Part shown: piece by piece, positions 1-39,729 of the stretch
Position numbering within the stretch: the first letter of the stretch is position 1
Layout: each line of letters starts with the position of its first letter
NCBI GenBank assembly: GCA_903881565.1
Contig: CAIRTR010000116.1
Span: forward strand, 1-39,729
Origin: Oligoflexia bacterium
GTDB taxonomy: Bacteria > Bdellovibrionota > UBA1018
DNA length: 39,729 nt
Direction: 5' to 3'
Position numbers and translations under genes: made by a program
Notes under the pieces: model-generated
Database searches by the model: none
Seen by the model: the letters and a program-made list of their open reading frames with translations, nothing else
What the model was told of the DNA's origin: nothing

Positions 1-2
1 CC

Positions 3-443
3 GATACCGCGGCTGCCATCGCGAGCGGCGCGCACACTATTTACGAAGCAGCATTTGTCCGCCCTCTCCTGCATGGCAGCGTCCTCGTCCGCGTTGACAT
101 TCTTCACCGTACACAGGGCAAGCCGCGCGCTAATTCCTGGAACATCATTGAAGTGAAATCCTCCACTTCTGCCAAAGCCCCATAACTCGATGACGTCGCC
201 ATCCAAACCTGGGTCCTCCGCGGCGCCGACGTCAAGGTCGGCAGAAGTTCAATCATGTACATCAACAACGCGTGCACGTTTCCAGACCTGACCAATCTCT
301 TCACCATCGAAGAGGTCACCGAACGAATCGAGGCGCGCATCAAAGCGCTTCCGAAGAAATTGAAATTCCTAACCGCCGCACTCCAAGCCAAACAGCACCC
401 ACCATCAAGGATTTTCGCTGGGAAGACCTTTTCAATGCGATAA
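3..443 (+). pseudogene. DUF2779 family (PD-(D/E)XK-like) gene remnant
   Basis: The frame beginning at base 3 reads through a typical DUF2779 segment: an 'IYEAAF' block, 'VRVDIL', and the nuclease-like 'IIEVKSST' motif. It then hits a TAA at 183-185 where the family usually has a Tyr before 'LDDVAIQ' (a Tyr codon to TAA change would explain it). The same frame resumes after the stop with 'LDDVAIQTWVL' and 'IMYINNACTF', both expected downstream in this family, and ends at 443 without the usual C-terminal cysteine cluster. The 5' end lies outside the window. The family is related to RecB/Cas4-type nucleases, but its cellular role is not well defined. The internal stop plus the truncated end argue for a dead gene. 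An alternative is a sequencing error at the stop, which would not explain the missing 3' part. Confidence 0.72.
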
Positions 444-679
444 GGTCAGTGAAGGACGTCCGGCTGCGGATTATGGAGCTCAGACGAACCGAAATTTCAA
501 TGAACGGCGTAATGCTCCCGATCTTTGACCGCGAACGCACGATCGTTGATGCCTTCCGGACTCTCAGTCGTGAGACTGCGAGTGGTCTGGGAGCTAAAGT
601 AATTCCCGCCAGCCCCTTGCGACTCATCCCTTTCGGCCGCGAATCCATTGTCCCCATCTGTCAATTGCCCCTGATATAA
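392..679 (+). pseudogene. possible AbiEi-type antitoxin 3' fragment
   Basis: In frame 2, immediately after the homology of the DUF2779 remnant fades, the translation contains 'IKDFRWEDLF', then 'MNGVMLPIFDRERTIVDAF'. The pattern '(V/I)xxVxDRERTIVDxF' resembles the C-terminal part of AbiEi-family type IV antitoxins, where a 'ERT(I/L)xD' signature follows a short beta hairpin. The N-terminal winged-helix part is absent, and downstream of about residue 'SRETA' the match dissolves, so what remains is at most a fragment joined in another frame to the DUF2779 remnant. No AbiEii nucleotidyltransferase toxin gene follows. The assignment rests on a short motif only and could be wrong; the open frame itself is certain. 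Confidence 0.35.
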
Positions 680-686
680 ATGAAAA

Positions 687-1004
687 ATGAGAACACACTC
701 CCAATGGTTTGAGTATTTGATCAAGACGGCGAAACTTAATCCCGTGACCCGCCACTGGTTTACATTTGAGGATGGAACCGGCTTCTGCGGCACCGCTGAA
801 GAATTTTCCTATTACGCGGTCAGGAGGTATTCAGTGATCCCGCGAGGATCCTTCGAGATCGAGGAGGATCTAACCTGCAGTCGGTCATTTGAAATATATC
901 CCCCGACTGAAGAGGGTGAAGTACTCATGCCGGGAACAAAGAGGGACACAAGGCTTCCTCTCCCTGGAAAAAATGAGCTTTGGCATTGGAAAAAGCAGGA
1001 GTAA
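687..1004 (+). CDS. hypothetical protein (105 aa)
   Basis: This is a short open frame with ATG at 687, eight bases after the preceding fragment's stop and without a convincing Shine-Dalgarno sequence. The product is rich in aromatic and charged residues ('HWFTFEDGTGF', 'EFSYYAVRRY'), ends in 'ELWHWKKQE', and has no signal peptide or membrane segment. I do not recognise a family. It sits among eroded accessory genes, so it may be a small cargo gene, or a remnant of something larger. Its composition looks protein-like and no competing frame on either strand looks better, which is the main reason to list it. Confidence 0.4.
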   Translation: MRTHSQWFEYLIKTAKLNPVTRHWFTFEDGTGFCGTAEEFSYYAVRRYSVIPRGSFEIEEDLTCSRSFEIYPPTEEGEVLMPGTKRDTRLPLPGKNELWHWKKQE

Positions 1005-1052
1005 GCCACGATTTTGCCGCTCAATATTCCGATTCGGACTTTCTAGAAACAT

Positions 1053-1637
1053 TTAGCCAACCGTGAGTGCGGGTAACAGAGTGGCGCGCTTAAAAGCATT
1101 CATATAAGCTTCCGAGACATCCACCGGAACTAGCTGATTATAGGGACCGGACGAAAGGTGTCCGTCTCCCGCGATTCCGCGAATGACCAGCGTCGCGGCC
1201 TCCCGGCCGTACAGCGAAGTATACGCTTTGAGCCACTGCTCCGTAAGCTCTCCGACCGTTTTTTCCAGTCGCGCTGCTTTCCATGCCTTACCCCACTCCA
1301 CACCACACAAAAATGTCTGAGGATAACAACTCCCGAAGGGACTTCCATCATGAGCTCGACCCCGGACGTCAAATTCGACCTTCTTTCGATATGACTCGAA
1401 ACTTTTGCGGTCAAACGAATGAACCGCGGCCTGAAAGACTGCCTCGAGGAATAAGATAACAAAAAACTCATCCGGATATGCGATGCCAGCCTCGCTTGCG
1501 CGCTTGCGAAGCTCCTTTGAACCACCACACTGACAAACACATATCGTCTTGTCAGCGTCCGAGAATGCAAAACTGTGGCAAAAAAAGGGGCCAAAGAGTA
1601 AGACCGTCGCTGTCGCTCCGAAGTGGCTCCGCCACAT
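1053..1637 (-). CDS. hypothetical protein (194 aa)
   Basis: Minus-strand frame with ATG at 1637. The body, from about residue 33 ('CVCQCGGSKELRKRA') to the end, looks like a real folded protein: it has a CxCxC cluster, a hydrophobic helix 'EFFVILFLEAVFQAAV', and a helical C-terminal half containing 'LTEQWLKAYTSLYG'. The first 25 residues are hydrophobic and could be a signal or membrane segment, or non-coding if the true start is internal. No family is recognised. The neighbours give no functional clue: remnant genes on one side, a divergent secreted-protein operon on the other. A nine-base direct repeat (gtggctccg on the + strand) flanks its start, at about 1623-1631 and 1649-1657. Confidence 0.45.
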   Translation of the reverse strand: MWRSHFGATATVLLFGPFFCHSFAFSDADKTICVCQCGGSKELRKRASEAGIAYPDEFFVILFLEAVFQAAVHSFDRKSFESYRKKVEFDVRGRAHDGSPFGSCYPQTFLCGVEWGKAWKAARLEKTVGELTEQWLKAYTSLYGREAATLVIRGIAGDGHLSSGPYNQLVPVDVSEAYMNAFKRATLLPALTVG

Positions 1638-1870
1638 TGAAATCGGGTGGCTCCGACCGAGTTAATTGCGCATCTTCAAAAAATCACGAGGATTGACGAG
1701 TTCAAAGGCTGGTGGCGCGGAACTTCGCTTTATCTCCCAGATTTCTCAATGTCCGTGATCATTCCCTGGACTCCTTGACTCGGATTTGCTCAAAAGCTGA
1801 ACTCATCGACAATAATTTGGCGGCATACTCCGCCCTCAGTCATGAAGCTGCAGGATCTCTCAGGCATTCC

Positions 1871-1899
1871 TTGATGTTTAAGTCCTCCATTTGTAGAAT
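1871..1899 (+). promoter_or_regulatory. sigma70-type promoter for the secreted peptidase operon
   Basis: TTGATG at 1871-1876, a 17-base spacer and TAGAAT at 1894-1899: four to five matches to consensus in each box with ideal spacing. The expected transcription start is near 1906, just before the candidate ATG at 1911, so the leader would be only a few bases long. Confidence 0.6.
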
Positions 1900-1910
1900 A
1901 GACAGTGGCT

Positions 1911-3311
1911 ATGGTGAGATGTCGAAAGATGGTTGGAGCACTATGGATTATGCTTTTTTGTGCTGCAGCGCACGCGGACTGTTATGTCGTCATTGTAGGT
2001 GGCATTACGATGCATGAAAACGACATCCATGATTCAATTTGGAAGCATACCGTTAGCGAAGCGCAAAAGACGAAGTGCAAAGTTTTAGGGATCCCTAGCA
2101 ATACGCCCTACTCCGAGTTCCAGAAACGATTCAAAGATTTTACTAAAGAACTCGCACCCAAGGATTCGGTTCATATTGCATTTAGCGACCACGGCGCGCC
2201 CGTTAACGACGAAAACAAGCCACTTGAAGGGGTCATCCCGTTTCAAGTGATTACTGACAAGAGCGGCCATGAATTCAGCAATGGGCCCACTTATCGAGAG
2301 TTTGCTGAAACCCTAAAATCGTCGCTTCCTAAACAGGTGCACCTCACTTTTGTTTCCAATACTTGCTGGCCAAAATACAATCTCATGCAGCGCGAGCTCT
2401 TAAAGGGCTTCAATACGTGTGGCGCCGCTTCGACCCATGAGAAGGAGCTGTCTTACAATGTGGAGGGAGCAACACTTACGGAGGTGGGTTTTCGCCCCAA
2501 CTCTAAACGGCATGCGCCGAGCATTTGGAGTATGTATCGCGTCGCCTTTGATATCACGACGCGAGGGGATTTTACAAATGAGGGGGATCTCTCCTCAACA
2601 GCCTACGCAAGATCGGTTTTGACCACAAAGAAGATTCCTCAACGAGAGACAAATCTAGAGCAATTATCGACGCTCCTCCATGAAATGGACCATGTACCCA
2701 AGGAGGAACTGCTGCGAGATAATCGCCTAAACGAAAGTTCGCGGGTCGAGCAACTTCAATGCAAAACAGACGAATGGGAAACACTTCCGGGCGGGAAGCT
2801 CACGGTAGCCACTCAGCTCGAGTGTGATCGTATTGCACATTTTTCAACCCGAGGCATCGAAGGTTTTCAGAAGCTGCCAGCTGAATGGCAAAAAGAGGCC
2901 CAGATGTCTCTAAAGTGGATTCGCGCTCATTCTCCTGAATTGGAATATAAAATTGCTCTTTGGAAACAGATGGAGAAAAAGTATGCCGCCAAAACGAACC
3001 TGCTAGAGAGGGATCCCTCTCCGGATGAGTTATTTGGTCTTACAGACGATGACAGCCCCGAAAAATTGCCACAGAAGGAGCTAAAGAAGTATCGAGCTTA
3101 CGCAGCCATCCATAACGGAAACTGGGGGAAAATGTCTCGCGAAATGATGGATGAGCGACGACAGGCGCAAGCAGGTCTTGCTCCGTTTGTGGCTCAGTAT
3201 CGAAGACTTGAAATTGCGGAGACTTTGGCTAAATTTTACGCCCAGGCAAGCAAAGCTCAAGTTAACGAATATGAAAAAATCTTTGCCTGTGAGCATCAGG
3301 AGATTCGTTAA
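1911..3311 (+). CDS. secreted putative clan CD (caspase/legumain-like) cysteine peptidase
   Basis: 466 residues from ATG 1911. The N-terminus 'MVRCRKMVGALWIMLFCAAAHA' is a Sec signal with a basic n-region and an AHA|D cleavage site; starting at ATG 1929 would remove the positive charges, which is why 1911 is preferred (GTG 1905 is also possible). The mature N-terminus begins with a beta strand 'CYVVIVGG', followed by 'VHIAFSDHGAP' (His94) and 'VHLTFVSNTCWP' (Cys152), then 'FNTCGAASTHEKELSY'. A hydrophobic strand ending in His-Gly, a second hydrophobic strand ending in Cys, and a third 'AAS' strand are the hallmark layout of clan CD peptidases (legumain, caspase and gingipain fold). The remaining two thirds are mostly helical and charged, with no recognised domain. 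The next gene abuts the stop and also encodes an exported protein. The fold and catalytic pair are inferred from motif layout, not from a database match. Confidence 0.6.
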   Translation: MVRCRKMVGALWIMLFCAAAHADCYVVIVGGITMHENDIHDSIWKHTVSEAQKTKCKVLGIPSNTPYSEFQKRFKDFTKELAPKDSVHIAFSDHGAPVNDENKPLEGVIPFQVITDKSGHEFSNGPTYREFAETLKSSLPKQVHLTFVSNTCWPKYNLMQRELLKGFNTCGAASTHEKELSYNVEGATLTEVGFRPNSKRHAPSIWSMYRVAFDITTRGDFTNEGDLSSTAYARSVLTTKKIPQRETNLEQLSTLLHEMDHVPKEELLRDNRLNESSRVEQLQCKTDEWETLPGGKLTVATQLECDRIAHFSTRGIEGFQKLPAEWQKEAQMSLKWIRAHSPELEYKIALWKQMEKKYAAKTNLLERDPSPDELFGLTDDDSPEKLPQKELKKYRAYAAIHNGNWGKMSREMMDERRQAQAGLAPFVAQYRRLEIAETLAKFYAQASKAQVNEYEKIFACEHQEIR

Positions 3312-3743
3312 GTGCGAAGGGTATTTTTCTTGATTGCTTTTGCAACCTCCTCGCAATGGGCCCTTGCCGAAGGTCTTGCGTATTATTTTCCTAAAGCTGG
3401 ATTTTATCGCGTTGTAGGCACTTTTTCAGAATCGCCGAAGTCAGGAAGTGATTTTCGGATAAATATTTTCGAGGGCTCATCCGCAGCGTTCGCGGTGGAG
3501 ATTCATGGTGTTTCCATTGAAAGGCAAAGCTGGCTAAAAAATATCACTTCCGAGGTTTGCCTCGAAGTTGAAGAGCCGTGTATGTGGAACTGTCGGGCCA
3601 AGTTAAAAAAGGTCATTCGAAAAATCCCGTCTGCGCAACTTTATCAGCTTTCCGGCGCCAAGCATTTAGAGTGGCTGAAGCCCCTTGCGAGTGAATCAAA
3701 ATGCGTGGGCAAGGTGCTTGAGGTCGAGCAACGAAGGCTTTAG
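3312..3743 (+). CDS. small secreted protein coupled to the putative peptidase
   Basis: 143 residues starting at GTG 3312, the base immediately after the TAA of the upstream gene, so translation is probably coupled. The N-terminus 'MRRVFFLIAFATSSQWALA' followed by E is a clear Sec signal peptide with an ALA cleavage site. The mature part is about 120 residues with an early 'YYFPKAGFYRVVGTF' strand-rich segment and four cysteines in the second half ('VCLEVEEPCMWNCRAK' and 'SKCVG'), suggesting disulfides in the periplasm or outside. No family is recognised. Co-transcription with a putative exported cysteine peptidase makes a partner, chaperone or inhibitor role plausible, but this is inference from context only. 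Confidence 0.6.
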   Translation: MRRVFFLIAFATSSQWALAEGLAYYFPKAGFYRVVGTFSESPKSGSDFRINIFEGSSAAFAVEIHGVSIERQSWLKNITSEVCLEVEEPCMWNCRAKLKKVIRKIPSAQLYQLSGAKHLEWLKPLASESKCVGKVLEVEQRRL

Positions 3744-3750
3744 CCCGCAA

Positions 3751-3802
3751 GCACGATCCTGTTGACCTCCAATATTATTCCGGAACTCAAGAAAGCAGCT
3801 GA
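3751..3802 (+). repeat. diverged 52-nt copy of part of the HPt-receiver gene (6338-6389)
   Basis: Bases 3751-3802 match 6338-6389 with four mismatches, the first 26 bases being identical. In the functional copy this stretch encodes 'TILLTSNILPELKKAA' at the end of the first receiver domain; here the same reading is followed by unrelated sequence and no start or stop context. It is a gene scrap lying between the peptidase operon and radD. Confidence 0.85.
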
Positions 3803-3857
3803 ACACAGAAAACTGCTCCCTGAGTGTGTGCGTAAGCCGTCTCCACCCATTCCGACT

Positions 3858-5594
3858 TCACAACTCCTCTGAAAACACCTTCTCCGTGATTTTCCAAAAC
3901 TTCTCCTGCTTGCGCGCGATCACAAATGCCGGCAGTCGAAACAGCTTCTGATACCGAATCACGTCTTTAGGCGTTCCGAATTCGAAGGCCAACTCCGGCC
4001 GTTTGAGATGTGACCTTAGAAAGTTAATATTGAACTTCTTGATCGACGAGGGATTGCTGAAAAAATGTGCCTCGCTAAAATACTGCGCATCAAAATCGTA
4101 GTACCGGATCTCAAGATAGGGGTTTGAGTTCTTATCGAAGCGCTCTTCGAAGGTGATGCGGTCCGGGGTAAGCACGTGCGAATTTTTAGACAGCTTAGCC
4201 TGTTTCAGTTTCGCATCCGCATCGACCAGGGCCGCAGCACACTTCTCGCAGGCCCGCGCGGTGACGTCATTCTCCGCCCCGCACGAGTGACACAGCTTGA
4301 GCCGAAACCGAAAACCACACGGCGTGATTTCAAGGGTCTTGGGATCCTGCGAAGCTCCTCTGCACTTTCTGCCAAAATGCTCCAGGACCTGGCCCTCGCT
4401 ATCCGCATACCCCCAAAAATCGTTTGCAAAGCCACACTGCGGACACGCCACCTGGACCGGCACTGTATCCTTCGCCGGCCGCTTGTCGCTGATTTCGGGG
4501 GCGTAAATGTCGTGACCCATTCCCGTGTAATCCAGGATGTAACATTCCTTCTTACCCTCCGAGAGCCTGAGTCCCCGTCCCACAATCTGCTGATAAAGAC
4601 TATTGGACTCCGTCGGCCGTAAAATCGCGATCACATCAACGTGGGGCGCATCAAAGCCCGTAGTCAGTACTGAAACATTCACTAGGTATTTGAACTTCTT
4701 TATTTTGAAATCCTGAATCGTTTGATCGCGTACACCTTGATCGGTATCACCCACGACCAATCGGCAATCTTCGGGGGGGAGATAGGATACAATCTCTTCG
4801 GCATGCCGAACGGAGGCAGCAAAAATCATCACCCCCTGCCGGTCGTAGCGCTGCGTGATGTCCATGACATTTTTGATGATCAGAGGAGTCAGACGCTTTT
4901 GAGTCTTTAGGATATCTTCGACTTCGGCAGCCGTGTACATACGGCCTTTTTCGCTTAGCTCTGAAAAATCATAGCTCGTAACCGGATTATCAACCTTCAC
5001 CGGAATCGTCAGATACTTGTTCTTGATCATGTACGAAAGCGGCAGTTCAAAAACGCATTGCTTAAAGAACCTGGGTTGCTCGGTCTTTAGTTCTCCCACT
5101 TGGGAGTATTCGTAGATCCAGCCCAGGCCCAATCGGTAAGGAGTCGCGGTTAATCCCAAGATGCAGATGCGGGGATTGCGGTCCCGCAATTTTTTCACTA
5201 CTTCCTGATATTGCGTAGCCCCCTCATCGGCCACCCGATGGCATTCGTCGATCACGAGTAAGGAGAAATCATCGAAGAACTCATCAACCGCACGCGCGAC
5301 TGATTGTACACTTCCAAAAATAGTCTTGTGACTCCAGTCTTTTTTACCTAAGCTTGCGGAAAAAATCCCAGCCGATAGTCCGAGACTGACGTACTTCTCG
5401 TAATTTTGCTCCACGAGTTCCTTGACGTGGGCAAGGACCAGAACGCGGCCTTTGGCCACGCGGGCAAGCTCCGCGATGACGAGACTCTTACCCGCTCCCG
5501 TCGGTAGCACGACGACTGCACAGTCGCGCTTTTTTTTGAAGTACCGAACGACATTGTCGACCGCCCTCTGCTGATAATCCCGAAGCTGGTACAT
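3858..5594 (-). CDS. radD: RadD-family superfamily 2 DNA repair helicase
   Basis: 578 residues from ATG 5594 ('[13 protein letters not shown]'), close to the 586 residues of E. coli RadD (YejH). A GTG at 5627 would add 11 residues that the family lacks. Visible helicase motifs are Walker A 'PTGAGKS' at about residues 31-37, 'DECH' at about 116-119, 'LGLTATP', and motif VI 'QQIVGRGLR'. The family-specific zinc-binding C-terminal region contains '[12 protein letters not shown]', 'FGRKC', 'CHSCGAEND' and 'CEKC'. Long runs match RadD ('SLVIAELAR', '[12 protein letters not shown]', '[11 protein letters not shown]'). RadD is a cytoplasmic ATPase that works with RecA and SSB in recombinational repair and postreplication gap processing. 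It is transcribed alone, divergently from the HPt-receiver gene. Confidence 0.95.
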
Positions 5595-5679
5595 AGCGAG
5601 AAGACATACCGCATTTAGTACGACCACTGGTATTTTTTTATCGATTGACGAGTGCTACGCCCCCCTTCAAGATAGGATC

Positions 5680-6849
5680 ATGACGTCTAAGTCCGAAACA
5701 GCCTACACTTATGAAGAAGAGCTCAAGCAAAGCGGCAAAGAGTATTTAGCCGGACTCAAGGATGTCCATGAAGACATCGAAAATGTGATTTTGGGACTTT
5801 CCAAACAGGGCGACGAGGCGGATGCGCTTCGCAGCATCACTCGCAAGATTCACTCAATCAAAGGCGCCGCGGGCTCCTATGGCTTCGACTTAATCAGTAC
5901 GGTTTGCCACAGAGTCGAGGACCAACTCAGTCTCTATTCCGGAAATCCGCAGGAGTATACGAGCAAGATTGATTTTCTCCTAAGCCAAACCGACTTTCTG
6001 AAACGAGCGATTCAAGCCTATTCTAGCGAAAATAGGGAGCAACTTGCCAATATCCGTGCTCAGCTTTCAGAATCAACCGCGGCGGAGACTCCGGGTGGAG
6101 CCAAGCCTGTACGAATTCTTGTGGTTGACGTATCGCGATGGATCGGCATGGCCCTCGCCTCTTCTCTTAAAAAATATCCCGTAGAGATCGCAATGTGCGC
6201 CAACGGCTATGCCGCTCTGGGCCGCCTGTTGAACGAACATTTTGACGTCCTCATCACCAGCAACGTGATTGAAACGATCGATGGTACGACACTCATTAGG
6301 TTGAATCAAGAACTGGCCACCGCAAACCCGCGTGCGCGCACGATCCTGTTGACCTCCAATATTCTGCCGGAACTGAAAAAAGCAGCTGATTATTGCATCG
6401 AGAAGGAAAAAGGCTTCGCCGAAAAAATAGTGAAACTATTGGAGACCGATCTCAAACTAAAGCCTGTACCCCAACAAATCAAAACCAGCGCCAGTCAGTA
6501 CAAAACCCTATTTCTTGTGGATGACTCTCCGGAAATTCATCTGCTGGTGAAAATGGGTCTGAAGGCGGCCCCCGAACTAAAAACGAGCTATTTTTTGGAT
6601 GGCAAGAGCGCCCTTGCCGCCTTTAAGAAAAACCCACCCGATCTTCTCCTTCTCGACTTGAACATGCCAGAATGGGACGGCCGACAAACCCTTCAAGAAT
6701 TCAGAAAAGCGGGATTTGCAGGTACCGCCATCTTTCTTACTGGCGACACCGAACCTAGCGAAGTGCAGAAACTGCTTAACTTTGGAGCACTCAAGGTTCT
6801 CCCAAAACCATTCTCACCCAAAAACCTCTGGAAAATGATCCTGTCTTAG
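5680..6849 (+). CDS. HPt - degenerate receiver - receiver phosphorelay protein
   Basis: 389 residues. Residues 10-125 form an HPt domain with the phosphoacceptor His58 in 'HSIKGAAGSYGF'. A first receiver-like domain spans about 144-258: it keeps Asp150, but the second acidic residue is Val151, and the position of the phosphorylated Asp is Thr193 ('FDVLITSN'), so it should not be phosphorylated. The second receiver (about 276-389) is intact: Asp281/Asp282, Asp326 in 'LLLLDLNMPEWDG', Thr354 and Lys376. It has no DNA-binding or enzymatic output, so it is a phosphorelay intermediate. The stop overlaps the convergent hybrid kinase gene by four bases (6846-6849); that kinase has a receiver but no HPt, so it is a natural partner. 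A weak promoter (TTGACG 5645-5650, AAGATA 5669-5674, 18-base spacer) lies just upstream, again leaving almost no leader. Confidence 0.88.
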   Translation: MTSKSETAYTYEEELKQSGKEYLAGLKDVHEDIENVILGLSKQGDEADALRSITRKIHSIKGAAGSYGFDLISTVCHRVEDQLSLYSGNPQEYTSKIDFLLSQTDFLKRAIQAYSSENREQLANIRAQLSESTAAETPGGAKPVRILVVDVSRWIGMALASSLKKYPVEIAMCANGYAALGRLLNEHFDVLITSNVIETIDGTTLIRLNQELATANPRARTILLTSNILPELKKAADYCIEKEKGFAEKIVKLLETDLKLKPVPQQIKTSASQYKTLFLVDDSPEIHLLVKMGLKAAPELKTSYFLDGKSALAAFKKNPPDLLLLDLNMPEWDGRQTLQEFRKAGFAGTAIFLTGDTEPSEVQKLLNFGALKVLPKPFSPKNLWKMILS

Positions 6850-9671
6850 GCCGCAGGGGCCGCAGGCGGACACATCTCAAGAATCAGTTTAATCAACTCC
6901 GCCCGGCGAATCGGTTTAGTGGCGTGCGCATTACAGCCTGCCGCACGCGTCTGAGCGCGATCCTCATCCAGCGCATTAGCCGTAAGGGCTACGATCGGTC
7001 TGGGTTGATGCTGATTCTCAGTCTCCCAGTTTCGAATCTTCTTGGTGGCCGTCAGGCCGTCCATCACGGGCATCTGGATGTCCATTAAAACCAAATGGAA
7101 TTGATGCTCCTGAAACACCTCAAAAGCTTGCAGCCCATCTTTGGCGAAAACCAATTCATAGGGATAGGACTTCAAATAGGCCTGCAACAAAATTCGGTTA
7201 TCTTCTGCATCATCGACGATCAACAACTTCAGCCGACGCGTGTCTGTCGGTAAGAGTGGCTTCTGGACCGGATTCGACGCAACTCGAGGTTCGCCTTTTA
7301 GCAAAGGAAGGGAAAAGAAGAATTCAGTGCCTCCCCCTTGGGTGGGACACGCTTTAATCACGCCACCCATTTGCTTCACGAGCTGGGAACTAATATGAAG
7401 CCCCAAACCACTGCCGCCATATTTACGCGTCACGGAGGTATCCAATTGATTGAATCGCTGAAACAGCGCCGAAAGCTTACCCTTGGGGATGCCAATCCCG
7501 GTATCAATCACAGAAAAGTCGATCACCTCACCTACCGTCTCTTGATGACGACGGGAGACCACTAGAGAGATCGAGCCCTCTTCGGTGAATTTTGCGGCAT
7601 TGTTCAGGACATTAATCAGGACTTGTTTTAGCCGTAAGGGATCAAGCACAATCCAAGGCGGAACATCCCCAACAAGACTTTGCCGATACTGCAGTCCCTT
7701 TTTAACAATTTTCGGCCCCACGATCGCCTGAACCTCAGACAGAAGATCACCCAAATGGATTGACTCGGGCTTTAGTGGCTGCGCCCCTGCTTCGATGGTC
7801 GAAACTTCAAGAATATTATTGATAAGCTCAAGCAGCGTTTCGCTCGATTTGTGAATCGAGTGGATTTGCTTTTGCTGATCTTCGTTAAGCGGCCCATCAT
7901 CGATGAGCTCGGTGAGTCCTATGATCGTATTGAGAGGCGTGCGAATCTCGTGGCTCATATTAGACAGAAACTCTCCCTTGGCCCGATTGGCCTCCTCAGC
8001 CGCAAATCGAGCGTTCTCTAGGCGATCCGTCAGTTCATGTTGAAGGGTACAATCACCAAACATCAACAAAAGATGATCAGTACCCTCCTGAGTAAAAATG
8101 GAAAACCAAAAATGTACCCAGGCATCTTTCCCAAAACTAGATCGAATTTTCTTCTCAATCCTTTGAGGCTTTCGCGTTTCAAACACTTCATCCGCAACCG
8201 CAGCAAGTCCTAACGTTCGCCAGGACTCCAAGCTTCTAAAGTTCTGGGCTAACACTTTTTCAACCGTTCCCCCGATGATCGAGGCTGAGGACTCATTCGC
8301 ATAAATGCACTGTCCCTCATTGCGATAAACCAGGATGCCAAAGGGCGACTGCGCCAGCACTCTCTCCTTAAAGATCCGAGTCTCACTCAAACCCATCTCT
8401 GCAGTCTTGCGATCCGTCACATCCAAAATAAAACCTGTTCGCAAATCAAAACCCTCGGCATCCTTTGTTCGGCGAATCGAATTGAGTCGAATCCATTTTT
8501 TTATCCCCGAAGGGGTCGTCAGTCGGATTTCAACGTCCAACATCTCCTGACTCTCAGAGGCAATCTGCCCAAGCGCCTTGAGCTTGACTCGGTCCTCAGG
8601 ATCAAGCATCTTGTAGAAAATGCCGATATCCTGCAGAAGGGCCTCAGGATCTACCTCCAGCAGATCTCGGCAACCTGGACTCAAATAAGTAAACCACCCC
8701 GCTCTTTGCGGCCGATAGACAAACTCATAAATCACACCCGGTACGGCTTTTAGAATGTTTTCATATCGAACTTTCGATTCGCGCATCTCCGCAATCCCAA
8801 CCGAGACAAACTGGCCCAACAACGTGACGCCGCAGATGAAAAAATCAAGTTCAAGCAATCGAGGGCGATCGACCCCCGCATAAGGCCCCAGGCCCGCATG
8901 AGCCGCAACGAGCAGGAGCAACGTCAAAACGACAGATCCAATACCCATGAGCAAAAGCCCGTAGCGAGCGGCGAACCAGACAAAAAAAGGGAAAAACACG
9001 ATGCACGAGGTAAAAAAATTAGGGATCAAGGGCGAAAAAAACAGACTCCAGGTGAAGAGGGAAAGCAAAATGTAACCGATTCCAAAATCTCCTGCTGATT
9101 TGGAACTGTTCCGCACTGAAACCAAACTGCAAATCAGAGGCACAAGAAGCTGTTGCCCCAAAAAGTTCCCCAACCACCAGGAAACCCAAGTATCAATGTA
9201 CTGGCCCCCCGTAATCAACCCTCCAAGCCGCAATACCCCGGTTCCCAAGGTCGCACTCAAGGGCTGAAGAACTAAAGTAATAAGGAGAAAAACTCCGGTT
9301 AGATCCCGAAGGGAACCAAAGCTCGGGCTCAATCGAAAGCGTCGGAAAATGAAGGCCCCAAGTACCGCTTCGCCACTATTGATCATCGCAATGGCAATCG
9401 CCACAGGCCACGGCAGGGCGCTGCTCAGCGCGAGCGCCAATTGACCCAAGAAAACGCCCGGCCAGATCCAAGGGCCCAAGAGAATTGCAGCCGCAAGACT
9501 TACGCCCTCTGAAAAGAACACGACACGGGTCACAATCCCCTCTGAAACTGAAAAATAGAAACTCAGTTTACCCAGCGCGAAATAAAGAAAAGCGAGCGCG
9601 AGAATCGCAGCTATTGTTTGCTTTGGACCCTGATTCGAAACCCCATTCTTATGCGGATCAGATGATGCCAT
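6846..9671 (-). CDS. MASE1 - PAS - PAS hybrid histidine kinase with C-terminal receiver
   Basis: 941 residues from ATG 9671. The longer frame from 9722 is rejected because a promoter (-10 at 9681-9686) ends nine bases before 9671. Residues about 17-300 are a multi-spanning MASE1-type sensor ('FYFSVSEGIVTRVVFFSEG', 'LLGPWIWPGVFLGQ'). Two PAS domains follow, at about 305-425 and 430-550. Next come the DHp with His574 in 'SNMSHEIRTPLN', the ATPase with 'NVLNNAAKFT', 'DTGIGIP' and 'GGSGLGLHI', and a receiver with Asp820/Asp821, Asp864 in 'LMDIQMPVMDG', Thr897 and Lys919. There is no HPt, so phosphate must pass to another protein. The convergent gene that overlaps its stop encodes one. Confidence 0.92.
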   Translation of the reverse strand: MASSDPHKNGVSNQGPKQTIAAILALAFLYFALGKLSFYFSVSEGIVTRVVFFSEGVSLAAAILLGPWIWPGVFLGQLALALSSALPWPVAIAIAMINSGEAVLGAFIFRRFRLSPSFGSLRDLTGVFLLITLVLQPLSATLGTGVLRLGGLITGGQYIDTWVSWWLGNFLGQQLLVPLICSLVSVRNSSKSAGDFGIGYILLSLFTWSLFFSPLIPNFFTSCIVFFPFFVWFAARYGLLLMGIGSVVLTLLLLVAAHAGLGPYAGVDRPRLLELDFFICGVTLLGQFVSVGIAEMRESKVRYENILKAVPGVIYEFVYRPQRAGWFTYLSPGCRDLLEVDPEALLQDIGIFYKMLDPEDRVKLKALGQIASESQEMLDVEIRLTTPSGIKKWIRLNSIRRTKDAEGFDLRTGFILDVTDRKTAEMGLSETRIFKERVLAQSPFGILVYRNEGQCIYANESSASIIGGTVEKVLAQNFRSLESWRTLGLAAVADEVFETRKPQRIEKKIRSSFGKDAWVHFWFSIFTQEGTDHLLLMFGDCTLQHELTDRLENARFAAEEANRAKGEFLSNMSHEIRTPLNTIIGLTELIDDGPLNEDQQKQIHSIHKSSETLLELINNILEVSTIEAGAQPLKPESIHLGDLLSEVQAIVGPKIVKKGLQYRQSLVGDVPPWIVLDPLRLKQVLINVLNNAAKFTEEGSISLVVSRRHQETVGEVIDFSVIDTGIGIPKGKLSALFQRFNQLDTSVTRKYGGSGLGLHISSQLVKQMGGVIKACPTQGGGTEFFFSLPLLKGEPRVASNPVQKPLLPTDTRRLKLLIVDDAEDNRILLQAYLKSYPYELVFAKDGLQAFEVFQEHQFHLVLMDIQMPVMDGLTATKKIRNWETENQHQPRPIVALTANALDEDRAQTRAAGCNAHATKPIRRAELIKLILEMCPPAAPAA

Positions 9672-9680
9672 ATGAAGATC

Positions 9681-9709
9681 ATTATCCCAGACATAATATC
9701 GGCGGGCAA
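9681..9709 (-). promoter_or_regulatory. promoter of the MASE1 hybrid kinase
   Basis: Read on the minus strand: TTGCCC (9709-9704), a 17-base spacer, GATAAT (9686-9681), then nine bases to ATG 9671. The predicted transcript would begin two or three bases before the start codon. No ribosome binding site is seen at a workable distance. This promoter sets the start chosen for the kinase. Confidence 0.55.
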
Positions 9710-9745
9710 CCGGTGGAAACACTTATGGAGATCCCACCACACTTG

Positions 9746-9781
9746 CTGCCGAATCATGTTAGAAGCCACATGATTCGGCAG
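9746..9781. repeat. perfect 14-bp inverted repeat in a divergent intergenic region
   Basis: Left arm ctgccgaatcatgt at 9746-9759, an 8-base loop, and a perfect complementary right arm at 9768-9781. It lies between the divergent starts of the hybrid kinase (9671) and the J-domain-like gene (9878). No T-run follows on either strand, so it is not a typical terminator. It could be an operator for a dimeric regulator or an RNA hairpin element. Ten bases (tcaatgtctt) are also directly repeated at 9790-9799 and 9815-9824. Confidence 0.8.
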
Positions 9782-9877
9782 ACACGACGTCAATGTCTTG
9801 ACTGGCGATGTTTCTCAATGTCTTTCCAAATATTTATTCCCTGTCCAGTCGGAGGGTTTAAGTTAGACTGAATACCG

Positions 9878-10807
9878 ATGCCCCGACTCCCTGTACCCGT
9901 TGAGCTTGAGGTCTTATTAAAGCGGCTGACGCTTGAAGAAGCGCAAATATCTCTAGCCCTGGCACGCCTCGAGGAGGAACTAAGGCAGTTTGAAGATTTT
10001 GTTCGTCCGGCTTATGATCACTGGATCCGAATTGAACTCGGTCCGCGCCTGTTCACGCTCGAACTGATCTTTGAGAAAATTCGTGAGCGGCAAATACTGG
10101 CGAGACGAATTATCGAACTTCAGCAGTCTGGAGAATTCACACCCCGCGAAGCTCACTATTTAGCCCTAGGGCATGACTCTGACTCAGCCGAAGTCACCGC
10201 ACGACGCCGAGCGAAGCTCGAAACAAAAAGAACGGCCAGGCGTGAAGAAAAAAAGCGGGCGAAAGACGAGCGAAAGAATCTCAGCCCTAGTATTTTCAAA
10301 GGTATTTTCGAAAATGACAAAACCCAAATGAACCCTCGGCGGCGGCTTATTTCCCTCTACCGAATCTTGGCGCGGCAGCTGCATCCTGACTCTCCTCTGG
10401 CCTTAAAGACCCTCCCCAACCCGCGCCTATTGAAGCTCTGGCATGAAGTTCAATCGGCCTATCACTCGGCTAACTATGAACGTCTCGTGGCAATCGCGGC
10501 TTGGCTAGGGGGAAATTCTCCCACTCCCTTTGCGAACGCCCTGGGGCTCTCGGAGCGATTTGAGCGAATCCGGAGTATGGAGCGATCCTGCTTTCGCCTG
10601 AAAAAACAACTCTCCGAACTTGGCACGCATCCGGGTTGGAATTTTCTGGCCGCCAACGCCCCTTTGAAACGGAAACTTCTCCAAAAAGCCGCACACGACC
10701 TTGAAGCCGAAACAGCCCGGGCCCAACAGGCCTTGGAATCTCTAAAAGATTTTTTCAAAACCATCGGCTCTCCCAAAGCTCCCAAATTGCAGGGTCGCAA
10801 AAGGTGA
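9878..10807 (+). CDS. J-domain-like protein (DnaJ-related co-chaperone)
   Basis: 309 residues from ATG 9878. The N-terminal 90 residues are helical ('LTLEEAQISLALARLEEELRQ'). A very basic, charged linker follows at about 107-135 ('KRTARREEKKRAKDERKN'). Residues about 153-215 form a J-domain-like segment: 'RRLISLYRILARQLHPDS' with the HPD tripeptide at 169-171, then 'LLKLWHEVQSAYHSANYERL'. This is the arrangement seen in the DnaJ-like proteins of proteobacteria in which the J-like fold is internal. The C-terminus is a predicted coiled coil. HPD would stimulate a DnaK-type ATPase; the client is unknown. A possible promoter is CTGTCC 9841-9846 (poor) with TAGACT 9864-9869, leaving eight bases before the ATG. 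A GGAGGG at 9851-9856 is too far upstream to serve as the ribosome binding site. Confidence 0.75.
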   Translation: MPRLPVPVELEVLLKRLTLEEAQISLALARLEEELRQFEDFVRPAYDHWIRIELGPRLFTLELIFEKIRERQILARRIIELQQSGEFTPREAHYLALGHDSDSAEVTARRRAKLETKRTARREEKKRAKDERKNLSPSIFKGIFENDKTQMNPRRRLISLYRILARQLHPDSPLALKTLPNPRLLKLWHEVQSAYHSANYERLVAIAAWLGGNSPTPFANALGLSERFERIRSMERSCFRLKKQLSELGTHPGWNFLAANAPLKRKLLQKAAHDLEAETARAQQALESLKDFFKTIGSPKAPKLQGRKR

Positions 10808-11046
10808 TCATCAAGCCAGAGTTCAAATTTTAGCTACCCCAGCACAACTTCCCTCATCTCCGGCATTAGCAATTTGGGTTCTGCCGTCAGGGATTTTCTA
10901 CACACTTTCGGGAGTGCGAAAGGATACCACTGCTTGGAAATCAGTAAATTCCTCAGGTCGCCCCTTTGGAGTGCCCCCCTCACTTCTCAAAAAAGCCGCT
11001 ATTTTAGGGAGAGTACTTGAAGACTCCCAACTCCCCACCCCATTTT

Positions 11047-11074
11047 TTGACAGTGGTACGAATTCTGCTATGGT
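11047..11074 (+). promoter_or_regulatory. promoter of the lipoprotein metalloprotease
   Basis: A perfect TTGACA at 11047-11052, a 16-base spacer and TATGGT at 11069-11074. The expected start of transcription is near 11081, three bases before ATG 11084, predicting a leaderless or nearly leaderless mRNA. The 240 bases upstream, back to 10808, show no gene. Confidence 0.7.
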
Positions 11075-11083
11075 CGGGCCCAT

Positions 11084-13681
11084 ATGAACCGAACTTATAC
11101 GCCCTCAGTTTCCCCACTTGTTTTGCTCTGCCTGATCGTCTCCTTTTTGAATTCAGCTTGCTCCCCAAGAACGCTCGATAAAAGCGCGACCCCACAGGCA
11201 CCCATTGTTCGCAATTTGGCAGTCAAAGAAATCGACTCTTTGATGCCTTCCGTAAACCCTGAGGCGTCCACCACTCAATCGGTCTCGGTCTCGGTCACCG
11301 TAGAAAAAGATGCGATCATGGCGCAAGAATTCGTTTACGGCGCCGATCTCCAATACTCTTCGTTCTACGATGCGGACATGTCGCTCTATAACCAAAGTCT
11401 GGCGATTGGACATATTCCTGCACGTTTTAGAATTGCAGGCGATGAGCTCCAATTGGTTGCGGATAATAAGCGCCTCTATCCAAGTGAAGTGAACCACCCC
11501 GAAGTCTTGATCTCGCGCTTCAAGATTTTGGCGCAAACCGATAAGACCCTCACGCTCTCGTCCGCAAACTCAGGAGCCATGCTCAGCGATATATTTGAAG
11601 GCTCCCACACCGACACGCATGGGGGATTGCTTAATCCTGCTGGAAAACCCCTTCGCGACCAATGGGTGCGATCCTTCGAATTTGTGGCTAATGGTAACTA
11701 CATTCTGCAACAGACGAGCATTATCTTAGACGATGAACATGGCACGGTCGCCGAATTCATGGAATCCATTTTCCCCCGCACCACCCTCACCCCAGGCGAA
11801 AGTTTTGCCAAAACCGTCATGGATCCGGAAAATCCAAAAGGCGGTGATGAGGCCGTATTTGAAAAATACCGATACTTAGCGGGGGAAAATATTTTTGAGG
11901 GCGAAAAGAAACTCGCCTATGCGCAACACTATGACATTTCGAAAACCGCTCGAAATCCAGAAGGCACCATCGATTGGTATGCGACTCGCAACATTCCGGA
12001 TGAGGCTCTAGAACCTGTCAAAACGGCCATCGAAGGATGGAATCGCTACTTCGCAAAGCAAAAAGGTGTCGAGCGGGATGTCGTACTTTTCAAGGGCCGC
12101 TTACCTGAAGGCATTCACTTAGGCGACCCTCGCTTTAATGTGATCAATTGGGATTCGCGCCTTGTGGCCGGCGCTGCTTACGAAAGCCAGGCCAGCGATC
12201 CGCAAACTGGAAAGCAAAGCCATAGCCTGATTTACATGCCTGCGGCGTGGCTGCAAATTGGGTACGATTATTGGAGCAATGGCCAGTACTACGAAAACCA
12301 CGCGCAAAGTGTCGCGCCCGCGGCACTTGTGGGTCACGGCGTGGCACGCACGGCGCGCCTAGCTTGTATAAGCGATATGCGCGAGGTCGCTGAAACCGCT
12401 GTTTCGGGCCGTTTATCTCAAGATGAAGTCAAAGAATTTGGCGCGCGTCTTCTGCGGGGCACTCTTTTTCACGAAGTGGGGCACGCCCTGGGACTAGCGC
12501 ATAACTTCAAGGGGTCCCTCTCTTTTGATCGCTCAAAAGCTGGCTCCATTTTCTCGACCTCCATCATGGATTACAATGATTACGAAATCGAGCGTGGCGC
12601 TTTTCCCGATCTTCACTCAGCCGAAGGTCCAGAGCTGGAGTATGATCGACAGATCTTAAGCGCGATTTACAATAAGGGCGCGGATGTTTCGGACAAAGAC
12701 CCAAGCGTTCCCGTCTGTAACGACGCAGAAGCGGATAAAGAAGAAGAGGGCGTTGATCCTTTGTGCCTCCGATATGACCTTGAGAGCGACCCTACCCTTT
12801 CCACGCTTACCGCGTTTGATCGCATCGAGCTACAATCCAAAACAGGCGACGTCACGCTCGCCCAAGCGCTGCAACGTGTGCCCACATTGGTGGTCACCCT
12901 AGAAGCCTTGGCGGCAGTGAAGACCAAAGAAGATCTCAGTACACTCACTTCAAAACTCGGCGCGAGTTTAAAAGGCGCGATGAAATTCTCGATCCTCTCC
13001 GGAAAAGCCTCCGTTTCCCGCACGGTTCGCACGAATACAAAATCCCTTCTTGAATTCGAAGACGACATTTTGCCAACGGGCTATAATGCGGTTGAAATGC
13101 GGGACCGCGCCTTTAAGGGCGTTCTGAAAGCCTTGGCGCTAAGCGCTCTTCCGGATGCAGTAATAGCGGGACTCACGATTGCAGAAAAAACCGTTTCCGA
13201 CTTAATCGCCCTCACACCCTACATGCAAGCCCTGTCCATTGATGATCGCAATAAGACGATTGGGGAAACAATTGCGTCTCTTCACAAAACGGTCTTGGGT
13301 TTTGAAAAAGATGAAACCGGTGGGCTCCCTAAGCTACGCGCTGCGGTTTTGGCCACGCTCGCCCGGCACACCGATGTTCCCTACGTCTTTGGAAAAACCG
13401 AAGGCGGCGAAACACTTCTTGATATTGAAGCCTCACTTGTTGGAATCCTGGGCGACGTCGTCGCGGCTTCGGGCGATGCAAATGCATTAAGAACCGATAG
13501 CGAGCGTATCGCTGCTGCTAAAGCACTGGCAACCTACTCCGGACGTCTGCAAGGCGATGATGCCTTAAAAGCGGCTCAAGACGCGCTTCGTAAGCAGCGA
13601 GCCAGTGCACGGGACAATAAATCGCGCGAGCGAATTGAGCTGATTCTAGCGGGGCTTAATCCGAGTGCGACGGAGAATTAA
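11084..13681 (+). CDS. lipoprotein zinc-dependent metalloprotease (metzincin-like)
   Basis: 865 residues. The N-terminal hydrophobic stretch ends in 'FLNSAC', a lipobox with Cys26, so the protein should be lipid-anchored in the envelope. The catalytic motif HEVGHALGLAH has zinc ligands His463, His467 and His473 and the general base Glu464. A downstream 'SIMDYND' is a good Met-turn, so the overall arrangement is metzincin-like. The N-terminal half has the strand-rich layout of the large bacterial 'zinc-dependent metalloprotease' families (DUF5117/DUF4953-type), and 'EGPELEYDRQILSAIY' after the Met-turn fits these. The C-terminal 300 residues are helical and repetitive in character. It is a single-gene unit with its own promoter. 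Substrate and exact family are unknown; envelope remodelling or degradation of foreign protein are both possible. Confidence 0.85.
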   Translation: MNRTYTPSVSPLVLLCLIVSFLNSACSPRTLDKSATPQAPIVRNLAVKEIDSLMPSVNPEASTTQSVSVSVTVEKDAIMAQEFVYGADLQYSSFYDADMSLYNQSLAIGHIPARFRIAGDELQLVADNKRLYPSEVNHPEVLISRFKILAQTDKTLTLSSANSGAMLSDIFEGSHTDTHGGLLNPAGKPLRDQWVRSFEFVANGNYILQQTSIILDDEHGTVAEFMESIFPRTTLTPGESFAKTVMDPENPKGGDEAVFEKYRYLAGENIFEGEKKLAYAQHYDISKTARNPEGTIDWYATRNIPDEALEPVKTAIEGWNRYFAKQKGVERDVVLFKGRLPEGIHLGDPRFNVINWDSRLVAGAAYESQASDPQTGKQSHSLIYMPAAWLQIGYDYWSNGQYYENHAQSVAPAALVGHGVARTARLACISDMREVAETAVSGRLSQDEVKEFGARLLRGTLFHEVGHALGLAHNFKGSLSFDRSKAGSIFSTSIMDYNDYEIERGAFPDLHSAEGPELEYDRQILSAIYNKGADVSDKDPSVPVCNDAEADKEEEGVDPLCLRYDLESDPTLSTLTAFDRIELQSKTGDVTLAQALQRVPTLVVTLEALAAVKTKEDLSTLTSKLGASLKGAMKFSILSGKASVSRTVRTNTKSLLEFEDDILPTGYNAVEMRDRAFKGVLKALALSALPDAVIAGLTIAEKTVSDLIALTPYMQALSIDDRNKTIGETIASLHKTVLGFEKDETGGLPKLRAAVLATLARHTDVPYVFGKTEGGETLLDIEASLVGILGDVVAASGDANALRTDSERIAAAKALATYSGRLQGDDALKAAQDALRKQRASARDNKSRERIELILAGLNPSATEN

Positions 13682-13705
13682 CGGCTTTCATTTGCCCTAA
13701 GCGCC

Positions 13706-13734
13706 TAGACACGAGACGTTCATTCAGCTAGGTT
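13706..13734 (+). promoter_or_regulatory. promoter of the MBL exonuclease / helicase operon
   Basis: TAGACA at 13706-13711, a 17-base spacer and TAGGTT at 13729-13734, then six bases to ATG 13741. Transcription would start at or next to the A of the ATG. No ribosome binding site is present. Confidence 0.55.
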
Positions 13735-13740
13735 GAGCCA

Positions 13741-14787
13741 ATGCCTTCGTCGTCTGCACCTCTGATCGCCTGGACCGAAAAGGGCCTCTATTGTGCTGCG
13801 GGCGACTTTTATATTGACCCGAGCCGCGCAGTCGATACCGCCATTGTAACCCATGCGCACAGTGATCATGCCCGGCGCGGCAGCCGTCGCTACATCTGCG
13901 AATCAAGCTCCACGAGACTCCTCAAAGCCCGCCTGGGACAAAAGATCGAGGTGACCGGCATCCCCTATCGTCAGTCTTTTCGACTAGGCGAAGTCGAGGT
14001 GAGCCTCCACTCGGCAGGACACATCTTGGGATCAGCGCAAGTCCGCGTTCAGCGCGGTTCAGAGATCTGGGTGGCATCGGGCGATTATAAGCGCGAGCAT
14101 GATCCAAGTTGTGAGCCTTTTGAATCCGTGCCGTGTGATACCTTCATCACTGAAGCAACCTTTGGCACGCCCAAATACCAGTGGCCGAAGGACCGGCAGC
14201 ACGGAAAAGAGCTCCATGACTGGTGGATGCAAAACGCAAAGGCGGGACGCAACAGTATCCTTTTTGGTTATTCTCTTGGCAAAGCTCAACGAATTCTTGC
14301 CGAACTCGCCCCCCATGCGGATCGCCCGGTTTTCATTCATCAATCGATTGACGAGCTCACACAGTGTTATCGCGACGAAGGACGCGTACTGGCCGCCACC
14401 ACCTCACTTGATGATCTTGAAGCCCAATCCACCCTCCAAGGCGAACTTATTTTGGCCCCCCCTTCGATTCTCAAATCCGAATGGCTCACGCGATTAGGGG
14501 AGTTTCAAACAGCATTCGCCTCCGGCTGGATGCAAGGGTCTTCTTTTATGCATCAGGACACGTATGATCATGGGTTTGTCATGTCAGATCACGCCGACTG
14601 GAATGATCTTAATCGCACCATCAAAGAATCAGGCGCTTCCCAAGTCTTCGTTCAACATCGCAATGGAGCCCTTGTGCGACACTGCCGTAAACTTGGCTTG
14701 GATGCTCATCCTGAGATCGCACTCATGCCCGAAAATTATCGAAAACTGCCCCCCGTAAATCTCTCGATGCTTTCAATGCTCAAATGA
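13741..14787 (+). CDS. ligase-associated DNA exonuclease, MBL / beta-CASP fold
   Basis: 348 residues, the normal size for this family. The metallo-beta-lactamase signature 'THAHSDHA' supplies His38, His40, Asp42 and His43; 'LHSAGHILGSAQ' gives His94 and 'VASGDYKREH' gives Asp115, all metal ligands in the fold. The beta-CASP part contains 'ILFGYSLGKAQRI' and, near the end, 'VMSDHADWNDL' and 'VFVQHRNG'. In many bacteria this nuclease is encoded beside an ATP-dependent DNA ligase and an Lhr helicase. Here neither is present, and the partner is a nuclease-helicase fusion whose ATG overlaps this gene's TGA by four bases (14784-14787). A role in trimming DNA ends during repair is likely; the substrate is not known from sequence. 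Confidence 0.88.
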   Translation: MPSSSAPLIAWTEKGLYCAAGDFYIDPSRAVDTAIVTHAHSDHARRGSRRYICESSSTRLLKARLGQKIEVTGIPYRQSFRLGEVEVSLHSAGHILGSAQVRVQRGSEIWVASGDYKREHDPSCEPFESVPCDTFITEATFGTPKYQWPKDRQHGKELHDWWMQNAKAGRNSILFGYSLGKAQRILAELAPHADRPVFIHQSIDELTQCYRDEGRVLAATTSLDDLEAQSTLQGELILAPPSILKSEWLTRLGEFQTAFASGWMQGSSFMHQDTYDHGFVMSDHADWNDLNRTIKESGASQVFVQHRNGALVRHCRKLGLDAHPEIALMPENYRKLPPVNLSMLSMLK

Positions 14788-17273
14788 CTGATTTAAAGAG
14801 CATCCCCCTCTCTCTCGGCGATTTTGCAGTTCCGGTCCCGAGATCAGGTAGCATCGAGGCTCATTCTGGATACGGCCGGGCCACCGCAGAGGGCATAGAA
14901 ATTCATAAACGGGTTCAACTCAAACGAACCAAAGCGTTTCCAAATTACGAAGCCGAAGTCACAATCTCCCGAAGTTTTGAGCGAGGGGATTACCGTTTTG
15001 AGATCAGCGGGAGAATGGACGGGGTTTTCAGCTGGGAAACTCCCAAAATTGAAGAAATCAAATCCAGCTTCAATATCAAAGAATTGCTGAGACGACTCAA
15101 AGATCAAAATTTGGATCACCCTTACTGCCTGCAACTTCTCACTTACGGCTATTTTTATTGGCAAGAAAACCAAATCAAACCTGAACTCACCCTTCACCTC
15201 GTCTCCTCCCGCAATGGAGATTCAGAGGACCTGGAGCTTAAGCTTGATATCGCACTTTACGAACGATGGCTAAATCTGCGCCTGGATGAACTCGAGCTTG
15301 AGGCTCAAAAGGCCGAGAAACGCGTCGCTCGCCGAAAAAAAATCGCCGCTGACTTTATGTTTCCCTTTGCAACACCACGACAGGGACAAATTGAATTGAT
15401 CCAATCGATCGAAGAAGGAATCGTTGAGCACACCCCGATGCTCATCCAAGCTCCAACGGGACTCGGCAAGACCGCGGGCGTTCTATATCCAGCGCTTAAA
15501 GAAGCCTTGAGCCGGGGCCAAAAAGTCGTCTATGTCACCCCGAAAAATTCTCAGCACGCGGTCGCTGAGGATGCGATCACGCGTTTCCAAGAAACGGGCG
15601 CCAAAGTAAAATCCCTCACCATCACGGCAAAAAGCAAGATCTGTTTCAAGAACGAACCGCTGTGCAATCCGAAGTACTGCGAATACGCACTTGATTATTA
15701 TACCAAAGTGCATGCAAGCGGTCTCCTGGATCTGCTTGCGAAAAAGAAGAAGTTACGAACTAAGACGTTTCGCGACTTAGGCGAAGAATATCAGGTCTGC
15801 CCCTTTGAGCTGCAGCTTGACGGTGCTCAAGAAGCCGATACGGTGATTTGTGATTACAACTATGTTTTTGCCCCCCGTTCCTCTTTTGGACGTTTGGCGA
15901 TAGTGGGGATCGGTCAGACCGGAAAACCCAACCTCGTAATCGACGAAGCCCACAACCTTCCCGCTCGCGCGATGGATTATTTTTCGCCAACGCTGTCAAG
16001 TTTTACCCTCGAAAAGATGCGTGATGAAATCCGACATCTCCCCTCGCGCTTTCAAGAGGAGATCGAGGAGATTCTAGATGATTGCATCGCAGCGATTGTT
16101 TCTTCTGGATCCTCTGCCGGATCTCAGGGCGGATCTCGGAGTGGAAAAACCGCTACGCAACCCCTAGAGATTGACCCGCCAGTGGAGATGTTCTTGGAGC
16201 GCGACTCCGAACTGCGAGGATTCTTGTCTCGCTATCTCGATTCAGATATTGAGATCCAGCCAAAAGACGTCGTGCTTCGACTTTGTTTTTACTGGTCTGA
16301 ATTCACTGAAACCCTCCAATTTGTTGGAGACCCGGAGCACGATGAGTTCTTTACGACTTTCCACCCCCACCCTACCGGCGGCATCGTCAAAATCACCTGT
16401 TGCGACGCCTCGGAACTCATCGAAGACTGCTATGACGACTATGAGCAGGTCATCGCATTTTCAGCGACATTGAAACCCTTTGAGTATTACGCAAAACTCA
16501 GCGGGTTGGATCCTGAGAAGGTAAAGAAGTTAGAGTTTCAAAGCCCATTTCCCAAAGCCAATCGCAAAGTTTTGATCATCCCGCAGATCTCAACCAAATA
16601 CTCGGAGCGTGAGCGTAACTATTCAAAAATCGCCGAAGGCATCTCCCGAATCGCCGCACTCCGAAGGGGCAATTATTTCGCATTTTTTCCAAGCTTTGAT
16701 TTCCTGGAAAGAGTCGCTGCATTAATGAACCCCCTTTCAGGCTACACCTTCATCGCACAAGAGCGGGACATGAAAGCTCCGCAGGTGCAGGAGATTATCG
16801 AACATCTTCGCTCTCAAATCGCACCTACAATCGTTTTTGCGGTCCAGGGAGGATCATTTTCGGAGGGCGTGGATTATCCGGGCGAAATGGTGATCGGTGC
16901 TTTTGTCGTCGGGCCACCATTGCCGAGTTTCGACCTCGAGCGTGAGCACATGAAGCAGTATTATCAAAAGCACTATCACGCGGGTTTTGATTACGCCTAC
17001 ACCATCCCGGCAATGGCCAAAGCGATTCAGGCCGCCGGTCGAGTCATTCGCTCGGAAACTGATCGTGGACTTATTGTCTTGATGGACAATCGTTTCGTGC
17101 TGCCAAATTATTCGCGCACCATGCCCAGGGATTGGTTCGAAACCCAGGCAAGCGAACTCGTTTCAACCCGTATTTTGAAGGAAGTCTCGGAGTTCTGGGA
17201 GCACTCACTGATTCTGACAATTGCAACTGCCTTTGTGGGTCTGCTTAGCCTTCACCACACTTTCCCTCTGTAA
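14784..17273 (+). CDS. PD-(D/E)XK nuclease - XPD/DinG-like iron-sulfur helicase fusion
   Basis: 829 residues. Residues 1-190 are a Cas4/RecB-like nuclease: His41 in 'GIEIHKRV', Asp79 in 'GRMDGV', Glu91 and Lys93 in 'IEEIKSS', and Gln117/Tyr121 in 'LQLLTYGY'. The rest is a superfamily 2 helicase of the XPD/DinG type: Walker A 'APTGLGKT' at 223-230, 'DEAH' at 387-390, and a C-terminal 'QAAGRVIRSETDRG' motif VI. Four cysteines between motifs I and II (Cys287, Cys294, Cys299, Cys339) are placed to bind a 4Fe-4S cluster. Such fusions are known in bacteria as Cas4-like nuclease/Rad3-like helicases. An unusual Ser/Gly-rich insert lies at about 440-455. Translation is coupled to the upstream exonuclease, so the two probably act on the same DNA intermediates. 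Confidence 0.9.
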   Translation: MTDLKSIPLSLGDFAVPVPRSGSIEAHSGYGRATAEGIEIHKRVQLKRTKAFPNYEAEVTISRSFERGDYRFEISGRMDGVFSWETPKIEEIKSSFNIKELLRRLKDQNLDHPYCLQLLTYGYFYWQENQIKPELTLHLVSSRNGDSEDLELKLDIALYERWLNLRLDELELEAQKAEKRVARRKKIAADFMFPFATPRQGQIELIQSIEEGIVEHTPMLIQAPTGLGKTAGVLYPALKEALSRGQKVVYVTPKNSQHAVAEDAITRFQETGAKVKSLTITAKSKICFKNEPLCNPKYCEYALDYYTKVHASGLLDLLAKKKKLRTKTFRDLGEEYQVCPFELQLDGAQEADTVICDYNYVFAPRSSFGRLAIVGIGQTGKPNLVIDEAHNLPARAMDYFSPTLSSFTLEKMRDEIRHLPSRFQEEIEEILDDCIAAIVSSGSSAGSQGGSRSGKTATQPLEIDPPVEMFLERDSELRGFLSRYLDSDIEIQPKDVVLRLCFYWSEFTETLQFVGDPEHDEFFTTFHPHPTGGIVKITCCDASELIEDCYDDYEQVIAFSATLKPFEYYAKLSGLDPEKVKKLEFQSPFPKANRKVLIIPQISTKYSERERNYSKIAEGISRIAALRRGNYFAFFPSFDFLERVAALMNPLSGYTFIAQERDMKAPQVQEIIEHLRSQIAPTIVFAVQGGSFSEGVDYPGEMVIGAFVVGPPLPSFDLEREHMKQYYQKHYHAGFDYAYTIPAMAKAIQAAGRVIRSETDRGLIVLMDNRFVLPNYSRTMPRDWFETQASELVSTRILKEVSEFWEHSLILTIATAFVGLLSLHHTFPL

Positions 17274-17499
17274 ACACGGGAACGTGGGTCGCGATCGTGA
17301 AATTCTTTTTGGAATTCGGCCTGAAAAGATCCACTCCACGGTGATCTCTACAAACTGAGCGGTATTCGAATTGAATTTGCCCCTCTTTCATCAGAGTGGC
17401 GGTACGATATTTTTTTGACGGTTCCGACAACAATACCAAACCGCCTCAGCTGCCATTTTAGTAAAACTCGAAGCCTCCCCAGCCCCCTGCCGCCGAATG

Positions 17500-17508
17500 T
17501 GTTACTAT
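17500..17508 (+). promoter_or_regulatory. extended -10 promoter of the exported barrel-like protein
   Basis: TGT followed by TACTAT (17503-17508) forms an extended -10 element, which fits the lack of a recognisable -35 box at 17480-17485. Only six bases separate it from ATG 17515, again predicting a leaderless transcript. Confidence 0.5.
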
Positions 17509-17514
17509 TAACGT

Positions 17515-18843
17515 ATGCGCAAGTGGCCGCGCCTTTCGCACACCCTTGTCTCGTTTGCTCTCACTCTGGTCCTTTTATTGGGAACTGGAGAGCGCACCTT
17601 TGCAGACGATCCCGCCCACCCCGGATCAGGCAATGCCGATACTGCGCCCGTTACGCCAATTGATACCTTGAACCCGTTGGCGGATTTCATTCGCCAACTC
17701 ATTATTACGGTCGGTAACGGCCCTCTCTATCATCCGAGTAGAGAAATCGATCGAATCGTGGGAAGTCCTTGGACTTTGAACCCCACAACGGCCGAGAAGT
17801 TTGCCAGGCTGCCAGCCAATCTTCAAATGCAATTCAACTCCGCCCTTTCGCGCAATCCGCGCACGCTGATTCAACAGCCCAACGAGGCCCTTCAGATTTC
17901 GGACGCCCTATCGACGTTTAATGACTTTGCCGGCCGCGCCAGCAGTTTCTTTTCCCCTGAAGAATGGATCGATTTAGCGGTCTTTTATCTTTCCAGGCAA
18001 TCCTTTTTTCCCCCCTCCAGTGACCAAACTGGATGGCAAAAAATCAAAAAATTGATTTCTGACAATATTGTCTACATAGGTGCCGGGATTTTGGCTGGCG
18101 CAGCGTTGAGCAATCAAATGAGCTTGGGAGTGAGCGAAAGCCCGCTTAAATGGTCAGGGCCAAAAGGGCGCGAACAAAACAAAGCAGGCTGGTACGCATC
18201 GTTTCGCGATTTTGGCATTAAACTTCAACCCACCCTTCGAACTGGGGTGTCGCTCAATTCTCCCGAATTGGATCTTTCCTTAGGGGGGGTCTATAAGATA
18301 AATCCCTCTCCTGGAACAGAGCACTTTGACATCGAGTTTTTTGCCCGTGAACATGCCGTGGCGTCTGTCACAAAGCCTCACGGCTGGGACGTGGGCGTAA
18401 GCAGTTCCGGAAAATTAAAAGTGGACACCCCTCAGCCAGGCAGAGGGCGTTTCAATGTTGGCCTCGACGCCTACGCTGTGCGCATTGATTCAAATGCGAG
18501 TAGCCCTTGGCGATTGATGACGAGCACTTCGTTTGCGACAGATTTTGTTTCGCAAACGCAGACCCGCTTGAACGTCGGCGTGCAGGATTTGGAAAATGAC
18601 ATAAATGTCGGCCTTTCGTTCCAGGATCTTACGGACACGCTCCAACCCATCACAGGGAATCAATTGCAGGTGGGGATGTTTCTCAATGGCACCTTTGAAT
18701 CTCGGAGCGGCTCCGCCGCGACACAAATGCGAATAGGTGCACAAAATGTTCGCGAAGACTCGATGTCATCCGGCAACTTCACAAGCGCTTGGATGCGGTC
18801 AAAGCTCAACTCAAAACATTTGGATCAGGAGAACTCACCTTAA
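17515..18843 (+). CDS. exported protein, probable outer-membrane beta-barrel C-terminal half
   Basis: 442 residues from ATG 17515. 'HTLVSFALTLVLLLGTGERTFA' is a signal peptide with cleavage before 'DDPAHPG'. Residues about 50-180 are helical. A hydrophobic 'IVYIGAGILAGAALS' follows at about 185-200. From about 205 on, the sequence alternates polar and hydrophobic residues in strand-like blocks ('LRTGVSLNSPELDLSLGGVY', 'FNVGLDAYAVRI', 'QTRLNVGVQDLENDINVGLSF', 'QLQVGMFLNGTFE'), as in beta-barrels. The last 20 residues ('MRSKLNSKHLDQENSP') do not look like a barrel end, and the overlapping frame 3 looks better there. The gene may therefore be frameshifted into the next ORF, or end in a natural overlap. 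No family is recognised. Confidence 0.65.
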   Translation: MRKWPRLSHTLVSFALTLVLLLGTGERTFADDPAHPGSGNADTAPVTPIDTLNPLADFIRQLIITVGNGPLYHPSREIDRIVGSPWTLNPTTAEKFARLPANLQMQFNSALSRNPRTLIQQPNEALQISDALSTFNDFAGRASSFFSPEEWIDLAVFYLSRQSFFPPSSDQTGWQKIKKLISDNIVYIGAGILAGAALSNQMSLGVSESPLKWSGPKGREQNKAGWYASFRDFGIKLQPTLRTGVSLNSPELDLSLGGVYKINPSPGTEHFDIEFFAREHAVASVTKPHGWDVGVSSSGKLKVDTPQPGRGRFNVGLDAYAVRIDSNASSPWRLMTSTSFATDFVSQTQTRLNVGVQDLENDINVGLSFQDLTDTLQPITGNQLQVGMFLNGTFESRSGSAATQMRIGAQNVREDSMSSGNFTSAWMRSKLNSKHLDQENSP

Positions 18844-19196
18844 AAGAGGAGAGCGAGCTTTTGGCGTTACGGTGGGATCTTGAAAATTCAATGACCCAAA
18901 CGCGAGAGAATTTGAGTATCGATTTTAAGGAATATGTCAGATTTAGGGACCATTTTCTGTTTTTCCAGAAACACAAAATTCTGGACGACGATTTACAACA
19001 AAAAGGCCCGCTGGATGCGCATGATTTTGAAGAGGCGCAAAAAGAGCTGGGCAGCCCCGCCTACTCCCATCCCTATGTGACCTACTCGAGTCCAGCAGTC
19101 ACCAATCGAAGCACAAAGCCCGCTGAAGAAACCGTTGTCCCCCTGACTTCGCCCGTGACTCCAAGCGAGAACAATTCAAGCGGCGTGGGTCGGTGA
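18789..19196 (+). CDS. overlapping ORF: coiled-coil C-terminal part, possibly frameshifted continuation
   Basis: The nominal start is TTG 18789, 55 bases inside the previous gene, without a ribosome binding site. However, frame 3 stays open upstream to about 18720 and reads 'RRLDVIRQLHKRLDAVKAQLKTF', a good amphipathic helix that continues into 'LTLKEESELLALRWDLENSM'. This coding-like signal upstream of any start codon suggests the ORF is the true C-terminus of the 17515 gene, joined through a frameshift between about 18720 and 18780. The tail (from about residue 88) is rich in Pro, Ser and Thr. Alternatives are a separate small protein made by coupled initiation, or a mutation that split the gene. 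No family is recognised. Confidence 0.5.
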   Translation: MDAVKAQLKTFGSGELTLKEESELLALRWDLENSMTQTRENLSIDFKEYVRFRDHFLFFQKHKILDDDLQQKGPLDAHDFEEAQKELGSPAYSHPYVTYSSPAVTNRSTKPAEETVVPLTSPVTPSENNSSGVGR

Positions 19197-19199
19197 CCC

Positions 19200-20207
19200 C
19201 TAATTCCAATCAAACACAACCTCAACCGAGTCCGCCTTCCGCGTTCCATCAGCATTGAACACGTCAGTCTCGGCCATTTTAATGGTTTGTGTCTTCGTTT
19301 TCCCAGGCTTACAGCCCGTTCCCGATCCTTGAGTGAAGGTAATCTGGTAAGTATCCCCGACGATCAATGACGCCAGCACGATCTGAAAAATGTCATCATT
19401 TGGATCAACATCCACCACCGATTTTGAGACAAAATCATATCGGTAATCAGGGTGCGCAAAAAACTGGCTCGAAATCGCCTGAGCACGCCCCTCCACAAAA
19501 GCATCAATCTGAATCACATTACGATTCGAAGAATCCGCCGCATCGTCCATGCACGACACATTCGCATGAGTCAGGACAATCGGCACAAAATTCTTCTTGT
19601 CGACCGTGCTAATAAACTCCTGCAGACCCGCCGTCAATTTAAGCGGAGCCAGGGATGTCGTATACGAATCCACCAAAATACAATTCTTCTCGCCCGCGCA
19701 CAACGAATCCGAGTTAGGCGTGAAGTTATTCAAATTAACGATCTTGCTCCCATAAAAAAGGGTCGTGACTGTCTTAACCTTCCCTCCCCCTCCCCAAATG
19801 TCCTGGCAAAGCTTGATAAGCCCTTTGAACTTGATCTCCACGCGATCCAGGCTCGGATCGTGCCCCGTGTTCGGAATGCTCAGCGTCTTTTTAAAATTAA
19901 ACGCATCCACAAGATCCTTAAGCGCCGGTGTCCCACTCACCTTCGCGACTTTAGAGAGGTCAGGAATCACTTCATCCGTCGAGTCATAAATAACCAAACC
20001 ATCTGAGTTCAGGGCCTGAATCCGATACGAAGACACCACACAGCTATCGGTAAGTGCTGCGGCTTGAATCGGCTGATCGTAGAATCCGTTTAAGGCGGAC
20101 ACCTTCGAGGGATTAAGCAGTTGCAGCTGAAACTGCGTTTCGGGCCCGCGGGCGCACCCCGCGAGTAGACCAGAACCCAGCACAAATGCTAAAAGTAACT
20201 TCTTCAT
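19200..20207 (-). CDS. lipoprotein of unknown function (last gene of the FecR operon)
   Basis: 335 residues from ATG 20207, preceded at a good distance by GAGG; the GTG at 20219 is disfavoured. 'MKKLLLAFVLGSGLLAGC' is a textbook lipoprotein signal with the lipobox LAGC and Cys18. The residue after Cys is Ala and no Asp follows at +2, so outer-membrane sorting would be expected by the E. coli rule. The mature protein looks strand-rich, has five further cysteines ('TDSCVVSS', 'IKLCQDIWG', 'SLCAGEKNCILV', 'NVSCMDD') and a late 'GTGCKPGKTKT'. The family is not recognised. The ATG lies eight bases after the FecR-domain gene's stop, so it is the distal gene of the operon and probably acts with those envelope proteins. 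Confidence 0.75.
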   Translation of the reverse strand: MKKLLLAFVLGSGLLAGCARGPETQFQLQLLNPSKVSALNGFYDQPIQAAALTDSCVVSSYRIQALNSDGLVIYDSTDEVIPDLSKVAKVSGTPALKDLVDAFNFKKTLSIPNTGHDPSLDRVEIKFKGLIKLCQDIWGGGGKVKTVTTLFYGSKIVNLNNFTPNSDSLCAGEKNCILVDSYTTSLAPLKLTAGLQEFISTVDKKNFVPIVLTHANVSCMDDAADSSNRNVIQIDAFVEGRAQAISSQFFAHPDYRYDFVSKSVVDVDPNDDIFQIVLASLIVGDTYQITFTQGSGTGCKPGKTKTQTIKMAETDVFNADGTRKADSVEVVFDWN

Positions 20208-20215
20208 TTTCAACC

Positions 20216-21259
20216 TCACTCTTTTGGTGCAATCTCGATTTGATCAACGGCAATCACGTAACGTCCACCCATGTTTTCGCGAATCACATCCCCCGGCGGA
20301 ACGTATTTGTCTTCAAATACGCCTCCACCTGATTGGGGTATCGACGGTGCAAAAAGATTCGCTTCGCCCCCAAATTTTTCCAAAATCTCCTTAACCTCCA
20401 CAGAGCCCGCTTCTTTTTCGAGAAACTCACCTAAGTCTTCTTTGGAAATTCCGCTAGGCACCTCGGGCTTCCCTTCAGGAACTGCGGGCTTTGCATCAAA
20501 CTCCTTAAGTTTTTTCCCGAACCCCGTATCGCCGCTGCCTTCTTTAGCTTTTTCGCCCTTCCCACCCGCCAAAGCCTTATCGTGGTCTGACTTGATCGGC
20601 TTATTTAAAATCGCTTGATACTTTTTATCGACCTCCCCGAGCTCAATCTTCTGAACCGAAAAGGGCCCCGCAGTGGCGGTCAAAACCTTCTCACCCGTGC
20701 CCAGGGAAACCGGTTTTGTTATCCGATCCGAACTGACATCGCACTTGCCCGAGACACACAACATTTCGACCTCACTCATCGCGACATCAGTGCCGCGCAC
20801 CCCCATGACCGCACTTCGCGTCCGAATCATAAAAGGCTTTGCGCCCTTGCGACTGCCCACAAGAACACGAATCCGGCCTGCGACGAGGTTCAAGCTGGCA
20901 CTCACCTCGTCACTTTCAATTTTTTGTTCCCCTTTTTCCTGGGTTTTGCGAGGCGGGCTCACCCTCATCTCGGAGTCCTCGCCCAAATCGACAATGGCAT
21001 TATCTGTCAGGGCGATCTTTGCCTTTGAATTGGCTTCGGTCTTGACCACTTCACCCGCTTTGAGAAAAACGCCCAGAGTAGCTGGTGTTGCTTTGCTCTC
21101 CGGATCAAGCGAAATGATTTGCACTTTACCTTCCATGAAGATCAGTCTCCCCGCGGGAAGCTCCACCTCAGACCAAGCCCAAGGCGTGTGCGCAAGAAAG
21201 CCAAATAAAGCGCCCGCCACGACTTCAAGGATCCAAACCGAAACGATATTCTTTTTCAT
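20216..21259 (-). CDS. FecR-domain periplasmic protein
   Basis: 347 residues with GAGGA ten bases before ATG 21259. The N-terminus is a signal or anchor helix ('SVWILEVVAGALFGFLA'). Residues about 33-180 match the FecR domain pattern: 'AGRLIFMEGKVQII', 'GVFLKAGEVVKTEANSKAKIAL', 'NAIVDLGEDSEMRV', 'LVAGRIRVLVG', and the conserved 'TRSAVMGVRGTDVAM'. Such domains occur in periplasmic proteins, both in sigma-factor regulators and in stand-alone cell-surface proteins next to TPR or barrel genes. No sigma factor is encoded nearby, so the second type is more likely. The C-terminal part is charged and low in complexity (Lys, Glu, Gly, Pro), ending 'YVIAVDQIEIAPKE'. It lies 12 bases after the TPR-barrel gene. 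Confidence 0.85.
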   Translation of the reverse strand: MKKNIVSVWILEVVAGALFGFLAHTPWAWSEVELPAGRLIFMEGKVQIISLDPESKATPATLGVFLKAGEVVKTEANSKAKIALTDNAIVDLGEDSEMRVSPPRKTQEKGEQKIESDEVSASLNLVAGRIRVLVGSRKGAKPFMIRTRSAVMGVRGTDVAMSEVEMLCVSGKCDVSSDRITKPVSLGTGEKVLTATAGPFSVQKIELGEVDKKYQAILNKPIKSDHDKALAGGKGEKAKEGSGDTGFGKKLKEFDAKPAVPEGKPEVPSGISKEDLGEFLEKEAGSVEVKEILEKFGGEANLFAPSIPQSGGGVFEDKYVPPGDVIRENMGGRYVIAVDQIEIAPKE

Positions 21260-21271
21260 ATGCTCAAATCC

Positions 21272-22651
21272 TCACAGCCTGAATCCCAGCGACAGTGAAG
21301 TCACTGTTTTCGAATATTCTACCGACGTATCATTTGAGCTGTTTCGCTCAAATGAAAAATCTCCCTGGGCGAAAAACTTCGACCCCAGCAGCGCCTTAAG
21401 ATCCTTCGTCACTCCCACCGTAAACGCTGCCGTTTTATCTGCGCGAACCGGTTCCCGCTTCGGATATTTAAAATAGCGATATTCAGCCGAAACAAACGGA
21501 TTGAATGCGTCATCGCCAAATTGATAGCCGATCCGCCCAAGAGCCTTACCGCCTACCTGCTGGTAATTCACGCCCTTGCTTTCGTTCAAGACAAAAGCGC
21601 CCCCGATGAAACCCGGGAAACTTTTCAACGCAAAAAAGTGATATTCGGCCCCAAATTCAGATTTAAAATAAGTTTTCTGATTCTTGGTATCGCGTGCGTC
21701 TTCTACAAAGTTACCGTAACTCAGCGGGACCTTGAAGACGAGGCGACGATTCTGCTTAAGATCCACCTCAAAAGCCGGCGCAAGCCGATTCTCAAACAGC
21801 AGTCCCGCCATCCCAGCCGAGTTCACCATAAAATAATGCACGCCATCAGCGAGCGTGATCCGCAGCGCCCCTCGCTCTGTGAAAACTTCAGCCATATTCA
21901 GGCCCACATCAAGGGTGTCAAAGTTCTTGAGATCTCGATTGTGATTATAATTATAGGCCAAATGGGTGCCCAAGGAGAAATCTTGTTTCGAGAGCGCTGA
22001 AGTTGTGAACTTAACCATGCCAAAAACAGGCATTACCAAGCCGCCCCGCGACGAGATCGCTGAAGCCGCTAAATCGCCTGTGGGTTTTAGCAGTACATTT
22101 GAGTCATATTTTTCAGCAATTTGAAGGACAAGCTCCGTGCGACTCTCAGCCTGTTCACTGCTCTTGAGTTTCGCATAAAGGCCACCGCCAGTCACGCCCC
22201 CGACTAAGCGCTGCAAATCTGGATCCTCCGGAGAATCCCAAAGTGCGAGCCGGATTTGTTCTAACGACTCTTTAACCCGCCCCGAACTCTTGTACACTTC
22301 CGCCAAATTGACCCGATAAAAAGATCGCAGTCCCGGTTCAGATGTTTTCTCAATCGCCAACGCGAGATCTTTTTCAGCTTCAAGATAGTTCTGTAATTTG
22401 TAATAAGACAAGCCCCTCAAATTTAAGACTTCTGGGTCATGAGACGAATCCACTGAAGAATCCGTTAAGTACTCGTTAGCTTTTGCGATGCTTTGATCAT
22501 ATTCTTCCGCTTGAAAATGAAAAAAGGAAAGCTCGCGCAGAATCACCAAATCGTGATCGGTATGATCCGAGGCCCGTGCCCCAGGACTCGCCACGCCGGC
22601 CGCTAAACCCATTGCCAGAACCAACCCGATATTAAGAAGAAGTTTTTTCAT
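21272..22651 (-). CDS. TPR plus outer-membrane beta-barrel protein
   Basis: 459 residues from ATG 22651; a strong GGGGGAG six bases upstream selects this start over the ORF's earlier codons. 'MKKLLLNIGLVLAMGLAAGVA' is the signal peptide. Residues about 38-160 carry TPR-like helical repeats ('ILRELSFFHFQAEEYDQSI', 'VLNLRGLSYYKLQNYLEAE', 'RVNLAEVYKSSGRVKESL'). The phrase 'AEKYDSNVLL' then starts a C-terminal barrel of alternating strands, ending 'TVTSLSLGFRL', a barrel-like C-terminus. This two-part plan resembles TPR-porins and, more distantly, Slam-type surface lipoprotein assembly modifiers, but no specific family motif confirms either. It sits between a second barrel gene and the FecR and lipoprotein genes. 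Confidence 0.8.
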   Translation of the reverse strand: MKKLLLNIGLVLAMGLAAGVASPGARASDHTDHDLVILRELSFFHFQAEEYDQSIAKANEYLTDSSVDSSHDPEVLNLRGLSYYKLQNYLEAEKDLALAIEKTSEPGLRSFYRVNLAEVYKSSGRVKESLEQIRLALWDSPEDPDLQRLVGGVTGGGLYAKLKSSEQAESRTELVLQIAEKYDSNVLLKPTGDLAASAISSRGGLVMPVFGMVKFTTSALSKQDFSLGTHLAYNYNHNRDLKNFDTLDVGLNMAEVFTERGALRITLADGVHYFMVNSAGMAGLLFENRLAPAFEVDLKQNRRLVFKVPLSYGNFVEDARDTKNQKTYFKSEFGAEYHFFALKSFPGFIGGAFVLNESKGVNYQQVGGKALGRIGYQFGDDAFNPFVSAEYRYFKYPKREPVRADKTAAFTVGVTKDLKALLGSKFFAQGDFSFERNSSNDTSVEYSKTVTSLSLGFRL

Positions 22652-22664
22652 GATCATCTCCCCC

Positions 22665-23432
22665 TTAGATCCGCAAGCCAAATTTGAGGGTTGCCGTATT
22701 TACGCCCACGATATTGGCCCACTCTAATCCTGTAACAAATCCGCCGCCTTCAAGCACCCCACCGACGGAAACGTGCAAGCCACTCACCCGCGGCGACTCC
22801 GAGATCGATACTTTAGTAGAGCTATATTTAAAGTCCATGCTGCCTGTCGCAAATCCATACCCCAACCAAAGAGACGCCCAGCTGAAGCGTTTCCCAAAAG
22901 TATGAAGGACGCCATACCCCGTGTTCCCGATGCTATAGTTCGTGCCTTTTTGAATGCCAAAATTGTGATAGTTCAATCGGATACTGCTATCGAGTTTCGA
23001 GGATGGCATCAGCGCCGCTAGATAATTCCATTTAAGGCCTCCGGCCCAGTAATGCTCAGAGACTGAAGTAAAAGTAAGCGGAGGGAGAAACTGCGCATCC
23101 ACCGCAAGACCAAAAGGAAAAGCAAGCTGCGTATATAAAGAGGGCAGCTGGGGCAAGAGGGTATACTTGCCCACGTCGTTGGCAGAACTTTCCAACCCCG
23201 GCAAGGACTCAAGCGCCGTCTTCAAAGTACTGCTGCCAAAACCGCCAACAAGAAGCCCGAACTCGACCCCTATATAATGAATCTTTGTTTCACCTGGAAA
23301 CAAATTCTTAGGAATCAAACTCGCCAGCAGCGACGCATTGAGGAGCCGCACACCCTCCACGTCACCCAGAACACTGGCTTGAGATGAAACACTCGTTGCT
23401 AAGACACACAAAACCAATAACCACTTTGCCAT
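22665..23432 (-). CDS. outer-membrane beta-barrel protein (first gene of the FecR operon)
   Basis: 255 residues from ATG 23432, preceded by AGGGAG with seven bases of spacing. 'MAKWLLVLCVLATSVSSQA' is the signal peptide. The mature protein consists of strand-like blocks rich in Gly, Tyr and Phe ('IHYIGVEFGLLVGGFG', 'HYWAGGLKWNYLAAL', 'SIRLNYHNFGIQKG', 'FSWASLWLGYGFATG', 'GLHVSVGGVLEGGGF') and ends 'TATLKFGLRI', a plausible barrel-terminal strand. It is about the size of small 8- to 12-strand barrels. No specific family is certain. The next gene starts 13 bases after its stop, and a promoter lies 24 bases upstream of its ATG, so it opens a four-gene operon running to 19200. Confidence 0.78.
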   Translation of the reverse strand: MAKWLLVLCVLATSVSSQASVLGDVEGVRLLNASLLASLIPKNLFPGETKIHYIGVEFGLLVGGFGSSTLKTALESLPGLESSANDVGKYTLLPQLPSLYTQLAFPFGLAVDAQFLPPLTFTSVSEHYWAGGLKWNYLAALMPSSKLDSSIRLNYHNFGIQKGTNYSIGNTGYGVLHTFGKRFSWASLWLGYGFATGSMDFKYSSTKVSISESPRVSGLHVSVGGVLEGGGFVTGLEWANIVGVNTATLKFGLRI

Positions 23433-23455
23433 CCCTGATCTCCCTCAAGGTTCAA

Positions 23456-23485
23456 AGTATAGGAGGATGCCGCTCGTTGTTACAA
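23456..23485 (-). promoter_or_regulatory. promoter of the barrel / TPR-barrel / FecR / lipoprotein operon
   Basis: Read on the minus strand: TTGTAA (23485-23480), an 18-base spacer, TATACT (23461-23456), and a leader of about 17 bases containing AGGGAG before ATG 23432. The -35 box overlaps the last codons of the upstream gene. Unlike most promoters in this window it leaves room for a normal ribosome binding site. Confidence 0.5.
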
Positions 23486-24217
23486 CACTAAATTTGAGGG
23501 TTTTATTCCCGAATAACGCGCAAAAATCTCGGCCAACTTAGTCATGACCGGGAGGGTGGTTTCAAGCTCCCTTTTATGAAGCAGGTAACTCGCATCGGTG
23601 AGCAGATAAGCGTGGATTTCATCCTCAAAGACGGCGGGGTGGTAACCCACGGCCAATTTTCGGCTGAACTTCGTCGTCGGTACTCCGAACATCGCCCGCC
23701 GCACCTCATCGCGATACGCATCGCTGGTAAAAAACAATCCATGAGCAAGCTCATGCTTGAGCGTCTCAGGACGATCCCCTTCATAGGTCCCGATCACGTA
23801 AAACCTTCCCTCGACCCCTTGAAACAAATCAAGCATCATTTTTTCACGCCGGGTTTGATACTTGAACTCCTTGCGATAAAAAGGAGCGAACACCCGACTC
23901 GGAATGTTGAATCCAGCCCAATCCTCATAATAACTGAACTGGCCTTGCACGCGCGTGTACCAGGCTTTGTACTCCCCAAGCGTAAAAATCCGGCCACGGA
24001 AAAACGGCGATTCAGAATACTCCTGAAACCTTAGAAACATCTGCGCAAGTTCTCGCTGATTGGCCATCACCAGATGAAAAATCCCCGGCAGGAGTTGCCT
24101 TACGGTGCACTCACCCTTGATATGCGCGATACTCCGCGGAGAAATCAATGCCAGATCCGGGCGAAAAGCTTGCAAGCTCTGCCGATCTGCGGGCACCTTG
24201 AGGTCAATATTTTTCAT
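23480..24217 (-). CDS. putative HExxH metallopeptidase-like protein
   Basis: 245 residues from ATG 24217 (three extra upstream codons starting with TTG are disfavoured). No signal peptide is visible. 'ETLKHELAHGLFF' carries HExxH at residues 155-159, followed about 40 residues later by 'FEDEIHAYLLT', whose Glu200 could be the third zinc ligand as in gluzincin-like proteins. A basic stretch 'RREKMMLDLF' and the strand 'RFYVIGTYEG' precede the motif. No family is recognised; the whole looks like the stand-alone zincin-like proteins seen in predatory and soil deltaproteobacteria. The hybrid kinase gene ends 27 bases upstream on the same strand, so the two are probably co-transcribed. Confidence 0.6.
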   Translation of the reverse strand: MKNIDLKVPADRQSLQAFRPDLALISPRSIAHIKGECTVRQLLPGIFHLVMANQRELAQMFLRFQEYSESPFFRGRIFTLGEYKAWYTRVQGQFSYYEDWAGFNIPSRVFAPFYRKEFKYQTRREKMMLDLFQGVEGRFYVIGTYEGDRPETLKHELAHGLFFTSDAYRDEVRRAMFGVPTTKFSRKLAVGYHPAVFEDEIHAYLLTDASYLLHKRELETTLPVMTKLAEIFARYSGIKPSNLVL

Positions 24218-24244
24218 CACAACCAAAATATCAGGCGCGCCCTC

Positions 24245-26638
24245 TCAATGCAACGCTCTCAGAACAGCTTGAGCCAGTTCCTCCGAATCCACAGGTTTGG
24301 CAAGATGCGCCTGATAGCCCGCCGACAGTGCTAACTCCCGACTCTGCGAATCCGCATGCGCCGTCAGGGCCACAGCCGGAGTTTGCCCCCCTCTTGCGGG
24401 TCCCAATTTGCGAATTTTTCGAATCAAGCTGTAGCCATCTTCAAAAGGCATCGCAATGTCGCTCAAGATCACATCCGGCCTGGACTTCTCAAACTCCACT
24501 AGCGCCTCCGTTACGGATGATGCCAATCTGACTTGCGCCCCAAAAGACGAAAGCACTTCCTGGATCGCGCCTAACATAAAAGGTTCATCATCCACGCAAA
24601 GAACGCTAATCCCGCCCAAATCAAGACGCGCCGTGGGCTTGTGCCTCTCGTAGACGACTCCCGTGAAGCGTGCGGAGGAGCTCAGCGGAAAACTCACGAT
24701 GAAGGTCGCGCCTTTTCCCGCCCCTTCGCTTTGCGCCTCAACCGTACCCCCTTGGAGTTTTGTTAAACTATCTACCAATGCCAGTCCCAGACCCAAGCCG
24801 CCATGCACTCTTGTGCTTGAAGAATCGGCCTGAGAAAACTGATCAAAAATATGCGGCAGGAAAGCGGCTGAGATCCCTTTTCCCGAATCCCGGATGCTGA
24901 GCTGCACCCTGTCTTCAGATGGCGAATGACAAACCGAGAGTCTCACTTCAATTTTACCATCTAGCGGCGTAAATTTAATCGCATTCGTAAGCAGATTCCA
25001 CACAATCTGTTTGAGTCGCCCAGAGTCCCCTGCGACAAAAAGGGGCATTGACCCCAGGTCCACGCTGATGTGAATCGATTTTTTCTCCGCCGTTACTCGA
25101 AGCGAATTGATGACCTTTTCAACGATTTCCATTAATTCGACGTTCTGAATATCAAGGACGATTTTCCCGACGCTAATCCTCGAAATATCCAGAAGATCAT
25201 TAATAAGCTGGTTTTGCGAGAGGGCGCTATCTTCAATTACCTGGAGCCCCACAGCTGCTTTAGACGGGTCAAGTCGTCCGGACTTGAGCAGTTGGGACCA
25301 ACTTAGAATCGCCGTCAGTGGCGTCCGCAGTTCATGGGAGAGGGTTGCAAGAAAAATGTCTTTGGTGTGATTGGCTTTTTCCGCAGATTCTTTGGCTTGG
25401 CGCAAGGATTCTTCTGCCCTTTTTCGTTGGGTGATATTGTGAAACGTTCCGTACATTCGCAAAGGCTTGCCCAATTCATTGCGCTCTACCTCGCCCTGTG
25501 CATGAACATACAGCATCTCGCCGCTGGGTCGAATAATTCGATAATCAATTGCGTAAGGGCGCCCTTCTTTAGTTGCAGCCATTACGGCTTGTTCCACCCG
25601 AGGTCTATCCTCAGGGTGCACCTGCTTGAAGAACAGTTTCAAATTCGCAAGAGCCCCTGAAACCGGTAGACCTAGAATTCGAAACGCTTCTGCGGATCCC
25701 TGGATTACGCCGGTCAATACGCTCCAATCCCAACTCCCAAATTCGCCGATCCGCTGGGCGCGTACAAAGCCCCGCTCAATTTCATCTCTCACAGCGTCGG
25801 CCCGTGCAGCCTGAGCGGCCGCACGCAATGTAAGCACAACAGCAATAGAAGTTAATAACAAAGTAACAAGCACCTTCTCGGTAAGGGGGCCCAAGTCGAA
25901 GACGTGTTCGGTAAATCCGAGCACGATCTCGATGAGAGAAGGGACGACAACGGCAAGGGGGACCGCCCACCGCGAAATTTTTCCACCGTCTGAATCACTC
26001 AAAATCAAAGACATGAGGCCATCGGAGGGCCGCGCTAAAATCACCGCAACCGAAAGAACCAAAAAGAGTGAAGCAGACATCCCCGTGGAGAGGAGCCAGG
26101 AGTCGGATTCAAATCCCCCATAACTGATCAGCACACCTGAATAGAGTTGGCCCACGACTATGGCTCCGGCCGCAAAAAAAAGAAGCACCACGAGGGCTTT
26201 CGAAAACGACAATTTACGTGAGCCCTTTGTCTGAATCAGAATCAAGACGAAAGACAGAATAACGGTAAAGAGCGCGATCACTATTGTGGGTTGAGGCTGT
26301 AAAAGACCTCCCCGCGCAATGAAAAGGGTAAACCCAAGCGCCAGAGACAAAAAAGGGATCCCCCGATGCGCCACGGTACCTAGCAACGAAGTCGGTCTTG
26401 TCTGAATCAAAAACACACTAAGCGAAAGCAAGATGAACGCGAAGCACTGAAGTGGCGTGCTGGGCCTAAGCCAATGCGGCCAACTCCTCGGGGGCACCAT
26501 CCCGAGAGTCCAAGCTAAGAGGATACCCACGGCGATCGCAAGCACACCAAGCGAAGCGGCTTGCGAAACTTTGCGCGAGAGGCGGGCGAGCGCAGCCCCT
26601 GGTTCATGAGCAATGGCGGTCAATGTTTGTGGGTTCAT
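24245..26638 (-). CDS. multi-spanning PAS hybrid histidine kinase with receiver
   Basis: 797 residues. Residues about 28-275 hold eight or more hydrophobic helices, in a MASE-like integral membrane sensor that I cannot assign to a named family. A PAS domain of the PAS_3 type spans about 295-405 ('GEFGSWDW', 'VHPEDRPRVEQ', 'MYGTFHNITQRKRAEE'). The DHp contains His435 in 'LSHELRTPLTAIL'. The ATPase shows 'NLLTNAIKFTP', 'RDSGKGI' and 'GGLGLGLALV'. The receiver has Asp683/Asp684 in 'CVDDEP', Asp727 in 'ILSDIAMPFEDG', and a late 'AHLAKPVD' with the conserved Lys. There is no HPt, so an external one is needed, and the gene is not next to a response regulator. A small HExxH protein follows on the same strand. 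Confidence 0.92.
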   Translation of the reverse strand: MNPQTLTAIAHEPGAALARLSRKVSQAASLGVLAIAVGILLAWTLGMVPPRSWPHWLRPSTPLQCFAFILLSLSVFLIQTRPTSLLGTVAHRGIPFLSLALGFTLFIARGGLLQPQPTIVIALFTVILSFVLILIQTKGSRKLSFSKALVVLLFFAAGAIVVGQLYSGVLISYGGFESDSWLLSTGMSASLFLVLSVAVILARPSDGLMSLILSDSDGGKISRWAVPLAVVVPSLIEIVLGFTEHVFDLGPLTEKVLVTLLLTSIAVVLTLRAAAQAARADAVRDEIERGFVRAQRIGEFGSWDWSVLTGVIQGSAEAFRILGLPVSGALANLKLFFKQVHPEDRPRVEQAVMAATKEGRPYAIDYRIIRPSGEMLYVHAQGEVERNELGKPLRMYGTFHNITQRKRAEESLRQAKESAEKANHTKDIFLATLSHELRTPLTAILSWSQLLKSGRLDPSKAAVGLQVIEDSALSQNQLINDLLDISRISVGKIVLDIQNVELMEIVEKVINSLRVTAEKKSIHISVDLGSMPLFVAGDSGRLKQIVWNLLTNAIKFTPLDGKIEVRLSVCHSPSEDRVQLSIRDSGKGISAAFLPHIFDQFSQADSSSTRVHGGLGLGLALVDSLTKLQGGTVEAQSEGAGKGATFIVSFPLSSSARFTGVVYERHKPTARLDLGGISVLCVDDEPFMLGAIQEVLSSFGAQVRLASSVTEALVEFEKSRPDVILSDIAMPFEDGYSLIRKIRKLGPARGGQTPAVALTAHADSQSRELALSAGYQAHLAKPVDSEELAQAVLRALH

Positions 26639-26650
26639 TTATGGAGTCCG

Positions 26651-26679
26651 CTTGTAGTTGCGCCGGTTAATTTTGTCGA
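26651..26679 (-). promoter_or_regulatory. promoter of the multi-spanning hybrid kinase
   Basis: On the minus strand: TCGACA (26679-26674), a 17-base spacer, TACAAG (26656-26651), and 12 bases to ATG 26638. The leader would be about five bases, with no ribosome binding site. Confidence 0.45.
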
Positions 26680-26776
26680 CCTTATTCGGACAACTTAGGC
26701 CTGATTCTGGGCGTGCAAAATGCAACTTTTCCAGCGCGACAAGACATGGGTTTGCCGGCCCATTTACGGGGGCTAT

Positions 26777-27760
26777 TTAAGTTTTGACAGCAGCCTGGGA
26801 ATGAGTCCAATCATGATGTGCGGAACAAAGAGTTGTTAGATTTTCTAGTGTATTTTCTCCACCCTCGGATACAGGGATCTTATGATGAAATTCGATCCAC
26901 CTACTTTGGTTGCATCGTTTTTCAGAGTCGGGGGTGCCGCTAAGCGAATCACTAATTGATTCAGAGACATGAGTACATCGCCCTTGATCGCGTAATCTGA
27001 TTTGATGAAGGAGCTGAGCGGGAATCGGGACGCGCTTCGGGGGCCGAGAAGTTTGCTTAGTTTGTTTTAGCGTCGGCATGGGTTCAACTTGTATCGATAC
27101 AAGCTGCGAGCTCTTAAGCACGCCTTCACCAGCGCCCTTTTTCGCGATTTGTCTCTTTGCTCTACGTACAGGATCAAAGCGTTTTAAGTGCGCCTGGGTC
27201 ATCGTCGTTATTGTTTCCTCAAGCGAAACCGCTCGGCCCCTGGCTTGACTTAAAAGATCCTGGACGCGCCTCAAAGCGAGCATGTCAGCTTCGGATAATC
27301 CCACCACCAGCTTCACGCGGTTTTCGTTCACGTAACTTGCACCCTCTTGCGTTGCGGTCTGGGGCCGGATTTTCGCGACTTCTTTTTCGAGCTGCCGTTG
27401 CGATAGTGATGAGGCCTTTTCAAGCCAAAGGTCTTTATTCTGGCGTGTGAGGATCGGCGTGATTCTCCTGGCATTGGAAAGGGTTATTGAGCCCTTGGCA
27501 ATGTGCTCTCGCAGCTCGGGCACTTCAGCGGCCTTGCGGGCAACCGTAATCAGATTGTAAGCAACGCCTTCGGAAAGTCCAAGCTCGCGGACAACGTAGA
27601 GGAAAAGACTGGCGTGTCCGTGTTTGAGATAGATACGATGGCGATCCACCTGTGCGAGAATTTCTAATAATTCAGCTTCCGCTCTTTTGTAGCGAGTGCT
27701 GAGTTCCAAAGCACGGAGATGGATTTGTTGGGTGAGTAGAGGAGAGTGATTAAGCGACAT
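26777..27760 (-). CDS. HNH endonuclease-like protein
   Basis: 327 residues from ATG 27760, selected because AAAGGA ends nine bases upstream; the ORF's first ATG overlaps that site. The N-terminal 130 residues are helical ('ALELSTRYKRAEAELLEILAQ', 'LSEGVAYNLITVARKAAEV'), like the helical domain that precedes HNH motifs in DUF222-like and related proteins. A basic Lys/Arg-rich region occupies about 195-245. The C-terminus is an HNH domain: 'RDQGRCTH', 'KRCNQSRWIEFHHKIPVSEG', 'ENTLENLTTLCSAHHDWTH'. Such genes are scattered singly, often in many copies, in deltaproteobacterial genomes; their role is unsettled (mobile nuclease, restriction or repair). An insertion of about 18 residues separates the two Cys of the first zinc knuckle. 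It has no operon partner. Confidence 0.85.
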   Translation of the reverse strand: MSLNHSPLLTQQIHLRALELSTRYKRAEAELLEILAQVDRHRIYLKHGHASLFLYVVRELGLSEGVAYNLITVARKAAEVPELREHIAKGSITLSNARRITPILTRQNKDLWLEKASSLSQRQLEKEVAKIRPQTATQEGASYVNENRVKLVVGLSEADMLALRRVQDLLSQARGRAVSLEETITTMTQAHLKRFDPVRRAKRQIAKKGAGEGVLKSSQLVSIQVEPMPTLKQTKQTSRPPKRVPIPAQLLHQIRLRDQGRCTHVSESISDSLSGTPDSEKRCNQSRWIEFHHKIPVSEGGENTLENLTTLCSAHHDWTHSQAAVKT

Positions 27761-28145
27761 GCGCGCGGGTCCTTTCATTATGAGGTCATTCAGACGATTT
27801 ATATGAAAATAATGAAAGTGCGCGACAGGAGTGATTGAGGAAAAACAGTGTATTTAAAAGTCGCACTTTTTATCGTAAAAGTAGACTATTTATCGCAGAA
27901 ACAACCATTTTATTCAACCAAAATCTTTCCAAAAATACGTCTGAAAAACAAGCCCACCCAAAATCAACTAAACGGCCACACCCCAACCATTGCCGTGGGA
28001 GCTTTGGCAAAAACGTGTCGCGCTGAAGGCGTTGAATCCGGCGAAATCATAAACGCGAACTTTTTCGAACGTCTTTCCAGATCAAGGGATCAATGCTTTG
28101 CCGATTAGAACCGGAATTCCGGCACTCAAGCCGCCTATTTAGCAT
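27761..28145. other. AT-rich intergenic region without a convincing gene
   Basis: About 385 bases between the divergent HNH and PilJ-kinase genes. Two short overlapping plus-strand frames exist (27835-28026 and 27848-28108), but neither has a ribosome binding site or protein-like composition. The region contains A/T-rich runs and the near-repeat atttatcg/ttttatcg around 27867-27894. No terminator, RNA gene or mobile element was seen. Confidence 0.6.
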
Positions 28146-28174
28146 TTGCGGGCACCCCGATTATATTTTATGCT
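28146..28174 (+). promoter_or_regulatory. promoter of the PilJ-type kinase, start of the signalling island
   Basis: TTGCGG at 28146-28151, a 17-base spacer and TATGCT at 28169-28174. Transcription should begin near 28181, leaving a short leader with AGGA at about 28186-28189 before ATG 28197. Confidence 0.55.
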
Positions 28175-28196
28175 AGCCTTACTTTAGGACCCGTTT

Positions 28197-29528
28197 ATGA
28201 AGCTTAATACTACAAAAATGCAGATACGAGTTCCCTATCTCATCGCCCTGTCCTTCATTGCGGCGATTTCCATCGTTGGGTTTGTTATTGTGCATTATGC
28301 AGAAGTCACGGAGACCAACGGCGCCTACACCATTAACATCAGTGGGAGACAGCGCATGCTGTCTCAACGTACAGCCTTACTCGCCAGTCAGCTTTCGAGA
28401 TCTGAGGCCAGGCCCTCCACCGAAGTGAGAACCCTGCTTTCAGATGCTTTGGCGTTATTTGAAGAATCCCATAAAATATTATTTAATCTTTCCAAGCAGG
28501 CCAACCACGGCGATCCAATCCATTCTCTTTACCTGGCCAGCGGTGAGCATTTGGATGCCGATGTTCAAGGATATATTCAAAGTGTTAGAGAAACAATGAA
28601 CCAACCCACTGCAGCTAATATTCAGAACCTCCAGCTCAAAGCGAATCTCATTCTCCCCAAACTTGATAAGGCTACGGTGCTTTTTCAGCAACAAAGTGAG
28701 CACCGCTCACAGGGGTTTGTAAACCTTCAGACACTTTTTTTCGTCGTGACTCTGGCTGCTTTGGCCATTGTGGCCTTCTCCATTTTCTTGCCGATGGAGC
28801 GCCGTATTTTGCGTTCGCAGGAAAATGCAATCCACACCTCAAATTTGACCACGTTGGGCGAGATGTCTACCGGCATGGCGCACGAGATCAATCAACCCTT
28901 GGCCGGCATTTCGCTTGCCGTGCAGATGATTAAAAAGTTGAAGGAAAAAAATCGGCTTAGCGACGAGGAACTTAATAACTCGCTCCAGGACATCATGGCG
29001 GCGGTTGCGCGATCTACAAAAATCATTGATCATGTTCGAATTTTTGCCAAGCAAGAGGCCCTCTTATTCAAATCAATTGACATCAATGAAACGATTGAAT
29101 CAGCGCTCTCGCTGATGGGCGAGCAGCTCAAACTTCGCGGCATCGAGATCTCCAAGAATCTGAGCGCTGCATGCCCCAAGATCAACGCCGATCCCAATCG
29201 ACTGGAACAGGTTTGGATCAATCTGCTGGCCAACGCCAGGGACGCGCTGGATGAAGGCACTGAAGACCCTAAAAAGAAAATCTCGATCACGACGAAGCTC
29301 AGCGGAGAGAGTGTTCTTGTCGAAATAGCCGATAACGGGATTGGCATGACAGACGAGGTTAAGAAAAAAGTTTTTGAGCCTTTTTTCACGACCAAACCCG
29401 TCGGTAAGGGAACGGGGCTTGGGATGGCGATTGTTCACGGGATTATCGCCGCGCATCAGGGGGCGATCGAAATAGGGAGTGAACCGAAAAAGGGAACGAC
29501 GCTAACGGTGAGATTGAGCTGCACCTAG
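28197..29528 (+). CDS. PilJ-type sensor histidine kinase
   Basis: 443 residues. A transmembrane helix at about 13-34 is followed by a periplasmic PilJ-type (type IV pili MCP N-terminal) four-helix sensor with its signature 'INISGRQRMLSQRTALLAS' at about 46-64, and a second membrane helix at about 180-200. A short linker leads to the DHp: '[20 protein letters not shown]' with His229. The ATPase contains 'NLLANARDALDE', 'DNGIGMTD', 'FEPFFTTKP' and '[13 protein letters not shown]'. It lacks a receiver, so the cognate regulator is encoded elsewhere; the receiver proteins at 33528 and 34203 are candidates. Its catalytic module is a close relative of those at 35602 and 38217. NarX/PilJ-like sensors of this type detect small ligands or nitrate in known cases, but the ligand here is unknown. 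Confidence 0.92.
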   Translation: MKLNTTKMQIRVPYLIALSFIAAISIVGFVIVHYAEVTETNGAYTINISGRQRMLSQRTALLASQLSRSEARPSTEVRTLLSDALALFEESHKILFNLSKQANHGDPIHSLYLASGEHLDADVQGYIQSVRETMNQPTAANIQNLQLKANLILPKLDKATVLFQQQSEHRSQGFVNLQTLFFVVTLAALAIVAFSIFLPMERRILRSQENAIHTSNLTTLGEMSTGMAHEINQPLAGISLAVQMIKKLKEKNRLSDEELNNSLQDIMAAVARSTKIIDHVRIFAKQEALLFKSIDINETIESALSLMGEQLKLRGIEISKNLSAACPKINADPNRLEQVWINLLANARDALDEGTEDPKKKISITTKLSGESVLVEIADNGIGMTDEVKKKVFEPFFTTKPVGKGTGLGMAIVHGIIAAHQGAIEIGSEPKKGTTLTVRLSCT

Positions 29529-29640
29529 GGCGCTTCTCACGCGCCGCAATAGTGCGGTCGACAGCAATAAGTCCAAAATCCGAAGACAAAATCCGAGATC
29601 TTCTTCAAGTTTCCCCCCATTAACCCGACCCGTATAATGA

Positions 29641-32600
29641 ATGGCTATTTTCAAATCACCGACGCACCTCAGCCCTGAGCCATCTCCTCGATGGAACACC
29701 CTGCTCCCCTATCTCGTGCTCGCCGTTCTTCTGTCCATTACCTTGCTGCTCTGGCAGCGGATCAGCCTCAACGCCCAGCTAAGGAGTGAAGCTCGATTTG
29801 TCAATGAAACCACCGGCATTCAAAATCAAATCATCCACCGCTTGAATGATCATGAAAAACTGCTCCGAGCGGGCGTGGGCCTGTTCAATAGCGTGGGTGA
29901 GGTAAACCGGACGCATTGGCGGCAATTCGTTTCGGCGCTGGAACTTGACCAAAACCATCCGGGGATTCAAGGATTGGGATTTTCACTTTGGATCAACCCT
30001 GAGCAAAAAGAAGCGAATATTCGCAAAATCCGGGCAGAGGGTTTTCCTGAATATGCGATTAAGCCCGCTGGCGAGCGCGCAAACTATACCTCCATTATTT
30101 ATCTGGAGCCGTTTAACTGGCGCAATCAACGCGCGTTTGGGTACGACATGTACACCGAGTCCATTCGGCGGCAGGCGCTTGATAAATCCAAAGACTCTGG
30201 ATTAAGTATGATCACGAGCAAAATCACCCTTCTTCAAGAAACCGAAAAAGAAAAACAAAATGGAATTCTAATGTATGTCCCGGTCTACCGGCCGGGCTTG
30301 AGCACCGACACCATCGAAAATCGCCGAGCCGCCCTCATAGGGTTCGTATATAGCCCCATTCGTATGAGTGATTTTATTTATGGCACCATGAAGAATCTTC
30401 CCAATGGGATCGCCTTTGAGATCTCTGAGGAAACCTCAGCAACACCGGATAAAACACTGTTTGACAGCCTTATTGCCGAGAAAATAACGTTACCTCTCGG
30501 GCACACATCGCACTTCAAAACCGTCAATAAAGTGGATGTCTTCAACGGGCACCCCTGGATTTTTTCGTTCAAAAGTCTGCCCGCTTTTGAGGCTGCGGTA
30601 AAAAGCGATGACTCCAACGTCGTTCTTGTTTCAGGACTTCTCTTAAGCTTCATCTTGTCCTACCTTTCTTTTATAGGAGCTTCGGATCGCAGAAAAGTGA
30701 TGTCTCTTGTAAAGACCAGAACGAGGGAGCTTGAAGCGAGCAAAACCGAGACGCAGAGACAGAAGGCGTTTCTCGACAACATTCTCAACGTGCTCCCCGA
30801 TCTCGTGAGCTACGCGGACGCTGATTTGAGATTTCAATATGCCAACCCCGCTTACGAAAAATGGTTCGATGGCGAGTCCCACCCTATACTCGGGCAACCC
30901 GTCCAAGAAGTATTAGGAGAAGCGGCATTTTCAAAAGCCAAACCCTTCCTTGAAAAGGCGCTCAAAGGAGAGAAACAAGAGTTTCAGGTTACCCTCCCCT
31001 ATCTCATCAAAGGAGAGCACATTGAAAAGACCGTCTACGCGCACTATATTCCCGACCTTCAAGCGGATGGCTCCATTAGGGGAGTTTTTACAGTCGTCCG
31101 AGATATTACCGAGCTAAAGCGCTCAGAAGAAGCCATAAAACAGCTCTCCGCCCGAATGTCTTTAGCGACCAAAGCGGGCGGGGTTGGCGTGTGGGATTAC
31201 GATATCGTCAACAATCATCTGGAGTGGGACGATCAGATGTTTAAACTTTATGGCATTGAGAAGAATCAATTTAGCGGGGCTTATGAAGCTTGGCGTTCGG
31301 GTCTGCATCCCGAGGATTCGCAAAGGGGTGATCAAGAAATTACCGCCGCCATCACCGGCGAAAAAGAGTTCAACACAGAATTCAGGGTCGTGTGGCAGGA
31401 TCACTCTATTCACCACATCAGGGCGCTCGCGCTCGTCCAGCGTGACGAATCAGGTAAAGCCTTGCGCATGACCGGCACCAATTGGGATATCACGGAGCGC
31501 AAGCAGGCAGAAGCCGAACTCTGGAAAGCCAACAGCTCGCTTGAGCGAGCCACCGCTCGAGCCAATGACCTGGCAGTACGTGCGGATACCGCCAACGCCG
31601 CCAAAAGTGAGTTCCTTGCTAATATGAGCCACGAGATTCGCACCCCGATGAACGGGGTCATCGGCATGACTCAGTTACTTTTAAACACTCCGCTGGACAA
31701 GGTCCAGCGACGCTACGCCGAGACCGCCCGCTCCAGCGGCGAATTTTTGCTGGAGCTGATCAACGACATCCTGGATTTTTCCAAGAACGAGGCTCATAAG
31801 CTCAACTTGGAGTCGATTGATTTTGATTTGCACGCCCTGCTCGATGGCTTTGCGCTCCCGTTTGCTACGCACGCTCATGATAAAGGTCTGGAGTTTATCT
31901 GTGCCGCAGCCCCTGAAACCCCCACCTGCCTACGAGGGGACCCGCTTCGCCTGCGACAAATCCTAAATAATTTTGTAAGCAATGCCTTAAAATTCACAAA
32001 ACAAGGTGAAATCGCCGTACGCGTCCGCGCGCTTGAGGAAACTGATACCCCAACGGAAAAGAGTACACTGCTCCGATTTTCGGTCAGGGACACAGGGATC
32101 GGGATCCCCTCTGATCGGTTGGCACTGTTGTTTGAAAAATTCTCGCAAGTCGACTCCAGCACCACACGCAAATATGGGGGAACGGGACTGGGCTTGGCGA
32201 TTTCAAAGCAACTTTCGGAGATGATGGGCGGAACCGTGGGGGTAAGCAGTGTTGAAGGGGGCGGTTCCGAATTTTGGTTCACCGCACGGTTACTAAAGCA
32301 AGACTCAGCAGCCGCGCACCCTGCTGTTGTGGCCAACCTTACCGGCAAGCATGTTTTGATTGTCGACGATAATCACACGAACCGCGAGGTACTCATGGCG
32401 CAGCTCGCGGCTTGGGGCATCGCCGCCGAAGAGGCTAGCGATGGTCCTATGGCCCTTAGCGAAGTTCTCCGCGCGCACGACTTAAAGACGCCTTTTGATG
32501 GGGTTCTAATTGATATGCAAATGCCAGGTATGGATGGTCTCGACCTCGCAAAAAAAATAAAGAGCGAAGTGACTTTAAAGGGGATCCCTCTTGTGCTCAT

Positions 32601-33531
32601 GACCTCGGCGCCCCCGCAAGGCTCCCACCCACAATCAGAAGAACTCAGCATTAGTGCCTACTTACCCAAGCCCACGGGCTATGCCGACCTTCTTGATTGT
32701 CTGTCTCTTCTCTTTGAACATTCTACGGGCGCCTCTGCTAAAAATGCGTCGCCACCTTCGATCAGCACCCCGCAAGAGTCCCACAACGGCTTCAACCGCT
32801 CCGCACGCATCTTGATTGTCGAAGACAATGAAACCAACCAACAAGTCGCACTCGGAGTCCTGCAACTCCTCGGATTCAGTGCGGACGTTGCCCCCAATGG
32901 CAACGAGGCCCTCAAAGCTCTGGCAGCGCGGGATTATGATTTGGTCTTGATGGATGTGCATATGCCTAAAATGGACGGTTACGAAGCCACCCGGGTGATT
33001 CGTAACCCTCAATCGGTCGTCAAGAACCACCAGATCCCAATCATTGCGATGACCGCCAATGCCTTGGCGGGTGACCGCGAAAAGTGCCTGAAGGCTGGCA
33101 TGAATGACTACCTGGCGAAGCCTATCGAAGTGAAACGAGTCAAAAACAGCTTAGGTAAATGGCTCCCCCACCCTCCCGCCGTTGAGATTTTCGAACCTCA
33201 GTCACTGCTCATGCGAGTGCAGGGAGATCATGAGATCGCCAGACGCATTGTGGAGGTGTTTTTAAAGGACGCACCAGCACGGATCGAGGAACTGCGCGGG
33301 CACCTTTCCTCGGGCGATATCACGAATGCAGAAATCACCGCTCACGCGATCAAAGGCGCGGCCGCAGGCATTTCGGGCAGCCAAATGCGGGCGCTCGCAG
33401 AAAAAATGGAGCAATTGGCACACGCGGGTGATCGAGAGGGTGTGACAAGCCTTTTAACAGCTCTGCAAACCTCGCTTGGACAATTGCAGGAGCAAATTGA
33501 AAAATGGCGCGCACAAAGGACTGAAAAATGA
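29641..33531 (+). CDS. CHASE - PAS - PAS - kinase - REC - REC - HPt hybrid kinase
   Basis: 1296 residues, a complete phosphorelay in one chain. A membrane helix at about 21-40 is followed by an extracytoplasmic CHASE domain at about 80-240 ('QGLGFSLWINPEQK', 'AFGYDMYTESIRRQAL', 'GILMYVPVYRPG'), then a second helix at about 325-345. Two PAS domains lie at about 375-490 and 510-620. DHp His664 is in 'SNMSHEIRTPMNGVIGM', and the ATPase has 'NFVSNALKFTK', 'DTGIGIP' and 'GGTGLGLAI'. Receiver 1 has Asp958 ('LIDMQMPGMDG'), receiver 2 has Asp1105 ('LMDVHMPKMDG') and the HPt has His1235 ('AHAIKGAAAGI'). Its TGA overlaps the ATG of the next receiver gene, indicating that it is the direct partner. No ribosome binding site precedes ATG 29641, and a TATAAT sits only two bases upstream of it. 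Confidence 0.94.
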   Translation: MAIFKSPTHLSPEPSPRWNTLLPYLVLAVLLSITLLLWQRISLNAQLRSEARFVNETTGIQNQIIHRLNDHEKLLRAGVGLFNSVGEVNRTHWRQFVSALELDQNHPGIQGLGFSLWINPEQKEANIRKIRAEGFPEYAIKPAGERANYTSIIYLEPFNWRNQRAFGYDMYTESIRRQALDKSKDSGLSMITSKITLLQETEKEKQNGILMYVPVYRPGLSTDTIENRRAALIGFVYSPIRMSDFIYGTMKNLPNGIAFEISEETSATPDKTLFDSLIAEKITLPLGHTSHFKTVNKVDVFNGHPWIFSFKSLPAFEAAVKSDDSNVVLVSGLLLSFILSYLSFIGASDRRKVMSLVKTRTRELEASKTETQRQKAFLDNILNVLPDLVSYADADLRFQYANPAYEKWFDGESHPILGQPVQEVLGEAAFSKAKPFLEKALKGEKQEFQVTLPYLIKGEHIEKTVYAHYIPDLQADGSIRGVFTVVRDITELKRSEEAIKQLSARMSLATKAGGVGVWDYDIVNNHLEWDDQMFKLYGIEKNQFSGAYEAWRSGLHPEDSQRGDQEITAAITGEKEFNTEFRVVWQDHSIHHIRALALVQRDESGKALRMTGTNWDITERKQAEAELWKANSSLERATARANDLAVRADTANAAKSEFLANMSHEIRTPMNGVIGMTQLLLNTPLDKVQRRYAETARSSGEFLLELINDILDFSKNEAHKLNLESIDFDLHALLDGFALPFATHAHDKGLEFICAAAPETPTCLRGDPLRLRQILNNFVSNALKFTKQGEIAVRVRALEETDTPTEKSTLLRFSVRDTGIGIPSDRLALLFEKFSQVDSSTTRKYGGTGLGLAISKQLSEMMGGTVGVSSVEGGGSEFWFTARLLKQDSAAAHPAVVANLTGKHVLIVDDNHTNREVLMAQLAAWGIAAEEASDGPMALSEVLRAHDLKTPFDGVLIDMQMPGMDGLDLAKKIKSEVTLKGIPLVLMTSAPPQGSHPQSEELSISAYLPKPTGYADLLDCLSLLFEHSTGASAKNASPPSISTPQESHNGFNRSARILIVEDNETNQQVALGVLQLLGFSADVAPNGNEALKALAARDYDLVLMDVHMPKMDGYEATRVIRNPQSVVKNHQIPIIAMTANALAGDREKCLKAGMNDYLAKPIEVKRVKNSLGKWLPHPPAVEIFEPQSLLMRVQGDHEIARRIVEVFLKDAPARIEELRGHLSSGDITNAEITAHAIKGAAAGISGSQMRALAEKMEQLAHAGDREGVTSLLTALQTSLGQLQEQIEKWRAQRTEK

Positions 33532-34199
33532 ACAACCAAATCAAAATCCTCATCATAGACGACAATCAAGTGGCGCGCGAAATGGCAAGGATGATGCTGG
33601 AAAAGAACGGCTATCAGGTCATCGCCCTCAGTAGCGGGATCACTTGCAATGAAACGATTGCGGCGGAAAAACCAAATCTCGTACTCCTCGACATCATGAT
33701 GCCTGTTCTCAACGGCAAGCAGGTGCTGCAAAAAATTCGGGAAAAATACTCAGAGCTTCAAATACCCGTGATTATGGTGACTTCGCAATCAGATACCTCG
33801 GAGGTCGTGGAGTCCCTCAAACAGGGCGCCAATGACTACATCACAAAACCTATCCAATTCGACGTCGCATTGCGAAGGATTCAAACCCAATTAACGCTGG
33901 TGGAGATATCCGAAACCACTAAGCGCAAAACGGAGCTCGACGCCATCCAAGCCGCGGTGCGGACTTATAATCATGAAATCAATAACCCGCTCGCAGCGGC
34001 AATCTTCGTTTTGACGATGCTGAAAAAGCGGATGACTCAAGTTGAGGATCTTGCGGATGCCAATCAGCTGGAGAGCGCCCTTTGGAACATCTCGGAGCTT
34101 TTGAAGAAGACCACCCTTCTGTTAGAAGGAACTTCGCCAGAATACGAGAGTTATGTCGGCGAATCAAAAATGTTCAAACTCAAAGGTAAAGAGGGATAG
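33528..34199 (+). CDS. receiver protein with a lone DHp-like helix hairpin
   Basis: 223 residues; the ATG overlaps the preceding stop (ATGA). Residues 5-122 form an intact receiver: Asp11/Asp12, Asp55 in 'LVLLDIMMPVLNG', Thr85 and Lys107. Residues about 130-195 contain 'TYNHEINNPLAAAIFVLTML', which matches the DHp His motif of the 'HExNxPL' kinase class, with His149. The usual ATPase domain (N, G1 and G2 boxes) is absent; the protein ends about 75 residues after His149. It may act as a phosphorylated HPt-like shuttle, a dimeric scaffold, or be a kinase that lost its catalytic domain. The receiver is a clear paralogue of the one in the next gene. Position after the large hybrid kinase suggests it receives phosphate from that protein's HPt. 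Confidence 0.88.
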   Translation: MNNQIKILIIDDNQVAREMARMMLEKNGYQVIALSSGITCNETIAAEKPNLVLLDIMMPVLNGKQVLQKIREKYSELQIPVIMVTSQSDTSEVVESLKQGANDYITKPIQFDVALRRIQTQLTLVEISETTKRKTELDAIQAAVRTYNHEINNPLAAAIFVLTMLKKRMTQVEDLADANQLESALWNISELLKKTTLLLEGTSPEYESYVGESKMFKLKGKEG

Positions 34200-34202
34200 G
34201 CC

Positions 34203-35600
34203 ATGGGAAACATGAACAGGCATAGTAAAATCCTCATCATAGATGACAATCAAGTGGACCGTAAATTGATGAGGCTCATGCTGGAGAATGGGGGGTTTCA
34301 GGTCGTGGAGTTGAGTAGCGGTGAATCTTGCATTGAGACGATCGAGGCTGAAAATCCAAATCTAGTCTTGCTCGACATCTTGATGCCCGATATGAGCGGC
34401 AATGAAGTGTTGCGGATGATTAGGGAGAATCTCTCAGAGTCCGAAATCCCCGTCATTATGGTTACAGCCAAATCGGACACCTCGGATGTCGTCGCCTCGC
34501 TTAAATTGGGGGCAAGTGACTATCTGATCAAACCTTTTCAGTTCGATGTCGCGATCAAAATGATTCGGGCTCACTTAGGGATCGTCATTCCCTCAAATTT
34601 CGGCCCAAAGCAAACGCCCATCAATCGAGAATATGAGGCGATCAACCTCCATGAATTACTGACCAACCAGACCTTGGGATTTGACGTCTACCTGCATCTG
34701 CAGGAAAACATGAAGTACCTAAAATACATCAGGAGCGATGAGCTCATCACCGATGCCCAGATCGAGCGTCTGAAGTTGCGCAACGTAAGCGAATTGTTCG
34801 TGAAGGCGGACGATTTGCCTAAATTTAGGAGCCTTTTCAGCCGCTCCCTCGCCTCCAAACTTACGGACAAAACCCTGGACCCTGAGCAGAAGCTGGCGGT
34901 GGTGAAGAACGCCGCCAAGAATTTGCTTGAAAATGTGACTTCGATCAGTAGCGAGCAAGATTGCGCGCAGTGGTCAAATAATTGCGTGCACTTTACCAAA
35001 GTGATTGTCTCAGACCTGTGCCAGATGGATTTGACTACGGCCTATGAGAGCATGGAAAAACTACTCGCCTCGACCCCCACCTTGGTGACCCACTCCTTTG
35101 CGGTTAGCTCTCTTTCGGTTGTCCTGGGGATGGCGCTGGGCATTTTTGAATCAAAATCTCTGCAGGAGCTCTCAATGGGAGGACTGCTTCACGATCTGGG
35201 GATGGCGAAGCTCCCGCCCGAGCTCTTGGAAAAACACCTGCTGATGCAGGAGATGACGGCAGACGAGTTGAAGATATTTCACAAACATCCTGCCCTGGGT
35301 GTCGAAAATATCGTCAAGGTTTCCAAGACGCCCATCATCACCGACAACGTAATCAACATCATTCTCGAGCACCACGAATGCGCCGACGGCTCGGGATTTC
35401 CAGCGGGGTTGCCTTCATTGCGGCAGTCCTATCTGGTAAAGATCGCTTCGGTGGCAGATCAATTGTCGCTTGAGCTCTCAAAGTACAACGCCTTCGGAGG
35501 TGACATAAAATCCATCCTTTTAAGTATCTTGAAAAAACAGGAGACCGGCCAGAAGAAGTTAGACACCAAAATCTTGAAACAACTTTTGGACGCCCTCTGA
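34203..35600 (+). CDS. receiver - HD-GYP-like response regulator (probable c-di-GMP phosphodiesterase)
   Basis: 465 residues. Receiver residues are Asp14/Asp15, Asp57 in 'LVLLDILMPDMSG', Thr87 and Lys109. A middle domain at about 145-270 ('DVYLHLQENMKYLKYIRSD', 'RNVSELFVKADD') resembles the N-terminal partner of HD-GYP proteins. The HD domain at about 290-460 has His296 ('THSFAVS'), His329/Asp330 ('LLHDLGMAKLP'), 'FHKHPALG' with His361, 'HHECADGSGFP' at 389-399, and Asp418 ('VADQL'). The GYP triplet is GFP here, a conservative change, so c-di-GMP hydrolysis remains likely though unproven. Its start lies three bases after the preceding stop and its stop one base before the next ATG, so it is central to the operon. 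Phosphorylation would adjust c-di-GMP levels. Confidence 0.88.
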   Translation: MGNMNRHSKILIIDDNQVDRKLMRLMLENGGFQVVELSSGESCIETIEAENPNLVLLDILMPDMSGNEVLRMIRENLSESEIPVIMVTAKSDTSDVVASLKLGASDYLIKPFQFDVAIKMIRAHLGIVIPSNFGPKQTPINREYEAINLHELLTNQTLGFDVYLHLQENMKYLKYIRSDELITDAQIERLKLRNVSELFVKADDLPKFRSLFSRSLASKLTDKTLDPEQKLAVVKNAAKNLLENVTSISSEQDCAQWSNNCVHFTKVIVSDLCQMDLTTAYESMEKLLASTPTLVTHSFAVSSLSVVLGMALGIFESKSLQELSMGGLLHDLGMAKLPPELLEKHLLMQEMTADELKIFHKHPALGVENIVKVSKTPIITDNVINIILEHHECADGSGFPAGLPSLRQSYLVKIASVADQLSLELSKYNAFGGDIKSILLSILKKQETGQKKLDTKILKQLLDAL

Positions 35601-35601
35601 G

Positions 35602-36951
35602 ATGGAAAACAAGAGCGCCCAAGAGGCGCCTAATTCAAACGACGCAGATGAGGTCAGCACCTACGAACTCAAGGAGATGCTGGCCTCCATGAATGCCCTC
35701 GTTGATATCCTTGGCGAGTCGGTTAAACAAAAAGACACGCTGCCGCTTTGGTCCGCGACTTTTGCTCGCTTCTGCGAGTACCTCGAACCGGACCATGCGA
35801 TCTGTATGCTCAAAAAGGGTGAAGAACTCCAGAGCGTCGCTTCGTACGGCTTTGAAGGCGAATCCCCGCCTTGTGCGCAAATTCAAAAGGCCAGTGATTC
35901 GTTGGCCTGGTGGGTTCATGATATTGGCTCATCGCTTATTGTTCCAAACATCTTGAGCGATCACAGATTTAAGAGTAACGAGATGTTCGAGGTTAAGGAA
36001 AACACGCGTATTATCGGCAAAGTGGTCGGCAACGGTCAGGAGGTCTACGGCATTTTCCTCTTCTTCTTCTATGCCGCGAGGGTGACGCTGCCGCAATTGC
36101 ATGGGACCCTGGACAAACTCTGTAAACTTTTGGCGATTGTCGCGCCCCAGTTATTCACGAAAATTAACACGATCGAAACCGCGAAAAGACTAGCCGCGGA
36201 AACGCAGATGCAGCTTTTTCAGTCCCAAAAGCTGGCGGCGTTAGGCGAGATGCTTGCCAGTATGGCCCACGAGATGAATCAGCCGTTAGCAGGGATCTCC
36301 CTCACGGTGCAGATGATCGAATTGCTAAAATCCCGGAACATGTTAACCGACGTCACGCTTGCAGACATGCTTCAGAAGATAACCGCCTCCGTCGAGCGGT
36401 GTGACAAAGTCGTCAAACATGTTCGAGCCTATGCAAGGCAAGACGATGAAAAAAGTGGGCGCTTTTGTGTCGATTCGACGATTGAGTCCGCGCTTATCCT
36501 TATGGGAGAATCTCTTCGTATCCAAGGCATTGAGGTTTCCAAAACCCTTAACGCACCTGACATCCAGGTCAGTGGTTACTCCTCACAACTAGAGCAGGTC
36601 TGGATCAATATGCTCGGGAACTCCCGTGACGCGCTGGATGAAATGGACGTTGAGTCAAAAACCGTGCATATCCCTTACGCCAAGAAGCTCACAATCAGTT
36701 CTAAAGTAGAGGGTGACCGTATCCTCGTTGAGATTGCGGATAACGGCATTGGCATGACGGAAGAGATAAGAAAAAAAACGTTTGAGCCGTTCTTCACAAC
36801 CAAGCCGGTCGGTAAAGGAACAGGACTTGGCATGACCATCCTTTATGGGATTCTAAAAGTCCATGACGCAGAAATTGATATTCAAAGTGAGCCCAAAAAA
36901 GGCACGACGATCACGGTGAGGATCCCGCTGCTCCCGAAAATGCCGGAATAA
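35602..36951 (+). CDS. cytoplasmic GAF-like histidine kinase
   Basis: 449 residues beginning one base after the previous stop, without its own ribosome binding site. No membrane helix is convincing. Residues about 30-190 look like a degenerate GAF domain ('[19 protein letters not shown]', '[13 protein letters not shown]', '[18 protein letters not shown]'). A coiled coil links it to the DHp '[20 protein letters not shown]' with His223. The ATPase has '[12 protein letters not shown]', 'DNGIGMTE', '[18 protein letters not shown]' and ends with '[14 protein letters not shown]'. No receiver is attached. Its DHp and ATPase DNA is strikingly similar to the partial kinase at 38217 (see the repeat at 36262). 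It probably feeds the receiver proteins encoded just upstream. Confidence 0.92.
36262..36320 (+). repeat. near-identical DHp-coding segment shared with 39444-39502
   Basis: Bases 36262-36320 match 39444-39502 with four mismatches in 59, and 36502-36547 match 39684-39729 with three mismatches in 46, continuing beyond the window edge. Both lie in kinase coding sequence around the phosphorylated His and the ATPase start. Most mismatches are synonymous, indicating recent duplication or gene conversion between neighbouring kinase genes. Confidence 0.9.
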
Positions 36952-37050
36952 AACTCAAGCTGTTTTGTGTTGAGCCACTGCAGCTGCCCTAAAGAAAATA
37001 GAGAAACAATGTAGATTTGGCCTGATGTGTCCGATATGCTATTTGTGAAC

Positions 37051-38220
37051 ATGGAGACGAACAACGCCGCCAGCAAAATTCTCGTGATTGACGATGACCA
37101 ACTGATTCGCGAAACGTTAGTCAGTTTCCTGCAAATTTATGGCTACGAAGTCGCGAGCGCCGAAGACGGCCAGAGCGGTCTGGAGATTTTCGCCAAATTT
37201 TCACCCTGCGTGGTGGTCTCCGATATCCGGATGCCCAAAATGGACGGGATCGAGATTCTAAAAAGAATCAAAGAAACCTCGCCTGAGACCGGCGTGATTC
37301 TGCTTACCGGCCACGGGAGCATGAATTCGACGATTGAGGCGATGCAACTGGGCGCCTTCGATTATATCACCAAACCGCTTGACCACAAAAAGCTGGAGAT
37401 CTCCATACGGCATAATATCGCTCTTCAGCAAATCAGACGGGAACGGGAACTGTTGCAGGCTCAATTATTTGAGTCTGAAAAACGCGCCTCTTTAAGCACT
37501 TTTGCGGCCGGCACCGCGCACGAAATCAATAGCCCCTTGGCAGTCGTCATGGCCTATATCGGGCAGGTCCAGGAGATCTTAAACGGATTTCAAAAAGTTC
37601 AAGTCGTCGATTTCGAAAAGATGGGTGAAGCCATTAACTACCTTGGCACGACTGAGAAGTCTGCCACCCGCGTGCAAACCATTGTCAGAAGCCTGCTGGC
37701 ATTTACCGGCCAATTGATGAGTTCGGACTGGGGCGCGACGAATCCTAATGACGTGATCAAGAACGCGTCGGCTTTTCTCAAAAATGGGCTCGAAAAATTC
37801 GGCATTACCACGACTTTGAAACTTGAAGAGGGTCTCCCTCCCATCTGGGCAAGCGCCCCTCAGTTAGAAAGCGTATTTTTGGCCCTGCTCTCTAACAGCC
37901 AGGATGCCTTTGAAGCCTTAAAAGAGAAGGCAAAAATAAATCCCCATTGTCAAATCACGATCTCCACTTCTCGCCATGCTGACGGGGGCGTGCAGATCAT
38001 TTACAGTGATACCGCAGGCGGCATGAATCCAGAAACCGCACAAAAGATTTTCAATCCCTTCTTTACGACCAAAGATCTGGGACGTGGCAAGGGGCTAGGC
38101 ATGTCGGTTTCCTTAGGGGTGGTCCAAAGCCACAAAGGCACGATCACGGTCGAAAGCGCGCTTGATAAAGGGACCTCGTTTACCCTCACTTTTCCCGCTC
38201 ATATGGACAAAGGAGGATGA
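37051..38220 (+). CDS. receiver - histidine kinase (N-terminal receiver)
   Basis: 389 residues from ATG 37051; a GTG at 37027 would add eight residues. The receiver (about 8-122) has Asp14-16, Asp58 in '[13 protein letters not shown]', Thr86 and Lys108 in 'DYITKP'. A coiled coil at about 122-145 leads to the DHp '[20 protein letters not shown]' with His157. The ATPase has '[13 protein letters not shown]', a G1 box reading 'SDTAGGM' in which the first Gly of DxGxG is Ala, and a good G2 '[10 protein letters not shown]'. A receiver before a kinase module is typical of relay proteins that are themselves switched by phosphorylation, so this one probably integrates signal from another kinase in the island. 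The next kinase starts inside its stop (ATGA at 38217-38220). Confidence 0.9.
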
Positions 38221-39729
38221 AAACCGTCACTCTCTTTAGCTGGGCAAAAAAGCGGCTCAGGGAGTTGATCATAACCCCAAGATCGCGCCTTTATCACGGG
38301 CTCGGGGCAACTGTGCCCCTCCTCCTTGCCTTTGTCTTAATCAAGATTAGTCCCGGTTCTTTTCATAATCCCGAACTTTTCCAGTACATTATCATAGCCT
38401 CGATCCTCTCCGCGCTTTTTGGCAGTTTTCTTCCTAGCATTTTTGCGGCGATAACAGCGGGCGTTGTTTTCGAATTGCTGGCCAGCGCAACACCTGCCCA
38501 AATCTTCGCCCATCCAGGCGACTATTTTAGGCTAGGTCTTTTCATTTTAACTCCAACCTTAGTCAGCTTCATCCTCTCAGCGCTAAAAGATTCTTTCGCC
38601 CACGAACTTGCCGGTACTGAAGCCCTGGTAAGGCTCGCAAGTATCGTCAGGAGCTCCACTGATGCTATTGTAACTGTAAACAAAACGGGCATCATTCAGG
38701 ACTGGAACGCAGGAGCTGAGCGAACATTTGGTTATACGCCTCAAGAGATCATCGGCCAATCAATGATGGTTCTGATCCCCACCAATCAACAGGCAGAAGA
38801 ACAAAATATTCTGGAAACTATCCAAAAAGGTATTCGTGTCGAACACTTCGAAACCCTGCGACTCCATAAGGATCAAAGCCTGGTTAATGTGTCCGTTACC
38901 GCTTCGGAGATATTTGATCACGAAGGCAAATCCTTTGGGATTTCGAAGATCCTGCGCGACATCACCGAGCGCAAAAAAAACGAAGAAGCCCTCCGGCATT
39001 TAAATTGGCAATATGAAAATGCGGAGACGCTTGGGAACTTCGGGAGTTGGGAACGCAATATTCTGACCGGGCAAATGAGCTGGTCAAAAGGCGCACTTGC
39101 AATTTTTGGTCTCGATCCCCAGACAACGAGTCTGAACTTTGAGATATTTTTCAAAATGATCATTTTCGAAGACCGGGATCTCATCACGCAAGCCCTGAAC
39201 ACTGCGTTCGCAAGCCGCTCTAATTATGACGTTGAATATAGACTTCTCAGGCAAGACGGCGCAATCAGAATCGTTCGCGCCATTGGAGCCACTACTTACG
39301 ACCCCGTGGGGAACCCTGTCCGAATCGCCGGCAGCATGCAGGACGTGACTGACGCTCGAGAGCACGCGCGGGAGTTGGCCAAGTCGCAGAGCCTGCTTTT
39401 CCAAACAGCGAAGCTGGCGACCCTGGGGGAGATGTCTGCCGGCATGGCCCACGAGATGAATCAACCGTTGGCAGGGATCTCACTCACCGTGCAGATGATC
39501 GAAGTGATGAAGGCTCGAAACCTGCTAACCGACAGTGAGCTTGAAGGCCATCTCAAGAAGATTAACGAATGTGTAAAGCGCTGTGATAAGGTTGTCAAAC
39601 ATGTTCGGGCCTTTGCAAGACAGGAGCACATAGAATTTGACAGCATCTCGGTCGATTCAACCATCGAAAATGCGTTTATGCTCATGGGAGAGTCTCTGCG
39701 TATCCAAGGCATTGAGTTTTCCAAAACCC
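38217..39729 (+). CDS. membrane PAS - PAS histidine kinase, 3' end outside the window
   Basis: At least 504 residues; the frame is open to the window edge. ATG 38217 overlaps the previous TGA, and a perfect AGGAGG (38211-38216) touches it with no spacer, so initiation probably relies on coupling. Residues about 30-125 contain four hydrophobic helices resembling the DUF4118 sensor of KdpD-type kinases ('[12 protein letters not shown]', '[19 protein letters not shown]', '[15 protein letters not shown]'). Two PAS domains follow at about 138-260 ('[16 protein letters not shown]', '[10 protein letters not shown]') and 265-380 ('[10 protein letters not shown]', '[11 protein letters not shown]'). 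The DHp is '[20 protein letters not shown]' with His412. The window cuts the ATPase domain. The DHp DNA is nearly the same as in the kinase at 35602. Confidence 0.9.

Follow-up and report, generated by a model that had tools for sequence, protein, structure and literature searches.

An exported relative of caspases and legumain is paired with a small exported partner in an apparently undescribed two-protein system of Bdellovibrionota

In eukaryotes, peptidases of clan CD are known from apoptosis, pyroptosis and legumain biology, and the clan also includes ligases and transamidases (legumain, GPI8 and the asparaginyl ligases); its bacterial relatives are mostly uncharacterised. Cysteine proteases whose genes lie within a few bases of a gene for a small cognate protein are known from another fold, the papain-like fold of clan CA, in staphopain-staphostatin and SpeB-Spi, where staphostatins and Spi act in the cytoplasm. 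A 2012 survey of prokaryotic caspase homologues does not name Bdellovibrio in its main text (PMC3501461). Our literature searches on Bdellovibrio with caspase-like, legumain or peptidase C13, on orthocaspase with legumain and on bacterial legumain found nothing relevant (for Bdellovibrio and caspase, among the papers listed and as judged by title). In Bacteroides, C10 proteases are accompanied by small exported beta-rich staphostatin-like proteins of 116–138 residues (Bfi/Bti), whose genes lie only a few bases away on either side (PMC3462683).

The locus described here shares features with each of these systems. Like legumain and Peptidase_C13 proteins, the larger product, P0001, combines a predicted caspase-like core and an ordered His-Cys dyad with export and a helical region after the catalytic domain; it differs in that its extension ends in a conserved cysteine, that a small partner gene is coupled to it and that it lacks a C13 match. 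Metacaspases and orthocaspases (C14; AtMC4, 6w8s, and GSU0716, 3bij) are the PDB entries that the family profile matches best by sequence, with a coincident catalytic Cys column, whereas the P0001 family is exported, has an all-helical C-terminal half and comes with a partner. By analogy, an exported peptidase with a coupled, co-diverging partner in either gene order matches the Bacteroides C10/staphostatin-like pairs, despite the unrelated fold. Our main reading, to which we assign a probability of roughly 0.55, is that the locus encodes an exported clan CD-type peptidase with a clamped helical extension and a cognate partner that restrains it.

Within the window (the whole stretch of DNA analysed, 39,729 nucleotides), the locus occupies positions 1871–3743 and includes 40 bases upstream of gene 1, with one weak sigma-70-like match at 1871–1899. 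Gene 1 (1911–3311, plus strand, as are all features below unless marked) runs from an ATG at 1911 to a TAA at 3309–3311 and encodes the 466 residues of P0001. Residues 1–22 (1911–1976) read as a Sec-type signal sequence, MVRCRKMVGALWIMLFCAAAHA/DC (cleavage AHA/DC), and a hydrophobic N-terminal window is present in 80 of 83 full-length peptidase homologues. Gene 2 (3312–3743) starts with a GTG at 3312, the base directly after the gene 1 stop, and encodes P0002, a protein of 143 residues with a signal sequence of its own (residues 1–19, 3312–3368, VRRVFFLIAFATSSQWALA/E) and four cysteines, C83, C90, C94 and C131. An AGGAG at 3298–3302, which falls within the final codons of gene 1, 9 nt ahead of the GTG, is the likely ribosome-binding site of gene 2. 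Gene 2 would be translated coupled to gene 1, and its product would be exported by the same route. The first-pass annotation had reported a 466-residue product with a signal peptide, an 'SDHG' (His94), an 'SNTC' (Cys152) and a following 'AAS' strand, together with a second four-cysteine signal-peptide protein starting on the next base; all of these were seen again here.

Because the flanking long ORFs, 1053–1637 (minus) and 3858–5627 (minus), lie on the opposite strand, genes 1 and 2 form a two-gene unit. The first of these is a divergent ORF of 194 residues with a signal-like start, several cysteines and no Pfam match. By eye, 3858–5627 (minus) encodes a DEAD/DEAH-type helicase, 5680–6849 (plus) an Hpt and receiver protein and 6846–9722 (minus) a hybrid sensor histidine kinase. 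PADLOC returned no match, so an anti-phage role finds no support.

Alone, P0001 gave no usable match in Pfam, NCBIfam or the PDB, and direct searches gave none in 58 relatives of the same class, plasmids, phages or genome_contigs. A Kelch_1 candidate at residues 273–293 was rejected: it scored 19.1 bits against a cutoff of 20.1 and is a lone 21-residue stretch in a low-confidence part of the model. A search of its own genome at a looser threshold found a weak match (C101 8332–9660, E 0.0018), and the end of this paralogue is overlapped by a gene for a small exported partner of its own. In pairwise BLAST of the two pairs, the peptidases matched at E 9e-7 and the partners at E 8e-7. The whole family was reached via this paralogue, which as a query identified relatives in 9 of the 58 genomes of the class. 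A profile built from 11 members extended this to 23 of the 58 (E <= 0.01) and to at least 72 of 369 phylum genomes (E <= 1e-4, few candidates per genome scored). Profile searches covered the phylum genomes, many of them fragmented drafts, and the PDB; a search of viral_contigs and a plasmid search with the C101 paralogue gave no match. On sequence grounds, the peptidase homologues form a phylum-wide family in Bdellovibrionota/Oligoflexia.

To guard against profile drift, a profile of 78 relatives lacking the P0001 subfamily was run against P0001, the other ORFs of the window and 2000 shuffles of P0001. It found P0001 at E 2.5e-15 with His94, Cys152, Cys170 and Cys460 aligned, and matched no shuffle; hhalign of the subfamily against the remaining family gave 98.6%. 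The subfamily comprises P0001, L060, L064 and L069–L072, most of which have Trp after the catalytic Cys. Elsewhere in the family, a second large clade (e.g. L104, L127 and L130) ends in NPC[RK][DN]FxL instead of CE and has partners with a 'PDPL' motif. A D-x-[DN]-x-[DN]-G loop resembling an EF-hand follows Cys170 in 12 of the 83 full-length homologues (L010, L048 and L056 among them); it possibly binds calcium and is missing in P0001. The peptidase of L007 (G011:C354:7226-10531) is split into overlapping frames, 861–1259 and 1186–2643, probably by a frameshift or an assembly error.

The two residues proposed as catalytic are invariant. Among 94 aligned non-redundant homologues, His94 ('FSDHG', codon 2190–2192) and Cys152 ('SNTC', codon 2364–2366) are each conserved in 94, Gly95 in 93 and Cys170 in 91. 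Because both residues are invariant in these homologues and the gene adjacency recurs across the phylum, neither the motifs nor the adjacency can be put down to chance. When a profile of 46 family members was compared with the PDB, it matched metacaspase-4 (1.3e-12), GSU0716 (3.1e-8), MCA2 (1.1e-6) and legumain (1.6e-6), with several legumains at E about 1e-6. In the printed alignment the family Cys column coincides with the metacaspase-4 position that holds the catalytic Cys in 6w8s and Ala in 6w8r, and the His column aligns to the metacaspase-4 HG motif.

Conservation of His94 and Cys152 and a caspase-like fold had been set beforehand as the tests of the peptidase proposal; the alignment upholds the first, and the structure prediction bears out the second. 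An AF2 model of P0001 built with a 46-sequence alignment reached a pLDDT of 80.8 and a pTM of 0.81, while single-sequence prediction was uninformative (pLDDT 40.7). The catalytic domain spans about residues 23–240 (1977–2630). Its elements run E24-29, H39-53, E57-60, H67-78 and E86-91, followed by His94 and a hairpin, then H128-138, E144-149 followed by Cys152, H156-163 and E168-173; long helices occupy residues 296–462. The top PDB matches in Foldseek were legumain (first), CED-3, caspases (caspase-4) and metacaspase-9, at probability 1.00 and target TM of about 0.37–0.53. As modelled, P0001 shares the caspase-like fold, distantly.

Profile comparison against clan CD and Pfam, also proposed at the outset, upheld the clan and not the Pfam families for P0001 itself. 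At E <= 0.1, Peptidase_C13 matched 11 of 46 family members and C14 matched 4 of 46. The relative L031 passes the gathering score of Peptidase_C13 (PF01650; 32.2 against 22.8 bits), the only singly tested relative to do so, with two other homologues below the cutoff. P0001 does not reach the C13 gathering score and has no match there or to C14 (PF00656), for which the best homologue scored 16.0 against 21.4 bits (best E 0.0098). The order of the dyad is that of clan CD, His then Cys, each after a hydrophobic strand and the His followed by Gly. Fold, dyad and sequence relationship together support the assignment of P0001 to MEROPS clan CD (caspase-hemoglobinase fold) as a predicted peptidase. 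Gene 1 would therefore, on this assignment, encode an exported cysteine peptidase with a caspase-like core and with His94 and Cys152 as its catalytic residues.

P0001 is a divergent member, with 12–18% identity to most of the family. It carries K at position 155, where 89 of 94 relatives have Gly; because this Gly is replaced and Trp follows the catalytic Cys, its substrate site may differ from that of its relatives. The same divergence could mean that the subfamily has lost peptidase activity and now serves as a binding protein, CWPKY standing in place of the family C[FYH][SG]G. We consider this very improbable: P0001 keeps His94, Gly95, Cys152 and Cys170, and the other subfamily members keep the HG and the Cys.

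The second half of P0001 is a C-terminal alpha-helical extension (about residues 248–462, 2652–3296). AF2 places helices here and no Pfam match exceeds its cutoff, the last ~200 residues having no library match at all. It ends in a conserved 'CE' tail, whose Cys460 (codon 3288–3290) is conserved in 35 of 35 sequences where aligned and in at least 90% in alignment A6. Cys170 (codon 2418–2420, 'CGAAS') opens the strand that follows the catalytic Cys. Both Cys170 and the C-terminal Cys are present in 80 of 83 full-length members and both are missing in 2, and this co-occurrence suggests a Cys170-Cys460 disulfide. Such a bond would probably clamp the extension onto the core, in the manner of a latent prodomain.

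P0002, like P0001, was recognised by none of the tools when searched by itself, but the partners are likewise recognisable as a family. Twenty aligned partners share a signal sequence, a [C]GxYxxxG motif, a 'GT.SE' stretch and a C-terminal Cys; P0002 is without their usual N-terminal Cys. A partner profile built without the subfamily of P0002 recovered it at E 4.6e-7 among 2000 shuffles, and hhalign gave a probability of 97.3%. The strand pattern suggests an OB-like barrel. No convincing Pfam or PDB family match was found for the partners, and no inhibitor family, including staphostatin and Spi, is among the Pfam matches of the 20. By these comparisons the partner is assigned to a new family of small proteins.

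A survey of other genomes had been suggested to see whether the two genes stay adjacent, and they do. The partner profile gave 86 matches in 60 of 369 genomes. Forty of these lie within 2.2 kb of an independently found peptidase match, always on the same strand (40/40). From the remaining 46 we fetched 40, and a peptidase gene adjoins 36 of them; these 36 come from a profile that had been iterated on those very loci, which makes their E-values self-trained, and are independently supported by the invariant His and Cys, signal-like N-termini and the C-terminal Cys. Altogether a peptidase gene adjoins 76 of the 80 partner loci examined, on the same strand, up- or downstream and usually overlapping. 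The other four comprise an intact partner gene next to a fragmented peptidase gene (L117, G037:C1:87100-92400), a partner at a contig end with a peptidase-like 'CE' tail upstream (L134), and two partners with no recognisable peptidase alongside (L110:2474-2929 and L120:1040-1480).

Counted from the peptidase side, 77 of the 104 peptidases in the full set of loci adjoin a partner gene, always on their own strand, which lies downstream in 58 cases and upstream in 19; this count contains a few duplicate loci and 40 chosen by partner. Since one pair in four has the reverse gene order and overlaps of 4–40 nt are typical, selection acts on the linkage itself. Among peptidase-first loci only, a partner was recognised at about 24 of 51. 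Two relatives of P0001, L064 and L069, were dropped as partnerless loci when the partner profile showed a partner directly upstream.

The two families also diverge together. Over 65 pairs, peptidase and partner distances gave a Mantel correlation of r 0.80 (permutation maximum 0.29), a value to which shared species history contributes. The genome of the window holds three further pairs, G000:C101:8332-10043 (L002), G000:C251:4464-6457 (L013) and G000:C269 near 9456-11842 (L142), which belong to different subfamilies; at C269 the partner gene precedes the peptidase gene. All four same-genome pairs thus fall in separate subfamilies, and where best resolved the partners follow their peptidases, L002 with L004 and L045, and L013 with L040 and L023. 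Because of the 76/80 adjacency and the correlated divergence, we regard genes 1 and 2 as a well-supported cognate pair, as judged from genome comparison. The suggestion that they make up a two-gene system of no obvious known family has largely held up, with the pairing recurring phylum-wide. An exported relative of caspases and legumain with its small partner is a real and apparently undescribed two-protein system.

In the leading reading, which we rate slightly above even odds, the partner is an inhibitor of the predicted peptidase: P0002 would most likely bind the peptidase and hold it in check within the cell envelope until it is released or acts. In favour of this reading, a partner hardly ever occurs by itself, but the peptidase can. 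That no partner can be recognised at about half of the peptidase-first loci sits uneasily with an obligate inhibitor, though short diverged partners are easily missed. The same loci bear on the converse idea, in which the partner acts positively, as a foldase or stabiliser in the periplasm or as an activating subunit, and the peptidase needs it to fold or work. Dedicated foldases, too, are exported, tightly coupled and co-diverging with their clients, and few partners (2 to 4 of 80 loci) occur without a peptidase. However, the partnerless peptidases keep their catalytic residues intact, and the partner is small and beta-rich by sequence pattern, closer to known operon-encoded inhibitors, so that we consider a positive role rather unlikely.

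It is less probable still that the enzyme is a transpeptidase or processing enzyme acting on the partner or on surface proteins, with the partner serving as substrate, anchor or delivery module. The ligases and transamidases within clan CD make this chemistry conceivable, and most partners end in a conserved tail with a Cys. Yet no common cleavage motif was seen in the partners, P0002 itself lacks the N-terminal Cys, and no genes for surface sorting were noticed next to the pairs.

Returning to the inhibitor reading, we suggest tentatively, and as a possibility that falls short of even odds, that the family is doubly latent, held by a disulfide-clamped helical extension and, in addition, by a dedicated inhibitor from the neighbouring gene, an exported protein of a new family, in multiple copies and throughout Bdellovibrionota. 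If true, this would be, to our knowledge, the first family of inhibitors genetically paired with clan CD peptidases in bacteria. An exported branch of these enzymes, spread across a phylum that includes predatory bacteria and accompanied by a co-diverging partner of an unlisted family, offers a testable protease-regulator pair, and the partner family may represent a new class of caspase- or legumain-type inhibitors. A doubly latent peptidase of this kind would possibly serve predation or envelope remodelling.
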